This document shows positions 1 to 64,000 of a DNA stretch of 64,000 nucleotides, piece after piece. The notes below the pieces were generated by a model. The model searched no databases, was not told where the DNA came from, and saw only the letters and a list, made by a program, of their open reading frames with translations. Numbering within the stretch: the first letter of the stretch is position 1; each line of letters starts with the position of its first letter. Location of the stretch: NCBI GenBank assembly GCA_015065865.1, contig SVPM01000001.1:1-64000 (forward strand), in the 5' to 3' direction. The position numbers and the translations under genes were made by a program. Source of the stretch: Oscillospiraceae bacterium (lineage in GTDB: Bacteria; Bacillota; Clostridia; Oscillospirales; Acutalibacteraceae).

Positions 1-19
1 GGGAAAGCGTGAATTTGCC

Positions 20-37
20 GCAAGGCTGTCGCCTTGC
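20..37. repeat. perfect hairpin GCAAGGC-TGTC-GCCTTGC in structured non-coding sequence at window edge
   Basis: Seen directly; shares the 15-mer AGGCGACAGCCTTGC (reverse complement) with the MITE-like element at 110-379. Confidence 0.5.
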
Positions 38-107
38 AAAAATGAGCGCAAAGCCGCACGGGAAAGGCGGCGAGCGAAACCGCAAAGGGGTTTAACTCTC
101 GCCAGCC

Positions 108-381
108 TAAGCAGAGAAGGCGCATCCGAACACGCCGAAAACGGTATAATTCCGGCGCTTTTCGGCTTGTCGGTGGTGGCAGGCGACAGCCTTGCCACCT
201 TCTCCGCACCAAAAATCACACGAAATTCTATTCGTTTTAGGTCGAAGAATTTGAACGGAGCCGATTTTTACATCGGCAAGGAAAAAACACAGTAAATCCT
301 TGCGGATTTACGAGTATTTTGACACAGCCGAGGGGAAAATCGGCCCGTTAAAATCGGGTTCGGATGTGACTCCTCTGCTTA
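108..381. mobile_element. MITE-like element copy 1 (270 bp at 110-379, flanked by TA)
   Basis: Near-identical to 62501-62770 (9 mismatches by eye, no indels). Terminal inverted repeats AGCAGAG.AG.C.CATCCGAAC, TA on both sides, no ORF, several internal hairpins. Confidence 0.8.
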
Positions 382-396
382 AAAAGGTGATCGCCT

Positions 397-1173
397 TTAT
401 TTTTGATTTTTCAGCCAGATGAGGCGCAAGCCGTCCAGCAAAAGTGACGAGTCGTAGGGGATCTCACGGCGGCACTGTGCCACGATCTCACCGGCAAGTC
501 CGCCCGTTGCCACCACGTTTACGGGATAACCGAGTTCCGCTTCGATGCGGTCGCTCATACCGTCAATGGTGCACGCCGTGCCGAACACCGTGCCGGATGC
601 CATACAATCCACCGTGTTGGTGCCGATGACAGAGGCGGGCACGTCAATGCTCACGGTGGGGAGCAGGGCGGTGGCGTTGCTTAAGGAGTCCAGCGAGGTA
701 CGCACACCCGGCATGATCGCGCCGCCGCGAAACGCACCGTTCTTATCGATCACCGACACTTTGGTGGCGGTGCCGAGATCCCACAAAAGGCAGGGCGCAC
801 CGTATTTGGCAAGTGCCGCTACGGCACCCACCAGCAAGTCGGCACCGAGTTGGCGCGGATTGTCAATGCGAATATCCATGCCGCTTTTCACACCGGGGCC
901 GACCTGCAACGGTTCGATCTCCGTCACCTTACGAACCGCGTTACGCAACGCACGGTCCAGCGAAGGCACGACCGAACTGAAGATCGCCCCGTCGATATCC
1001 TCACGGTGCAGATGATACAGCCGCAAGATATCCATCAGATCCATGGCGTATTCGTCTTCCATCTTGCGGTAATCGGTCGCAAGGCGCGATTCTACCACCA
1101 AACGGTCGCCGTCAAACACACCTACGGTAATGTTGGTGTTTCCCATATCCAAAACCAATAACATACGCTGCAC
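397..1173 (-). CDS. coaX: type III pantothenate kinase
   Basis: N-term LVLDMGNTNITVGVF, DLGTATKVSVID and GGAIMPG motifs typical of CoaX. Confidence 0.95.
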   Translation of the reverse strand: MQRMLLVLDMGNTNITVGVFDGDRLVVESRLATDYRKMEDEYAMDLMDILRLYHLHREDIDGAIFSSVVPSLDRALRNAVRKVTEIEPLQVGPGVKSGMDIRIDNPRQLGADLLVGAVAALAKYGAPCLLWDLGTATKVSVIDKNGAFRGGAIMPGVRTSLDSLSNATALLPTVSIDVPASVIGTNTVDCMASGTVFGTACTIDGMSDRIEAELGYPVNVVATGGLAGEIVAQCRREIPYDSSLLLDGLRLIWLKNQK

Positions 1174-1231
1174 CGCCTTTTGTCACAGTATATCACGTTT
1201 TTTCAAGATTTACAAGTCAGGGTTCGGAACC

Positions 1232-1933
1232 TTATACTTCAATGGCAATAAATTCGGGAATATCCGCCAACGCCTTTGCCAGTACTCCCGCGGAGATCTC
1301 CACCCCCGTTTTGAAGGAGATACTGTATTCAAAACGTCCGTCCTCGCGGCGGCGCACACGGCTTTTGGTTACCGTAAGAGAATAGTCCTTAAACGTGGTG
1401 GTGAGCGCATCTTCCGCATCGAAATCCAACCCCGCCACCACCGTGACTTCACCCATAAAACTGTTGTCGTGCCCCGTGAGCACGCGGTGAAGCAGAAATT
1501 GCATAAGCATCAACAAAAGTGTGCCGAACACGCCGATGGAGTATAACCCCGCACCGAGCGCCATACCGATACCGCAAGTTGCCCACATGCCGGCGGCGGT
1601 GGTAAGCCCCTGCACCGAAGCTTTCTTTTGCCGCACTAAAATGACGCCTGCACCGAGGAACGGGATGCCTGTGACGATGTTGGAGGCAATACGGGTAGCA
1701 TCGGCATTGAGCCCGCTGCCCACCATATCCAAAAAGCCGTATTTGGATACGATGGTCATCAACGCGGCACTCATAGCAATGATCATATGGGTGCGAATGC
1801 CCGCACCCTTTGAACGGCGGGTGCGTTCATACCCGATGACACAGCCGCAGACAGCCGCGGCAGCAATACGCAAACACCAGATCCCCTGTGCTAAAAGATC
1901 CCATTCTTTCGCCAATTTCAAAAACGCATCCAC
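1232..1933 (-). CDS. MgtC/SapB family membrane protein
   Basis: AAAAVCGCVIGYERTRRSKGAGIRTH...GVILVRQKKASVQGLTTAAGMWATCGIGMALGAG is MgtC-like. GTG at 1933 has an SD (GGAGGC) 8 nt upstream; the track ATG at 1978 lies in the promoter. Confidence 0.88.
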   Translation of the reverse strand: MDAFLKLAKEWDLLAQGIWCLRIAAAAVCGCVIGYERTRRSKGAGIRTHMIIAMSAALMTIVSKYGFLDMVGSGLNADATRIASNIVTGIPFLGAGVILVRQKKASVQGLTTAAGMWATCGIGMALGAGLYSIGVFGTLLLMLMQFLLHRVLTGHDNSFMGEVTVVAGLDFDAEDALTTTFKDYSLTVTKSRVRRREDGRFEYSISFKTGVEISAGVLAKALADIPEFIAIEV

Positions 1934-2001
1934 TGCATCCGCCTCCGTTGTGTTGAATTGAGAAAAGTATAGTACCACATTTTAGAAGGTTTGTCAATGC
2001 G

Positions 2002-2030
2002 AAACGGGGCTGTTGGATACAGCCCCGTTT
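2002..2030 (-). terminator. intrinsic terminator
   Basis: AAACGGGGCTGT-tggat-ACAGCCCCGTTT between two minus-strand genes. Confidence 0.7.
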
Positions 2031-2034
2031 GTAA

Positions 2035-2748
2035 TTATTCGATTTCAGTTGTTTCGCTTTCTACCGTGATCTCCTGCATCGGGTTGTTTTGGATAAACTC
2101 CTCAAGCAGCGCCACGCACGCGGCGGATTCCTCCTCGCGTCCGGCGGCGGTACCGATAGGAGCGCGCACACCAAAGTACATCTCTTTCGGGAAAGTGCCG
2201 CTGCAGTTTTGCTGGAAGTAGGAGTTTTGCCAGTTCCAGTAACGCTTATGTTCTGCCAATCCGGCGTGTTTTGCATTCAGTGGGGTGAAGTAGTATTCAT
2301 CCCCTTCTTCGTACTGTTCGATCTGCGATCTGTAATAGGTGGGTTCCATTGCAAACATCACGTTGCTTCCGCTTGAAAACAAGGTGGCGAGTTCCACGTA
2401 ATCGCCGTCATCGGTCATTACAAGCGGCACGATACGCACGTTTACCTTGCCGTTTTTGTCGATATCCTGACCGTAGAGTTCCATCTCTTCCGCCAGTTCG
2501 TCCAACGCGGTTTGGGCGAGTTTCCCTTTGGTGACCATCACCAAGGTGTAATCTACCTTTTCGCGTGAGCCGACCAACACCGCCGCCGCCACGATCAACG
2601 CCACGATCACGCCGACGATGATGACTGCCCATTGATAGTTATACCAGAACTTTTCCACCTTTTCGCGGAAGGTCAGCGGGCGTTCGGGGGCGCGTTCTTC
2701 CTGCAGTTTTTGGGTATCCACGCCGATGAGATAACGTTCTCTTGCCAT
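2035..2748 (-). CDS. membrane-anchored protein of unknown function
   Basis: Single TM segment near N-terminus (WAVIIVGVIVALIVAAAVLVG) followed by an extracytoplasmic domain; no family recognised. Confidence 0.75.
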   Translation of the reverse strand: MARERYLIGVDTQKLQEERAPERPLTFREKVEKFWYNYQWAVIIVGVIVALIVAAAVLVGSREKVDYTLVMVTKGKLAQTALDELAEEMELYGQDIDKNGKVNVRIVPLVMTDDGDYVELATLFSSGSNVMFAMEPTYYRSQIEQYEEGDEYYFTPLNAKHAGLAEHKRYWNWQNSYFQQNCSGTFPKEMYFGVRAPIGTAAGREEESAACVALLEEFIQNNPMQEITVESETTEIE

Positions 2749-2760
2749 GCGACTGCCTCC

Positions 2761-3867
2761 TTACAGGTCAATGTCACGATCCAACTGCCGCAAGCCGTAA
2801 CGCTTGGCTTTCAACTTACGTGCGGCCTTGTCGATCAGCATACAATCCCAACTGTTATACATATCCTTGCCGACGGTGCCGACACCCGCCACTTCCACAA
2901 AGAGGTGTTCCTGCCCGTGATCAAAGCCGAGCAAACTCTTGGTGCATACAGCGGTCACACCGTCTTCCACCGTTGCGGCATCACGGTGATAGTGGCCGTA
3001 TAAGTACACGAGCACGTCGCCTTTGCGGCCGGTGAAATCATAAGAGACGGTGGCGGGATACATCGGGTCATCGCTCACGGTCACACCTTTTTCGCCGTTT
3101 CGGAATGCACGGACGATCTCAGCAAACAGATCGCGGTTGTGCATATCTTTTTCGATATACGGGCAGGTGTGAGAGAAGAACACCACCGACCAATCGTCGC
3201 TCGGCAACTGCAAAGCGCGAGCCAACCATTGCAATTGCTTTTCTTGGAATCCGAACGCCCACTGGCTGCAATATTTCTGTACCAGATGTTGGCCGTCTTC
3301 TTCCAACACCAACGGATTGTCGCTGGTCCGCAGATTAATGGCACGAATCTTCTGAGTGGGATAATCCACGTAATAGTATCCGCCCGTGGGGTTGTTTTCG
3401 TCCAACGTCATCGGGAAGGAGGCACGAATGGGATTCACCACCGCACCGTACCACTCGTTGTCCGAAATGACCCCTTTTGTGCCGAGCGCTTCCTTGTACG
3501 CAAACCACGAACAGTCGTCGTGATTGCCTTGCGAGAGAATGACTGAAGTGGCCTTGGTTTGTTTGATCAAGGTCATCAGGTCAAACAAGTCGCGGAACTG
3601 CGTTTCAATGGGGGCGTTACCGTCGATGAGGTCGCCCGTCAGTGCCATCAGATCTACGCCGATGCGCTTTGAAAAATCAACCATTTCCTGCACCTTTTCA
3701 TAGACGGGTGCGTAGTTATCGTAAAAACGAATGTAGTGCACGTCGGTGCCGAACAGCACGGTCAGCGTGTCGGGGTTCTGTTCCCGCACCACTTCACAGG
3801 CAAACTGCTCAAAACGGGCGTCGAGCGACTCTAAAAACTCTCCGTGGGAGAAATTGTTAAGCGGCAT
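2761..3867 (-). CDS. metallophosphoesterase (calcineurin-like)
   Basis: TVLFGTDVHYIRF...ALTGDLIDG...LSQGNHDD...FFSHTCPY...LYGHYHRD metallophosphatase motifs. Confidence 0.88.
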   Translation of the reverse strand: MPLNNFSHGEFLESLDARFEQFACEVVREQNPDTLTVLFGTDVHYIRFYDNYAPVYEKVQEMVDFSKRIGVDLMALTGDLIDGNAPIETQFRDLFDLMTLIKQTKATSVILSQGNHDDCSWFAYKEALGTKGVISDNEWYGAVVNPIRASFPMTLDENNPTGGYYYVDYPTQKIRAINLRTSDNPLVLEEDGQHLVQKYCSQWAFGFQEKQLQWLARALQLPSDDWSVVFFSHTCPYIEKDMHNRDLFAEIVRAFRNGEKGVTVSDDPMYPATVSYDFTGRKGDVLVYLYGHYHRDAATVEDGVTAVCTKSLLGFDHGQEHLFVEVAGVGTVGKDMYNSWDCMLIDKAARKLKAKRYGLRQLDRDIDL

Positions 3868-3989
3868 ATTCTCACGACCTTTCATCTGATACTCCCATTA
3901 TGAATAAAAACACGCGAAATGTCAAGTGCGATCCGCATAAAAGGTATATTTGCCTTTTGTACGGCATAGCGTGTGGCGGAGGGATGCGT

Positions 3990-4682
3990 ATGAAACCGTG
4001 GTGGGGCGTTGTGTTTTTTGCAATATGTACGGTAGCGGTGGCGACAATGCTGCCGCGGGTGGAACAGGCCGCTTCGCGCAGTGTGGCAGGGCCGCAGGTG
4101 CTTGTGGATGCGGGGCACGGCGGTGCAGACGGCGGTGCCACGGGAGTGGACGGCACGGCGGAAAAAGCGGTGAATCTGGAGGTGGCGCGCACCCTTGCTG
4201 CCCTGTTGCAGGTGATGGGTGTGAAAACGAATATGACCCGCGAGAGTGATCGTTCGATCCACACCGAAGGGGCGTCTTTGCGGGAACAAAAGGTCAGCGA
4301 TATGCACAATCGTTTGGCGTTGTATGAGGAGGCGAGTTTGGTGGTGAGTATCCACCAAAACCATTTTTCCGAAGCAAAGTATTTCGGCACACAGGTGTTT
4401 TGTTCGCCCAACCACGCGCAAAGCCGCGTGTTGGGTGCCGCCGTGCGGGAAAGCGTGCTCTCCTTGTTACAGCCCGATAACACGCGGGAGATGAAAACGG
4501 CGGACGACAGCGTGTTTTTGCTCAGCAACACCACCGTGCCCGCCGTGTTGGTGGAATGCGGATTTTTATCCAACCCTACGGAGTGTGCCGAATTGGCATC
4601 GGCGGACTATCAGCGACAGATGGCGTTTTCGCTTGCGTGCGGCGTGTTTTCTTTTCTGCAAAATGCCGATTTCGGCTTGTAA
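3990..4682 (+). CDS. N-acetylmuramoyl-L-alanine amidase (Amidase_3, CwlD-like)
   Basis: VLVDAGHGGADGGATG, SIHQNHF, VLVECGFLSNPTE; SD GGAGGG upstream of ATG 3990. Confidence 0.88.
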   Translation: MKPWWGVVFFAICTVAVATMLPRVEQAASRSVAGPQVLVDAGHGGADGGATGVDGTAEKAVNLEVARTLAALLQVMGVKTNMTRESDRSIHTEGASLREQKVSDMHNRLALYEEASLVVSIHQNHFSEAKYFGTQVFCSPNHAQSRVLGAAVRESVLSLLQPDNTREMKTADDSVFLLSNTTVPAVLVECGFLSNPTECAELASADYQRQMAFSLACGVFSFLQNADFGL

Positions 4683-4730
4683 AGGTAAAAAAAGTGTGGT
4701 ATAGTATGTTAAAAGAGAGGAGGGGGAACC

Positions 4731-6086
4731 ATGCCACCGAAAAGTAAAACGGTATTTGTTTGCACGGAATGCGGGTGTGAAGCGCCGCGTTGGAGTGGGC
4801 GTTGCCCCTCGTGCGGGGAATGGAACACCATGCAGGAAGAACTGCGTACCCCACAAACGGCGGCGGTTGCCGCCGTGCCGAGCGGGCGTGTGCGCGCACA
4901 GAAACTGCGGGAGATCGATCCGCGCGGCGAAGTGCGTACATCCACGGGTATGCGGGAACTTGACCGCGTGCTGGGCGGCGGTATCGTCAAGGGCGGGCTG
5001 ATGCTCATCGGCGGTGATCCCGGTATCGGCAAGTCCACCTTGCTGCTTCAAATTTGTGAACACATTGGGCAGACCCGCAAGATCTTGTACGTTTCGGGCG
5101 AAGAATCGGCGGCGCAGATCAAACTGCGTGCCGATCGCTTGGGGGTGGAAAGTGACAATCTTTCCCTGCTTTGCGAAACCGATCTTGCCACCGTGCTTGC
5201 GGCGATGCAAAGCGAATCGCCCGATCTTATGATCGTGGATTCCATACAAACGATGAACTTGGCGGAGGTTACCTCCTCGCCCGGCAGTGTGACACAGGTG
5301 CGGGAATGCACGTCGGCTATTATGCGGGCGGCAAAGGCGATGGATCTGCCGGTATTCGTGGTGGGCCACGTGAACAAAGACGGTGCGATCGCAGGCCCGA
5401 AAGTAATGGAGCATATTGTGGATTGCGTGCTGTATTTTGAAGGGGATCGCAACAGCAGTTACCGCCTTCTGCGCTGTGCCAAAAACCGTTATGGATCCAC
5501 CAACGAGATCGGCGTGTTCGAAATGCGCGATCGTGGTTTGACACAGGTGGAAAATCCGTCGCAAATGCTGCTGTCGGGCCGTCCGAAAGGTGTCAGCGGC
5601 ACGTGCGTTTCTTGCACGGTGGAGGGGACGCGCCCGCTGCTTGCGGAAGTGCAGGGGTTGGTCACACCCAGCGGATTCGGCAATCCGCGGCGTATGTCCA
5701 CGGGGTTTGACTACAACCGTATGACCCTTCTGTTGGCGGTTCTCGAAAAGCGCGCGGGCTATTTCTTCCAGAATTTAGATGCCTACTTAAACGTGGTGGG
5801 CGGTATTTGCTTGGAAGAGCCGGCGGCCGATCTGGCGGTGGCACTGGCGCTGGTTTCGGGCTTAAAGGACAAGCCGGTCCCCGAAGGGGTGGTGGCTTTC
5901 GGTGAAGTGGGGTTGACGGGCGAAATTCGCGCGGTCTCTCACGCCGAAGCGCGTGTGGCGGAAGCGGCGCGGCTCGGGTTCACTCGTGTGTTGTTGCCGC
6001 GGCAGAATGCGGCCGCCGTTACCCCGCGCACGGACATTGAAATTATCGGTGTGCAAAACGTGCGCGAAGCGTTTGAGATGTTATAG
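4731..6086 (+). CDS. radA: DNA repair protein RadA
   Basis: N-term CTECGCEAPRWSGRCPSCGEWNT zinc finger, GGDPGIGKSTLLLQ Walker A, KNRYGSTNEIGVFEM motif, Lon-like C-terminus. Confidence 0.96.
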   Translation: MPPKSKTVFVCTECGCEAPRWSGRCPSCGEWNTMQEELRTPQTAAVAAVPSGRVRAQKLREIDPRGEVRTSTGMRELDRVLGGGIVKGGLMLIGGDPGIGKSTLLLQICEHIGQTRKILYVSGEESAAQIKLRADRLGVESDNLSLLCETDLATVLAAMQSESPDLMIVDSIQTMNLAEVTSSPGSVTQVRECTSAIMRAAKAMDLPVFVVGHVNKDGAIAGPKVMEHIVDCVLYFEGDRNSSYRLLRCAKNRYGSTNEIGVFEMRDRGLTQVENPSQMLLSGRPKGVSGTCVSCTVEGTRPLLAEVQGLVTPSGFGNPRRMSTGFDYNRMTLLLAVLEKRAGYFFQNLDAYLNVVGGICLEEPAADLAVALALVSGLKDKPVPEGVVAFGEVGLTGEIRAVSHAEARVAEAARLGFTRVLLPRQNAAAVTPRTDIEIIGVQNVREAFEML

Positions 6087-6098
6087 GGAGTGTGTAAA

Positions 6099-6806
6099 AT
6101 GATCAAAGTCACGGTTTGGAACGAAGGACGCCATGAGAAGATCAGCGAAGAAGTACGCAACGTATACCCCGATGGGATCCACGGTGCGTTGGCGGCGTTT
6201 TTGGATGCGGACGAAGATATCACCGTTCGTACCGCCACCCTCGATGACCCCGAGTGCGGTTTGCCGCAAGAGGTGGTGGACGACACCGACGTGATGCTCT
6301 GGTGGGGTCATATGGCACACGGCGACGTGCCGAACGAAGTGGTGGAACGCGTAGCGGCGGCTGTTTATGCAGGCATGGGTTTGATCGTGCTGCACAGCGG
6401 GCATCATTCCAAGATTTTCCGCCGCTTGATGGGCACTCCCTGCAGCCTCGGATGGCGTGAAAACGGGGATATGGAGCGTGTGTGGGTGGTTGACCCCGCG
6501 CACCCCATCACACAGGGGATCGACCGTTATTTCGAACTGCCTCACGTGGAAACGTATGCCGAACCGTTTTCGATTCCCGAACCCGAGAAACTTTTGCTTA
6601 TCGGCAGTTACGAAGGCGGCGAAGTGTTTCGCAGCGGCTGCTTGTGGCGGCGCGGACACGGCACGGTGTTCTATTTCCAACCGGGTCACGAAACCTTCCC
6701 GATTTATTACCAACCCGCGGTGCAGACGGTGATCAAAAACGCGGTGCGTTACTGTGCGCCCGTTATCCGTCAGCCGATCACCTGCCCGCATATTGAGAAG
6801 ATTTGA
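6099..6806 (+). CDS. ThuA domain-containing protein
   Basis: [57 protein letters not shown] typical of ThuA-like proteins. Confidence 0.85.
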
Positions 6807-6815
6807 GGAAAACGC

Positions 6816-7475
6816 ATGATTACTTTTGATGCACTGCGCCGCCGTGAGGATATCCGCACCTATATTACCCGTGCGGATGCTTCGCTTGAAGCGCTTGGTT
6901 TTACCGAACACAGTTTTGCTCACGTTACCCGCGTGGCGCAGGAGGCGGGGCGCATATTAGCCGAACTCGGGTATTCCGAACGGACGGCAGAACTCGCTCG
7001 TATTGCGGGGTATCTGCACGATATCGGCAATCTGGTCAATCGCATTGAACATTCCCAAAGCGGTGCGGTGATGGCGTTTCGTATTCTCGACCGCTTGGAT
7101 ATGCCGGCCGAGGAGATCGCCACGGTGGTGACCGCTATCGGCAACCACGATGAAGGTACGGGCGTGCCGGTGGACGAGGTGGCGGCGGCACTTATTTTGG
7201 CGGATAAATCCGATGTGCGGCGCACCCGTGTGCGTAACAACGATCTTACAAAATTCGATATTCACGACCGTGTGAATTACTCGGTGGAGCGTTCCTCGTT
7301 AGAACTCAGTGAGGATAAGAGCACCCTTGCTCTGCGGTTGACGGTAGACACGCAATACGGCAGTGTGATGGACTACTTTGAAGTGTTTATGGAACGTATG
7401 CTCCTCTGCCGTCACGCGGCAGAAAAATTAGGCGTGAAGTTCACGTTGTTTATCAACGACCAGTGTGTGATGTAA
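6816..7475 (+). CDS. HD domain phosphohydrolase
   Basis: AGYLHDIGN...IGNHDEGTG HD-type motifs. Confidence 0.8.
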   Translation: MITFDALRRREDIRTYITRADASLEALGFTEHSFAHVTRVAQEAGRILAELGYSERTAELARIAGYLHDIGNLVNRIEHSQSGAVMAFRILDRLDMPAEEIATVVTAIGNHDEGTGVPVDEVAAALILADKSDVRRTRVRNNDLTKFDIHDRVNYSVERSSLELSEDKSTLALRLTVDTQYGSVMDYFEVFMERMLLCRHAAEKLGVKFTLFINDQCVM

Positions 7476-7480
7476 AAAAA

Positions 7481-7509
7481 GCCCTGACCTGTTCAAAAAC
7501 GGTCAGGGC
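7481..7509. terminator. convergent (bidirectional) terminator
   Basis: GCCCTGACC...GGTCAGGGC stem flanked by A7 on the left, serving both converging genes. Confidence 0.8.
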
Positions 7510-7515
7510 CTTTCG

Positions 7516-8340
7516 TTATTTTCCGATACGTTTTATCATTCCCCACGCAGCACACAGGATAAAAGCCAAAATGTTTGCCGCCACCACCGTGGCACCGGTG
7601 GGCAACTCCCACGCGAAGGAGGCCACCGTACCGACAAGGAAACAGCCGACCGACAAGAGTGCGGCCGCCACCGCCGTGCGGCGGAAGGTGCGGCATACGC
7701 GCATAACCGAGAGGGCGGGAAAGATGATGAGCGAGGAGATGAGCAACGCGCCCATCATACGCATACCCAGCACCACCGTCACCGCGGTGAGCAGAGCGAC
7801 AAGCAGATTATACATACCGGCTTTGGTGCCGGTCGCGCGGGCAAAGGTTTCATCAAACGTCACCGCAAACAAGCGGTTAAAGAACAGAAGATAGAGCAAC
7901 AACACGATGACGGCGAGTGCCACGCTGAGCACCGTGTCTTCACGGCTGAGCGAGAGGATACTGCCGAACATATAGTTGTTCACGTCGGTGTTCATGCCGC
8001 CCGAAAGCGACACGGTAAGCACGCCGATGGCCAGTGAGGCGGAGGAAATGAGTGCCGTTGCGGCATCGCCCTTGATGCGGGTGCTTTCACTCAACCGCAG
8101 TAACAGCACCGCGGCTGCCGATACCACGGGAATACACACCGCAAGCGGTGCGGCGCCGAGTGCCGCCGCCACGGCCAATGCGCCGAATCCAACGTGGGAG
8201 AGTCCGTCGCCGATCATGGAATATCGCTTGAGCACCAAGGTGACACCCAACAGGGCGGCGCACAGCGAAACCAATACGCCGACAATGAGCGCCCGCACCA
8301 AAAATGGGTAGGAGAGCATCTGCCCGATCAACTCAAACAT
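7516..8340 (-). CDS. zinc/metal ABC transporter permease (ZnuB-like)
   Basis: ABC-3 permease: RYSMIGDGLSHVGFGALAVA; start trimmed from the track ORF to MFELIGQM. Confidence 0.9.
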   Translation of the reverse strand: MFELIGQMLSYPFLVRALIVGVLVSLCAALLGVTLVLKRYSMIGDGLSHVGFGALAVAAALGAAPLAVCIPVVSAAAVLLLRLSESTRIKGDAATALISSASLAIGVLTVSLSGGMNTDVNNYMFGSILSLSREDTVLSVALAVIVLLLYLLFFNRLFAVTFDETFARATGTKAGMYNLLVALLTAVTVVLGMRMMGALLISSLIIFPALSVMRVCRTFRRTAVAAALLSVGCFLVGTVASFAWELPTGATVVAANILAFILCAAWGMIKRIGK

Positions 8341-9043
8341 GGCCGTCACCTCCCAAGAACTGCCGCCCGATCTCACTTTGCAGATACATCTCCCGCGTGC
8401 CGAAAAAGAGCGGACGACCGCCCAGATGCAATACGTGGGTAGCGTGTTCCCGCACGGCAACGGGGTCGTGTGACACCATAATGACCGCCACGCCGTGGTC
8501 ACGGTTCAAGTGATGAATAACTTTGTAAAGTTCCGCCGTCACGAGCGGGTCCAGTCCTGCGGCGGGTTCGTCCAACAACAGCACCTTTTGTGTGGCACAC
8601 AGGGCGCGCGCCAACAGCACCCGCTGTCGCTGACCGCCCGAAAGAGCGTGGAAACTGCGATGGCGCAGGGGCAATACGTCTAAAAGTTCCATGCTGTGCC
8701 GTGCTTCTGCCTTGTGGGTGCGGGAATAAAACGGGCGTGTGCCCAAACGGTTCAAACATCCCGAAAGCACCACTTCGTATACACTGGCGGGAAAATCGCG
8801 GCGGTATTCCGTCTGTTGCGGCAGATAACCGATCTCGTGCGGGGCCAGCCCGTCACCGTAAAGAACGGCACCGTCCATCGGCGTTTTCAAATGTAACAAT
8901 CCTTGGATGAGCGTGCTTTTACCCGACCCGTTTTCCCCCACGATACACAGGTATTCTCCGGCGTTCAAAGTGAGCGAAACGTCCGAAAGCACCGCGCGAC
9001 CGTCGTAACCGAACACGGCGTCGCGACAGGAGATCAAACTCAT
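8333..9043 (-). CDS. zinc/metal ABC transporter ATP-binding protein (ZnuC-like)
   Basis: GENGSGKSTLIQGLL Walker A, LSGGQRQRVLLARAL signature, LLLDEPAAGLDP Walker B. Confidence 0.92.
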   Translation of the reverse strand: MSLISCRDAVFGYDGRAVLSDVSLTLNAGEYLCIVGENGSGKSTLIQGLLHLKTPMDGAVLYGDGLAPHEIGYLPQQTEYRRDFPASVYEVVLSGCLNRLGTRPFYSRTHKAEARHSMELLDVLPLRHRSFHALSGGQRQRVLLARALCATQKVLLLDEPAAGLDPLVTAELYKVIHHLNRDHGVAVIMVSHDPVAVREHATHVLHLGGRPLFFGTREMYLQSEIGRQFLGGDGHV

Positions 9044-9927
9044 TATCCAAGCGCCTCCTTCAGTACGATAAGGTTTTCTTGCATCAACGAAAGATAGGTG
9101 ACCCCGCTCTCAATTTCCGCCTTCGTCACGTTGTGGCAGGAGTGAAACAGCCGCTTTTGTGCACCCGTTGCCTCGCACACCGTATCGGCCAGCTTTTGGT
9201 TGGAAAGTTCAATGTGCAGTACCACGGGAACGTTCTCGGCTTTTACCGTGTCGGTCAATGCCGCCACGGTGGCGGCGGAAGGTTCGGCACTGTGGTCGCA
9301 CCCCTCGTAAGCGGTGTGTGCGTGTAATCCGTAAATGTCGGTGAAATGGCGGAAGGGGAAGCGGTCGGCAAACACCAGCGTGTGCCGTGCGCCGCTTTGC
9401 ACGGCGGCACGAATTTGATCGTCTAAGGTCTTGAGTGCGGCGATATAATCGTCCGCGGCCGTGTGCAACGCCTCGTTATCGCCCTCTGTAAGATGGCACA
9501 AGGTCTCCTCCAACGCCTCAACGATGCGGATAGCGTTTGGCGGTGCCGTCCACACGTGTTCGTCCGCCTCTTCGGCGGGGGTGATCCCCACGCATTCCAA
9601 AAGGGTGAGAGTTTTCGGCGGGTCGTCCATCGTGGCGAGCATATCCGCCACCCACGCTTCCGATTCGCCGCCGACGTACACGAACAGGTCGCAGTTTTGA
9701 ATATCCATAATATCCCGCGGTGTCGGCTCGTATGAATGGCTTTCCTGACCCGCCGAAAGCAACAGCGAAACCTCGGCTTCGGGGGCGATGGCACGGACGA
9801 AATCATACGGCGGAAACACGGTGCAGATAACGGTGAGTTTATCGCTGTCGCGACTTTTCACGCCGCATCCCGCGCAGCCGAGCAGGCAGAGTGCCGCGAG
9901 CAACAGCGCTGTGATACGTTTTCTCAT
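9043..9927 (-). CDS. zinc/metal ABC transporter substrate-binding lipoprotein (ZnuA-like)
   Basis: Lipobox LLGCAGC, SHSYEPTPRDIMDIQNCDLFVYVGGESE typical of TroA/ZnuA; ATGA overlap with upstream fur-like gene. Confidence 0.9.
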   Translation of the reverse strand: MRKRITALLLAALCLLGCAGCGVKSRDSDKLTVICTVFPPYDFVRAIAPEAEVSLLLSAGQESHSYEPTPRDIMDIQNCDLFVYVGGESEAWVADMLATMDDPPKTLTLLECVGITPAEEADEHVWTAPPNAIRIVEALEETLCHLTEGDNEALHTAADDYIAALKTLDDQIRAAVQSGARHTLVFADRFPFRHFTDIYGLHAHTAYEGCDHSAEPSAATVAALTDTVKAENVPVVLHIELSNQKLADTVCEATGAQKRLFHSCHNVTKAEIESGVTYLSLMQENLIVLKEALG

Positions 9928-10325
9928 ACGGCACATCCTTTCGCGGCACACGCTTCACACCGTCCGAACAGCATGGTAGCACGCTCGTCGGCGGTGAAAT
10001 GATGACGTTTTAACAGTTCGCGTTCCACGAAGGCGGTGATATCGTGATCGAGATGCACCACGCGTCCGCAATCCACGCATTTCAAATGCAAGTGGTCGCG
10101 GCATCCTTCGCCGCCCAATATCTGATAGGTAAATTGGCGGCTGTTGCCCCGCACGAAACGGCGCACCGTGCCGTCCGCCACCAAAGCGGTCATTAAGCGA
10201 TACAAGGTGCTTTTGCCGGTCGGCAGGGCAGCGGCGATCTCCTCGATGGTACAAGGAGAATCCGCGTGCTCCCGCAAAAATGCAAGCAACAGTTCTTTGC
10301 CGTCGGTACGGTAATGGGTCGCCAC
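9924..10325 (-). CDS. Fur family metal-responsive regulator (Zur candidate)
   Basis: TIEEIAAALPTGKSTLYRLMTAL wHTH, DHLHLKCVDCGRVVHLD, CEACAAKGC; likely GTG start at 10325. The track ORF to 10841 is over-extended. Confidence 0.9.
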   Translation of the reverse strand: MATHYRTDGKELLLAFLREHADSPCTIEEIAAALPTGKSTLYRLMTALVADGTVRRFVRGNSRQFTYQILGGEGCRDHLHLKCVDCGRVVHLDHDITAFVERELLKRHHFTADERATMLFGRCEACAAKGCAV

Positions 10326-10345
10326 ATCGCTCACCTCACAAAAAT

Positions 10346-10360
10346 TGAGAATTACTCTCA
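10346..10360. promoter_or_regulatory. Fur/Zur-type 7-1-7 operator candidate TGAGAATTACTCTCA
   Basis: Inverted repeat immediately downstream of the -10 of the regulator/znu operon promoter. Confidence 0.7.
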
Positions 10361-10362
10361 GT

Positions 10363-10391
10363 AGTATAGTGCTCGCCGATGGATTTGTCAA
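10363..10391 (-). promoter_or_regulatory. sigma-A promoter TTGACA-17-TATACT for fur-like/znuACB
   Basis: Read on the minus strand; consensus -35, 17-bp spacer. Confidence 0.85.
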
Positions 10392-10451
10392 GTGGGACTT
10401 GATTTTTTTGTAAGTTGCGCGTACAATATACGAAGAGAAAGGGGTGGCCGT

Positions 10452-11087
10452 ATGGCAGTCTGTTATATCGTGGGTGCGGCGGCGTATTGTGCGCCGTTTA
10501 TACCGTCGGCGGGCGATTGGGTGATCGCGGCGGACGGCGGTCTTGCACACCTGCAAGCGCGCGGCATCACCCCCGACCGTGTGGTGGGCGATTTTGATTC
10601 GCTCGGCACACCGCCCGTGGGGGAGGGGGTTCTGACCTTTCCTGTGGAGAAGGACGATACCGATACCATGCTGGCCGTGCGGTTGGCGTGGGAGGCAGGG
10701 TATCGTGAGTTCCGCTTGCTTGCGGGCACGGGCGGGCGTGCGGACCACACGCTGGCCAATCTGCAGATCCTTTTGTGGGTGGCACGGCGCGGCGGGCGTG
10801 CGGTACTTTGCGGGGAGGATGAGTGTTTTGCCACCCTGCAAAACGGTACGGCACGGTTTTTAAAGACCGCCGCGGGTAACTTTTCGCTTTTTGCACAGGG
10901 CGGCGATGCTCACGGCGTGACGGTGCAAGGGGCGTACTACACACTGACGGACGGCATCCTCACGGCAGAACACGCACGGGGAGTCAGCAATCATTTCACG
11001 GGTAAGCCCTGCACCGTGACGGTGCGGGACGGCGCTGTGTTGATATATTGGCAAGGCACGGCGGATGAGGTGACGTTTGATGAGTGA
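10452..11087 (+). CDS. thiamine diphosphokinase
   Basis: VIAADGGLAHLQARGITPDRVVGDFDSLG, DDTDTMLAV, GRADHTLANL motifs. Confidence 0.92.
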   Translation: MAVCYIVGAAAYCAPFIPSAGDWVIAADGGLAHLQARGITPDRVVGDFDSLGTPPVGEGVLTFPVEKDDTDTMLAVRLAWEAGYREFRLLAGTGGRADHTLANLQILLWVARRGGRAVLCGEDECFATLQNGTARFLKTAAGNFSLFAQGGDAHGVTVQGAYYTLTDGILTAEHARGVSNHFTGKPCTVTVRDGAVLIYWQGTADEVTFDE

Positions 11088-11823
11088 GTGGCAGATACAC
11101 CGCGTGGGGGCGATCGATTCCACCAACACGGCGCTGAAACGTATGGCATTGGACGGAGCACCCGACGGTACGGTGCTGATGGCAGACAGCCAATACGGCG
11201 GACACGGACGTATGGGGCGCGTGTTCCGCTCGCCGCACGGCGGACTGTATATGAGCGTATTGTTGCGCCGCCCGATCCGTGAGGGGGTGAGCCCCCTGTG
11301 GACGGTGGCGGCGGCAACGGCGGCCGCCGAGGCGTGCGAAGCGTTGTGCGGTCGGCCGATCGGCATCAAATGGGTGAACGATCTGTTTTTGGACGGCCGT
11401 AAAGTGTGCGGCATTTTGGCGGAAAGCGTAACCGACCTTGCCACCGAAACGATGTGCACGGTGGTGGGGTTCGGGGTGAATATCACATCGCCCGCGGGCG
11501 GTTTTTCGGCAGATATTGCCGACGTAGCGGGCGCTTTATGTAAAGAGGCCGCGCCCGATGCGCGTGACCGCTTGGCGGCGGATATTCTCGCCGGCTTCGC
11601 GGCGTACACCGCGGACCTTTCGGCACGCACTTTTCTTGCAGGTTACCGCGCCCGTTCGATTTTGGATGGGCGGACCGTCACCTTTTTCGAGGAAGGAACC
11701 CCGCACACCGCACAGGTTTGCGGGGTGGACGATAACGGCGGATTGATCGTGTGTGAAGCGGGGGTGCACCGCGTGTTGACGGCAGGGGAGGTCACCACCC
11801 ACCGCGAAAAGGAAATTTTGTAA
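11080..11823 (+). CDS. birA: biotin--[acetyl-CoA-carboxylase] ligase
   Basis: DSTNTALKRMA, ADSQYGGHGRMGRVFRSPHGGLYMSVLLR, IKWVNDLFLDGRKVCGIL; N-terminal HTH absent (single-domain type). Confidence 0.92.
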   Translation: MSEWQIHRVGAIDSTNTALKRMALDGAPDGTVLMADSQYGGHGRMGRVFRSPHGGLYMSVLLRRPIREGVSPLWTVAAATAAAEACEALCGRPIGIKWVNDLFLDGRKVCGILAESVTDLATETMCTVVGFGVNITSPAGGFSADIADVAGALCKEAAPDARDRLAADILAGFAAYTADLSARTFLAGYRARSILDGRTVTFFEEGTPHTAQVCGVDDNGGLIVCEAGVHRVLTAGEVTTHREKEIL

Positions 11824-11830
11824 AAAAGAC

Positions 11831-11859
11831 TTGCATTTTCAAAACGAGTGTGGTATAAT
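11831..11859 (+). promoter_or_regulatory. promoter TTGCAT-17-TATAAT (TGG extended -10) for secG
   Basis: Motif and spacing seen directly. Confidence 0.75.
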
Positions 11860-11899
11860 ACCGCTGTTATTTACGGAAATGTACTTGGAGGTAAGAAAA

Positions 11900-12151
11900 A
11901 TGGGCATTTGGGAATACATTGTGGGTATCGTGCTGATCATTATGGCGTTGTTGGTCATCGCCGTGGTGTTGCTGCAGGAAGGCCGTGAGGCGAATTTGGG
12001 CGCTATTTCGGGTGCAGCGGATACCTTTATGGAAAAGGGTAAAGCCCGCACGCTGGATGCGTTCCTCGCGAAGTGGACCAAGGTGATCTCCATCGTGTTC
12101 TTCGTGCTGGTGTTCGTCGGTATGTTGGTCACCCAGTTCGTTGCGAAATAA
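11900..12151 (+). CDS. secG: preprotein translocase subunit SecG
   Basis: Two TM helices, LLQEGREANLGAISGAADTF motif; start trimmed from 11831 (promoter region). Confidence 0.92.
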   Translation: MGIWEYIVGIVLIIMALLVIAVVLLQEGREANLGAISGAADTFMEKGKARTLDAFLAKWTKVISIVFFVLVFVGMLVTQFVAK

Positions 12152-12166
12152 GAAAAGCATTTGCGA

Positions 12167-12199
12167 CCGCACGTTCTTCGGAACGTGCGGTTTTTTTTT
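12167..12199 (+). terminator. intrinsic terminator after secG
   Basis: CCGCACGTTC-TTCG-GAACGTGCGG-T9. Confidence 0.95.
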
Positions 12200-12238
12200 G
12201 TATAAATCATCGCCTGCCTGCCATATACTGCCATTGAG

Positions 12239-12472
12239 GTGATGACAGTGAAAACATGGTTGCGTGAAAATCTGTTGCGTCCGCCCGTGCGGGAGGATGC
12301 GTTGGCCGAGGCGATGCAGGAGGTCTGCGGACAGTTGCAGTCGGTGGATTCCCGCTTTGCGGAGGAAACCGATGAGGACTTGTTGGATGCGTGTATGTAC
12401 GAGCGGCTGGCGCTGCAGGCGCGTTACCGCTATTTGACCCGCTTGGTGCGCCGTCGCGTGCAGAGTGTATGA
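12239..12472 (+). CDS. YaaL/DUF2508 family protein
   Basis: Short protein with typical position directly upstream of bofA. Confidence 0.65.
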   Translation: MMTVKTWLRENLLRPPVREDALAEAMQEVCGQLQSVDSRFAEETDEDLLDACMYERLALQARYRYLTRLVRRRVQSV

Positions 12473-12654
12473 GCAGGTGGTCCGTGTGGTGGCGCTCGGC
12501 GGTAGGCGGCGTGGCCGCTTTGCTGATGGTGGATGCGGTGGGCTCCTTCACGGGGGTGTCGCTGGCGTTGAATCCGCTCACGCTCGGCACGTGCGGGGCG
12601 TTTGGTGTGCCGGGCGTGGTGACATTGTTGGTGCTGAAAGCGGTGTTCGGTTGA
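12469..12654 (+). CDS. bofA: pro-sigma-K processing inhibitor BofA family protein
   Basis: LNPLTLGTCGAFGVPGVVTLLVLKAVFG C-terminus; ATGA overlap with the DUF2508 gene. Confidence 0.8.
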   Translation: MSRWSVWWRSAVGGVAALLMVDAVGSFTGVSLALNPLTLGTCGAFGVPGVVTLLVLKAVFG

Positions 12655-12710
12655 CAAATACGTGAAATTTCGTTACAATACAAGGGATGTCATCTAAGGA
12701 GTAACAGCCG

Positions 12711-13847
12711 ATGAAAATATTGATGATCCCCTCGTGGTATCCCACACCGCAAATGCCGATGTTGGGCACCTTTTACAAAGAGCAAGCCGAAGCGATGGCC
12801 GCCGCAGGCGCACAAGTCGCGGTGATCTATGCGGATGTCAACGGCCGTTTCAGCGGTAACGGCACCCACGTGTTTACCGAAAACGGTGTGTATACCATCC
12901 TTTGTCAAAAATTGAACGTCACCCCGCGGGTGGAGCGCGGACGCGTGTGGCAACGTACCGCTATGTTGCGAAAAGCGTTTCGGCATCTGTGCCGCGAGTG
13001 GGGACGTCCCGACGTGGTGAATCTCCGTTCGTCGTTGCAAGGCTACGAAGCGTTGGCACTTTGCCGCCGCGAGCAATTGCCGCTCTTTTTTATGGAGCAT
13101 TCCTCGGTGGTGCTCACCGAAGGGGAGAATACTGCCGCCCGTCGCCGTCTTACGGCGGTGATGCAGGCGGCGGGGGTGAACGCTTGTGTGAGCGAAGCGT
13201 TGCGAGCGGTGATGCAACCGATCGCCGATACGCGTGTGATTCCCGATCTGGTGGACGACGGTCGCTTTGTGCCGATGCCGCAGGACACGGGAGATACCTT
13301 CCGTTTCCGTGCGATGGGCCAACTGCGCCCCATCAAAGGGTACGACACCTTGATTGCCGCGTTTGCGACACTGTGTGAACGTACCGATCGTGCGGTTCGT
13401 TTGGAAATTGCGGGTGCGGGGGCTTTGCGTGAACAACTGCAGCAGCAGATCGCCGATGCGGGGCTTTCGGACGTGTGCCGCTTGGTGGGAATCATCCCGC
13501 GGGAGGAAACACCCCGCTTTATGAACGGATGTGACTGCTTTATCTGTTCCTCCCGCCACGAAACGCTCTCCTGTGTGCTGAATGAAGCCGCCGCCTGCGG
13601 CAAACCTCTCATCAGCACGCGTTGCGGCGGCCCCGCTGATATTATTACCGCCACGAACGGCTTGCTGGTGGCGGTGGACGACGTAGCCGCCATGGCCGAA
13701 GCGATGGAGCGTATGTTGTGTGAAGCGGAGCGCTATTCGCCCGAGGCGATTCGTGCCGAAACCGTTGCGCGGTTTGGTAAAGAGGCGGTCAGCCGCCGTT
13801 TGCTTGCGGCGTGTGAAGAAGCAATAGCGGGAGGTGCCGTGCATTGA
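12711..13847 (+). CDS. glycosyltransferase (GT4-like)
   Basis: N-term MKILMIPSWYPTPQMPMLGTFYKEQAEAM; FRFRAMGQLRPIKGYDTLIAAF; SRHETLSCVLNEAAACGKPLISTRCGGPADI. Confidence 0.88.
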   Translation: MKILMIPSWYPTPQMPMLGTFYKEQAEAMAAAGAQVAVIYADVNGRFSGNGTHVFTENGVYTILCQKLNVTPRVERGRVWQRTAMLRKAFRHLCREWGRPDVVNLRSSLQGYEALALCRREQLPLFFMEHSSVVLTEGENTAARRRLTAVMQAAGVNACVSEALRAVMQPIADTRVIPDLVDDGRFVPMPQDTGDTFRFRAMGQLRPIKGYDTLIAAFATLCERTDRAVRLEIAGAGALREQLQQQIADAGLSDVCRLVGIIPREETPRFMNGCDCFICSSRHETLSCVLNEAAACGKPLISTRCGGPADIITATNGLLVAVDDVAAMAEAMERMLCEAERYSPEAIRAETVARFGKEAVSRRLLAACEEAIAGGAVH

Positions 13848-14680
13848 ATCTGCCGATAACTCACAATCTCACAGCGCACACCGAAGGGGAACTGCTGTAT
13901 TACACCTTTCCTACGCTGGATGCCGTGCCGTTTGTGCGGCACGCCGTGTCCACCCGCTTGGGCGGTGTGAGCGAGGGGATCTTTGAAAGTATGAATTTGA
14001 GTTTCGGGCGGGGGGATGACCCCGTGCGTGTGCGGGAGAACTTTGACCGCCTATGCGGGGCGATCGGTGTGGACACCGATCGCATCGTGCTCTCTCGTCA
14101 GGAACACCACACCTTTGTGCGTAACGTCACAGCGGCGGATTGCGGCAAAGGCATCACCCGCGAGCGGGATTACGATGATTTTGACGGCCTGCTGACCGAT
14201 GAAGCAGGGGTGGTGCTGTGCACGCAATACGCTGATTGCGTGCCTCTCTTGTTTGCCGATCCGAAACGGCGGGTGGTGGGAACTTCTCACTCGGGTTGGA
14301 AAGGCACGGTGGCGGAAATGGGGCGTGTCACGGTGGAACGGATGGTGTCGGATTACGGTTGCCGCCGTGAGGATATCGTGGCGGGTATCGGCCCGTCCAT
14401 CGGCCCGTGTTGCTTCGAGGTGGATGAACCGGTATACGAGCGCTTTTCGGCGTTGGGTGTGTGGGATGACGCTTGTGTAAAACGAATGCCCAACGGCAAA
14501 TTTTACATTGATATGTGGCAGGTCAACCGCCGCATTTTGTTGGCGGCGGGACTCAAGGAGGAACATATCAGCGTGACCGATCTTTGCACCCGTTGCCGTC
14601 CCGATGTGTTTTGGTCGCATCGTGCCACCAACGGTGTGCGCGGAAGCCTTGCGGCGTTGATTTCAATAGGAACAGAGTAA
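13844..14680 (+). CDS. pgeF: peptidoglycan editing factor PgeF (laccase-domain/YfiH family)
   Basis: STRLGGVSEGIFESMNLSF, ADCVPLLFADPKRRVVGTSHSGWKGT, GPSIGPCCFEVDEPV; TTG start. Confidence 0.92.
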   Translation: MNLPITHNLTAHTEGELLYYTFPTLDAVPFVRHAVSTRLGGVSEGIFESMNLSFGRGDDPVRVRENFDRLCGAIGVDTDRIVLSRQEHHTFVRNVTAADCGKGITRERDYDDFDGLLTDEAGVVLCTQYADCVPLLFADPKRRVVGTSHSGWKGTVAEMGRVTVERMVSDYGCRREDIVAGIGPSIGPCCFEVDEPVYERFSALGVWDDACVKRMPNGKFYIDMWQVNRRILLAAGLKEEHISVTDLCTRCRPDVFWSHRATNGVRGSLAALISIGTE

Positions 14681-14683
14681 ACG

Positions 14684-14738
14684 ATCCCTTCATAGGATGG
14701 AGTGAGTACATCACCGATCCTATGGGGGGATAGTTTTT
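14684..14738 (+). promoter_or_regulatory. 15-bp hairpin + T5 tract overlapping dpaA ribosome-binding site
   Basis: ATCCCTTCATAGGAT (14684-14698) pairs fully (2 G-U) with ATCCTATGGGGGGAT (14717-14731), followed by AGTTTTT then ATG. Confidence 0.8.
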
Positions 14739-15614
14739 ATGCAAACCATTGAAACTTTTGCCGTGATAGGCGGCGACCTGCGCGCCGCCTATCTTGCCGG
14801 CTTATTGGCGCAGGACGGGTTCAAAGTCATTACATCGGGGTTGGACAGCACCGATCTGCCGCCCTGTGTTACCGGTTGTACCAATCTGACACAAGCGGTA
14901 TCACTGGCGGATTGCGTGGTGTTGCCTCTTCCGGTCACGACCGACGGTACCACGTTGAATGCACCGTTTTCGCGTGTACGCATCCAGTCGGAGCAGGTGT
15001 TGGGAGCGCTTTCGCCGTCGCAATTTGCGGTGGGCGGCGGTGTGCCTGCCGCGTGGTGTGAACAGGCGGCGGAAAACGGGGTCACGTTGCACGACTACTT
15101 ACAGCGGGAGGAGTTGGCACTGCTCAACAGCGTGCCCACCGCCGAGGGCGCGGTGCAACTGGCCATGGAGGAGTTGCCGGTCACTCTGCGCGGCGCGCGG
15201 GCACTGGTTACGGGGTACGGACGTGTGGCGCGTGCGCTGTGTTCGCTGCTTATTGCTATGGGAGCGGAGGTAACGGTGGCGGCACGGCGCTGTTCCGACC
15301 GCGCGGCGGCATCGGTTGCGGGGTGCTCCGCCGTAGAACTCGCGGCGGTTGCGGATGCAGGAGATTTTGACGTGATCTTCAACACCGTGCCGGCACTCGT
15401 ATTCGATGCCGCGCTTTTGAAAAAGCTGGAGCGTTCCACCTTGCTGATCGATCTGGCATCTCGCCCCGGCGGCGTGGATTTTGCGGCGGCGGCAGCACTG
15501 CAAATGAAAACCGTGTGGGCGTTATCCCTGCCGGGGCGGGTGGCACCGAAGAGCGCTGCCGATATTCTTCGGCAGACGGTGCTCAATATGTTGCGTGAGG
15601 AGGGACGGTTATGA
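14739..15614 (+). CDS. dpaA: dipicolinate synthase subunit A (SpoVFA)
   Basis: FAVIGGDLRAAYLAGLLAQDGFKV, VLPLPVTTDGTTLNAPFS, ALVTGYGRVARALCSLLIAMGAEVTVAAR. Confidence 0.93.
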   Translation: MQTIETFAVIGGDLRAAYLAGLLAQDGFKVITSGLDSTDLPPCVTGCTNLTQAVSLADCVVLPLPVTTDGTTLNAPFSRVRIQSEQVLGALSPSQFAVGGGVPAAWCEQAAENGVTLHDYLQREELALLNSVPTAEGAVQLAMEELPVTLRGARALVTGYGRVARALCSLLIAMGAEVTVAARRCSDRAAASVAGCSAVELAAVADAGDFDVIFNTVPALVFDAALLKKLERSTLLIDLASRPGGVDFAAAAALQMKTVWALSLPGRVAPKSAADILRQTVLNMLREEGRL

Positions 15615-16186
15615 GCGGATTACGTATCGGATGGGCGCTGTGCGGATCGTTTTGCACACTGGCAACCGTGACGGCGGAGATCGCCGAAACGGTGGCAGCA
15701 GGGCACACGGTGTATCCCATCTTCTCCGCACCGATGTGCGCGGTGGATACGCGTTTCGGCACGGCGGAACACTGGCGTATGCAGATAAGCGATCTGTGCG
15801 GACGTTCGCCCCTCACTACCCTCACCGAAGTGGAACCGCTCGGCCCGCGGGATATGCTGGACGTATTGGTGGTGGCACCTTGCACGGGCAGTACACTGGC
15901 ACGGCTGGCGGCGGGGGACAGCAGCGGTGCCGTGACACTGGCGGTAAAATCTCACCTGCGGCGTGAGCGGCCGGTGGTGCTTGCGGTATCTACCAACGAT
16001 GCGCTGGCAGGCTCCTTCCCGTCGATCGCCGCGTTGAAAAATCGCAAACACTACTATTTTGTACCGATGCGGCAGGATGCGCCCGTTGAAAAGCCGAATT
16101 CCTTGGTGGCGGATTTCTCGCGCATCGGCGATACGATTTACGCCGCACGGCAGGGGCGCCAACTGCAACCGCTGTTTTTGGGGTGA
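15611..16186 (+). CDS. dpaB: dipicolinate synthase subunit B (SpoVFB)
   Basis: IGWALCGSFCTL, VVAPCTGSTLARLAAGDSSGAVTLAVKSHLRRERPVVLAVSTNDAL flavoprotein motifs; follows dpaA. Confidence 0.93.
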   Translation: MSGLRIGWALCGSFCTLATVTAEIAETVAAGHTVYPIFSAPMCAVDTRFGTAEHWRMQISDLCGRSPLTTLTEVEPLGPRDMLDVLVVAPCTGSTLARLAAGDSSGAVTLAVKSHLRRERPVVLAVSTNDALAGSFPSIAALKNRKHYYFVPMRQDAPVEKPNSLVADFSRIGDTIYAARQGRQLQPLFLG

Positions 16187-16193
16187 AAAAGGC

Positions 16194-16230
16194 TCAAGGA
16201 GAATTTTCAAATTCTCCTTGACTTTTTTTT
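16194..16230 (+). terminator. intrinsic terminator after dpaB
   Basis: TCAAGGAGAATTT-TC-AAATTCTCCTTGA-C-T8. Confidence 0.93.
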
Positions 16231-16246
16231 CGACATATTCTATAAT
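16218..16246 (+). promoter_or_regulatory. promoter TTGACT-17-TATAAT of the alaS leader, overlapping the preceding terminator
   Basis: -35 at 16218-16223 in terminator 3' arm, -10 at 16241-16246. Confidence 0.8.
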
Positions 16247-16252
16247 ATATAC

Positions 16253-16503
16253 AATAATGCAATCGGCGTTGAGGAAGTCCATTTGCGTTTGCCGCACAGA
16301 GAGGGATGCTCGATATTTTTTTCGGCTGAAAGGCATCCTGCAGAGTCAAGCGCAAAAAGCCGCTTCGGAGCCGTTGTCGCGAGGAGCGACACGCCCTGTC
16401 TGCGTTATCGGGCAAACGAGTGGGAGCCGTTTGCGGCTTCAATTTGGGTGGTACCACGGAGTTTCCGTCCCATATACGGGCGGGGACTCTTTCTATTTTT
16501 TAA
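16253..16503 (+). ncRNA. T-box riboswitch leader (alanine) upstream of alaS
   Basis: Stem I-like AGAGAGGGATGC...GCATCC, T-box GGGTGGTACCAC, terminator GAGTTTCCGTCCC-atata-CGGGCGGGGACTC plus T-rich tail, directly before alaS. Confidence 0.9.
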
Positions 16504-16525
16504 AATGAGAGGATGTCAAAACACA

Positions 16526-19159
16526 ATGAAATGGACAGGTTTGAACGAACTGCGTGAAAAATATCTCGCGTTTTTCGAGAGCAAAGGTCACCTGCGTTTG
16601 CCCAGTTTTTCGTTGGTGCCGCAGGGGGATAAATCCCTTTTGCTTATCAACGCCGGTATGGCGCCGATGAAAAAGTATTTCACGGGTGAACTTACCCCGC
16701 CCCGCAAGCGCGTGACCACTTGCCAAAAGTGTATCCGCACCCCCGATATTGAGCGCGTGGGTAAAACGGCACGTCACGGCACCTATTTTGAAATGCTGGG
16801 CAACTTCAGTTTCGGCGACTATTTCAAGCATGAAGCGACCGCGTGGGCGTGGGAGTTCTGCACCGAGGTGTTGGAACTGCCGGTGGATCGTCTGTGGATC
16901 AGCATTTATGAAGAAGATGACGAAGCGTTCGATATCTGGACAAAGGAAGTCGGCGTAGATCCGTCCCATATCGTGCGTCTTGGCAAAGCAGACAACTTCT
17001 GGGAGCACGGTTCGGGTCCCTGCGGTCCTTGCTCCGAGATCCATTTGGATCGCGGCGAAGAGTTTGGTTGCGGTTCTCCCGATTGCGGTGTGGGTTGCGA
17101 CTGCGACCGTTTCCTTGAATTCTGGAACTTGGTGTTCACCCAGTTTGATAACGACGGCAACAACAACTACACCCGCTTAAAGAACCCGAACATTGATACC
17201 GGTATGGGTTTGGAGCGCCTTGCGTGCATTATGCAGGGCGTGAATAACCTTTTTGAAGTGGATACGGTGCAGAACATTATGAAGCACGTCAGCCGCATTG
17301 CGGGCGTGCAGTACGGCGACGATGAACGCACCGACATCTCCTTGCGCGTTATCACCGACCACATCCGTTCCACCACCTTTATGATCGGCGACGGTGTGAT
17401 GCCCTCCAACGAAGGCCGCGGCTACGTGCTGCGCCGTCTGCTTCGCCGCGCGGCCCGTCACGGCCGACTGCTCGGTATCGGTGAACCCTTCTTGCATCAA
17501 GTGTGCGAAACGGTGATTGCGGAGAATGCATCCGCCTATCCCGAGTTGGGTGATAAAGCCGACTTTATCAAGAAACTGATCTTGGTGGAAGAAGAGGCGT
17601 TCGGTAAGACGATCGATGCGGGTCTTGCGATGCTTGACGATATGTTGGCGAACCTCAACGGTACTGAACTGTCGGGCGCGGATGCGTTCAAACTGTACGA
17701 TACTTACGGTTTCCCGCTGGATCTGACACAGGATATTTTGGAAGAAAAAGGTCTCACGGTGGGTGAGGAAGAATTCCGTGAATTGATGACTGCCCAGCGT
17801 GCGCGTGCGCGTGCCGCCCGTAAAGACGCGGGTGCGGATGCGTGGAAAAACAGCGGTGCGGCACTTAAGGATGTGGCAGCGGCCCGTTTCGTGGGGTATA
17901 CCGCTCTTACGGCCGAAGCGAAAGTTACCGCGCTGGTGAAGGATGAACAGCGTGTGGATGAGATCGCCGACGGCGATGCCGCGTTGGTGTTGCTCGACGT
18001 GACGCCTTTCTACGGTGAAAGCGGCGGTCAGGTGGGCGATATCGGTCTGATCACCAACGAAGGTGTGACGGTCGAGGTGCAAAACACCTTGAAAGGCGCG
18101 GACGGCGCGGTGTTGCACGTGGCGGAAGTGAAACAAGGCACTCTGCGTGTAGGGGATACCGTCACTGCCGCGGTGGATACGGCGACGCGCACGGCCACGA
18201 TGCGTAACCACACGGCGGCACACTTGTTGCAGGCGGCACTGCGTGAGTTGCTCGGCAACCACGTGGAGCAGGCGGGCCAGTTGGTGAATGCCGAGCGTAT
18301 GCGTTTCGACTTTACCCACTTCTCCGCGTTGACCCCCGAACAGATCGCGGCGGTGGAAGATCGCGTGAACGGTTGGATCTTGGACGGCGTGGCGGCGGAT
18401 ATTCGCGAAATGCCGATCGATGAAGCCCGTGCACTGGGCGCGATGGCCTTGTTCGGCGAAAAATACGGCGACGTGGTGCGTGTGGTGCGTTTTGAGGGCG
18501 TGTCCACCGAACTGTGCGGTGGTACTCATGCGGATAACACCGCCAAGATCGGTCTGTTCCGCATCTTGTCGGAAGGCTCGGTCGCGGCGGGCGTGCGCCG
18601 TATTGAAGCGGTGACGGGCGCCAATCTGCTCGCCGAGTGGCGGCGTGAGCACGCGGTGCTTCAGCAGACGGCAGAGGCTATCAAGGCGGCGGGTGCGGAG
18701 GACATTCTGCGCCGTACCGCGCAGATGACCGCCGAACTGCGTGATTTGAAAAAAGAACTGGCAGAGCTCAAAGCCGAAGCGGCGGCGGGCAAGGCAGGTG
18801 ACGTGTTTGCCGACGCCAAAGAGATCGGCGGCATCAAGCTTGCTACTGCGGTGTATCACGATATGGAATCGGGCGCATTGCGTACCATGTGTGATACGTT
18901 GAAGAGCGCGGCGGATAAAAACAAGGGTATCGTGTTGCTCGCCGGTGTCAACGGCGATGCGGTGACCTTTGTGTGCTATTGCTCGTCGGATGCCGTGAAA
19001 GCGGGTGCCAATGCAGGCGGACTGATCAAAGCGACCTGTACCCTGTGCGGCGGTAAGGGCGGCGGCCGTCCCGACAGCGCCATGGGTGGCGCCAAAGACG
19101 TGAACAAAGTGGAAGAAGCGCTTGCGGCAGCGGCGGATACCGTGGCTTCCATGCTGTAA
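16526..19159 (+). CDS. alaS: alanine--tRNA ligase
   Basis: GLNELREKYLAFFESKGHLRLPSFSLVP, GNFSFGDYFK, HTAAHLLQAALRELLG, CGGTHADNT. The track start at 16283 lies inside the T-box. Confidence 0.97.
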   Translation: MKWTGLNELREKYLAFFESKGHLRLPSFSLVPQGDKSLLLINAGMAPMKKYFTGELTPPRKRVTTCQKCIRTPDIERVGKTARHGTYFEMLGNFSFGDYFKHEATAWAWEFCTEVLELPVDRLWISIYEEDDEAFDIWTKEVGVDPSHIVRLGKADNFWEHGSGPCGPCSEIHLDRGEEFGCGSPDCGVGCDCDRFLEFWNLVFTQFDNDGNNNYTRLKNPNIDTGMGLERLACIMQGVNNLFEVDTVQNIMKHVSRIAGVQYGDDERTDISLRVITDHIRSTTFMIGDGVMPSNEGRGYVLRRLLRRAARHGRLLGIGEPFLHQVCETVIAENASAYPELGDKADFIKKLILVEEEAFGKTIDAGLAMLDDMLANLNGTELSGADAFKLYDTYGFPLDLTQDILEEKGLTVGEEEFRELMTAQRARARAARKDAGADAWKNSGAALKDVAAARFVGYTALTAEAKVTALVKDEQRVDEIADGDAALVLLDVTPFYGESGGQVGDIGLITNEGVTVEVQNTLKGADGAVLHVAEVKQGTLRVGDTVTAAVDTATRTATMRNHTAAHLLQAALRELLGNHVEQAGQLVNAERMRFDFTHFSALTPEQIAAVEDRVNGWILDGVAADIREMPIDEARALGAMALFGEKYGDVVRVVRFEGVSTELCGGTHADNTAKIGLFRILSEGSVAAGVRRIEAVTGANLLAEWRREHAVLQQTAEAIKAAGAEDILRRTAQMTAELRDLKKELAELKAEAAAGKAGDVFADAKEIGGIKLATAVYHDMESGALRTMCDTLKSAADKNKGIVLLAGVNGDAVTFVCYCSSDAVKAGANAGGLIKATCTLCGGKGGGRPDSAMGGAKDVNKVEEALAAAADTVASML

Positions 19160-19171
19160 GAGGTGAATGAA

Positions 19172-19504
19172 ATGGATTGCATATTTTGTAAGATCGCGGC
19201 GGGGGAGATCCCGTCCAAAAAGGTGTATGAAGACGAGCAGATATTGGCGTTTTACGACATCGAGCCGAAAGCGCCGGTGCACGTGCTGGTGATTCCGAAA
19301 CAGCACATTGCCGGTGCGGCGGCGGTGACGGCGGAGAACGCTGCGGTGGTGGCGCATATTTTTGCCGCCATCCCGCAGATCGCGGCCGAACTCGGCGTTA
19401 CCGATTTCCGCGTGGTCACCAACAACGGTGTCGATGCGGGTCAAACGGTGCACCATTTGCATTTCCACATTTTGGGCGGTGCCCGACTCGGTGAAATGGC
19501 GTAA
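19172..19504 (+). CDS. HIT family protein
   Basis: DCIFCKIAAGEIPSKKVYED and GQTVHHLHFHILGG (HxHxH). Confidence 0.95.
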   Translation: MDCIFCKIAAGEIPSKKVYEDEQILAFYDIEPKAPVHVLVIPKQHIAGAAAVTAENAAVVAHIFAAIPQIAAELGVTDFRVVTNNGVDAGQTVHHLHFHILGGARLGEMA

Positions 19505-19539
19505 GCCGTTGCCGAAATTACGAGAGAGGAAGAACACCC

Positions 19540-20424
19540 GTGCAGTATATTGTGGCGGATCTGGAGTGGAACGGCGCGTATTCCAAAAAGGCGCACGGCT
19601 ACTTTAACGAGATCATCGAGATTGGCGCGGTCAAACTGAACGAACGGTTGGAACTTACGGATACGTTTCATGCGGTCATTAAACCCATTGTCAGCCGCAA
19701 ACTGACACGCTTGGTGAGTGATCTTACCAATATCACGGGTGAAGAACTGCAGGACGGTACGACGTTTATCGCGGCGGCGGCGGAATGGCAACGCTGGGTG
19801 GGGGAGGAAGAGTCGATCCTTCTCACGTGGAGTACCACCGATCTGTCGGTGTTGCTTGAAAACTACCGCTTTCATTTGAAGCGTGACCGTGTTCCTTTTA
19901 TGACGAAATACGCCGACCTGCAAGCCTATGTGCAGGCCCATAACAAGCTCGGTAACGCAGGGCAGCAGGTGGGGCTTGCGCGTGCGTGTGAGGCGCTCGG
20001 CATATCCGATGAAGGGCTTGAACAGCACCGTGCGCTGGATGACAGTCGTATGACGGCGGCGATCGCGCAGAAGACGATCGAGCGGGAGGCGTTTTTGCCG
20101 TTTGTGCGGGAAGCGGATACGGCGTTTTACGATCGCTTGAATTTCAAACCGTATTACATACGGGATGCCGGAAGTCCGCTGATCGCCCGTCAGCACTGGC
20201 GGTTTCGGTGTCCCGCTTGCGGGCGCGTGCTGCGAAACCGCAAGGAATGGCGGTTTTACAATCAGGCATTTTGGGTGGAAATGGTCTGCCGCACCTGCGA
20301 CAAGACCTACACCGCCCGTGCACAGTTTCGTAAGAAATTCGACAGCGTGGAGGTCAAACGTAAGTTGACCGAAAAGCTGGCGGACGATAAACAAAAAACA
20401 AACGAGGAGAGGACAACAGTATGA
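19540..20424 (+). CDS. DnaQ-like 3'-5' exonuclease domain protein
   Basis: [11 protein letters not shown]...[12 protein letters not shown] ExoI motif, [10 protein letters not shown] ExoIII motif; C-terminal Cys pairs CPACG / CRTC. Confidence 0.82.
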
Positions 20425-20897
20425 AAAAGTTTTTGGCAGAATTTAAGACCTTTGCTTTGCGCGGCAACGTGGTCGATCTGGCCGTCGGTGTTATCATCGG
20501 CGGTGCGTTCCAGAAGATCGTTACTTCGGTGGTAAACGATCTCATTATGCCGTGGATCGGTCTTTTGACCGGCGGCACCAACTTTACCGATCAGTTTGCG
20601 ATCTTGAAGTTGCCCGAAGGCGTGACCAAGGAAATGGTGATCTCGCTTGAGGCGGCGAAAGAACTCGGCGCAACCACCTTTAATTACGGTGCGTTTATCA
20701 CCGCGGTCATCGATTTCATCATCATGGCGTTCATCATCTTCCTGCTGGTCAAGGGCATCAACAAGCTCAGCAGTTTGAAGAAGGTGGAAGAAGTGGTGGA
20801 AGAACCCACCACCAAGATCTGCCCGTTCTGCAAGAGCGAGATCGCGATCGAAGCGACCCGCTGTGCACACTGCACTTCGGAACTGCCGAACGAATAA
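20421..20897 (+). CDS. mscL: large-conductance mechanosensitive channel with C-terminal zinc ribbon
   Basis: [46 protein letters not shown]; tail [18 protein letters not shown]. Confidence 0.95.
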
Positions 20898-20922
20898 TTT
20901 TCAAAAAAAGCAAAAAAAACAC

Positions 20923-20951
20923 TTGCATTTTTTGGAATAGTATGCTATCAT
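20923..20951 (+). promoter_or_regulatory. promoter TTGCAT-17-TATCAT (TGC extended -10) for rplS
   Basis: Motif and spacing seen directly. Confidence 0.65.
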
Positions 20952-20956
20952 TGATA

Positions 20957-21060
20957 GGCTATGGTCGGTCACTGTGACCGTTCCGTGCTTGATGCAAAGC
21001 ATCAGGACGATGGTCCTCTGCTCACTTCGTTGGGCACGAACATCGGAAAAGTAGGGAGGA
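20957..21060 (+). ncRNA. structured rplS 5' leader, candidate L19 autoregulatory leader
   Basis: GGTCACTGTGACC-like and TTGATGCaaaGCATCAgg hairpins in ~110 nt between promoter and SD. Confidence 0.5.
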
Positions 21061-21067
21061 TTTAGAA

Positions 21068-21409
21068 ATGGATGCATTGAAACTCATTGCAGCAGACAGC
21101 CTGAAGGAAGCGGCACCGGCGTTTGAGATCGGTGACACCATCCGCGTGGACGTTAAGATCCGCGAAGGCGAGCGCGAGCGTATTCAGGCCTTTGAAGGCA
21201 CTGTGATCGCGAAGAAGGGCAGCGGCGTGGCCGAGACCTTCACCGTGCGTCGTGTGTCGTACGGTGTCGGTGTGGAGCGTGTGTTCCCCCTGCATTCCCC
21301 CAACGTGGCGGCTGTGAAGATCGTTCGCCGCGGTAAGGTTCGCAGAAGCAAGTTGTATTATCTGCGTGATCGCGTGGGTAAGGCTGCGAAGGTTAAGGAA
21401 CGCCTGTAA
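21068..21409 (+). CDS. rplS: 50S ribosomal protein L19
   Basis: [29 protein letters not shown]...[24 protein letters not shown]. Confidence 0.97.
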
Positions 21410-21433
21410 GCCGTCCTGCAACAAAGCATAAAA

Positions 21434-21464
21434 AAAGGAACGATTGCTTGATCGTTCCTTTTTT
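21434..21464. terminator. intrinsic terminator after rplS
   Basis: AAAGGAACGAT-TGCTTG-ATCGTTCCTTTTTT. Confidence 0.93.
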
Positions 21465-21558
21465 GTGTTTTTTTAAAGAAAAACCGCTTTTGCACTTTCC
21501 TTTTTGAAGAAAGTATGGTAAAATATACGTATGTATGTTACGAAACGAGGGATACGTT

Positions 21559-22200
21559 ATGACGGAATTTGAATACGATCCGAATACCGTGGCGGAAGAG
21601 GAAGTTGCGGCACCGCAACCCGAGCAGTTGGAGGCGGCGCATCCCGCACCGGCGGAGAAAAGTTGGCTCAGTACGATGTATGAACTGATGGGCAACGTGG
21701 CGGTGGCGCTTTTGCTGGTCACCTTGCTGTTAGGTTTCTGCTTTCGCCAAGTGGTGGTGGACGGTGCTTCGATGAACGATACGCTGGCGGATAAAGATCG
21801 TTTGTTGTTGCAAACGGTGTTTTACACCATCGAGCGGGAAGACATTGTGGTGATCTATCAAGAGGAAGAACCGGAAAAACCGCTGATCAAACGCGTGATC
21901 GCCACGGGCGGCGATGCGGTGAGATTGGATCCCTCGACCAATGAGGTCTACTTGAAAAAAGCAGGGGAGAACGATTGGGAACTGTTGCGCGAGCCGTACG
22001 TGCACTATCCGCTGGGATGGGGCATTGCGTGGGATGACGATAACGAGATCGTTGTGCCCGCGGGTGAATTGTTTGTGTTGGGCGACCATCGCAACGATTC
22101 CCGCGACAGCCGTACCCTCGGTTGCATCAAAGAGGAAAACGTGGTGGGCGGTGTTTTGCTGCGCCTGTTCCCGTTCAGCGGATTGGGAGGCTTACGATGA
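21559..22200 (+). CDS. lepB: signal peptidase I
   Basis: VVVDGASMNDTL catalytic Ser, IKRVIATGGD catalytic Lys, GDHRNDSRDSR. Confidence 0.95.
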   Translation: MTEFEYDPNTVAEEEVAAPQPEQLEAAHPAPAEKSWLSTMYELMGNVAVALLLVTLLLGFCFRQVVVDGASMNDTLADKDRLLLQTVFYTIEREDIVVIYQEEEPEKPLIKRVIATGGDAVRLDPSTNEVYLKKAGENDWELLREPYVHYPLGWGIAWDDDNEIVVPAGELFVLGDHRNDSRDSRTLGCIKEENVVGGVLLRLFPFSGLGGLR

Positions 22201-23078
22201 CGGAACAAGAACAAGGGCGGACGATCCAGTGGTTTCCGGGGCACATGACGCGTACCCGCCGCAAGATCAAAGAGTGTTTACCGCTCATTGATCTGGTGGT
22301 GGAGATTCTGGATGCCCGCATTCCGCTGGCCAGCCGCAATCCCGATATGGACACGTTGGTGGCGGGTAAGCCGCGCTTGGTGGTGCTGAACAAGGCGGAT
22401 ATGGCGGATGAGGCCGCCACCGCCGCTTGGGTAGCGTATTACCGCAAGCAGGGGATTTCGGCACTGGCACTCGATTGTAAGAGCGGCCGCGGGATAAACG
22501 GATTTGTTCCCGCAATGCGTGCCGTGCTTGCGGATAAGATCGCCGCGTGGGAAGCAAAAGGTATGGTCAATCGTCCCGTGCGTGCGATGGTGGTGGGTAT
22601 CCCTAATGCGGGGAAATCTTCCTTTATCAACCGTTTGGCGCGCGGCGGTAAAGCCAAGGTGGAAGATCGCCCCGGTGTCACGCGGGATAACCGTTGGTTC
22701 ACGGTGGAAAAAGGGGCGCTGCTGCTGGATACCCCCGGTGTGTTGTGGCCGAAATTCGAAGATCAAGAGGTGGCTCGCCGTTTGGCGTATACCGGTGCGA
22801 TTCGCGACGAGATACTGGATACCGAAGAACTTGCGTGTGGGCTGTTGCAGTTGCTTTGTGCGGAGTATCGCGACCTGCTTTGTGCACGCTACCGCCTGCA
22901 GGAAGAGGATCTGGAAGCTTGTGCCGACAGTTGGGATCTCCTGTGCTTGGTCGGTAAAAAACGCGGTATGTTGGTGTCGGGCGGTGAGGTGAATACCGAA
23001 CGCGCCGCCACGATGCTGTTGGATGAATTCCGCGGTGCGAAGATCGGGCGTATTACGTTGGAAAGACCGGAGGTGTGA
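22197..23078 (+). CDS. rbgA: ribosome biogenesis GTPase RbgA/YlqF
   Basis: [17 protein letters not shown], circularly permuted NKAD...[16 protein letters not shown] overlap with lepB. Confidence 0.95.
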
Positions 23079-23082
23079 TCCG

Positions 23083-23700
23083 ATGGAAGAAAAACAATGC
23101 ACCAATTATGAATTTGACGCGTGCTGTCGCGAGCAAGGCGTTGTGCATCTGTGCGGCGTGGATGAAGCGGGGCGCGGCCCGTTGGCCGGCCCCGTGTATG
23201 CCGCGGCGGTTGTTTTGGATCCCGACGTGGTGATCGACGGGGTAAACGATTCAAAAAAACTTTCCGAAAAACGGCGTGAGGCGCTGTTCGATGAGATATG
23301 TGAAAAAGCGGTGGCCTACGGCATCGCCTCCGCTTCGGTGGAGGAGATCGAGGAATTGAACATACTGCAAGCCACGTTTTTGGCGATGTCCCGTGCGGTT
23401 GCAGCTTTGTCCGTCACGCCCGACCTTGTGTTGGTAGACGGTAATCAAGTGCCGCGCGGTATTGAGCGCCCGATGCAAACGGTGATCAAAGGAGATGCGC
23501 GTTCCGCTTCCATTGCGGCCGCTTCTATTTTGGCCAAGGTCAGCCGTGACCGTTATATGCTGGCACTGGACGAACAGTACCCGCAATATGCGTTTTCGAA
23601 GCATAAAGGCTACGGTACCAAGGTGCATTGTGAAGCGTTGCAGACGTTCGGCCCTTCGCCCGCGCATCGTATGAGTTTCCTTAAAAACATTTTGGGATAA
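23083..23700 (+). CDS. rnhB: ribonuclease HII
   Basis: [47 protein letters not shown]. Confidence 0.96.
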
Positions 23701-23714
23701 GGATTTGTTTGAAA

Positions 23715-24101
23715 ATGGCTAAAGTTTCGGCAGGCGCGGCGGGCGAGGTGCTCGCCGCACGCTTTTTGCGTGAAAAGGGATACACCATTACAGCGGCAAA
23801 CGTGCATTCACGTTTCGGCGAGATAGACATAATCGCTGAAAACGCTCAATATATTGCCTTTGTAGAGGTAAAGACACGCAGTGAAAACGCACTGTACACG
23901 CCGCGCGAAGCGGTGACATACCAAAAGCAACGCAAGGTGATCGGTACGGCGGCGTTGTATCTGCAACAGCATCCCACCACGCGTCAACCGCGTTTTGACG
24001 TGATCGAGATCGTCACTGCCAAAGGGCAACCGATGAAGGTGGTGGAGATCGACCACATTATGGGTGCATATGAAACGGAGGGCCTGCATGCGGCTTTTTG
24101 A
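23715..24101 (+). CDS. YraN family protein (UPF0102)
   Basis: GEVLAARFLREKGYTITAANVHSRFGEIDIIAEN..FVEVKTRSE. Confidence 0.92.
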   Translation: MAKVSAGAAGEVLAARFLREKGYTITAANVHSRFGEIDIIAENAQYIAFVEVKTRSENALYTPREAVTYQKQRKVIGTAALYLQQHPTTRQPRFDVIEIVTAKGQPMKVVEIDHIMGAYETEGLHAAF

Positions 24102-24987
24102 TCTGCATTGTGACACGTTGTACGAATCGTTTACCAAAAAATACCCCCTGCCTAAAAACGACGGTCATATTGACTTTGCACGAGCGGCACGATACGCGCC
24201 GTATGTGCAGGCGTTGGCGGTGTGGATACCCGAAGACCTGCGCGGCAATGCCGCGTGGGATTTTTGTTGTCGGGTGATGGCACACGCCGAACGGGAGAAT
24301 ATCCGTTTGTGGCGTAAAGGGAAGAGCCTTGACGACTGTCTTAAAACGCACACGAGGATAGGAATGCTTGCAGTGGAAGGCGGCGCGGTGTTGGGAGAGG
24401 AACTTGCCCGTATTGACACCCTTGCCGTGCGCGGCGTGCGATATATCACCCTCACGTGGAATGGGGCGAACGCCCTTGGTAACGGGTGCTTGTCGCCGTG
24501 TAGGGAGGGGCTTACCGCTTTTGGCAAAGAAGCGGTGCGGCGTATGGAACGGGCAGGGGTAACGGTGGACGTTTCTCACCTGAATGAAGCGGGATTTTGG
24601 GATGTCGCGAATATGGCGCAAAAGCCGTTTATCGCCACGCATTCCAATGCGGCGGCGGTGTGTCCGCACCCGCGCAATCTGACCGATCGGCAGTTTGCCG
24701 CCGTTGTTGAATGCGGCGGTTTGGTTGGGCTTAACCTGTGCGGCGATTTTTTGGGAACGTCCACGTTTGAGGCGGTGGAGCGGCACTTGTATCACTTTTG
24801 GGAGCGCGGCGGCGAAAACACGGTGGCGTTCGGTGCGGACTTCGATGGCGCGGTTATGCCGGCTGAGTGGGACGGCGTGGCGGTAATGGAGCAAATTTTT
24901 GATTTTCTATACCGCAAAAACTACGATAGTGACCTGCTTTCCCGCCTTTTTTTCGGTAATTGCTACAATTTTTTCTCACGGCTTTGA
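24088..24987 (+). CDS. membrane dipeptidase (renal dipeptidase family)
   Basis: LFDLHCDTLYE, LAVEGGAVLG, DVSHLNEAGFWDVA, ATHSNAAAVCPHPRNLTD, FGADFDGA. Confidence 0.92.
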   Translation: MRLFDLHCDTLYESFTKKYPLPKNDGHIDFARAARYAPYVQALAVWIPEDLRGNAAWDFCCRVMAHAERENIRLWRKGKSLDDCLKTHTRIGMLAVEGGAVLGEELARIDTLAVRGVRYITLTWNGANALGNGCLSPCREGLTAFGKEAVRRMERAGVTVDVSHLNEAGFWDVANMAQKPFIATHSNAAAVCPHPRNLTDRQFAAVVECGGLVGLNLCGDFLGTSTFEAVERHLYHFWERGGENTVAFGADFDGAVMPAEWDGVAVMEQIFDFLYRKNYDSDLLSRLFFGNCYNFFSRL

Positions 24988-25012
24988 CAAACGGAAAATC
25001 CTGCGGTATAAT
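24984..25012 (+). promoter_or_regulatory. consensus promoter TTGACA-17-TATAAT for thrC
   Basis: Perfect hexamers; -35 contains the upstream gene's TGA stop. Confidence 0.92.
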
Positions 25013-25052
25013 AAACTGATTTCTTTTATATATTAGACGGAGGAGAGCATAG

Positions 25053-26558
25053 ATGAACTATTGCAGTACACGGGATGCGGCGGTTCGTGCCACCGCGGCC
25101 GAGGCCATTGCTCGCGGCATTTCGCCCGACGGCGGTCTGTACGTGCCCACCGCATTACCGCGGTTGACACCGACTCGCTTGGAAGAGATCGCGGCGATGC
25201 CGTATGCCGAGCGTGCGGCGGCGGTGCTGTGCGAATTCTTGGGCGATTTCACGGCTGAAGAAGTGCGCGAATGCACCGAGGCGGCCTATGCGACGGGGCG
25301 TTTTCGCCACGCCGACGTAGCCCCGCTTACCGAACTGTCCGCAGGCGAACATATTTTGGAACTGTGGCACGGCCCGACTTGCGCGTTCAAAGATATGGCG
25401 TTGCAGATCCTGCCGCATTTGATGCGGGTGTCTGCCGCCAAGACGGGGGACGGCAAGGAGATCGTGATTCTGGTCGCCACTTCGGGTGATACGGGCAAAG
25501 CCGCGCTGGAAGGTTTCCGCGATGCAAAGGGTACGCGCATTTTGGTGTTTTATCCCGAAGACGGTGTCAGCCCGATGCAGAAGTTGCAAATGGCAACGCA
25601 GGAAGGCGAAAACGTGTCGGTGTGTGCCATTCGGGGCAATTTTGACGATGCTCAAACCGGTGTGAAGCAGATCTTTACCGACAGCGCCATTGCCGATACG
25701 CTGGCGGCGAACGGTATGCAGTTCTCCAGTGCCAACTCCATCAACTGGGGTCGTCTGGCACCGCAGATCGTGTATTACGTTTCGGCGTACTGCGACCTCT
25801 TGAAGGCGGGTAAGATTCGTATGGGGGATGCCGTAAACGTGGCGGTACCCACCGGTAACTTCGGTAACATTTTGGCGGCGTATTATGCACGTGAAATGGG
25901 GTTGCCGATCCGCCGGCTGATCTGCGCGTCCAATCGCAACCGTGTGTTGACCGACTTCTTGACCACCGGTGTGTACGATCGCAACCGTGCGTTTTATACC
26001 ACCACGTCGCCGTCGATGGATATTCTTATCTCCTCGAACCTCGAACGGCTTTTGTATCACCTGTCGGGTAACGATGACAGCCTGATGCGCGACTTGATGG
26101 CGCAACTGAACGAAACGGGACGTTACACCGTGCCGAACGAACTGCTCGCCCGTGTGCGCGAACTGTTCTGGGCGGGTTGCTGTGACGATGAAGCGGCGGC
26201 AGCGACCATTCGTGAAAAGTTTGACGAATATCACTATTTGCTGGATACCCATTCGGCGGTTGCGGTGAAGGTGTATGCCGACTATCGCACCGAAACGGGG
26301 GATACCACCCCGACGATCATTGCGTCCACCGCCAATCCGTACAAGTTCTCCGCCAGTGTGCTGGAAGCGTTGAACGGCAACACCGCCGGTTTGGATGAAT
26401 TCCAAAAGGTGGAGGCACTGCGCGCATTGACGGCGCATGAAGTGCCCGCTCCGTTGTCGGATCTGCAAGGCAAGACGGTCCGTTTCAAGGACGTTTGCGA
26501 CCGTGACAAGGCGGCGATGCGTGCCGTGGTGTTCGGTATGCTGAACGTTACGGAGTAA
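25053..26558 (+). CDS. thrC: threonine synthase
   Basis: LWHGPTCAFKDMALQILP PLP-Lys motif, VATSGDTGKAALEGF, NSINWGRLAPQIVYY. Confidence 0.96.
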   Translation: MNYCSTRDAAVRATAAEAIARGISPDGGLYVPTALPRLTPTRLEEIAAMPYAERAAAVLCEFLGDFTAEEVRECTEAAYATGRFRHADVAPLTELSAGEHILELWHGPTCAFKDMALQILPHLMRVSAAKTGDGKEIVILVATSGDTGKAALEGFRDAKGTRILVFYPEDGVSPMQKLQMATQEGENVSVCAIRGNFDDAQTGVKQIFTDSAIADTLAANGMQFSSANSINWGRLAPQIVYYVSAYCDLLKAGKIRMGDAVNVAVPTGNFGNILAAYYAREMGLPIRRLICASNRNRVLTDFLTTGVYDRNRAFYTTTSPSMDILISSNLERLLYHLSGNDDSLMRDLMAQLNETGRYTVPNELLARVRELFWAGCCDDEAAAATIREKFDEYHYLLDTHSAVAVKVYADYRTETGDTTPTIIASTANPYKFSASVLEALNGNTAGLDEFQKVEALRALTAHEVPAPLSDLQGKTVRFKDVCDRDKAAMRAVVFGMLNVTE

Positions 26559-26564
26559 CACGGT

Positions 26565-27251
26565 ATGGCACTGTTTGTCATCGGAGATCTGCATCTCTCG
26601 CTCGGCGCCGATAAGCCGATGGATATCTTCCGCGGCTGGCAGGATTATCAACAGCGGCTGGAACAGCAGTGGCAGGAAACGGTGAGCGCAGAGGATACGG
26701 TGGTCATTCCCGGCGACGTGTCGTGGGCAATGTCGCTGGAAGGAACACGGGAAGATTTCACCTTTCTGAATCGTTTGAACGGTCAAAAACTGATCCTCAA
26801 AGGCAATCACGATTATTGGTGGTGTACCCGCCGCAAGATGGATGCGTTTTTTGAGGAAAACGGCTTTCACACCCTGCGTATCGTACACAACGATGCGGTT
26901 GCGGTGGAAGGAGTTGCGGTGTGCGGCACCCGCGGATGGTTTTACGATGCGGAGGAAGATGCCGACCGTAAGGTGCTTCTCCGTGAAGTGGGGCGTCTGC
27001 GTACATCGATCGCTGCCGCGAAGGCGACCGGCTGTGAACCGCTGGTGTTTTTGCACTATCCGCCCGTCACGCGGGAAGCGGTGTGTGAAGAACTGTTTGC
27101 CGTGTTGCGGGAAGAAGGCGTTACGCGCTGTTATTACGGACACCTGCACGGCCCGTCCGTTCCCCGTGCGTTCTGCGGTGTGCGGGAAGGCATCCGTTTT
27201 CAACTGGTGTCGGGGGATGCACTCGGCTTTCGACCGTTGAAAATTTTGTAA
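26565..27251 (+). CDS. metallophosphoesterase
   Basis: FVIGDLHLS...IPGDVSWAM...LKGNHDYWW...FLHYPP...CYYGHLHG. Confidence 0.92.
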   Translation: MALFVIGDLHLSLGADKPMDIFRGWQDYQQRLEQQWQETVSAEDTVVIPGDVSWAMSLEGTREDFTFLNRLNGQKLILKGNHDYWWCTRRKMDAFFEENGFHTLRIVHNDAVAVEGVAVCGTRGWFYDAEEDADRKVLLREVGRLRTSIAAAKATGCEPLVFLHYPPVTREAVCEELFAVLREEGVTRCYYGHLHGPSVPRAFCGVREGIRFQLVSGDALGFRPLKIL

Positions 27252-27347
27252 ATTTTTAGGGAATCTATGGCATCGTTGCGAAAAGTATGCTACAATGACC
27301 ATTGATATAGTAAAAAGGAATGTCAAATCACATAGGAGGAAACAATC

Positions 27348-28625
27348 ATGAGTCTGAAATCTGTCAATCAAAAGGAAACCAATCGTGTGGAACTCGAAAT
27401 CGAGGTGGATGCGGCCGCTTTTGAAGCTGCCGTGGAAAAGGCGTACCGCAAGAACATCAATAAGCTGAACATCCCCGGCTTCCGCCGCGGTAAGGCTCCC
27501 CGCTCGTTCGTGGAGAAGATGTACGGTAAGGAAGTGTTCTATGAGGATGCGATGAACGACCTGTATCCCGAAGCACTGGATGCCGCTATCAAAGAGTCGG
27601 AATACGAGTATGTGGAAGATAAGATCGATCTGGACGTTGTGTCGGTCGGTGAAGAAGGCCTTGTGTTCAAAGCGGTCATCACCGTGAAGCCGGAAGTGAC
27701 CCTCAGTGCCTATAAGGGCTTGGACGTGACCCGCGAGGAGAAGGAAGTCACCGATGAGGATGTCGAGGCCGAAGTGAATAAGCTGTTGGATCGCAACTCC
27801 CGTATGGTGACGGTGGAAGGCCGCGCCGCGGAAAACGGCGATACCGTGGACTTTGATTTTGACGGCTACGTGGATGACGTCGCGTTTGACGGCGGCAAGG
27901 CGGAACACTACAGCTTGGTGCTGGGTTCGGGCCAGTTTATCCCCGGTTTTGAAGAGCAGATCGTCGGCAAGAATGCGGGCGACGAGTTCGACGTGAACGT
28001 TACCTTCCCCGAGGATTACCACGCGGAAGAACTGAAGGGCAAGGCCGCCGTGTTCAAGTGCAAACTGCACGAGATCAAGGCGAAGGAACTGCCGGCGGCG
28101 GACGATGAGTTTGCAAAGGATTGCAGTGAGTTCGATACGTTGGATGAGCTGAAAGCCGATCTGAAGACGAAACTGGCGGAAAGCCGCAAGAACGAGGCGG
28201 ACGTTGCATTTGAAAATGCGCTGATGGATAAACTGGTGGAGAATATGACCGCCGAGATTCCCGAAGCGATGTTCGATAACGAAGTGACTGAGCAGGTCAA
28301 CAACTTCGCCTACCGTCTGCAGTCGCAGGGTATGGATATGAATCTGTATCTGCAGTACACCGGTATGGACGAAGCGGCACTGCGCGAAAACTTCCGTCCG
28401 CAGGCGGAACAGCAGGTGAAGGGCCGCTTGGCGCTCGAAAAGGTGGCGGCGCTTGAAAATCTGACCGCGACCGATGAAGAGGTCGAAGCGGAATATGCGC
28501 GTATGGCGGACCAGTATAAACTGGATGTTGAGCGCGTGAAGGCGCTGGTGGCGACGGATGCCGTGTCGAAAGACCTCGGCTTGAAGAAGGCTCTGGACTT
28601 CTTGAAGGAAAACGCCGGTAAGTAA
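27348..28625 (+). CDS. tig: trigger factor
   Basis: NINKLNIPGFRRGKAPRSFVEKMYG and FKBP-domain sequence; upstream of clpP. Confidence 0.96.
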   Translation: MSLKSVNQKETNRVELEIEVDAAAFEAAVEKAYRKNINKLNIPGFRRGKAPRSFVEKMYGKEVFYEDAMNDLYPEALDAAIKESEYEYVEDKIDLDVVSVGEEGLVFKAVITVKPEVTLSAYKGLDVTREEKEVTDEDVEAEVNKLLDRNSRMVTVEGRAAENGDTVDFDFDGYVDDVAFDGGKAEHYSLVLGSGQFIPGFEEQIVGKNAGDEFDVNVTFPEDYHAEELKGKAAVFKCKLHEIKAKELPAADDEFAKDCSEFDTLDELKADLKTKLAESRKNEADVAFENALMDKLVENMTAEIPEAMFDNEVTEQVNNFAYRLQSQGMDMNLYLQYTGMDEAALRENFRPQAEQQVKGRLALEKVAALENLTATDEEVEAEYARMADQYKLDVERVKALVATDAVSKDLGLKKALDFLKENAGK

Positions 28626-28700
28626 TCTCGTTGTTTAAACCATAGCCGACAGGGCATACTTGTCTGTGCAGTATTGTGATTTTAGATTGGAGTGACGGAT

Positions 28701-29285
28701 ATGAGTTTGGTACCGTACGTAGTGGAGCAGACGGGGCGCGGTGAGCGTAGTTACGACATCTTCTCCCGTTTGTTGAATGACCGTATCATTATGCTGTGTG
28801 ATGAGGTGAACGATGCAACCGCTTCGTTGGTGGTGGCACAGTTGCTGCATCTGGAAGGACAGGATCCCGATAAGGATATTCAGTTGTACATCAACAGCCC
28901 CGGCGGTTCGATCTCGGCGGGTATGGCGATCTATGATACGATGCAGTTTATCAAGTGTGATGTATCCACGATCTGCATCGGTATGGCGGCAAGCATGGGT
29001 TCGTTCCTGCTTGCGGCCGGCGCGAAGGGTAAGCGTATGGCTTTGCCCAACAGTGAAATTATGATTCATCAACCGCTCGGCGGTGCACGCGGTCAGGCGA
29101 GTGATATCAAGATTCAAGCGGATCACATTTTGTTCATTCGCGGCCGTATGAATCAGTTGTTGTCTGAAATGACGGGGCAGCCGCTCGAAACGATTGAGCG
29201 CGATACCGACCGTGATAACTATATGACCGCCGAACAGGCAATGGCTTACGGTCTGGTGGATAAGGTCATTACGAAACGCGCATAA
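28701..29285 (+). CDS. clpP: ATP-dependent Clp protease proteolytic subunit
   Basis: [41 protein letters not shown]. Confidence 0.97.
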
Positions 29286-29297
29286 GGAGTAGACAAA

Positions 29298-30602
29298 ATG
29301 CCGAGAAATGAGGAGACCAAACCGATATGCTGTTCTTTCTGCGGTAAAACGCAGGAGGAGGTATATCGTCTGATTGCGGGCCCCGGTGTGTATATCTGCA
29401 ACGAGTGTATCGAACTGTGCGGCAGCATTCTGGCGGACGGCAGTGCGCCCCCTCGTCAGCAAAGCAGTTCCACCAGCGTGGTGCTTCCCAAACCGCAGGA
29501 GATCAAACAGGGGCTCGACGATTACGTTATCGGTCAAGATGCGGCGAAAACCGCCTTGTCGGTGGCGGTGTACAATCACTATAAGCGTATTTATTTCGGC
29601 CACGGCGATACCGAACTCGGCAAGAGCAATGTGCTGCTGATCGGCCCCACGGGTGTGGGTAAGACGGCACTGGCACAAACGCTTGCACGTATTCTGGATG
29701 TGCCGTTTGCCATTGCGGACGCCACCACCCTCACCGAAGCGGGTTACGTTGGTGAGGACGTGGAAAACATCCTGCTTCGTCTGATTCAAGCGGCAGATTT
29801 TGATGTGGAAAAGGCCGAACGCGGCATCATTTACGTGGATGAGATCGATAAGATCGCCCGCCGCAGTGAGAACCCGTCCATCACGCGTGATGTGAGCGGC
29901 GAAGGGGTTCAACAAGCCCTTTTGAAGATCTTGGAGGGCACGGTGGCGAACGTGCCGCCCGGCGGCGGCCGCAAACATCCGCAGCAGGAATTCATTCAGA
30001 TCGACACCTCCAATATTTTGTTCATTTTGGGCGGTGCGTTCGACGGTATTCAGCAGACGATCGAAAAGCGGTTGGAATCGGGTGCCATCGGTTTCGGCAA
30101 TGCCGTGCGTTCCAAAAAGGAACGCGAGTTGTCCGAATTGCTTGCACATATCACACCGCAGGATCTGGTGCGATTCGGTTTGATTCCCGAACTCGTGGGC
30201 CGTATGCCCGTCATCACCACGTTGGAGGCGTTGTCCGCCGAAGCGTTGGTGGCGATCTTGAGTCAGCCGAAAAACGCCCTGCTCAAACAGTATCAATATC
30301 TGTTTGAACTGGATGGCGTGACCTTGAATTTCACGGATGAGGCTTTGCGCGCGGTGGCGGAAAAGACGATGGCGTTGCACACGGGTGCACGCGGTCTGCG
30401 CTCGGTGATGGAAGGGGTGCTGAACACACTGATGTTCACCATTCCGTCCGACCACACGGTGGAAACGGTGACGGTCACCGCCGCGTGTGTGAACGAGGGT
30501 GCCGAACCCGAAATCGTGCGTAACCCCGATAAAAAGCCTGTCAAGTTGAAAGCGACCGTAAAGGGGCGTGTAACCGCTCCCAAACGCCGCAATACCGCGT
30601 GA
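29298..30602 (+). CDS. clpX: ATP-dependent Clp protease ATP-binding subunit ClpX
   Basis: Zinc finger [46 protein letters not shown]. Confidence 0.97.
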
Positions 30603-30617
30603 TCTAACACGCATTTA

Positions 30618-30649
30618 CAGGCGGCTGTCAGTCACAGCCGCCTGTTTCA
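30618..30649 (+). terminator. hairpin terminator between clpX and lon
   Basis: CAGGCGGCTGT-cagtc-ACAGCCGCCTG-TTT (short U-tract). Confidence 0.7.
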
Positions 30650-30673
30650 TCATTTTTCGAAAGAGGACAAACT

Positions 30674-33028
30674 ATGACCATTCAAAAGCGTATTTCCCGC
30701 GTGCAGACATTGCCGATGATCGCTCTGCGCGGTCTGGTGGTGTATCCCGATATGGAACTGCACTTTGACGTGGGACGTAAACGCTCGATGCAGGCACTTC
30801 ACGCGGCGATGAACCACGACCAAACGTTGTTTTTGGTCACTCAGCGGGATACCGCGGCGGAAGAGCCGACCGAAGACGAACTTTATACGGTAGGTGTGGT
30901 GGCACAGGTGCGGCAGGTGTTACGCTTGCCCGGCGACAACCTGCGGGTAGTTGTGGAAGGGCTGTATCGTGCCCGTTTGCAGGACGTGTTGCAGGAGGAA
31001 CCGTATTTCTTGGCGATGACCAAGGAGGCGCAGACCCGCCGCATTGCCGACCCGTTGCAGGAAGAAGCGTTGGTGCGTGAGTGCCGTAGTTATTTGGAAG
31101 AATATGCGGAACTCACTCCCGCAATGACGGAAGATGCGTTCGCAATGGCGGCGGTGATCGACGATGCGGGTCATCTGGCGGATCACATCGCCTTCAGCCT
31201 GCCGCTGAAAGAAGCGCAAAAGCAGGACGTGCTGGCAACCATGGCGGAAGAACGCCGTATGGAAAAAGTGCTGGATATTTTGCAACACGAAATTGCGGTG
31301 CAAAAACTCGAAAACCGCATTCACGACCGTGTGCATACGCAAATGGATGAAAATCAGCGGGATTACTATCTGCGTGAACAGTTGCGCGCCATCAACGAAG
31401 AACTCGGGGATGGCGACAACCCCGCCGAAGAAGCGGATACTTACCGCCGCACCGTCAATGCGTTGCCGCTTTCCGAGGAAGTGCGAGAAAAATTGCTGAA
31501 GGAATGCGGCAAACTGGCCAAAATGCCTTCGGGTTCGCAGGAAGCGGCGGTGGTGCGCGGTTATCTGGATGCTTGCTTGGCCTTGCCGTGGGGTAAGCAC
31601 ACCGAAGACGTGAGAGATATTGCCCACGCCCGTGCGGTGTTGGACCGTGACCATTACGGTATGGATAAGGTGAAAGATCGTATCGTGGAATCACTTGCCG
31701 TGCGGGTGCTTTCGCGAGAGATGCGCGGTCAGATACTCTGCTTTGTCGGCCCTCCGGGTGTGGGGAAAACGTCGGTTGCCCGTTCCATTGCCGAAGCAAT
31801 GGGGCGGCAGTATGTGCGTATCTCGCTCGGTGGTGTGCGCGATGAAGCGGAGATCCGCGGTCACCGTAAGACCTACATAGGCTCGATGCCCGGCCGTATC
31901 ATTGCGGCGGTCACCAAAGCCAAAACCTGCAATCCGCTGATCCTGTTGGATGAAATTGATAAATTGGGCCACGACTTCCGCGGCGATCCTGCGGCGGCCA
32001 TGCTGGAGGTGTTGGATCCCGAACAGAACGTGACCTTTACCGATCATTATTTGGAGATCCCGTTCGATTTGTCGGAGGTGCTGTTTATTACCACCGCCAA
32101 CGACGAGGCGGAGATCCCTGCCGCACTGGCGGATCGTATGGATATCATTCACCTGCCGAGTTACACGGCGCAGGAGAAGTTCCATATCGCAAAGGATCAT
32201 TTGCTGCCGAAACAGCGTAAACGTCACGGGATTTCGGCACGTCAGTTGCGCTTGTCGGATACCCAACTTCGTGCGTTGATCGACGGGTATACCCGTGAAG
32301 CCGGCGTGCGTAAGCTGGAACGCCGTTTGGCGGATATCTGCCGCAAGGCCGCGAAACGCATTGTGGCGGGTGAGGTGAAAACGGTCACCGTCAAGGATCT
32401 TGCCGATTTCTTAGGTCCTGTGAAGTATAAGCCCGATACACTTGCCCCTGCCGATGAGGTGGGCGTGGTAAACGGTCTGGCGTGGACGTCGGTCGGCGGT
32501 GAGATGCTGCAGGTCGAGGTGGCGGTGTTGGACGGTACCGGCAAGGTGGAACTTACCGGTTCGCTCGGTGACGTGATGAAAGAATCGGCACGCACGGCGA
32601 TGAGTTACGTGCGTTCGCGTGCCGCCCAGTGGGGTATCGATGCGGATTTCTATAAAACCAAAGACATTCACGTGCACGTGCCGGAAGGCGCCGTTCCGAA
32701 GGACGGCCCCTCGGCCGGTGTGACCATGGCCACCGCCATGGTGTCTGCCTTGTCGGGTATTCCCGTGCGCCACGATGTGGCGATGACGGGGGAGATCACG
32801 CTGCGCGGGCGTGTGTTGCCGATCGGCGGCCTGCGTGAGAAAAGCATGGCGGCGTATACCCGCCGTATGCAGACGGTGCTGGTGCCGCAGGAAAACGCGC
32901 CCGACCTTGCGGAGGTGGATGCCGCCGTGCGTGACAGCATTACCTTCGTGCCCGTAGCCCATATGGATACGGTGTTGGATATGGCGTTGAGGAGGAAACC
33001 GCATGAACTGGAAAACCGCGGACTTTGA
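30674..33028 (+). CDS. lon: endopeptidase La (Lon protease)
   Basis: LPMIALRGLVVYPDMELHFDVGRKRS, GPPGVGKTSVARSIAEA, KDGPSAGVTMATAMVSALSG. Confidence 0.97.
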   Translation: MTIQKRISRVQTLPMIALRGLVVYPDMELHFDVGRKRSMQALHAAMNHDQTLFLVTQRDTAAEEPTEDELYTVGVVAQVRQVLRLPGDNLRVVVEGLYRARLQDVLQEEPYFLAMTKEAQTRRIADPLQEEALVRECRSYLEEYAELTPAMTEDAFAMAAVIDDAGHLADHIAFSLPLKEAQKQDVLATMAEERRMEKVLDILQHEIAVQKLENRIHDRVHTQMDENQRDYYLREQLRAINEELGDGDNPAEEADTYRRTVNALPLSEEVREKLLKECGKLAKMPSGSQEAAVVRGYLDACLALPWGKHTEDVRDIAHARAVLDRDHYGMDKVKDRIVESLAVRVLSREMRGQILCFVGPPGVGKTSVARSIAEAMGRQYVRISLGGVRDEAEIRGHRKTYIGSMPGRIIAAVTKAKTCNPLILLDEIDKLGHDFRGDPAAAMLEVLDPEQNVTFTDHYLEIPFDLSEVLFITTANDEAEIPAALADRMDIIHLPSYTAQEKFHIAKDHLLPKQRKRHGISARQLRLSDTQLRALIDGYTREAGVRKLERRLADICRKAAKRIVAGEVKTVTVKDLADFLGPVKYKPDTLAPADEVGVVNGLAWTSVGGEMLQVEVAVLDGTGKVELTGSLGDVMKESARTAMSYVRSRAAQWGIDADFYKTKDIHVHVPEGAVPKDGPSAGVTMATAMVSALSGIPVRHDVAMTGEITLRGRVLPIGGLREKSMAAYTRRMQTVLVPQENAPDLAEVDAAVRDSITFVPVAHMDTVLDMALRRKPHELENRGL

Positions 33029-33587
33029 ATTGACCGCTGCACTGGCGGAACAACTGCCGCCCGATGAACTGCCCGAAGCGGCGTTTTCGGGGCGATCCAA
33101 CGTGGGGAAATCTTCGCTGATCAACCGTTTGTTGGAACGGCGCGGCTTGGCACGCACCAGTGCCACACCGGGCAAGACCGCCAGCATCAATTTTTACCGT
33201 TTGGACAGTATGCGTATGGTGGACCTGCCGGGTTACGGTTATGCCAAGGTGTCCAACGCCGAACGCAAGCGTTGGAACTCGCTGATCCAAGGATATTTTG
33301 ATGCCGACCGCGACCTGCGACTCGTGTTGCAGTTGGTGGATATGCGCCACGCGCCCTCCAAAGAGGATCTTCAGATGATCAACTACTTTGTGGAAGCGGG
33401 CATTCCGTTTATTGTGGTGATGACCAAGGCGGACAAGTTGAACAAGACCGAACGGGCGGCACGTGAAGCCGCTATGCAAGAGGTGTTTGCAGAATTTGAA
33501 GGGGTTCTCACCGTGCCGTTTTCGGCGGTAACGGGCGAGGGCGTCGATGTATTGCGTGAGATACTGGAAAGTGTTACGGAGGAATAA
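33003..33587 (+). CDS. engB: ribosome biogenesis GTP-binding protein YsxC/EngB
   Basis: PEAAFSGRSNVGKSSLINRLL, DLPGYGYAKV, VVMTKADKL. Confidence 0.95.
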   Translation: MNWKTADFELTAALAEQLPPDELPEAAFSGRSNVGKSSLINRLLERRGLARTSATPGKTASINFYRLDSMRMVDLPGYGYAKVSNAERKRWNSLIQGYFDADRDLRLVLQLVDMRHAPSKEDLQMINYFVEAGIPFIVVMTKADKLNKTERAAREAAMQEVFAEFEGVLTVPFSAVTGEGVDVLREILESVTEE

Positions 33588-33589
33588 CC

Positions 33590-34888
33590 ATGTTTTTACC
33601 GATGGGTGTCGGCGTGAACGAGGAGGGTCACCTCACGGTTGGTGGGGTGGATACGCTCGCACTTGCCAAACAGTACGGCACACCGCTGTATGTGATGAAT
33701 GAAGACGTGATCCGTGCGATGTTGCGTGAATTCAAGCGCTCGATCGACGAGAATTACGAGAACGGCGGTATGGTGGCGTTCGCTTCCAAAGCGTGCGGCT
33801 TTTCGCACATGTTCCGCATTGCCGCCGAGGAAGGCTGCGGTGTGGACGTGTCCTCGGGCGGTGAACTGTATACGGCGCTGAAAGCGGGTTTTCCCGCCGA
33901 GCGTATCGTGATGCACGGCAGTTGCAAGACCGAGGAGGAACTCGTGCTGGCGGTGGAGAACGGTGTGGGACGTATCGTGGTAAACGACGCTTACGAACTG
34001 CGCCGCCTTGCGCGTGTGACACAGCGACTGGGAAAGACGGCGAACGTCTATGTGCGCGTTACCCCCGGTATTGATGCACACACCCACAGTGCCGTTATGA
34101 CCGGTCAGATCGATTCGAAGTTTGGTTTCACGCTGGAAAACGGCGATGCGATGCAGGCGGTGAAGGATGCACTGGCACAAAAAACGCTGGTGCTGAAAGG
34201 TCTGCACTGCCACGTGGCCTCGCAGGTGTTTGATGAACAACCGTTCCGCGATGCGGCACGGGTGATGCTCACCTTCCTGCGGGATATCCGTACCGAAACG
34301 GGTGTGACGCTCGGCGAATTGGATGTGGGCGGCGGTTTCGGCGTGCCGTACACTGCGGCAGACGATGCTAAGCCCTGCACCGAATATATGAAATGGACGG
34401 CGGAGGCGATGCACGCGTTTGCCGCTGAGTTGAAATTCCCTCTGCCGCATATTATCATTGAACCCGGCCGTGCGATCGTTGCACACGCCGGCGTGACGCT
34501 CTATACGGTCGGCGGTATCAAGGATATCCCGCAGGTGCGTAAATACGTGTGTGTCAACGGCGGTATGTGCGACAACCCGCGTTATGCGCTGTATCAAGCG
34601 GAGTATACACTGTGTGTTGCCGACCGTGCGGGTGAGGAGGCGAGCGAGCGGGTGACGGTGGCAGGCCGTTGCTGTGAAAGCGGCGATTTGATTCAAGAGA
34701 ACACCCCGCTGCAACCGTGTGAGGAAGGGGATACGTTGGCGGTGCTGTGCACGGGTGCGTATAATTATTCCATGTCCTCCCACTACAATCGCTACCCGAA
34801 ACCGCCCGTGGTGATGGTGCGTGAGGGCGAGCCCTTTGTGGCGGTAAAGGGTGAAACATACGACGATCTGTTGCGTCACGACTGCTGA
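33590..34888 (+). CDS. lysA: diaminopimelate decarboxylase
   Basis: VAFASKACGF PLP-Lys, LKGLHCHVASQVFD, IIEPGRAIVAHAGVTLYTVG, GRCCESGD. Confidence 0.95.
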   Translation: MFLPMGVGVNEEGHLTVGGVDTLALAKQYGTPLYVMNEDVIRAMLREFKRSIDENYENGGMVAFASKACGFSHMFRIAAEEGCGVDVSSGGELYTALKAGFPAERIVMHGSCKTEEELVLAVENGVGRIVVNDAYELRRLARVTQRLGKTANVYVRVTPGIDAHTHSAVMTGQIDSKFGFTLENGDAMQAVKDALAQKTLVLKGLHCHVASQVFDEQPFRDAARVMLTFLRDIRTETGVTLGELDVGGGFGVPYTAADDAKPCTEYMKWTAEAMHAFAAELKFPLPHIIIEPGRAIVAHAGVTLYTVGGIKDIPQVRKYVCVNGGMCDNPRYALYQAEYTLCVADRAGEEASERVTVAGRCCESGDLIQENTPLQPCEEGDTLAVLCTGAYNYSMSSHYNRYPKPPVVMVREGEPFVAVKGETYDDLLRHDC

Positions 34889-34909
34889 AATAAGAAAGGA
34901 CGTGTGTGT

Positions 34910-35431
34910 ATGAAACGCTGGCTGGCCTTGCTGTGTGCGGTGTGTTTGCTGTTTTGTGTCGGATGCCAAAGGCAGGCAGAACCGCCCGAAGTGGAGGAAA
35001 AGCCCATTTGGGAACCGGAAGTTCCGAAAACAATGGATCTTACGGCGCTGTTGACGCGGGAAGAAGTGGAAAAAGCGTTCCCGAACGTCACTTTCGGTGA
35101 GGGACAGTTGCAAGAGCACGATACGCTGTGGCTGTTTTCCACCGAAGATTACACCACGCAGGTGTCGCTGATGGTGAAGGAACCCGCCGTCACCGCGGCG
35201 GAATATATCCTCGTGCTTGCGGGACAATATCCTGCGGGCTCGTTGATCGAAGCGCCGCAGCTCGGAGAGAGTGCCTATTGGTGCGGTGACAGCGGCGAAC
35301 TGTTGGTTGCCGAGGGAAAATACGTGATCTCGCTTTCGGTGCAGTGCACCACCCTGGATGCCGAAAGCCGCCTTATTATCGCGCGTTCCTTGGTGCTCAA
35401 CGTGTTGGAACGGTTGGAGAAGAAACAATAA
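34910..35431 (+). CDS. putative lipoprotein
   Basis: Signal peptide with lipobox-like LFCVGC; no family recognised. Confidence 0.75.
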   Translation: MKRWLALLCAVCLLFCVGCQRQAEPPEVEEKPIWEPEVPKTMDLTALLTREEVEKAFPNVTFGEGQLQEHDTLWLFSTEDYTTQVSLMVKEPAVTAAEYILVLAGQYPAGSLIEAPQLGESAYWCGDSGELLVAEGKYVISLSVQCTTLDAESRLIIARSLVLNVLERLEKKQ

Positions 35432-35473
35432 GATCAGCATCCGCCTTAAAATGGGTGGTCATAGGGATAATGG

Positions 35474-35510
35474 TAGAGAGAATGCATTTGTATTCTCTCT
35501 ATTGTTTTTT
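35474..35510 (+). terminator. intrinsic terminator
   Basis: TAGAGAGAAT-gcatttgt-ATTCTCTCTA followed by TTGTTTTTT. Confidence 0.85.
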
Positions 35511-35551
35511 ATAAAAGATTCGGGGTCACAAATTAAATTTTCAAAAAACCC

Positions 35552-35580
35552 TTGACAGATCGTTTTGAAAAGTGTATTAT
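35552..35580 (+). promoter_or_regulatory. promoter TTGACA-17-TATTAT of GntR/ABC operon
   Basis: Motif and spacing seen directly. Confidence 0.85.
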
Positions 35581-35600
35581 TGTACTAGTGAGGTAATACA
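35573..35600. promoter_or_regulatory. candidate YtrA-type GntR operator TGTATTA-N14-TAATACA
   Basis: Perfect 7-bp inverted repeat covering the -10 and predicted start site, upstream of a YtrA-like regulator. Confidence 0.6.
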
Positions 35601-35616
35601 GTAGGGAGGTGATCCT

Positions 35617-35991
35617 ATGCAATGGAAACCGGATAAATCCAAACCGATCTGTCCGCAGATCAGCGAACAGTTGTGTTTGCGTATCGCGATGGGTGAATTT
35701 CGCGCAGGCGAGAGGTTGCTCTCAGTGCGAGAGGTGGCGCTCTCGGCGGGGGTGAATCCCAACACGGTGCAGCGGTCGTTTGAAACGTTGGAGCAGGAGG
35801 GGATCCTGTATTCCGTGCGCGGTTCGGGTTGGTATGTGGCAGAAGATATCACGCCTGCCCGTGCCGCACTCGAACGTATGTGGGAAGAAAAAACCGCGGC
35901 ATACGTGCAGGATATGACCGCATTGGGTATGGATCTCGGCGAGGTTAAGAAGTATGTGGCGGCGTGGCTGCCGAAGGAGGATGCAGAATGA
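35617..35991 (+). CDS. GntR family regulator, YtrA subfamily
   Basis: PICPQISEQLCLRIAMGEFRAGERLLSVREVALSAGVNPNTVQRSFETLEQEGILYSVRGSGWYV. Confidence 0.92.
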   Translation: MQWKPDKSKPICPQISEQLCLRIAMGEFRAGERLLSVREVALSAGVNPNTVQRSFETLEQEGILYSVRGSGWYVAEDITPARAALERMWEEKTAAYVQDMTALGMDLGEVKKYVAAWLPKEDAE

Positions 35992-36686
35992 GTGTATTGC
36001 TGGAATGTGTCGGTCTTACGAAAAAGTACGGATCGACAGCGGCGCTGGATAATGTGAGTTTTACGTTGGAAAGCGGCAAGATCATTGGTTTGCTCGGCCC
36101 GAACGGCAGCGGCAAGACCACCTTTATCAAAATCGTGAACGGTCTGCTCACCCCCACCGAAGGACGCGTGATCATCGGCGGGTATGAACCGGGAGTGGAG
36201 ACCAAAAAATTGGTGGCGTACCTGCCGGATAACAGTTACTTAAACTCGTGGATGACCATTCGGCAGATGGTGGCGCTGTTCCAAGATTTTTATGCCGATT
36301 TTCGTCCTGCACTGGCGTTTGAGATGCTCGAACACTTGGGGATCAAACCCGATTGCCGTTTAAAAACACTCTCAAAGGGTAACAAGGAAAAGGTGTGTTT
36401 GATATTGGTGATGAGCCGCAACGCCAAACTGTACGTGCTGGATGAGCCGATCGCCGGTGTGGACCCCGCGGCCCGCGATTATGTGATTTCCACCATCATC
36501 AACAACTACAATCCCGATGCCACCGTGTTGATCTCCACGCATTTGATCGCGGACGTTGAACAGGTGTTGGATGAGGTGCTGTTCTTGCAAAACGGTCACT
36601 TGTTGCTTCATCGTTCGGTCGATAGTATTCGGGAAGAAGAGGGTATGAGTGTGGACGGTCTGTTTCGGGAGGTGTTCAAATGGTAA
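35988..36686 (+). CDS. ABC transporter ATP-binding protein
   Basis: GLLGPNGSGKTTFIKIVNGLLTPTEG; LDEPIAGVDPAARDYV. Confidence 0.93.
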   Translation: MSVLLECVGLTKKYGSTAALDNVSFTLESGKIIGLLGPNGSGKTTFIKIVNGLLTPTEGRVIIGGYEPGVETKKLVAYLPDNSYLNSWMTIRQMVALFQDFYADFRPALAFEMLEHLGIKPDCRLKTLSKGNKEKVCLILVMSRNAKLYVLDEPIAGVDPAARDYVISTIINNYNPDATVLISTHLIADVEQVLDEVLFLQNGHLLLHRSVDSIREEEGMSVDGLFREVFKW

Positions 36687-37480
36687 AGAAACTGTATAAG
36701 CACGAGTGCGAGGCGTACTTACGTGTGTGGATACCGATGCAACTGGTGTTGCTCGGTGTAGCGTTGCTGGCGCGCGGTGTTCAACTGTTTGAATCGGACA
36801 CCATCGCCTACAACATTATCAACGGCTCGTCTATTTTGGCGTTTGCGTTGGCCGTGATAGTGTCCTTGGGTTTGACCTTTGTTTTCTCGGTTGTGCGGTT
36901 TTATAAAAATCTCTTTACGGGTGAGGGATATCTCACGTTTACACTGCCCGTTACACCGACCTGTCACATTTTGACCAAGCTGTTCACCGCATTGGCCTTT
37001 CAAGCGGCGACCGTGTTGGTGGCGTTGCTGGCGGTGAGTGTGGTCACTGCGGGGGACGTATTCGCGGAGATTTTAAAGGCCATCGCCTATTTGTGGAAGG
37101 TTGCTTACGATAAACTCGGCACGGCGTGGCTGTTCTATGTGGCGGAAGTGTGTGTGTTGCTGGTCGTGATGATCCTTACCACCACCATGCTCTATTACAC
37201 ATGTTTGGCGGTTGGACAGTTGTTCAATAAAAATCGCGTACTGGCGGCGGTTGGCGTCTATTTCGGTTACTATTTTGTCACGCAGGTGTTCGGTACTGTT
37301 TTAGTGGTGCTGGGATACATGACTTCGCTGCTTGACGAAATCGAATTCTTTTTTGCATATCACACCCAAGAGGCAATGCACTGGACTTTCTGCGGATGTA
37401 TTGTGTGGTACGGATTGTTGGGGGCGGCATACGCTCTGCTTACACGGTACATCTTGTGCCGCAAACTGAACTTGGAATAA
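36680..37480 (+). CDS. ABC transporter permease-like membrane protein
   Basis: About 6 hydrophobic segments, translationally coupled to ATPase. Confidence 0.8.
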   Translation: MVKKLYKHECEAYLRVWIPMQLVLLGVALLARGVQLFESDTIAYNIINGSSILAFALAVIVSLGLTFVFSVVRFYKNLFTGEGYLTFTLPVTPTCHILTKLFTALAFQAATVLVALLAVSVVTAGDVFAEILKAIAYLWKVAYDKLGTAWLFYVAEVCVLLVVMILTTTMLYYTCLAVGQLFNKNRVLAAVGVYFGYYFVTQVFGTVLVVLGYMTSLLDEIEFFFAYHTQEAMHWTFCGCIVWYGLLGAAYALLTRYILCRKLNLE

Positions 37481-37492
37481 GGAGGGGTAGAC

Positions 37493-38239
37493 GTGAAGAT
37501 GCAAGTGAAACGTGTGCTGTGTTTGCTGATTGCCGCGATGCTGTGTTTTTCGCTTACAGGGTGCAAAGAGCTGGATTATGCCCGTGCACACCACGCTGTT
37601 ATGCAGGATGACGGCACACTGCTTTTGAACGGTGAGGTCTACGTGCCCCTGCCGTACTCGGAGGATTTTAACCCGCCGATGGGGTGGACGGAATCGGTTG
37701 ACGTGACCGCGCCCGACGTGCCCGTGCTGTTGTCTGACTTGTTTGCTGAACTTCATTTTTATATCAGCGAAGGCGGCATCTTAAAAGATGGACATTTACT
37801 TGGCGAAGGTGATACGTATTACTGCTTGGAAAAGGACTACGCCGCCCTTGCCGCCCGTATTGAAGCGGGTGCACAGATGGACGGAATGCGGTATTTCTAT
37901 TCCCACTGGGATCCGGAAAAAGAGCAATGGTCGGATCGAACGTTCCATCTGACCGAAGAGCAGAAAAACGCACTAAGACACGTGCTGGCTTCGGTAGAAC
38001 CACTCAAAACAGACCATGCGGACGGTGAATACGGGATAACCTTGGAGGAGTGCAGTGAGGACGGTCTGTTTTCGCGCCACCTCGGTGAACTGTACCGTTA
38101 CAACGGCCGATACGCCTTGGTCGATTGGGATGGTGACAGCTGTTTCATCTATGAGGCACCCATCGAGTTGAACCCCACGTTTGAAGCGATCATGAAACCG
38201 TATATCGACAGCGAACAGGCATTTTATAAGTCGTGGTGA
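37493..38239 (+). CDS. putative lipoprotein of unknown function
   Basis: Lipobox FSLTGC; co-oriented with the ABC operon. Confidence 0.72.
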   Translation: MKMQVKRVLCLLIAAMLCFSLTGCKELDYARAHHAVMQDDGTLLLNGEVYVPLPYSEDFNPPMGWTESVDVTAPDVPVLLSDLFAELHFYISEGGILKDGHLLGEGDTYYCLEKDYAALAARIEAGAQMDGMRYFYSHWDPEKEQWSDRTFHLTEEQKNALRHVLASVEPLKTDHADGEYGITLEECSEDGLFSRHLGELYRYNGRYALVDWDGDSCFIYEAPIELNPTFEAIMKPYIDSEQAFYKSW

Positions 38240-38261
38240 TGAAAAAGAAAATGAACGGCCG

Positions 38262-38370
38262 CAAAGAAAATCGATACGATTGAAACATGGCACAATACAT
38301 GTGAAGCGGTATCGTTACACTCGTCGTGCGTGCCAACGATTGGTACGAAAACCCCTTCCGTTGGCAAGAG
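38262..38370 (-). ncRNA. candidate small structured RNA (unannotated)
   Basis: Minus-strand TTGATT-17-TATAAT promoter followed by TGCCAACG/CGTTGGCA stem, nested CGATAC[ACATG..CATGT]GTATCG stem and U-rich ATTTTCTTT. Confidence 0.35.
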
Positions 38371-38375
38371 AATGA

Positions 38376-38404
38376 ATTATACACTTTATAAACACATAAA
38401 TCAA
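38376..38404 (-). promoter_or_regulatory. minus-strand promoter-like TTGATT-17-TATAAT
   Basis: Seen directly; no CDS start downstream on this strand. Confidence 0.5.
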
Positions 38405-38445
38405 CACCCCGTGAAAAATGCAATCGCATTTTTCACGGGGTGTTG
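38402..38445. terminator. bidirectional terminator
   Basis: CAACACCCCGTGAAAAATGC-aatc-GCATTTTTCACGGGGTGTTG between convergent genes. Confidence 0.8.
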
Positions 38446-38456
38446 TCCTTGATGAT

Positions 38457-39830
38457 TCATTCTTGCAACGCTCTCAAATATTGCTGTGCACATTTGTATA
38501 CGTTACCGCCGCCCATGGTGAGCACCAGATCGCCGTCTGCGGCGTTGTCTTTTAGGTAGGCGATGACATCCTCAAAGGTTGGCAGATACCGTCCGTTTTT
38601 CATAAGGGCGGTGATGTCGGCGGAGGATACCTCGCCGGCATCCTGTTCACGTGAACCCAGAATATCACACACCAACGCTTCATCGGCAAGCGAAAGTGCC
38701 GCGGCGAATTCGTTCAGCAAACGCTTGGTGCGGGAATAGGTGAACGGCTGGAATACCGCCCACACACGGCGATAGGGGAGTGCCTTTGCGGCCGTGAGGG
38801 TTGCGGTGATCTCGGTGGGGTGGTGGGCGTAATCGTCGGCCACGGTGATACCCGCGGCTTTTCCCAAAAACTCAAACCGACGGCCGGCACCGCCGAACGT
38901 GGCGAGCCCCACGGCGATCTGTTCTGCCGTGGCACCGCACAGGTGTGCGGCGGCGGCCGCCGCCATCGAGTTGGACACGTTGTGTGCTCCCGGCACGCCG
39001 AGGCGGATATGAGCGAAGAATGTGCCTTTGTGATACAGATCGTATTCTCCGAACGCACCGTCGTGGGTGCCGATGTTTTGGGCACTCCAATCACAGGTTA
39101 GGTCACGTCCGTAGGTGATGAGTTTTTCGGGCGGGATATCCGCCACCGCCTGCATGGTAGGCACGTCATCTGCGTTGGCAATGACGCACTGTTCGGCACC
39201 CTCGGCAAACTTTTTAAAAGAGGCGATCACACCGTTTAAGTCGCCGAAATAATCGAGATGGTCGGCATCCACGTTCAAAATGACAGCCACCGATGTTTTC
39301 ATATTCAGGTAATGATCCAAAAATTCGCACGCCTCGCTCACCATCCAGTCGCTCTTACCTGCGCGGCCGTTGGCGTTGATCAGCGGCAGACGGCCGCCGA
39401 TGAAGATGCTCGGGTCGAGTTCCGCTTTCAGCAGGATCTGCGACAGCATAGAGGTGGTGCCTGTTTTGCCGTGAGTACCCGCCACCGAAACGGTATGCGG
39501 ATACCGCCGTGTCAACAGACCCAAAAACACCGCGCGCTCTATCAGCGGAATTCCTTTCGCCGCCGCCGATGCCAGTTCGGGATGATCGGTCGGGATAGCA
39601 GCGGTATATACCACCAGTTCCGCGTGGTCGGCATTGCCGGCCGCCAGCGGCAACGTCACCGCAATGCCCAGCGATTGCATACGTTTTAAGTTGTCCGAAG
39701 CGTAATCATCCGAACCGCTCACCTCATACCCCAAAGAGAACAATATCTCGGCAAGCGGGCACATACCCGATCCGCCGATGCCCGTGAAGTGCACGCGGCG
39801 CACGCTCTGTAAAATATCCTGCTGTAACAT
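38457..39830 (-). CDS. murC: UDP-N-acetylmuramate--L-alanine ligase
   Basis: VHFTGIGGSGMCPLAEILFSLGYEVSGSD, AGTHGKTGTTSMLS, ADDYAHHPTEI. Confidence 0.96.
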   Translation of the reverse strand: MLQQDILQSVRRVHFTGIGGSGMCPLAEILFSLGYEVSGSDDYASDNLKRMQSLGIAVTLPLAAGNADHAELVVYTAAIPTDHPELASAAAKGIPLIERAVFLGLLTRRYPHTVSVAGTHGKTGTTSMLSQILLKAELDPSIFIGGRLPLINANGRAGKSDWMVSEACEFLDHYLNMKTSVAVILNVDADHLDYFGDLNGVIASFKKFAEGAEQCVIANADDVPTMQAVADIPPEKLITYGRDLTCDWSAQNIGTHDGAFGEYDLYHKGTFFAHIRLGVPGAHNVSNSMAAAAAAHLCGATAEQIAVGLATFGGAGRRFEFLGKAAGITVADDYAHHPTEITATLTAAKALPYRRVWAVFQPFTYSRTKRLLNEFAAALSLADEALVCDILGSREQDAGEVSSADITALMKNGRYLPTFEDVIAYLKDNAADGDLVLTMGGGNVYKCAQQYLRALQE

Positions 39831-40019
39831 AGTAAGGAATCATCCTTTCGTAACACGTATATAGTTAGTATAAAACAAAATTTGCAAAAAGGGAACACCC
39901 AAATGCAAATTTTTTCGTTTTTTTGTGGTATTTTTATGGATTGGGTGGTTGTATATTGCGTGTCAAAATGCTATAATAAATTATTAATATTCAGATTTCG
40001 GGAAAGGGGGGCACGACCG

Positions 40020-42080
40020 ATGGCGTTTAAACGGTGGATATCTTCGCCGCCGGATAAAGAGGCGGCGGCACAATTGGCAGAAGCGTGCGGTCTGCACCCG
40101 TTTTTGGCGTTGATGCTTTCTCTGCGCGGGGTGACGAACGCGGCGGAAGCCGAAGCGTTTTTGCTCAGCGGTGAATCGTGTGACGATCCCTTTGGTTTTC
40201 AAGATATGGATGCCGCGGTGGAACGCATCGCGCGCGCCGTGAGCAACGGCGAGCGTATTGCCGTGTTCGGCGATTACGATGCCGACGGTGTGACCGCTAC
40301 GGCACTGTTGTATACCTATCTGCGTGAAAACGGGGCCGACGTCTTTTACCGCATTCCCAAACGCGAGGGCGAGGGCGAGGGGTACGGCCTGCGTCCCTGC
40401 ACGGTGGATGCCTTGGCCGCGGACGGCGCGCGCCTGATCGTGACGGTGGATAACGGTATCACGGCGGTAGAGGCGGTCGAGCATGCCAACACGCTCGGTG
40501 TGGACGTGGTGGTGACCGACCACCATCAACCGCAGGAGATCTTGCCGCGTGCGGTGGCGGTGGTAGACCCGCACCGTGCGGATTGCGGCAGCATGTTTAA
40601 GGACTACGCCGGTGTTGGCGTGGCATTTAAATTGGTGTGTGCGTTGGACGGCGATGAAGATGCCATGCTTGCACGGTATGCAGATCTGGTGGCACTTGGC
40701 ACATTGGCGGACGTGATGCCGCTGACGGGCGAAAACCGCCTGTTGGTACGGGAAGGCTTGCGCGTGTTGAATCGCGGTGAGCGCGTGGGCTTGCGTGCGC
40801 TTTCGGAAGCGGCTGGCGTTGCGGACAAAACGCTGACGTCGGGTGTCGCGTTGTTTTCGATCGCACCGCGTTTGAACGCCGCAGGACGTATGGGAGAACC
40901 GCAACTGGCGGAACAACTGCTGTTGTCGGAGGATCCGCAAGAGTCTGCGCGTTTAGCAGGGGAAATACAAACGTTAAACGTGCGCCGTCAAGAGGTGGAA
41001 AGCCGCATTTTAGAAGAAGTGATCGCACGGTTGGAGCGGGAAGAACAACTTCTCTGTGACCGTGTGTTGGTGGTAGAAGGGCAGGGGTGGCACGCCGGCG
41101 TGGTCGGCATCATCGCCGCGCGCCTGCTTGAACGCTACGGCAAGCCTTGTTTGGTGTTAAACGTCAGCGGCGAGTCGGCACACGGCTCGGGGCGCAGTTT
41201 GGCAGGTTTTTCGTTATTCGATGCACTGACCGCCGTGGGCGATATGTTGGAAAATTACGGTGGACACGAACTGGCGGCCGGTGTTACGTTGGCGGCGGAT
41301 AAGGTGGCGGAATTCCGCCGCCGTATCAACGCATATGCGGCAGAGCATTACCCTGTGATGCCCACGCCCGCATTGCGATTGGACTTCAAGTTGCGCCCGA
41401 ATCAAGTGGACACCGAAAAACTACAGTTGATCGCCGCGTTGGAACCGTTTGGCAACGGCAATCCCACGCCGGTGTTTCAACTGTCGGATATGAAACTCGA
41501 AAACGTGACACCCGTGGGCAACGGTCGGCATCTGCGGCTTGCTTTTTCGCGGGACGGCGCTATGATAAGCGCAATGAAATTCCAAACCACGCAAGCGGAG
41601 TTTCCCGTGCCGTGCGGTGCACGGTTGCACCTTGCGGTAACGCTCGAACGCAACGAGTTCCGCGGCGTGGTATCTCCTTCGTTGATCATTAAAGATATTC
41701 ACTTTGCCGAAACGGATCAAGAAGAATTTGTGCGTGAAATGGCACAGGTATCCGCCTTGCGGCGGCGTGAAGCGGTGGAAAACGCCGCGGACTGTATACC
41801 CGAACGCGTGCATACCACGGCGTTGTACCGTTTGTTGCACGCGACCGGCACATGGACAGGCAGTGTCGAACAACTGTGGTATGCCGTGGGGCGCGGAATG
41901 CGCTTGTCGCAACTGTTGGTCGCACTGGAAAGCCTGCGAGAAGCCGCGTTGGTTCAAGTGAACGATACGGGTGATCGCATGACCGTGAAAGTACTTCCCG
42001 CCGAAGGGAAGGCGGATTTGAGTCGAACACCCATAATGGAGTTCCTTACATACATTGTGAAAGGGCGGGAAACCGTATGA
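40020..42080 (+). CDS. recJ: single-stranded-DNA-specific exonuclease RecJ
   Basis: IAVFGDYDADGVTATALL, VVTDHHQPQEILP, GSGRSLAGFSLFDAL. Start trimmed; the track start precedes the promoter. Confidence 0.95.
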   Translation: MAFKRWISSPPDKEAAAQLAEACGLHPFLALMLSLRGVTNAAEAEAFLLSGESCDDPFGFQDMDAAVERIARAVSNGERIAVFGDYDADGVTATALLYTYLRENGADVFYRIPKREGEGEGYGLRPCTVDALAADGARLIVTVDNGITAVEAVEHANTLGVDVVVTDHHQPQEILPRAVAVVDPHRADCGSMFKDYAGVGVAFKLVCALDGDEDAMLARYADLVALGTLADVMPLTGENRLLVREGLRVLNRGERVGLRALSEAAGVADKTLTSGVALFSIAPRLNAAGRMGEPQLAEQLLLSEDPQESARLAGEIQTLNVRRQEVESRILEEVIARLEREEQLLCDRVLVVEGQGWHAGVVGIIAARLLERYGKPCLVLNVSGESAHGSGRSLAGFSLFDALTAVGDMLENYGGHELAAGVTLAADKVAEFRRRINAYAAEHYPVMPTPALRLDFKLRPNQVDTEKLQLIAALEPFGNGNPTPVFQLSDMKLENVTPVGNGRHLRLAFSRDGAMISAMKFQTTQAEFPVPCGARLHLAVTLERNEFRGVVSPSLIIKDIHFAETDQEEFVREMAQVSALRRREAVENAADCIPERVHTTALYRLLHATGTWTGSVEQLWYAVGRGMRLSQLLVALESLREAALVQVNDTGDRMTVKVLPAEGKADLSRTPIMEFLTYIVKGRETV

Positions 42081-44260
42081 TCACCACCGAGAGTGCGATA
42101 CGTGCACTAAAGGACGCTATCATCAAAAGTGAAAAAACCTACGATCACGAAACGATCGATCGTGCGATCGCTGCGGCCATAGCGGCACACGAAGGGCAAA
42201 ACCGCCGTTCGGGTGAGCCGTATGTTTGCCATCCCCTGTCGGTTGCTACCATTTTGGTGGAACTGGGTATGGATTCCGAAGCGGTGGTTGCCGCCCTGCT
42301 TCACGACGTGGTGGAGGACACCGCGGTGGGATTGGCCGATCTGCGCCGTCAGTTCGGGGATGATGTGGCGGCGTTGGTAGACGGCGTGACCAAAATCACC
42401 AAGATCTCGTTCTACTCCCGCGAGGAGCAACAGGCCGAGAATATCCGCAAAATGTTGCTTGCCATGTCGGAAGATATTCGTGTGGTCATTATCAAACTGG
42501 CGGACCGTTTGCACAATATGCGTACACGTGCCGGCTGGCCGGAGCAAAAGCGCCGTGATAAGGCCAAAGAAACCATGGATATCTACGCACCTTTGGCACA
42601 CCGCCTCGGTATCCGTGCGGTGAAAGAGGAGTTGGAAGACCTTTCGTTGCGCGAACTCGACCCGATCGGCTATCACGATATTGAGGAAGCGCTGGAACTG
42701 CGTAAGCACGAGCGGGATGAGTTTTTGGCAGAACTTCAAAAAAAACTGACCGACCGTTTGGCGGAATACGGTATGCACCCCTTTGTGGTGGGGCGTATCA
42801 AAAGTATTGCGGGTATCTACCGCAAGATGTACGTGCAGGGGCGAACGCTGGACGAGATCTACGACGTATACGCCATTCGTGTGATCGTGGATACGGTAAA
42901 CGATTGTTACAACGTGCTCGGTATCATTCACGATATGTATAATCCGTTGCCCAACCGTTTCAAGGATTATATCTCTACCCCGAAACCGAATATGTATCAG
43001 TCGTTGCACACCACGCTGATCGGCAAAGAAAAGATTCCGTTTGAAGTGCAGATCCGCACGTGGGAAATGCATTACACAGCCGAATACGGTATCGCGGCGC
43101 ACTGGAAATACAAACTCGGCATTCAACGCAAAGACAAATTGGAAGATCGTTTGGCATGGGTGCGCCAGTTCATTGAAAACCAAACGGACGTGGACGATGC
43201 GGAAGAGATCGTGCGTAGCATCAAATCGGATTTTACATCGGATGACGTGTTTATTTTCACCCCTAAGGGCGACGTCATTTCTCTGCCGCTCGGCAGTACG
43301 GTGGTGGACTTTGCGTATGCGATCCACTCGGCTGTCGGTAACCGTATGATCGGTGCCAAGGTGGATGGCCGTATCGTGCCGCTGGATTATCAAGTGAAAA
43401 ACAGCGAGATCGTGGAGATACTAACCACGTCACCGCCCGGACGCGGTCCCAGTCGTGACTGGCTCAATTTCGTGCGTACAGGCGAGGCACGCAATAAAAT
43501 TCGTGCGTGGTTTAAGAAGGAACGGCGCGAAGAAAACATTCAAACGGGCAAACAGGACCTCGAGCGTGAGATACAGCGTATCGGCGTGCGCCTGCCGGAA
43601 GAACGTATGCAGGAGTTGATCGCCGGACAAAGCCGTCGCTGGCACTATGCCGAGGTGGATGATTTCTATGCCGCGATCGGTTACGGCGGTGTGGCAATGT
43701 CGCGCGTGCTTTCGCGTATTAAGGATGAGTATGCGCGTATCGTCAAGTCGGAGGAGATCCTCACTCCCGAAAAGGTGATCACCGCACCTGCCCGTTCTCG
43801 TCACAATAACGGCGGTGTTATAATCGAGCACACCGACAACTGTCTGGTCAAATTTGCTCGTTGCTGTAATCCCTTGCCGGGTGACGATATTATCGGTTTC
43901 ATCACCCGCGGTTACGGCGTGTCGGTGCACAAACGCGATTGCAACAACGTGCCGCAGAATATTGCTCAGTCGGCCGAGCCGGAACGCTGGGTCGGCGCGT
44001 GGTGGGAAGACGATTCCGACCGTTCGGAATTTAAAGCCACGTTGGTGGTACACACCGCCGACCGTATGGGAATGTTGGCGGATATTACCACCCAATTGGC
44101 TTCGATGCACGTGATGATCCACGCGCTGAACAGTAAGGACAACGATGAGGGAGAGGCGACGATCGGGCTTACCATTGCGGTCAACAGTGTGGAGCATTTG
44201 AATACGGTGATCGCCAAACTCAAACGGATCGCAGGTATCCACAGCATTACGAGAGGATAA
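42077..44260 (+). CDS. bifunctional (p)ppGpp synthetase/hydrolase RelA/SpoT
   Basis: HD domain (HDVVEDT, LADRLHNMRT), synthetase (YQSLHTT), TGS (VFIFTPKGDVISLPLGST), ACT C-terminus. Confidence 0.96.
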   Translation: MITTESAIRALKDAIIKSEKTYDHETIDRAIAAAIAAHEGQNRRSGEPYVCHPLSVATILVELGMDSEAVVAALLHDVVEDTAVGLADLRRQFGDDVAALVDGVTKITKISFYSREEQQAENIRKMLLAMSEDIRVVIIKLADRLHNMRTRAGWPEQKRRDKAKETMDIYAPLAHRLGIRAVKEELEDLSLRELDPIGYHDIEEALELRKHERDEFLAELQKKLTDRLAEYGMHPFVVGRIKSIAGIYRKMYVQGRTLDEIYDVYAIRVIVDTVNDCYNVLGIIHDMYNPLPNRFKDYISTPKPNMYQSLHTTLIGKEKIPFEVQIRTWEMHYTAEYGIAAHWKYKLGIQRKDKLEDRLAWVRQFIENQTDVDDAEEIVRSIKSDFTSDDVFIFTPKGDVISLPLGSTVVDFAYAIHSAVGNRMIGAKVDGRIVPLDYQVKNSEIVEILTTSPPGRGPSRDWLNFVRTGEARNKIRAWFKKERREENIQTGKQDLEREIQRIGVRLPEERMQELIAGQSRRWHYAEVDDFYAAIGYGGVAMSRVLSRIKDEYARIVKSEEILTPEKVITAPARSRHNNGGVIIEHTDNCLVKFARCCNPLPGDDIIGFITRGYGVSVHKRDCNNVPQNIAQSAEPERWVGAWWEDDSDRSEFKATLVVHTADRMGMLADITTQLASMHVMIHALNSKDNDEGEATIGLTIAVNSVEHLNTVIAKLKRIAGIHSITRG

Positions 44261-44264
44261 CGGT

Positions 44265-44723
44265 ATGAGAGCGGTATTTCAAAGAGTATATGAAGCCGCC
44301 GTCACGGTGGACGGCGAAACAGTCGGCAAGGTGGGCAACGGCGGCTTGTTGCTTGTGGGTGTTACCCACACCGATACCGAAAAGGAAGCGCGTTGGCTCG
44401 CGAAAAAAGTGGCCGGTTTGCGCGTGTTCTCGGATGACGAGGATCGAATGAACCTTTCGGTGAAGGATATCGGCGGTGCATTGCTTGTGGTGTCTAACTT
44501 TACGTTGTACGGTAACGCCTCGCACGGTCGCCGTCCCGAATTCACGGCGGCGGCGCGCCCCGAAACCGCAAAACCCTTGTTTGATAGGCTTGTGCAGTTG
44601 CTGCAGGCGGAGGGTGTACCGGTCGAAACGGGTGTGTTCGGGGCGGATATGACCGTGTCGATGCAAGGTAACGGCCCTGTCACGTTGTGGTTGGATACCG
44701 CGACGGATGCAAGGGGGCTTTGA
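44265..44723 (+). CDS. dtd: D-aminoacyl-tRNA deacylase
   Basis: MRAVFQRVYEAAVTVDGETVG, LVVSNFTLYGNASHGRRPEF, GVFGADMTVSMQGNGPVTLWLDT. Confidence 0.95.
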   Translation: MRAVFQRVYEAAVTVDGETVGKVGNGGLLLVGVTHTDTEKEARWLAKKVAGLRVFSDDEDRMNLSVKDIGGALLVVSNFTLYGNASHGRRPEFTAAARPETAKPLFDRLVQLLQAEGVPVETGVFGADMTVSMQGNGPVTLWLDTATDARGL

Positions 44724-44724
44724 T

Positions 44725-45345
44725 ATGGAATACGTAACGCTTACCGTCGGTGAACTCGCCACCAACTGCTATCTTGTGTGGGGGGCGGATAAACAGGCGG
44801 CGGTTATCGATCCGGGCGATGAGGCGGAACGCATTTTGGCGGCGGCCTCCGCACGTGGGTTGACTGTTCGGGCAGTGATGCTCACCCACCTGCACATCGA
44901 CCATTTCTTGGCGTTGCCCGCTTTGCTGGAAAAAACGGGCGCGCGGTTTGTGCTGCCGCAGGAGGAACTGCCGGCGTTGGATGATTCCGCGCGTAATTTG
45001 ATGAATTGGATCGCACCTGCCGCGCGATTTACACTGCCGCGCCCGACCGAAACGGTGGGGGAAGGCGATACCGTCACGGTGGGCCAATTGACCTTTACCG
45101 TGTGGCATACGCCGGGGCACACCGCAGGCAGCAGTTGCTATCGGTGTGAAGATACGCTCTTTTGCGGCGATACACTGTTCCAAGGATCGGTCGGCCGCTG
45201 TGACCTGCCATCGGGCAACGGTGCGGTGCTTATGAACACCCTTGCACGATTGGCTGTCGTAACGGAAGATATGACGTTGCTTGCAGGACACGGCCCTGCT
45301 ACCACGCTTTTTGATGAACAAAAAACTAACCCCTATCTAAAGTGA
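44725..45345 (+). CDS. MBL-fold metallo-hydrolase (glyoxalase II-like)
   Basis: VMLTHLHIDHFLA, WHTPGHTAGSSCYRCEDTLFCGDTLF. Confidence 0.93.
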   Translation: MEYVTLTVGELATNCYLVWGADKQAAVIDPGDEAERILAAASARGLTVRAVMLTHLHIDHFLALPALLEKTGARFVLPQEELPALDDSARNLMNWIAPAARFTLPRPTETVGEGDTVTVGQLTFTVWHTPGHTAGSSCYRCEDTLFCGDTLFQGSVGRCDLPSGNGAVLMNTLARLAVVTEDMTLLAGHGPATTLFDEQKTNPYLK

Positions 45346-45355
45346 GGGATTCGCG

Positions 45356-46846
45356 ATGTATATTGCGATGCTAGGACACGATTTTCATTTTGAACTGGAA
45401 AACACTGCCCGCTTATTTTTGCCACACGAGCCGATTCGCCACGGTGATCTCGAGGGTATGCCTGCGGACGGTGTAAAGGCATATACCTTACTCCGCGAAA
45501 CAAACGAGGCCTCTCACCTCAGCGTGCGGTTGGTGTTGGATGATTTTGACGAAACCGCTGAAGAAACGGTGGTAAAAGGGGAGGGAGACCATCGCGATGC
45601 ATGCGAACTTGCGATGGCCACCTTGTTGTATCATCATCTTGTAAAGTTGTGTGGCTTTACGCAAAGTTGGGGCGTATTGACGGGAGTGCGCCCTGTAAAA
45701 CTGCTTCGCCGCTTAACGGCAGAGCAGGGGCAAGCGGCGGCAGAGGCGTTCTTTCGCGATAAACTGCTGCTGTCGGAGGAAAAAATGCAGTTGGTAAAGA
45801 CCACACTGACGGCAGAGAACCGTTTGCTTTCGTATTCTCGTCCCGAATCGTTCAGTTTGTACGTTTCGGTGCCGTTTTGCCCCACGCGGTGTGACTATTG
45901 CTCGTTCGTATCTTACACCGTTGCCAAAGCCAAGCATTTGGTAGACCCGTATGTGGAATTGCTGTGCCGTGAGATACGCCGCACGGGCGAAGTGGCACGC
46001 GATTTGGGCCTGCGGTTGGAAACGGTGTATTTCGGCGGCGGCACGCCCACCACCTTGTCGGCGGAACAGTTGACCGCCGTGATGCAAACGGTGGAGGAAT
46101 CGTTCGATATGTCTGCAGTGCGCGAATATACCGTGGAGGCAGGGCGTCCCGATACGGTGACAGAGGAGAAGTTGCGTGCGATTCGTGCAGGAGGTGCCGC
46201 GCGCGTGAGTATCAACCCGCAAACATTGTCGGATGAAGTGCTTGCCACCATCGGACGGAGGCACACGACGGCACAGTTTTACGATGCGTATGACCTTGCG
46301 ACCAAAGTGGGGTTTGATTGCATCAATACCGATCTCATTGCGGGGTTACCCGGTGACACGGTGGAAGGATTTTCCCGCACGCTGGACGGTATACTGGCAC
46401 TCTCGCCCGAAAATGTGACGATACATACGCTTTCGCTTAAACGGGCCTCCAACTTGGTGGTACAGCATCGCTCGGAATTGCCCGCAGGGGATGCGGCGAT
46501 TCGTATGATCGCCGAAACCGCCGCCCGTCTGCCGGCGGCAGGGTATCACCCTTACTATTTATATCGCCAAAGCCGTATGGCAGGCAATCAGGAAAATGTT
46601 GGCTGGTCAAAAGAGGGAAAAGACGGGTTGTACAATGTCTATATTATGGATGAAACGCATACCATATTGGGTGTGGGCGCAGGCGCGGTGAGTAAACTGA
46701 AACAGTACGGTACCCACTACCTTGCGCGCATTTTCAATTACAAATTTCCCTATGAATACAACGCCGATTTTGAGGAAATGTTGCGTAGAAAGGAATCCGT
46801 TTATGAATTCTATCGAAACTATCCGCCTGTCATTACAGAAGAATGA
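45356..46846 (+). CDS. hemZ: HemZ-like coproporphyrinogen dehydrogenase (radical SAM)
   Basis: YVSVPFCPTRCDYCSFVS (CxxxCxxC-type), ETVYFGGGTPTTLS, downstream of relA/dtd/MBL as in other Firmicutes. Confidence 0.9.
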   Translation: MYIAMLGHDFHFELENTARLFLPHEPIRHGDLEGMPADGVKAYTLLRETNEASHLSVRLVLDDFDETAEETVVKGEGDHRDACELAMATLLYHHLVKLCGFTQSWGVLTGVRPVKLLRRLTAEQGQAAAEAFFRDKLLLSEEKMQLVKTTLTAENRLLSYSRPESFSLYVSVPFCPTRCDYCSFVSYTVAKAKHLVDPYVELLCREIRRTGEVARDLGLRLETVYFGGGTPTTLSAEQLTAVMQTVEESFDMSAVREYTVEAGRPDTVTEEKLRAIRAGGAARVSINPQTLSDEVLATIGRRHTTAQFYDAYDLATKVGFDCINTDLIAGLPGDTVEGFSRTLDGILALSPENVTIHTLSLKRASNLVVQHRSELPAGDAAIRMIAETAARLPAAGYHPYYLYRQSRMAGNQENVGWSKEGKDGLYNVYIMDETHTILGVGAGAVSKLKQYGTHYLARIFNYKFPYEYNADFEEMLRRKESVYEFYRNYPPVITEE

Positions 46847-47741
46847 GATCAATCGCCGTATTGCCACCGATCCTGCCGCTTTTGTGGCAGAGGAGTGTGC
46901 GCGTTACCGCGCCAACGTAGCAGAGGTGGAAGGTTGGCTGAATGATGCGACCGTCAAGCGGCGCGTGTTGTTGCTGGCCGGCCCCAGTTCTTCGGGCAAG
47001 ACCACCACAGCCAATCTGCTGTGTGAAAGTTTGCGACGCGACGGGGTGGATGCCTTCGTGGTGTCGCTGGATGATTTTTACCGCGGGCGCGGGCTGGCGC
47101 CGCAGTTGCCCGACGGCAGTTACGATTACGAATCCCCCGAGGCGCTGGATCTGCCGCAACTGGCGGCGTGTATCCGCTCATTGCTTGACGAGGGACACGC
47201 CATGCTCCCGCAATACGATTTTAAAGCGGGCAGACCGAAGGCGGAAAAAGTGCCGCTTACGCTGTCCAATCGCTCGGTCGTGATCTTTGAAGGGATCCAC
47301 GCACTGTGCCCGATGTTGGTGGAACGGTTACCGCAAAAACACGTGAAAAAGTTGTTTATCCACACGCGTTCACGCTTTTATGACGGAGAGGAATGTTTGC
47401 TTTCCCGCCGTGAGATTCGCCTGATACGGCGTATGGTGAGGGACGAAAAACACCGCGGAACCACGGCGGAACAGACCCTTTCGATGTGGCCGCAGGTTCT
47501 CCGCGGGGAGGACACCTATCTGTTCCCGTATGCCGATACGGTTGATATGACCATCGATACCACGCACGCGTTTGAGCCGTGTATGATGGCGGTACAGGCA
47601 TTGCCGCTGTTGTCTTCGATCGCAAAGGAACACCCCTATTACAGCGAAGCACAGCATTTGATCGAAGCCCTTACGGGGTTTGTTTCAGCCCCGTTGTCGC
47701 TGTTGCCGGAAAACTGTATTTTACGGGAGTTTTTGGAATGA
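46803..47741 (+). CDS. uridine kinase-like nucleoside kinase
   Basis: VLLLAGPSSSGKTTTANLL, VSLDDFYRGRGLAP, VIFEGIHALCP. Confidence 0.85.
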   Translation: MNSIETIRLSLQKNEINRRIATDPAAFVAEECARYRANVAEVEGWLNDATVKRRVLLLAGPSSSGKTTTANLLCESLRRDGVDAFVVSLDDFYRGRGLAPQLPDGSYDYESPEALDLPQLAACIRSLLDEGHAMLPQYDFKAGRPKAEKVPLTLSNRSVVIFEGIHALCPMLVERLPQKHVKKLFIHTRSRFYDGEECLLSRREIRLIRRMVRDEKHRGTTAEQTLSMWPQVLRGEDTYLFPYADTVDMTIDTTHAFEPCMMAVQALPLLSSIAKEHPYYSEAQHLIEALTGFVSAPLSLLPENCILREFLE

Positions 47742-47803
47742 TGATTGACTTTTTTGAAAAGTCGTGTATACTGGAATAAGAAAGACGAAGGAGGATATGC
47801 GAG

Positions 47804-48160
47804 ATGGCAACGTGGGAAAGCATTTTGAATATGGCAAAGGATGCGGTGCAGACCGCCGAACGTAAGACGGGCGAGTTTATTGATACCACCAAACTGAAGA
47901 TGGAGATCAACCGCATTGAAAAGGAACTGGCGGCAACGTACGAAGGGCTCGGCCGTTTGGTGTACGATGCGAAGAAGGGTGCGGAAGACATCGGTGAACT
48001 GATGGATACCTGTGTGACTCATATCGACGAGCAAAACGCCACCCTTGCAAAATTGCAGGATAAGTTGGCTCAAAGCAAAAACGCGATGCGTTGCCCTGCG
48101 TGCGGCAACTTGAACGACCAAGACGCCGCCTATTGCAAATCCTGCGGCGAAAAGATCTGA
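47804..48160 (+). CDS. coiled-coil protein with C-terminal zinc ribbon
   Basis: C-term MRCPACGNLNDQDAAYCKSCGEKI. Confidence 0.85.
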   Translation: MATWESILNMAKDAVQTAERKTGEFIDTTKLKMEINRIEKELAATYEGLGRLVYDAKKGAEDIGELMDTCVTHIDEQNATLAKLQDKLAQSKNAMRCPACGNLNDQDAAYCKSCGEKI

Positions 48161-48163
48161 GTG

Positions 48164-48200
48164 AACGGGCACAAACCGAACGGGTTTGTGCCCGTTTTTT
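48164..48200 (+). terminator. intrinsic terminator
   Basis: AACGGGCACAAACC-gaac-GGGTTTGTGCCCGTTTTTT. Confidence 0.95.
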
Positions 48201-48300
48201 ATGTTCACCCTAAGGAAAGTCGATAATCTAAGGGTTTACTTTGCGCGGGTCTTGTGATATAATCCGTATTGTATACGTGATATTGTTGGGAGAGATTTGT

Positions 48301-48978
48301 GTGAGTATAAAGAAAAAGGTAAAGAAAATTTTGTCGAACCCCACGCTTTTCGGGATATACGTGCGGTTGCATAACGCATGGCAACCGAAAAACAAACTGC
48401 ACGCGAAGGGGTGCAACGTGACCGTCGGCACGGCGCTTATCAAGGGCTTGAAGATCGTGAATCGCGGCAGCGATAACACGGTGGCGATCGGCGACGGCGT
48501 GCGGATCCGTGACTGCGAGATCGTGATCGCGGGCGATCATAACACCGTGTATATTCACGACGGTGCTATGTTGAATCAAGTGGCGATACATATGGAAGAT
48601 GCCAACAACGCGATCACGATCGGTCGGCGTACCAACCTGTGCGGGAAAACGCTGCTTGCCGCGATCGAGGGAACGAAGATTACCATCGGCGAGGATTGTC
48701 TGTTCTCGAGCGATCTGCATTTCCGAACGGGGGATTCCCACTCCATCTTGAATTCGGAGGGGGAGCGCATCAATCCGTCAAAGGATATTGTAATCGAAGA
48801 TCACGTGTGGATCGGCACGAAGGTCACCTGCCTGAAAGGTACGCGGGTGGCGAAAAATTCCATTGTGGCGGCCACCGGTACGCTCAGCCGTGAGTTCACG
48901 GAGGAAAACGTGGTTATCGGCGGTGTGCCGGGAAAAGTGATCAAAACAGGGGTAAATTGGACAGCAAAAAGACTGTAA
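48301..48978 (+). CDS. acyltransferase, left-handed beta-helix (hexapeptide repeat)
   Basis: Repeating hexapeptide pattern and IVIEDHVWIGTKVTCLKGTRVAKNSIVAATGTL; GTG 48301 preferred because TATAAT promoter lies at ~48256. Confidence 0.85.
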   Translation: MSIKKKVKKILSNPTLFGIYVRLHNAWQPKNKLHAKGCNVTVGTALIKGLKIVNRGSDNTVAIGDGVRIRDCEIVIAGDHNTVYIHDGAMLNQVAIHMEDANNAITIGRRTNLCGKTLLAAIEGTKITIGEDCLFSSDLHFRTGDSHSILNSEGERINPSKDIVIEDHVWIGTKVTCLKGTRVAKNSIVAATGTLSREFTEENVVIGGVPGKVIKTGVNWTAKRL

Positions 48979-48982
48979 AACG

Positions 48983-49022
48983 AACACGGAGAAAATCGTT
49001 CGATTTTCTCCGTGTTTTTTTG
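48983..49022 (+). terminator. intrinsic terminator
   Basis: AACACGGAGAAAATCG-tt-CGATTTTCTCCGTGTTTTTTT. Confidence 0.93.
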
Positions 49023-49139
49023 ATTTTAAAAAGAGGCAAGAACGCCGTTTTCTTTTTCATCGTTTTCTTGCACCGTGCGCGCATGTTCGGCATAGTGTGG
49101 GGTGAGGACAAAATGTCCCGATGAATGGAGAGTGACATT

Positions 49140-49325
49140 GTGAGAAACGATATGACAGAACATCTGCACACAGCGGGCGGCTGTGAATGTGACTGGCTTC
49201 CCGTGTTGGCTTTTGTGCCGAAACAGGAACTGGGCGATGTGTATGAGCCGGAATGCGGTTTTTCACGCGGCACCATCTTCCCACCGTTGGATAAACCGTT
49301 TATGACAGGGGGGTGTGCGCGATGA
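49140..49325 (+). CDS. cotJA: spore coat associated protein CotJA
   Basis: LAFVPKQELGDVYEPECGFSRGTIFPPLDKPF; first gene of cotJABC; GTG start with GGAG SD. Confidence 0.88.
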   Translation: MRNDMTEHLHTAGGCECDWLPVLAFVPKQELGDVYEPECGFSRGTIFPPLDKPFMTGGCAR

Positions 49326-49588
49326 ATGCGACGGCAATGACGTCTTGCGGATTGCGCCGCCGTATTGCGGCGTATGATTTCGCTTTGGTGGAAATGAATT
49401 TGTATCTCGATACTCACCCCTGCGATAAAGAAGCGCTGGAATTGATGTATGCTTACCGTCGCAAACGTGCGGAACTGGTGGAGGTATACGAACAGCATTT
49501 CGGTCCGTATGAGGTCACGGCACGCAAGGTGGAAAACCCCGACCGTTGGTCGTGGGTGGATGCACCGTGGCCGTGGGAGATCGCGTGA
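49322..49588 (+). CDS. cotJB: spore coat protein CotJB
   Basis: YDFALVEMNLYLDTHPCDKEALELMYAYRRKRAELVEVYEQHFGP...WSWVDAPWPWE. Confidence 0.93.
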   Translation: MNATAMTSCGLRRRIAAYDFALVEMNLYLDTHPCDKEALELMYAYRRKRAELVEVYEQHFGPYEVTARKVENPDRWSWVDAPWPWEIA

Positions 49589-49603
49589 GAGGAGTGAGTG
49601 ACG

Positions 49604-50212
49604 ATGTGGACTTATGAGAAGAAACTGCAGTATCCCGTATGCATTAAGAACCCCAACCCGAAGATCGCACAGATCGTCATCAGCCAATTCGGCGGTCCCG
49701 ACGGCGAACTGGGGGCTTCTATGCGCTATCTCAGCCAGCGCTATTCCATGCCGTATAACGAGCTTAAGGGATTGTTGACCGACGTCGGCACGGAAGAATT
49801 GGCGCACTTAGAGATGATCTCGGCTATGGTGTTCCAGTTGACCCGCAACCTTACACCTGAAGAGATCAAGCGTGCAGGGTTCGATAAATACTTTGTAGAT
49901 CACACTGCAGCGGTGTATCCGCAGGCGGCATCGGGGCTCCCGTGGCGTGCGGAGTATATCGGCGTGAAGGGTGATGTGTTGACCGATCTGCATGAGGATT
50001 TGGCGGCAGAGCAGAAAGCACGCACCACCTACGATAACCTGCTGCGTTTGATCGACGATCCCGACGTGCGCGATCCGCTGAAGTTCTTGCGCGAGCGTGA
50101 AATAGTGCACTATCAACGCTTCGGCGAAGGTTTGCAACTGGCAAGTGAGCGCTTGAATGCGAAAAACTTCTACGCCTGCAACCCGAGCTTTGACAAAGGC
50201 TGCGGGAAATAA
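49604..50212 (+). CDS. cotJC: manganese catalase-like spore coat protein CotJC
   Basis: MWTYEKKLQYPV...DVGTEELAHLEMISAMVFQL..EREIVHYQRFGE. Confidence 0.95.
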   Translation: MWTYEKKLQYPVCIKNPNPKIAQIVISQFGGPDGELGASMRYLSQRYSMPYNELKGLLTDVGTEELAHLEMISAMVFQLTRNLTPEEIKRAGFDKYFVDHTAAVYPQAASGLPWRAEYIGVKGDVLTDLHEDLAAEQKARTTYDNLLRLIDDPDVRDPLKFLREREIVHYQRFGEGLQLASERLNAKNFYACNPSFDKGCGK

Positions 50213-50220
50213 GCCGTAAA

Positions 50221-50254
50221 AAACAGCCGATGAGTTTTGCTCATCGGCTGTTTG
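50221..50254. terminator. bidirectional terminator
   Basis: AAACAGCCGATGAG-ttttg-CTCATCGGCTGTTT between convergent genes. Confidence 0.85.
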
Positions 50255-50282
50255 GTTATAAAGGCAGACCGAATAAAGGCGA

Positions 50283-51131
50283 TCATGCATCTTCCTGCTT
50301 TATCACGACGGCGGTATCCTTTTGGCGGCCCATATAGGTGCTGCGATATCGCAGCGGCGGCAGACCGTACTTTTGCGAAAAACACTTGGAAAAATAAAAT
50401 TGATCGCAAAAACCGAGTTGATCGCTGATCTCCTTGATGGAACAGGTGGTGTGAAAGAGCAGGTGCTCTGCTTTGATGAACAACTGCGCGTGGATATACT
50501 CCTTCGGCGTGACACCCAAACACGCCTTGAAATCCCGCTGTAATTTACTGCGAGAGACGTTAAACCGCGTGGCAATAATGTCGTTCGTCAACTGTGCGGA
50601 AAGGTTGTCGGAAATATATCCCAACACTTCCTGCATCGGAGCGGCCAGTTTACGGTCGCTTTGATCGTTTGCAAGGACGTCTTTAAGCACGGGAAGAAGA
50701 AGTTGCCACAACAATGGTTTCAGTTCGGCGGGGGCAGAGGGGGCGTTGTCGGTCAGCAGCGTTTTGACCTGTGCGGGGACAGACTCATCCACGGGGAAGG
50801 CAAAAAACTCACGGCATTTTTGAAAAAGATCGTGCTGTTCGCGTATCACCTGCAGGTGCAGGAAGATTTGTTGCATCTTGTCGGGACAGGAGAACGAAAA
50901 ACGCAGACCGGAGGGAATGATATATACAAACCCCTTTTGCAACAGATGCGTTTTCCCGCCTACATGTATATACCCTTCGCCGGATTCCACAAAATACATA
51001 CGGGTGAATGAATGGCGAATGGTATCGCTTTTCCAGTTCACGTCCAAGTCGGCGTAGCCACCCGAAATGACCGAAACGTTTATACGATTGAACAGCAAAA
51101 GGTATTCTTGCGAGAGAAGATGAACCTGCAC
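50283..51131 (-). CDS. AraC family transcriptional regulator
   Basis: N-terminal cupin-like sensor; C-term LTNDIIATRFNVSRSKLQRDFKACLGVTPKEYIHAQLFIKAEHLL...GFCDQFYFSKCFSQKYGLPPLRYR. Confidence 0.94.
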   Translation of the reverse strand: MQVHLLSQEYLLLFNRINVSVISGGYADLDVNWKSDTIRHSFTRMYFVESGEGYIHVGGKTHLLQKGFVYIIPSGLRFSFSCPDKMQQIFLHLQVIREQHDLFQKCREFFAFPVDESVPAQVKTLLTDNAPSAPAELKPLLWQLLLPVLKDVLANDQSDRKLAAPMQEVLGYISDNLSAQLTNDIIATRFNVSRSKLQRDFKACLGVTPKEYIHAQLFIKAEHLLFHTTCSIKEISDQLGFCDQFYFSKCFSQKYGLPPLRYRSTYMGRQKDTAVVIKQEDA

Positions 51132-51163
51132 GGTATGCCCTCCTTTTCGGTTGGTATGTTACC

Positions 51164-51192
51164 AGTATACATAAACCAGCGGGTTTCGTCAA
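51164..51192 (-). promoter_or_regulatory. promoter TTGACG-17-TATACT for araC-type regulator
   Basis: Read on minus strand. Confidence 0.75.
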
Positions 51193-51285
51193 TATGTGCG
51201 ACTCAAAAGCACATAAACGCGCTTGAAAATGACATAGACCCCTTGGGGTTCTGTTGTTATAATAACTGTATGAGGAGGGGATATT

Positions 51286-53244
51286 ATGCGTTTTCGTCAA
51301 GTACATTTGGATTTTCACACCGGCGAGAAAGTCGGCGGTATCGGCGCACGTTTTGATAAGAAGCAGTTTCAAGAGGCGCTCAAAGCCGGTCACGTAGATT
51401 CCATCACCGTGTTTGCCAAGTGCCATCACGGTTGGTCGTATCATCCGTCCAAGGTAGGGCCGGCACATCCCGCGCTTACCTGCAACTTGTTAGGTGAACA
51501 GATCGCCGCCGCACACGAGATCGGGGTGAAAACTCCCGTATATCTTTCGGCGGGATTGGATGAACAAATGGTGTATCAGCACCCTGAATGGTGTTCGATC
51601 GATAAGTATTTCAACCTTGTACGGTACGATTGGGTGGGGTATCGTCCTTTCTGTTTTAACACTCCGTATATGGATTATCTGATGGATCAAGTGCGCGAAG
51701 TGGTGGAGAACTATGATGCGGACGGTATCTTCTTGGATATTGTCGGTGTGCGCCCCTGCCGTTGCTTCGCCTGTGTGAAAGAGATGTTTCGCCGCGGAAT
51801 GGATCCCGAAAACGATGCCGATGTGATGCAACTCGCAGAAGAGGTGTATGCGCGTTATCTGCGCCGTGTACGTGAAACGGTGGACAGTGTAAAACCCGAT
51901 TTGCCCGTGTTCCAAAACTGCGGACACCTGCGCGCGGGCCGTTTGGATCTTTTGCACGGGCAAGAGCATTTGGAACTTGAAAGTTTGCCGACGGGCGGGT
52001 GGGGATACGACCATTTTCCCTTCACGGCGGCGTATGCCCAAACGCTCGGTATGCCGTTCCTCGGTATGACGGGTAAGTTCCACACCAATTGGGGTGAATT
52101 CGGCGGTTACAAGCACCCGAACGCACTGCGTTACGAAACGGCACTCAGCGTGGCGTTCGGTGCCGGTTGTTCGGTGGGGGACCAACTTTCGCCCGACGGT
52201 GAGATGGACGGGCGCACCTACGATATCATTGGTGCGGCGTATGCCGAGATCGAAGAAAAAGAGCCGTGGTTGACCGATTCCGAAGCGGTGGCGGACGTGG
52301 CGGTGCTTTCTACCGAAGGATATTACAACCACTTGATCAAGAATTCATCAGCGGGTATCTCTCTCACCAAAGCGGATACCGGTGCGGGCCGCATTTTGTT
52401 GGAGGGCAAGTATCTCTTCCAAGTGGTGGATTGCCATACCGAACTCGCACCGTATAAGGTGTTGGTTCTGCCCGATTGTATTCGTGTAGATGAAGATCTG
52501 GCGGCGAAACTGCACGCATTCGTGCAGGGCGGCGGTAAACTGCTTGCCAGCGGCAAGTCGGGCTTGTATGCCACGCGTGATGAGTTTGCCTTTGACCTCG
52601 GTGCCCGTTTTGAGGCAGAGGGGGAGTTTACGCCGTCGTATATCCGCCCTGCGTTTGATAATCCCTATAACACGGATTTTATTATGTATCAACCTCACTG
52701 CAAGGTGAGTGCAGTCGGCATTGAACACGCGGCGGCGATCGCCCCGTACTTCAACCGTACACGCGAACATTTCTGTTCGCACCAGCACACGCCCAGCAGT
52801 AAGCAGTATTACGGCGCGGGTATCACCGAAGGGGCGGACGGTATCTACATTGCATGGAACATCTTTGAAGATTATGCCACGAAAGGCGAGTTGATCGCGA
52901 AACAGACGGTTTTGTTTGCGCTGGACCGTCTGTTGGGCGAGGATAAGACGATCACTACCACGCTGGGCAGTGTGGGGGTTGCCACCCTGCGCCGTCAGCC
53001 GAACCGTCGGGTGATGCACCTCTTGTATGCTGCACCTGTCAAACGCGGCGAAAATATTGAAGTGATCGAAGATATCTCCGAGCAGCACAACGTATCTTGC
53101 ACCGTGAAGACGGAAAAGGCACCTGCACGCGTGTATCTTGCACCGCAGAGGGAGGAGATCCCGTTTGCCTATGAGGCAGGCCGTGTGACGTTTACCGTGC
53201 CGCGTATGGAGTGTCACCAGATGGTGGTATTGGAGGATATGTGA
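51286..53244 (+). CDS. glycoside hydrolase, GHL6/GH151-like with beta-galactosidase trimerization-like domain
   Basis: N-terminal TIM-barrel-like VHLDFHT..., NYDADGIFLDIV; C-terminal VLVLPDCIRVDEDLAAKLHAFVQGGGKLLASG as in trimerization domains. Confidence 0.65.
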   Translation: MRFRQVHLDFHTGEKVGGIGARFDKKQFQEALKAGHVDSITVFAKCHHGWSYHPSKVGPAHPALTCNLLGEQIAAAHEIGVKTPVYLSAGLDEQMVYQHPEWCSIDKYFNLVRYDWVGYRPFCFNTPYMDYLMDQVREVVENYDADGIFLDIVGVRPCRCFACVKEMFRRGMDPENDADVMQLAEEVYARYLRRVRETVDSVKPDLPVFQNCGHLRAGRLDLLHGQEHLELESLPTGGWGYDHFPFTAAYAQTLGMPFLGMTGKFHTNWGEFGGYKHPNALRYETALSVAFGAGCSVGDQLSPDGEMDGRTYDIIGAAYAEIEEKEPWLTDSEAVADVAVLSTEGYYNHLIKNSSAGISLTKADTGAGRILLEGKYLFQVVDCHTELAPYKVLVLPDCIRVDEDLAAKLHAFVQGGGKLLASGKSGLYATRDEFAFDLGARFEAEGEFTPSYIRPAFDNPYNTDFIMYQPHCKVSAVGIEHAAAIAPYFNRTREHFCSHQHTPSSKQYYGAGITEGADGIYIAWNIFEDYATKGELIAKQTVLFALDRLLGEDKTITTTLGSVGVATLRRQPNRRVMHLLYAAPVKRGENIEVIEDISEQHNVSCTVKTEKAPARVYLAPQREEIPFAYEAGRVTFTVPRMECHQMVVLEDM

Positions 53245-53250
53245 GAGAGG

Positions 53251-53297
53251 TGCACATTGCATGAGCTGAAGATCGCCGATCTGCAGTGTGCATTTTT
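53251..53297 (+). terminator. intrinsic terminator (first of a tandem)
   Basis: TGCACATTGCA...TGCAGTGTGCA-T5. Confidence 0.75.
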
Positions 53298-53309
53298 CGG
53301 AGTATAAGG

Positions 53310-53351
53310 ATATCCGCTGTGCGGCTTTGACTGCACGGCGGATATTTTTTT
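53310..53351 (+). terminator. intrinsic terminator (second of a tandem)
   Basis: ATATCCGCTGTGC...GCACGGCGGATAT-T6. Confidence 0.85.
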
Positions 53352-53424
53352 GAGCAAATCGGTAGCATTTTTCAAAGTTATGTGATACAATAGACACATT
53401 CGAACGAGAGGAGATGACCGCCCC

Positions 53425-55401
53425 GTGGAAACGCAAAAGAAACCGCGCCGTATTTCTGTGGCGGCGGTGTTCGTCGCCGTTATCCTGTATATGGAATTGG
53501 TGTTGCGCGGGTTGACCTGCGCCGTATTCTTTGACAGCGGACTTTTATTTGTGTTGTTGTACTCCGTGCTCGGCGGTACGCTGACAGCGGCGTTCTGCGC
53601 CTTGTTTTCCCCGCGTGCACGCCGTGTGGCCGAGGGAATAGCCGTCGTCTTTCTATTCGTTCTGTATACCACGCAGGCGGTGTATTATCGCTTTTTTAAC
53701 AAATACCTTATCGTGTACTCTCTTACTTCGGGCGGCGTTACGCAGGTGCTATCGGGGGATATGGCGCGCAACGTGTGGGCAACCATTTTTAATTCGCTCT
53801 TGATCCTGTTGGCACTGGCGTTGCCGATGGTGTTGTATTTTGTGTTTGCGGGGCGGTTTTTTCGCTCGACACAAACGGCGGCACGTCGTTTGTGTCGCTT
53901 TGGTGCTGTGCTGGCGGCACAGGCGGTGTTGCCGTTGGCGATCACGTTGATGCCGCAGATCTCGGCAGCACAGGCGGGTCTGTTTGACCCTAACGATGCG
54001 GTGGACGAATTCGGTTTGTTGCGTACCGAAGTGTTGGACGTGTATTACAACCTGTTGGGAGCACCGCAAAAGTTGGAACTGGAAGAGGAAGTCCCCACCG
54101 CCGCGGTACCGCACCGACAAGCCAACGTATCGTATGTGGATTTTGCGGCGTTGGCTCAAAGTGAAACCGATAAAACGTTCAAGGCGATGCACACGTATTT
54201 TACCGAAAAACAGCCCACCGAAAAGAATGCCTACACGGGTATGTACGCAGGATATAATCTCGTATACGTTGTGGCGGAAGGTTTTTCGCCGTATGCTATT
54301 GACCCTGTGCTGACGCCCACGCTGTATACGATGCGGGAGGACGGATTCGATTTTCAAAACTTTTATACGCCCATTTGGGGCGTGTCCACGTCGGACGGTG
54401 AATACACCGCCTGCACGGGATTGATCCCCAAAGCCGGTGTGTGGAGTTTTTATGAATCGCACGATAACTATATGCCGTATAGTTTGGGGAATATGTTCCG
54501 CACCCACGGAGTGCGAAATGTATTTGCCTATCACAACAACAGTCATTCCTACTATCACCGCGATCTTTCGCACCCGAATATGGGATATACATACACCGGT
54601 ATGGGCAGTGGGGTGGAGGCATACGTGCAAAACGTATGGCCGCAATCCGATCTGGAGATGGTGGCGGGGTCACTGTCGGAGTATCTTCGGGCGGACGAGC
54701 CGTTTCACGCGTACTATATGACGGTGAGCGGTCATTTGGATTACGATCGCAAGACCAACGCGATGGTGGAGAAAAACTGGGCGTTGGTTGAGGATCTGAA
54801 TTGCAGCGACACCTTGAAGGCATACTATGCTTGTAACATCGAATTGGACCGCGCGATGGAACGTCTGTTGGCGGAGTTGCGTGCCGCCGGTGCGGAAGAA
54901 AAAACCGTGATCGCCATCACACCCGACCATTATCCTTACGGCTTGGAGCAAGAAACGGGTGGTCGGTATGCCCTGTGGGAAGAATTGCTTGGGCATGAGG
55001 TGGATACTGCGTTTGAACTGTATAAAAGTTGTTTTTTGCTGTATTGTGCGGGCACTGAAAACCCGCCCACGGTGGAAAAAGTGTGTTATTCCGCCGACAT
55101 TCTGCCCACGCTTCTCAATCTGTTTGGCTTTGAGTACGATTCTCGCTTGCTGACGGGGCAGGATATACTGTCCCGTGCAGAGGGATTGGTAATGTTTGAT
55201 AACGGTTCGTTTATGACCGATTACGGGCGGTACAACGCCGATATGGACGAATTCATCGTGACGGCACGGGATCGCCTTGCCACCGAAGCGGCAGCAAAGC
55301 GGTATTGCGCGGATATGCAAGCGCGGGTGAACAATCACTTCAAAATAGCGGCGAAGATTTTGGAAACGGACTATTACCGGCATATTTTTCGAAGGAGATA
55401 G
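53425..55401 (+). CDS. LTA synthase-like sulfatase-family membrane protein
   Basis: N-terminal TM segments; NLVYVVAEGFSPYAI, GVSTSDGEYTACTGLIP (putative Thr nucleophile), ITPDHYPYG. Confidence 0.87.
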   Translation: METQKKPRRISVAAVFVAVILYMELVLRGLTCAVFFDSGLLFVLLYSVLGGTLTAAFCALFSPRARRVAEGIAVVFLFVLYTTQAVYYRFFNKYLIVYSLTSGGVTQVLSGDMARNVWATIFNSLLILLALALPMVLYFVFAGRFFRSTQTAARRLCRFGAVLAAQAVLPLAITLMPQISAAQAGLFDPNDAVDEFGLLRTEVLDVYYNLLGAPQKLELEEEVPTAAVPHRQANVSYVDFAALAQSETDKTFKAMHTYFTEKQPTEKNAYTGMYAGYNLVYVVAEGFSPYAIDPVLTPTLYTMREDGFDFQNFYTPIWGVSTSDGEYTACTGLIPKAGVWSFYESHDNYMPYSLGNMFRTHGVRNVFAYHNNSHSYYHRDLSHPNMGYTYTGMGSGVEAYVQNVWPQSDLEMVAGSLSEYLRADEPFHAYYMTVSGHLDYDRKTNAMVEKNWALVEDLNCSDTLKAYYACNIELDRAMERLLAELRAAGAEEKTVIAITPDHYPYGLEQETGGRYALWEELLGHEVDTAFELYKSCFLLYCAGTENPPTVEKVCYSADILPTLLNLFGFEYDSRLLTGQDILSRAEGLVMFDNGSFMTDYGRYNADMDEFIVTARDRLATEAAAKRYCADMQARVNNHFKIAAKILETDYYRHIFRRR

Positions 55402-55412
55402 GGTGAGTAACC

Positions 55413-55904
55413 ATGACGAGTGAACGATATCGGCGTATCAGTGCGCCGTTTCGCGGCAAGCGCGCCGCATGGATACCACGTGCCGACCGCGTGCTGACGG
55501 CGATCACCTATCTCAGTTACCCGTTGCTGATCGCGTTTGTATGGTGGCAGAGCGGACAGATTCCGTGGCGTGCACTGTGGGTGCCTGCCTCGTGGCTGAT
55601 ACTGGTCTCGCTTACCCGCCGCCTGCTTAACCGTCCGCGCCCGTATGAGCGTCTGAATATCGAGCCGCTGATCCTAAAAGACACCGAAGGGCGTGCAATG
55701 CCCAGTCGGCACGCATTTTCGGTGTGGGTGATCGCGGTAACGGCGTGGTGGTTGCTGCCGCCGCTCGGTGCGGTGCTCGGTGCGACGGCGGTGCTTTTGT
55801 GCGCTATCCGTGTACTCGGCGGTGTGCACGACGAATGGGATGTCACGGTGGGTGCGCTTGTGGGGATCGTCGCAGGTGTGCTCGGTTATTGGATCATAAT
55901 ATAA
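55413..55904 (+). CDS. PAP2-family phosphatase
   Basis: RRLLNRPRPYE, MPSRHAFSVWV, GVHDEWDVTVGALVG. Confidence 0.9.
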   Translation: MTSERYRRISAPFRGKRAAWIPRADRVLTAITYLSYPLLIAFVWWQSGQIPWRALWVPASWLILVSLTRRLLNRPRPYERLNIEPLILKDTEGRAMPSRHAFSVWVIAVTAWWLLPPLGAVLGATAVLLCAIRVLGGVHDEWDVTVGALVGIVAGVLGYWIII

Positions 55905-55937
55905 AAAATCGGCTTTCATTCGAAAGCCGATTTTTTT
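55904..55937. terminator. bidirectional terminator
   Basis: AAAAATCGGCTTTC-attc-GAAAGCCGATTTTT between convergent genes. Confidence 0.9.
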
Positions 55938-55940
55938 GTG

Positions 55941-57008
55941 TTAATCCAGTTTCATATCGCCGGTTTTTACCCAGCCGATCATACGCAATATCTCGTTGAA
56001 CACAAACGAGAGAAGGGCGGGCAGAACAAAGCAGGTGAGCACCAAACCGATCCATTGCAGAGCACCGATCGTCGGCCCGTGATAACCGTTTACCGGATCA
56101 AGCCAACCGAGGACCATACCGATGGGGCCGAGCAGACCGCAGGTGCCCATACCGGAGTTGATGGCGGCACCGTACATCTGCAGATCAAACACACACACCG
56201 CGAGCGGGCCGGTGATGGCCGAAGCCAGTGTGGGGGCGATCCAAATTTGCGGACGGCGCAGAATGTTCGGCATCTGGAGCATACTGGTGCCGATACCTTG
56301 CGACATCACGCCGCCCCAGCCGTTTTCACGGAAACTGATGGTGGCAAACCCGACCATTTGTGCACAGCTCCCTGCGACTGCCGCCGCACCCGCAATGGCA
56401 AGCCCTTCGGAACTGCCCACGGCCGCGTGGCTGCCCGTGAGCACCAAACCCGCACAAATGGCGGCGGAGGAGATCGGCAGTGTCAGACAAATGCCCACCA
56501 CGACCGATACGAGGATACCCATTACAAGCGGTGCTTGCCATGCCGCCCATCCGATGAATCGGCTGACATAGCCCACCAGCGTGCCTATGTACGGTGCTAC
56601 CCAAATGGAGAGCGCGCCACCCACCAACACGGTGGTAAACGGCGTGACCAAAATATCCACCTTGGTTTTCTTGGAAACCAACATACCGCATTCGACCGCG
56701 ACGATGGCAATGAAGAACACGGCGAGCGGACCGCCCGCACCGCCCAAGGAGTTTGCGGCATTGCCCACGGCCGCCGCCGAGAAGATCACCAAAGGATCGG
56801 CTTTCAGTGAGTAGGCGATAGCGGCCGCCATCGCCGGACCGGCCATCGCTTGTGCAAATTTGCCGATCACGGTGAAGAACTCACAGTGCGGTATCATCCC
56901 CAAAGCGGTGAAGATGGTGCCGATGAGCAGGGAGGCGAACAACCCCAGTGCCATCGCACCCATCGCTTGAATGAAGTACCGATGTAACAGTTTTTTGACA
57001 CGTTCCAT
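55941..57008 (-). CDS. PTS transporter subunit IIC (PTS_EIIC_2-like)
   Basis: GKFAQAMAGPAMAAAIAYSLKADPLVIFSAAAVGNAANSLGGAGGPLAVFFIAIVAVECGMLVSKKTKVDILVTP. Confidence 0.82.
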   Translation of the reverse strand: MERVKKLLHRYFIQAMGAMALGLFASLLIGTIFTALGMIPHCEFFTVIGKFAQAMAGPAMAAAIAYSLKADPLVIFSAAAVGNAANSLGGAGGPLAVFFIAIVAVECGMLVSKKTKVDILVTPFTTVLVGGALSIWVAPYIGTLVGYVSRFIGWAAWQAPLVMGILVSVVVGICLTLPISSAAICAGLVLTGSHAAVGSSEGLAIAGAAAVAGSCAQMVGFATISFRENGWGGVMSQGIGTSMLQMPNILRRPQIWIAPTLASAITGPLAVCVFDLQMYGAAINSGMGTCGLLGPIGMVLGWLDPVNGYHGPTIGALQWIGLVLTCFVLPALLSFVFNEILRMIGWVKTGDMKLD

Positions 57009-57034
57009 TTTGACATCCTACCTTCCGTAAGTGG

Positions 57035-57883
57035 TTATCGCTTTCTTCGTCGGTGACAATTTTCGTGTAACCACACGTTCACCTCGGCACCGACAAAGAA
57101 GATGTACATACAAAAATACAACCAAAGCAGTGAAAACATCACAACGGACAAACTGCCGTAATACGCCGCGCGGCCGCCGACGGTGTTGAGATAGGCGGAA
57201 TACAGGGTGGAATATCCCACCCAGCCGCCGGCCGCCAATAAGGCCCCCGGCGTTTGGCGCAAACACCGTGTCCACTCACGGGTGGTGGCCACATACAGTA
57301 GCCAAAACACCAAAAACAGCACGGCAAACGATACCACCAGTTGCCCGCCGCGTTTGAATACCGCGGCAGTCGCAAGCCACGGCACCGATTTGGAGAGCCA
57401 ATCCAACACCACGCCGCCGAATGCGAGAAAAGCCAACACGATGGTCAGCAGAACAAAAAAGAACAACACATACACGGAAGCCAGCAGGCGCATCACCACA
57501 TATCCGCGGGTGCGGCGGATACCGTAAATACGGTCGAGTCCGCGCATCAGCGCCACCGACCCGCGCGAAGATGACCACAGTGCGAGCACGGCGGTGATGA
57601 CCGTTACCGTCACGCGCGGTGAGGGGTACAACTCTTCCAAAATGCTTTGCATAAAATCCGCGATCACGGCAGGAATGATCTGCACAAAGGTGTTGGTGAT
57701 CTGCGCTTGGGTGAACGGCAGATGAGGCAGTGAGGACAAAAGCAACAGCGCCGAAGGGAAAAACGAGATGACCACAAACAAGGTCGCCTCGGCGGCGTAG
57801 GCATCCACCGCATTGGTTTGGTTGCGTTTTGCAAAATCGCGCAGGATGTGCCAACCGTGCCGCCACCGTATCATTGCCGCCAC
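57035..57883 (-). CDS. YihY/virulence factor BrkB family membrane protein
   Basis: RNQTNAVDAYAAEATLFVVISFFPSALLLLSSLPHLP; GGRAAYYGSLSVVMFSLLWLYFCMYIFFVGAEVN. Confidence 0.9.
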   Translation of the reverse strand: MAAMIRWRHGWHILRDFAKRNQTNAVDAYAAEATLFVVISFFPSALLLLSSLPHLPFTQAQITNTFVQIIPAVIADFMQSILEELYPSPRVTVTVITAVLALWSSSRGSVALMRGLDRIYGIRRTRGYVVMRLLASVYVLFFFVLLTIVLAFLAFGGVVLDWLSKSVPWLATAAVFKRGGQLVVSFAVLFLVFWLLYVATTREWTRCLRQTPGALLAAGGWVGYSTLYSAYLNTVGGRAAYYGSLSVVMFSLLWLYFCMYIFFVGAEVNVWLHENCHRRRKR

Positions 57884-57995
57884 CGCCTTCGAAAAAAGTC
57901 AGTGGTAGTGTATGTTGTTGTTTGGCGAAATATGCCATTTAACGTATGCATTATTATATCACAAACGAAAAAAATATGCAAGATACGATTTGCAA

Positions 57996-58045
57996 TGACA
58001 AACCACCGCAAAATGCTGACTTTTCTTGACAAACCACCACAAAAT
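57996..58045. repeat. direct repeat TGACAAACCACC[G/A]CAAAAT x2, 31-bp period, at topoisomerase promoter
   Basis: Copies at 57996-58014 and 58027-58045, 18/19 identical; second copy contains the -35 TTGACA. Confidence 0.85.
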
Positions 58046-58090
58046 AAGGTATGATAATGAAATAGAGATATTTGAAGGACGGATGAATGT

Positions 58091-60073
58091 ATGGCAGCCA
58101 AGAAACCTACCTACGATAACGAAAGTATCACTTCCCTGAAAGGTGCCGACCGTGTGCGTAAACGCCCCGGCGTTATTTTCGGTTCGGACGGTCTTGAGGG
58201 ATGTGAGCACGCAGTATTCGAGATCCTTTCCAACTCCATTGATGAAGCGCGTGCGGGTTACGGTACGCGTATCGTTACGACGTATTACGAGGACGGCTCA
58301 TTTGAGGTGCAGGATTTCGGGCGCGGTATGCCGGTGGATTTTAACCAAAAAGAAAATCGCTTTAACTGGGAACTGATCTTTTGTGAACTGTATGCCGGCG
58401 GTAAATACGATGCGAACAACAGCGATGTGTATGCGTTTTCGCTGGGCTTGAACGGTCTGGGCGCGTGTGCCACCCAGTATTCTTCGGAGTATATGGATGT
58501 GGAAGTACGCCGTGACGGCACCAAATATACGCTGCATTTTGAAAAAGGCGAAAACATCGGCGGACTCACCAAAGAGCCGTATACCAAGAGGGACACGGGC
58601 ACGCGCATTCGCTGGAAGCCCGATCTTGAGGTGTTTACCGACATTGCGGTGCCGATCGAGTATTTTCGCGATATTCTGCGCCGTCAAGCGATCGTGAACC
58701 CCAACCTCTTGCTGGTGTTGCGCCGCCAAAACGGCCGCAGTTTTGAGGAAGAGGAGTTTTGTTATCAAAACGGTATCGCCGATTACGTGAAGGAACTGAC
58801 GCAGGCAGGAACCCTTACCGACATTCAGTTCTGGCAGGGTGAGCGCCAAGGGCGTGACCGTGCGGACAAGGACGAATACAAGGTCAAGTTTAACGTGGCG
58901 TTTTGCTGTTCCAACAAAACGGAATTGTTGGAATATTATCACAACTCCAGTTGGCTGGAGCACGGCGGTTCGCCCGAAAAAGCGGTGCGTTCGGCGTTTG
59001 TGGCGCAGATCGATGCGTATTTAAAGCAAAACGGCAAGTACCTTAAAAACGAGAGTAAGATCACCTTCCAAGACGTACAGGATTGCCTCGTGTTGGTGTC
59101 CTCCTCGTTTTCCACGCAGACCTCCTATGAAAACCAGACCAAAAAGGCGATCACCAACAAGTTTATTCAAGAGGCAATGACCGAGTTCTTGCGACACAAC
59201 TTGGAAGTCTATTTTATCGAAAACAAGGCGGAAGCCGACCGTATGACCGAACAGGTGCTTATCAACAAGCGCAGTCGGGAAAAGGCGGAAAAGACGCGTA
59301 TTGACGTGAAAAAAGTGTTGCAGTCGGGCAACGACTTAGCCTCCCGCGTGGCGGGGTTTGTGGATTGCCGCACACGCGATGTGGCTCAGCGTGAACTGTT
59401 TATCGTGGAGGGTAAATCCGCTATGGGCGCGTGTATTCAGGCGCGTGATTCGGAATTTCAAGCGATCATTCCCGTGCGCGGTAAGATCCTCAACTGTTTG
59501 AAAGCGGAATTCGATAAGATCTTCAAAAGTGAGATCATCGTCAATCTGTTGAAGGTGATGGGATGCGGTGTGGAGGTCAAAGCCAAAGCCAACAAGAACC
59601 TTTCCACCTTCGATCTGTCGCTCTTGCGATTCTCTAAGATCATCATTTGTACCGATGCGGACGTGGACGGTTTTCAGATCCGCACCTTGATCCTTACGAT
59701 GCTCTACCGCTTGACGCCCACCCTGATCGAACAGGGGTACGTATATATTGCGGAAACACCGCTTTACGAGATCAACACCAAGACCGACACCTATTTCGCT
59801 TATAACGAAGCGGAAAAAGCTGCGATCTTGGACGAGATCGGGGATGTGAAATACACCATTCAGCGTTCCAAGGGACTTGGTGAAAACGAGCCGGAAATGA
59901 TGTCGCTCACCACTATGAATCCCGCCACCCGCCGCTTGGTGAAGGTCAACCCCGCCGACGTGGAGGAAACGGCGTATTTGTTCGACGTGCTGCTCGGTGA
60001 CGATCTTGACGGCCGTAAACGTATGATCGCGGAACACGGTGCCGATTATCTGGATATGCTGGATCTTGAGTGA
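58091..60073 (+). CDS. type IIA DNA topoisomerase subunit B (ParE/GyrB-like, divergent)
   Basis: RVRKRPGVIFGSDGLEGCEHAVFEILSNSIDEA, VEGKSAMGACIQARDSEFQAIIPVRGKILN, TDADVDGFQIRTLILTMLYR. Confidence 0.9.
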   Translation: MAAKKPTYDNESITSLKGADRVRKRPGVIFGSDGLEGCEHAVFEILSNSIDEARAGYGTRIVTTYYEDGSFEVQDFGRGMPVDFNQKENRFNWELIFCELYAGGKYDANNSDVYAFSLGLNGLGACATQYSSEYMDVEVRRDGTKYTLHFEKGENIGGLTKEPYTKRDTGTRIRWKPDLEVFTDIAVPIEYFRDILRRQAIVNPNLLLVLRRQNGRSFEEEEFCYQNGIADYVKELTQAGTLTDIQFWQGERQGRDRADKDEYKVKFNVAFCCSNKTELLEYYHNSSWLEHGGSPEKAVRSAFVAQIDAYLKQNGKYLKNESKITFQDVQDCLVLVSSSFSTQTSYENQTKKAITNKFIQEAMTEFLRHNLEVYFIENKAEADRMTEQVLINKRSREKAEKTRIDVKKVLQSGNDLASRVAGFVDCRTRDVAQRELFIVEGKSAMGACIQARDSEFQAIIPVRGKILNCLKAEFDKIFKSEIIVNLLKVMGCGVEVKAKANKNLSTFDLSLLRFSKIIICTDADVDGFQIRTLILTMLYRLTPTLIEQGYVYIAETPLYEINTKTDTYFAYNEAEKAAILDEIGDVKYTIQRSKGLGENEPEMMSLTTMNPATRRLVKVNPADVEETAYLFDVLLGDDLDGRKRMIAEHGADYLDMLDLE

Positions 60074-60090
60074 GAGGAGGGGAATGACGA

Positions 60091-62337
60091 ATGGCTTCTA
60101 AGAAGAAAACAACGGTGTCCAAAGCCACCGAACTGCCGTCGAATGCTCACATTGCCGGCGCAGGTGAGGTGGAACAGCAAGCGATCACCGACACCTTAAA
60201 AGAAAATTATATGCCGTATGCGATGAGCGTCATTATGTCCCGTGCGATTCCCGAGATCGACGGTTTCAAACCCTCTCACCGCAAACTCTTATATACGATG
60301 CATAAAATGGGGCTTTTGAACGGCGGTTTGGTCAAGTCGGCAAACATTGCCGGTCAGACGATGCGTTTGAACCCCCACGGCGATGCCGCCATTTACGATA
60401 CCATGGTGCGTCTTTCCCGCGGTAACGAAGCGTTGCTTCACCCGTATGTGGAATCCAAAGGTAACTTCGGTAAGGCGTATTCCTCGGATATCGAATGCGC
60501 GGCTTCCCGTTACACCGAGGCGAAATTGGCGCCCATTGCGGCGGAATTGTTTCGCGATATTGATAAAGAAACGGTGGATTTTGTCGATAACTACGATGCC
60601 ACGATGAAAGAGCCGTCGCTGTTGCCGGTTACGTTCCCGTCCATTTTGGTGAACAACAACCTCGGTATCGCCGTCGGTATGGCAAGCAACATCTGCTCGT
60701 TTAACCTCACCGAAGTGTGCGACACCGCGATCGCGCTGCTGAAAGACCCGTCGCACGACCTGCTTTCCACCTTGCAAGCGCCCGATTTCCCCAGCGGCGG
60801 TCAGCTGATCTATCGCCGTGAAGATCTTGAAAAGATCTACGAAACGGGGCGCGGCAGTGTGAAAGTGCGTGCGGTGTATGCCTATGACAAAGCCAACAAC
60901 TGCATCGACGTGACCGAGATTCCCTATTCCACCACGGTGGAAGCGATCGTCGGTAAGGTGACCGAGTTGGTCAAAGCGGGCAAACTGCGCGAGGTCAATG
61001 ATATCCGTAACGAAACCGACTTGAAAGGTCTTAAGATCACCATCGACTTGAAACGCGGCACCGATCCCGATAAGTTGATGAACAAACTGTATGCCGCCAC
61101 CCCCTTGGAAGATTCCTTCGGGTGCAACTTCAACGTGCTGATCGCGGGTGTGCCGCAGGTGCTGGGCGTGCGCGCGTTGTTTGAAGAGTGGACGGGCTAC
61201 CGCATGGAATGCGTCCGCCGTCGCGTGGTGTTCGATCTTAACAAAGCCAAAGAAAAACTGCACCTGTTGAAAGGGTTGCAAAAGATCCTTTTGGATATCG
61301 ACAAGGCCATTCGTATCGTGCGGGAAACCGAGGAAGAAGCCGAAGTGGTCCCCAACTTGATGATCGGTTTCGGCATTGATGAGATTCAAGCGGAATACGT
61401 GGCAGAGATCAAACTGCGCCACTTGAACCGCGAATACATTTTGAAGCGGTTGGATGAAGTGGAACGGCTGGAAACTGAGATCGCCGAAATGGAAGAAACC
61501 TTAGGCTCTGCCCGTCGCATCAAATCCATCATCATTGATGAACTGCGTGCTGTGTCCAAAAAGCACGGCCAGCCTCGTCGCACGCAACTGATCTATGCGA
61601 CCGACTTGGAAGAAGAAGCGGAAGCAGAGGAGGATATCGTGCCCGAATATGCGTGCACGCTGTTCTTCACGGCAGGCGGTTACTTCAAGAAGATCACGCC
61701 GCAGTCGTTGCGTATGAGCAGTGAGCATAAGTTTAAAGAGGGCGACCGTATGGCGCAGACGGCGGAGAGCAACAACCGCCAAGAACTGCTCTTCTTCGGT
61801 GATAAAGCCTCGGTGTATAAGAGCCGTGCTTCGGAATTCGGCGATAGCAAAGCCAGTGTGCTCGGTGACTATATACCGTCCAAACTCGGGTTTGAGGACG
61901 GTGAAAACGCCCGTTATATGGCGGTGACCGATGATTACGCGGGGTATATGCTGTTCTTTTTTGAAAACGGCAAATTGGCAAAGGTGGATATGAGTGCCTA
62001 TGCCACCAAGACCAACCGCCGCCGTTTGGTCGGTGCGTATTCCGACAAGTCGCCCGTGGTAGCTATGGCATACGTGCGCGAAGATGCGGAGTTCCTTTTG
62101 GAATCCACGTCGGGTCGCCGTTTGGTGGTAAATACCGCCGCCGTGTCCTCTAAGAGTTCGCGTTCCACCATCGGCGTGCAGGTGATGACCTTGAAAGGTA
62201 CCCATCGCGTGAAGAGCGTGGTGCCGTTCGATGAGACCGCCGTTGCGAAAGCGGCACGGTACCGCACCCGTTCACTCCCCGCCGCAGGTGCACTTCCTGC
62301 CGCCGAGGATTTTGGGGAACAACTGACGTTGGAATAA
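60091..62337 (+). CDS. type IIA DNA topoisomerase subunit A (ParC-like)
   Basis: YAMSVIMSRAIPEIDGFKPSHRKLLYTM, NPHGDAAIYDTMVRL, AASRYTEAKLAPIA (catalytic Tyr); no GyrA-box QRRGGKG seen. Confidence 0.93.
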   Translation: MASKKKTTVSKATELPSNAHIAGAGEVEQQAITDTLKENYMPYAMSVIMSRAIPEIDGFKPSHRKLLYTMHKMGLLNGGLVKSANIAGQTMRLNPHGDAAIYDTMVRLSRGNEALLHPYVESKGNFGKAYSSDIECAASRYTEAKLAPIAAELFRDIDKETVDFVDNYDATMKEPSLLPVTFPSILVNNNLGIAVGMASNICSFNLTEVCDTAIALLKDPSHDLLSTLQAPDFPSGGQLIYRREDLEKIYETGRGSVKVRAVYAYDKANNCIDVTEIPYSTTVEAIVGKVTELVKAGKLREVNDIRNETDLKGLKITIDLKRGTDPDKLMNKLYAATPLEDSFGCNFNVLIAGVPQVLGVRALFEEWTGYRMECVRRRVVFDLNKAKEKLHLLKGLQKILLDIDKAIRIVRETEEEAEVVPNLMIGFGIDEIQAEYVAEIKLRHLNREYILKRLDEVERLETEIAEMEETLGSARRIKSIIIDELRAVSKKHGQPRRTQLIYATDLEEEAEAEEDIVPEYACTLFFTAGGYFKKITPQSLRMSSEHKFKEGDRMAQTAESNNRQELLFFGDKASVYKSRASEFGDSKASVLGDYIPSKLGFEDGENARYMAVTDDYAGYMLFFFENGKLAKVDMSAYATKTNRRRLVGAYSDKSPVVAMAYVREDAEFLLESTSGRRLVVNTAAVSSKSSRSTIGVQVMTLKGTHRVKSVVPFDETAVAKAARYRTRSLPAAGALPAAEDFGEQLTLE

Positions 62338-62341
62338 CATT

Positions 62342-62374
62342 AAAAGATCCATCGGCTCGGCCGATGGATCTTTT
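62342..62374. terminator. intrinsic terminator after parC-like gene
   Basis: AAAAGATCCATCGGC-tcg-GCCGATGGATCTTTT. Confidence 0.93.
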
Positions 62375-62459
62375 AATATAATCGCTATCTTTTTGCGTGT
62401 GTTTTTGCAGTTCTTGTGGTTTTTCGGCTAAGGGAATTGACATTTCTTGCAGCATGTGT

Positions 62460-62488
62460 TTTACTGAAAATGTTGGTTTGCCTATAAT
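62460..62488 (+). promoter_or_regulatory. promoter TTTACT-17-TATAAT upstream of MITE copy 2
   Basis: Motif and spacing seen directly. Confidence 0.6.
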
Positions 62489-62498
62489 TTTCTCTGTT

Positions 62499-62772
62499 TA
62501 AGCAGAGAAGGCACATCCGAACACGCCTAAAACGGTATACTTCCGACGCTTTTCGGCTTGTCGGTGGTGGCAGGCGACAGCCTTGCCACCTTCTCCGCAC
62601 CAAAAATCGCACGAAATTCTACTCGTTTTAGGTCGAAGAATTTGAACGGAGCCGATTTTTACATCGGCAAGGAAAAAACACAGTAAATCCTTGCGGATTT
62701 ACGAGTATTTTGACAAAGCCGAGGGGGAAATCGGCCCGTTAAAATCGGGTTCGGATGCGACTCCTCTGCTTA
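62499..62772. mobile_element. MITE-like element copy 2 (270 bp at 62501-62770, flanked by TA)
   Basis: About 97% identical to copy 1 at 110-379, same orientation, same exact length. Confidence 0.8.
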
Positions 62773-62785
62773 AGGAGTGTATATC

Positions 62786-64000
62786 ATGTTGCAAAAAGTG
62801 TCGCCCGAATCGGTCGGTATTGCATCTGAAAAGGTGCTGAAATTCATACAAACGCTGGAAAACAACCACCTGCACACCCACAGTTTGCTGTTGGTGCGGG
62901 GGGATAAGATCTTTGCCGAAAAGTACTACGCCCCGTTCGATGAGAATTTCAAACACCGTATGTATTCGGTGTCCAAAAGTTTTGTTTCGGTGGCGATCGG
63001 TTTGTTGGCGGAAGACGGTAAATTGTCGCTTGACGATAAGTTTATATCCTATTTCCCCGCATACACCGTCGGTATGGATGACCCGTGGTTTGAGGAGATG
63101 ACCATCCGTGACGCGCTGACTATGTGCACCTGCACTCCCGCGATGCCCGATTGGTTTACCAGCGGCACCAAAGATCGCACCGAGATCTATTTCCAAGGGC
63201 GTGCCACCATGATTCCGGGCACGCGATTTCAGTATGACAGTCCCGGTTCCTATATGCTGGGTGTGATCGTTGAAAATATCACGGGGAAGCCGTTTTTGGA
63301 GGTTTTGAAAGAACGTTTTTTGAATGCGATCGGCTTTTCCGCCGATGCGTATTGTGTGCAGTGTCCCGGCGGCCATTCGTTTGCCGATTCGGGGGTGATG
63401 TGCACGGCACGCGATCTGTGGCGTTTTGCCCGTTTCGTGATGAACGGCGGCACGTGGGACGGCGTGCGGTATATGAGCGAGGACTACCTGCGTGAAGCCA
63501 CGGCGTACCAAGTGGCAAACAACCGCCGCGATGCGGATCATTACGGCGGCTACGGCTACGGCTATCAGATCTGGAAGACCCCGCGTGACGGTTTCGCCTT
63601 TATCGGTATGGGTGATCAGTTTGCCATTTGCGATCCTGCAACCGACACCATTCTTATCTTGAATTCCGACAATCAAGGCGACCCGTTTTCCCGTTCGGTG
63701 TTGTATCAAGCGTTGTATGACGGCATTATCGAAGAGATGGGGGATCCCATGCCCGAAAACGCGGTGGCGCTTGCCGCTCTGCGTGAGAGCGAGAAAAGCG
63801 GCGTGTTGCGCGCGCTTGACCGCGAAAACAGCAGCCCGTTTGCTGCCGAACTTTCGGGGCGCACCTATCGTTTGGGCGCGAACAATATGCAAATTCCGTG
63901 GTTCCGTTTTGAGATCGAGGGGGATCACGGCGTGTTGCATTACGAAAACGCACAAGGGGTGAAAGAACTTCCCTTTGGTTTCGGTCACAACGTGTTCGGT
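62786..64000 (+). CDS. serine hydrolase / beta-lactamase-related protein (partial, runs off window)
   Basis: Open for 405 codons to the window end (absent from ORF track); MLQKVSPESVGIASEKVLKFIQTLE, SVSKS (SxxK), FQYDSPGSY; SD AAGGAG at 62772-62777. Confidence 0.92.
   Translation, partial: MLQKVSPESVGIASEKVLKFIQTLENNHLHTHSLLLVRGDKIFAEKYYAPFDENFKHRMYSVSKSFVSVAIGLLAEDGKLSLDDKFISYFPAYTVGMDDPWFEEMTIRDALTMCTCTPAMPDWFTSGTKDRTEIYFQGRATMIPGTRFQYDSPGSYMLGVIVENITGKPFLEVLKERFLNAIGFSADAYCVQCPGGHSFADSGVMCTARDLWRFARFVMNGGTWDGVRYMSEDYLREATAYQVANNRRDADHYGGYGYGYQIWKTPRDGFAFIGMGDQFAICDPATDTILILNSDNQGDPFSRSVLYQALYDGIIEEMGDPMPENAVALAALRESEKSGVLRALDRENSSPFAAELSGRTYRLGANNMQIPWFRFEIEGDHGVLHYENAQGVKELPFGFGHNVFG

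Follow-up and report, generated by a model that had tools for sequence, protein, structure and literature searches.

The junction between pgeF and dpaA

The window (the whole 64-kb stretch of DNA that was analyzed) encodes both subunits of dipicolinate synthase, DpaA and DpaB, in one operon behind pgeF (Table 1). The dpaA gene makes the dipicolinic acid of the spore. The three gene names given in the initial annotation match Pfam, TIGR and NF models. As a codirectional upstream unit, pgeF could read through into dpaA, from which it is separated by 58 bp. A hairpin in this gap is the sole terminator candidate, and no other was found between the two genes in the sequence or by a terminator scan. 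Elsewhere in the window we identified a T-box leader upstream of alaS (16260–16475; Rfam RF00230, 69.7 bits, under the gathering score of 93) and, upstream of rplS (21007–21046), a region that only weakly resembles the leader of ribosomal protein L19 (27.4 bits against a gathering score of 36).

Table 1. Genes, promoter elements and RNA features of the pgeF-dpaAB region (positions in the window).
Feature	Position	Strand	Basis and remarks
pgeF	13844..14680	+	PF02578, TIGR00726; stop codon 14678–14680, 4 nt upstream of the hairpin
−35 element AC	14672..14673	+	Predicted; located in pgeF, at its 3' end; the motif AC-N17-CATAnnnTR is conserved ahead of dpaA genes
Hairpin 5' arm ATCCCTTCATAGGAT	14684..14698	+	Overlaps promoter spacer and −10; expected to be absent from sigma-K-initiated RNA
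−10 element CATAGGATG	14691..14699	+	Consensus CATAnnnTA; 17 nt after AC
Expected transcription start region	14703..14709	+	About 7 nt past the −10, in the hairpin loop; predicted from promoter geometry
Hairpin 3' arm ATCCTATGGGGGGAT	14717..14731	+	RNA fold
dpaA Shine-Dalgarno GGGGGGA	14724..14730	+	Within the 3' arm; predicted to be sequestered in read-through RNA
TTTTT tract abutting the dpaA ATG	14734..14738	+	Putative tail of a terminator acting on transcripts from pgeF
dpaA, dipicolinate synthase subunit A	14739..15614	+	PF16924 DpaA_N, NF006162; ATG at 14739
dpaB, dipicolinate synthase subunit B	15611..16186	+	NF006161; same operon as dpaA
Ordinary dpaAB terminator, downstream of dpaB	16194..16221	+	Terminator scan; 12-bp stem, run of T

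All 15 positions of the hairpin pair without interruption (7 A-U, 6 G-C and 2 G-U pairs) around a loop of 18 nt, and the 3' arm is followed by AG, TTTTT and then the ATG of dpaA. The initial annotation had described this arrangement exactly, including the coordinates, the two G-U pairs and the location of the dpaA Shine-Dalgarno sequence inside the 3' arm. The segment from 14670 to 14760 has a predicted folding energy of −35.0 kcal/mol, compared with −17.7 ± 3.2 kcal/mol in 200 dinucleotide shuffles (z = −5.5), none of which was as stable as the native sequence. By prediction, exposing the Shine-Dalgarno sequence would take 18 kcal/mol in read-through RNA from pgeF versus 6.5 kcal/mol in RNA starting at 14703–14709. 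In the predicted sigma-K RNA the dpaA start region is still paired with early codons, and opening of 14725–14741 would require 10.6 kcal/mol. Read as an intrinsic terminator, the structure would join a 15-bp stem with 6 G-C pairs and a long loop (18 nt) to a short U-tract (UUUUU) preceded by AG. The terminator scan did not list the hairpin at 14684–14731 because it permits loops of at most 8 nt.

A predicted sigma-K-type promoter overlapping the hairpin

The 5' arm had been noted in the initial annotation to resemble the CATA-type −10 of the mother-cell sigma factors, sigma-E or sigma-K. The element CATAGGATG lies inside the arm except for its last base, which falls just beyond it. This base is also the only departure from CATAnnnTA, and relatives often carry a G there ahead of dpaA. 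A sigma-K promoter should have an AC −35 located 16–17 nt upstream of a CATAnnnTA −10; here AC (14672–14673) precedes CATAGGATG by exactly 17 nt. The AC-N17-CATAnnnTR arrangement reached the full score in 49% of 126 distinct dpaA upstream regions compared with 0.16% of dinucleotide shuffles, and the threshold score was attained in 78 regions on the coding strand versus 3 on the reverse complement. Conservation of the AC/CATA arrangement upstream of dpaA extends across the order. Furthermore, the genome encodes SigK (L232; NF004471, 283 bits, cut-off 252), and best matches to SigE, SigF and SigG are likewise present. The motif alone does not identify promoters, because a pattern search of G000 returned 28 sites, a number not above the reversed control.

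In C. difficile, dpaAB is transcribed by sigma-K, the −35 element is AC for sigma-K and ATA for sigma-E, and the −10 boxes of the two factors are very alike (PMC3789822). Because the −35 upstream of dpaA is AC, we assigned the candidate promoter to sigma-K, a choice that retains the mother-cell promoter of the initial annotation and drops its sigma-E option. The AC spacer of 17 nt, the conservation, the C. difficile precedent and the presence of SigK provide computational support for the sporulation promoter that the annotation had guessed. Once the uncertain step, the promoter now appears to be the firmest part of the annotation's two-part reading, in which read-through from pgeF is blocked and a transcript starting in the loop escapes. 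We infer a start at about 14706, in the loop, so that the sigma-K RNA would lack the 5' arm.

A strong hairpin and T-tract right before a start codon is also the classical layout of an attenuator. Transcription would then begin upstream, and the hairpin would be a regulated switch, possibly a riboswitch, in the dpaA leader. We consider this very unlikely given that the conserved sigma-K promoter places the start in the loop, that no Rfam match was found at the hairpin site, that no sequence apart from the promoter motif is conserved, and that the hairpin is mostly missing from loci with a divergent upstream gene or with one that ends in a terminator of its own.

Hairpin conservation and gene context in relatives

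The initial annotation had suggested examining hairpin conservation upstream of dpaA in relatives. The same-genus comparison comprised one genome, G001 (dpaA with 91% amino acid identity), in which 15 of 15 pairs are kept and none is broken. Thirteen pairs are unchanged; A14684-U14731 became G-C, a compensatory change, and C14687-G14728 became U-G, a consistent one. The loop and flanks diverged while stem pairing was kept, and TTTTT directly adjoins the stem. Promoter-nested hairpins with other arm sequences also recur in other relatives, as described below. The compensatory change, the recurrence in relatives and the z-score of −5.5 make a chance inverted repeat or an interspersed repeat element extremely unlikely, even though the 64 kb contain other uninterrupted stems of at least 14 bp, many of them G-U-rich. 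A repeat element was rejected, as the genome contains no further copy of the hairpin.

An inverted repeat across a −10 box is a typical operator feature, and the sigma-K genes of B. subtilis are co-regulated. The repeat could on these grounds be a palindromic DNA operator for a SpoIIID- or GerE-like sporulation regulator, overlapping the promoter. We regard such an operator as very unlikely to account for the data: pairing persists among relatives whose arm sequences differ, the stem accommodates G-U pairs and the replacement of C-G by U-G, and the presence of the hairpin tracks the context of the upstream gene, not the gene itself.

Arm sequences vary among the relatives, and the hairpin may block the Shine-Dalgarno sequence, terminate transcription, or do both. 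L013, L218, L316 and L322 have the layout of the window with different bases, with the Shine-Dalgarno sequence in the 3' arm and a T-run touching the start codon. The T-tract is as in the window in L002, L013 and L218 and is shortened to TTTT in L316 and L322. Another form is a clear terminator with the Shine-Dalgarno sequence further downstream, in which the −10 sits in the 5' arm (L073, L095 and L029) or in the terminator loop (L239 and L240). In L115 and L109, the −35 rather than the −10 is folded into the terminator. The sigma-K-initiated RNA of the nested forms would lack part of the structure. Terminator and Shine-Dalgarno lock appear separable, since some relatives carry the terminator only. 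As separate observations, the leader of L318 has a G+C-rich hairpin followed by TTTT between a sigma-K-type promoter and dpaA, which may be an attenuator, and dpaA alignments with one in-frame stop codon were obtained for G126, G165 and G243 (TGA), G276 (TAG) and G200 (TAA).

The terminator-only loci, together with the TTTTT behind the stem in the window, are what would be expected if the hairpin were simply the terminator of pgeF and its overlap with the promoter and the Shine-Dalgarno sequence a by-product of compact spacing, without a translational lock. We see this as possible though clearly the less likely reading. Against it, the Shine-Dalgarno sequence itself forms the 3' arm in the window and in G001, L013, L022, L131, L218, L208 and L316. 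Furthermore, the lock is present without a proper T-run in L208 and in L131, which comes from the culturable spore-former Caproiciproducens galactitolivorans, so sequestration alone remains there.

A hairpin serving as a guard against read-through should occur where read-through threatens and no other stop is available. Among loci with a good promoter, we scored a locus when its promoter segment paired with its own leader beyond its own shuffles (p ≤ 0.01) or when a terminator was nested around the −10. A tight context was defined as a codirectional upstream gene, called by a simple codon score, ending at most 60 nt from the −35 without a separate terminator, and was compared with all other loci. 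In the discovery set, nested hairpins were found at 10 of 14 tight dpaA loci versus 6 of 64 others (Fisher's test, 4.5e-6). A second, unrelated spore-type family (L171/L195) gave 5/7 versus 1/18 (2.2e-3). The rule was first noticed in these discovery data and was therefore tested on held-out loci, which provide the only clean test: 44 further dpaA loci from previously unused genomes, with thresholds unchanged. The held-out stretches contain too little dpaA, so the codon score used to call their upstream genes was trained anew on the first set. Under the combined criterion of lock or nested terminator, which was set after both sets had been seen, 6 of 9 tight loci scored versus 3 of 35 others (8e-4). 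The pairing criterion alone, at p ≤ 0.004, separated 4/9 from 0/35, the four being three nearly identical close relatives (L322, L325 and L327) and L316, which is related to them. Nearly all of the relatives are metagenome-assembled genomes.

The same measurement at the start of dpaB, inside the operon, served as a control and yielded 0/71 at p ≤ 0.01. Across all 78 dpaA promoters regardless of context, mean pairing between promoter and leader was not above that of reversed sequence (p = 0.31), and Shine-Dalgarno accessibility switches were not in excess (5 versus 5.9 ± 2.0 in swapped sequences). The pairing effect is restricted to a strong tail and to the tight-context subset. Such confinement is predicted if the hairpin is an insulator, yet it means that pairing is not a general property of dpaA. 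The comparative tests could have failed, and they lend computational support to both parts of the initial reading, blocked read-through and escape of RNA starting in the loop.

The second family, which was found via a pattern search, is a Cys-rich protein of about 267 aa (L171:1501-2377, corresponding to G000:C37:7811-8687, and L195). Its gene stands behind a pcrA-like helicase gene, and a hairpin over the Shine-Dalgarno sequence of this gene encloses a sigma-K-type promoter. A relative is present in 60 of 79 genomes. Searches of Pfam, NCBIfam and PDB gave no match for the family, which may represent a coat protein not described before. In the leaders of this family (L201–L230), a small stem, approximately TGAAGTTT...AAATTTCA, often recurs beyond the lock, just after the −10 at the expected start. 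YabG, the intended third family, was essentially absent from the genomes compared. We also observed AC-N17-CATAAGATG with an anti-Shine-Dalgarno sequence in the spacer at murA behind a murG-like ORF (L190:301-386 and L199:301-395), an arrangement that the two species of the genus share although the bases differ.

A probable self-bypassing insulator in sporulation

Sequence and comparison together reveal a hairpin, a conserved promoter motif and a dependence on gene context, and they indicate that the 58 bases probably unite the sigma-K promoter of dpaAB with an insulator against read-through. Polymerase arriving from pgeF would copy both arms, and the hairpin would form. The read-through transcript would then end at TTTTT, just upstream of the dpaA ATG; if polymerase ran past this tract, the hairpin would hide the dpaA Shine-Dalgarno sequence. 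In the sporulating mother cell, sigma-K polymerase would bind AC and CATAGGATG and start near 14706 in the loop. Lacking the 5' arm, its RNA would neither terminate nor hide the Shine-Dalgarno sequence. The expected outcome is dpaAB expression limited to late sporulation at a junction too tight for a separate terminator. As with the exact start site, we infer the termination efficiency and the extent of the translational block, and a ribosome finishing pgeF would cover part of the 5' arm, which counts against the model, as do the long loop, the short U-tract with its preceding AG and the start-region pairing left in the sigma-K RNA.

Promoter-disarmed read-through hairpins have precedents. In late genes and homing endonucleases of phage T4 (I-TevI, I-TevII, I-TevIII, segB, soc and e; mobE in Aeh1), early and middle read-through RNAs fold the ribosome-binding site into a hairpin, and the late promoter is positioned to yield transcripts without the 5' arm (PMC2988022). 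The dpaA junction is similar in having the Shine-Dalgarno sequence in the 3' arm, a codirectional upstream unit and a promoter whose RNA, given the predicted start, would lack the 5' arm. It differs in using a cellular sigma-K promoter instead of a phage late promoter and in the T-tract, with which the hairpin seems to double as a terminator for the upstream gene. In B. subtilis, a hairpin of 20 or more bp at sigG (spoIIIG) was proposed to keep read-through RNA from spoIIG untranslated; RNA initiated at the sigG promoter is unable to form it (PMC5942855). Both are sporulation genes with a read-through hairpin that their own promoter escapes or, for dpaA, is predicted to escape. However, sigG is a forespore gene that has a sigma-F/G promoter and follows a sporulation operon, whereas dpaA follows pgeF and is a mother-cell gene of the sigma-K class, and the dpaA-type design reappears across many genera depending on gene context. 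The C. difficile dpaAB operon shares the sigma-K promoter with an AC −35, but the passages describing it mention no promoter-merged hairpin (PMC3789822). Among open-licence papers, we found no report of such a hairpin at sigma-K genes or of the context rule. Thus, the principle is established for T4 and proposed for sigG; its sigma-K version and the context rule appear to be new.

The recurrence among relatives suggests, with less assurance than for the dpaA junction itself, that self-bypassing insulators are widespread in Clostridia and evolved repeatedly. In them, the sigma-K −10 would sit within a terminator or a Shine-Dalgarno lock, either in an arm or in the loop, and they would serve late mother-cell genes packed behind others, with several unrelated genes per genome. 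If so, a developmental promoter and protection from read-through would be one element. At dpaA, such an insulator would explain how a strictly developmental gene can stand 58 bp behind another gene without leakage. It would also give a simple sequence rule for locating such elements and supply an easily cloned self-bypassing insulator. The context rule is testable: a short space would call for an insulator merged with the promoter, and elsewhere the insulator would be separate or absent. Cellular sigma-K genes would thereby come under a principle that is known from phage T4 and has been suggested for sigG of B. subtilis.
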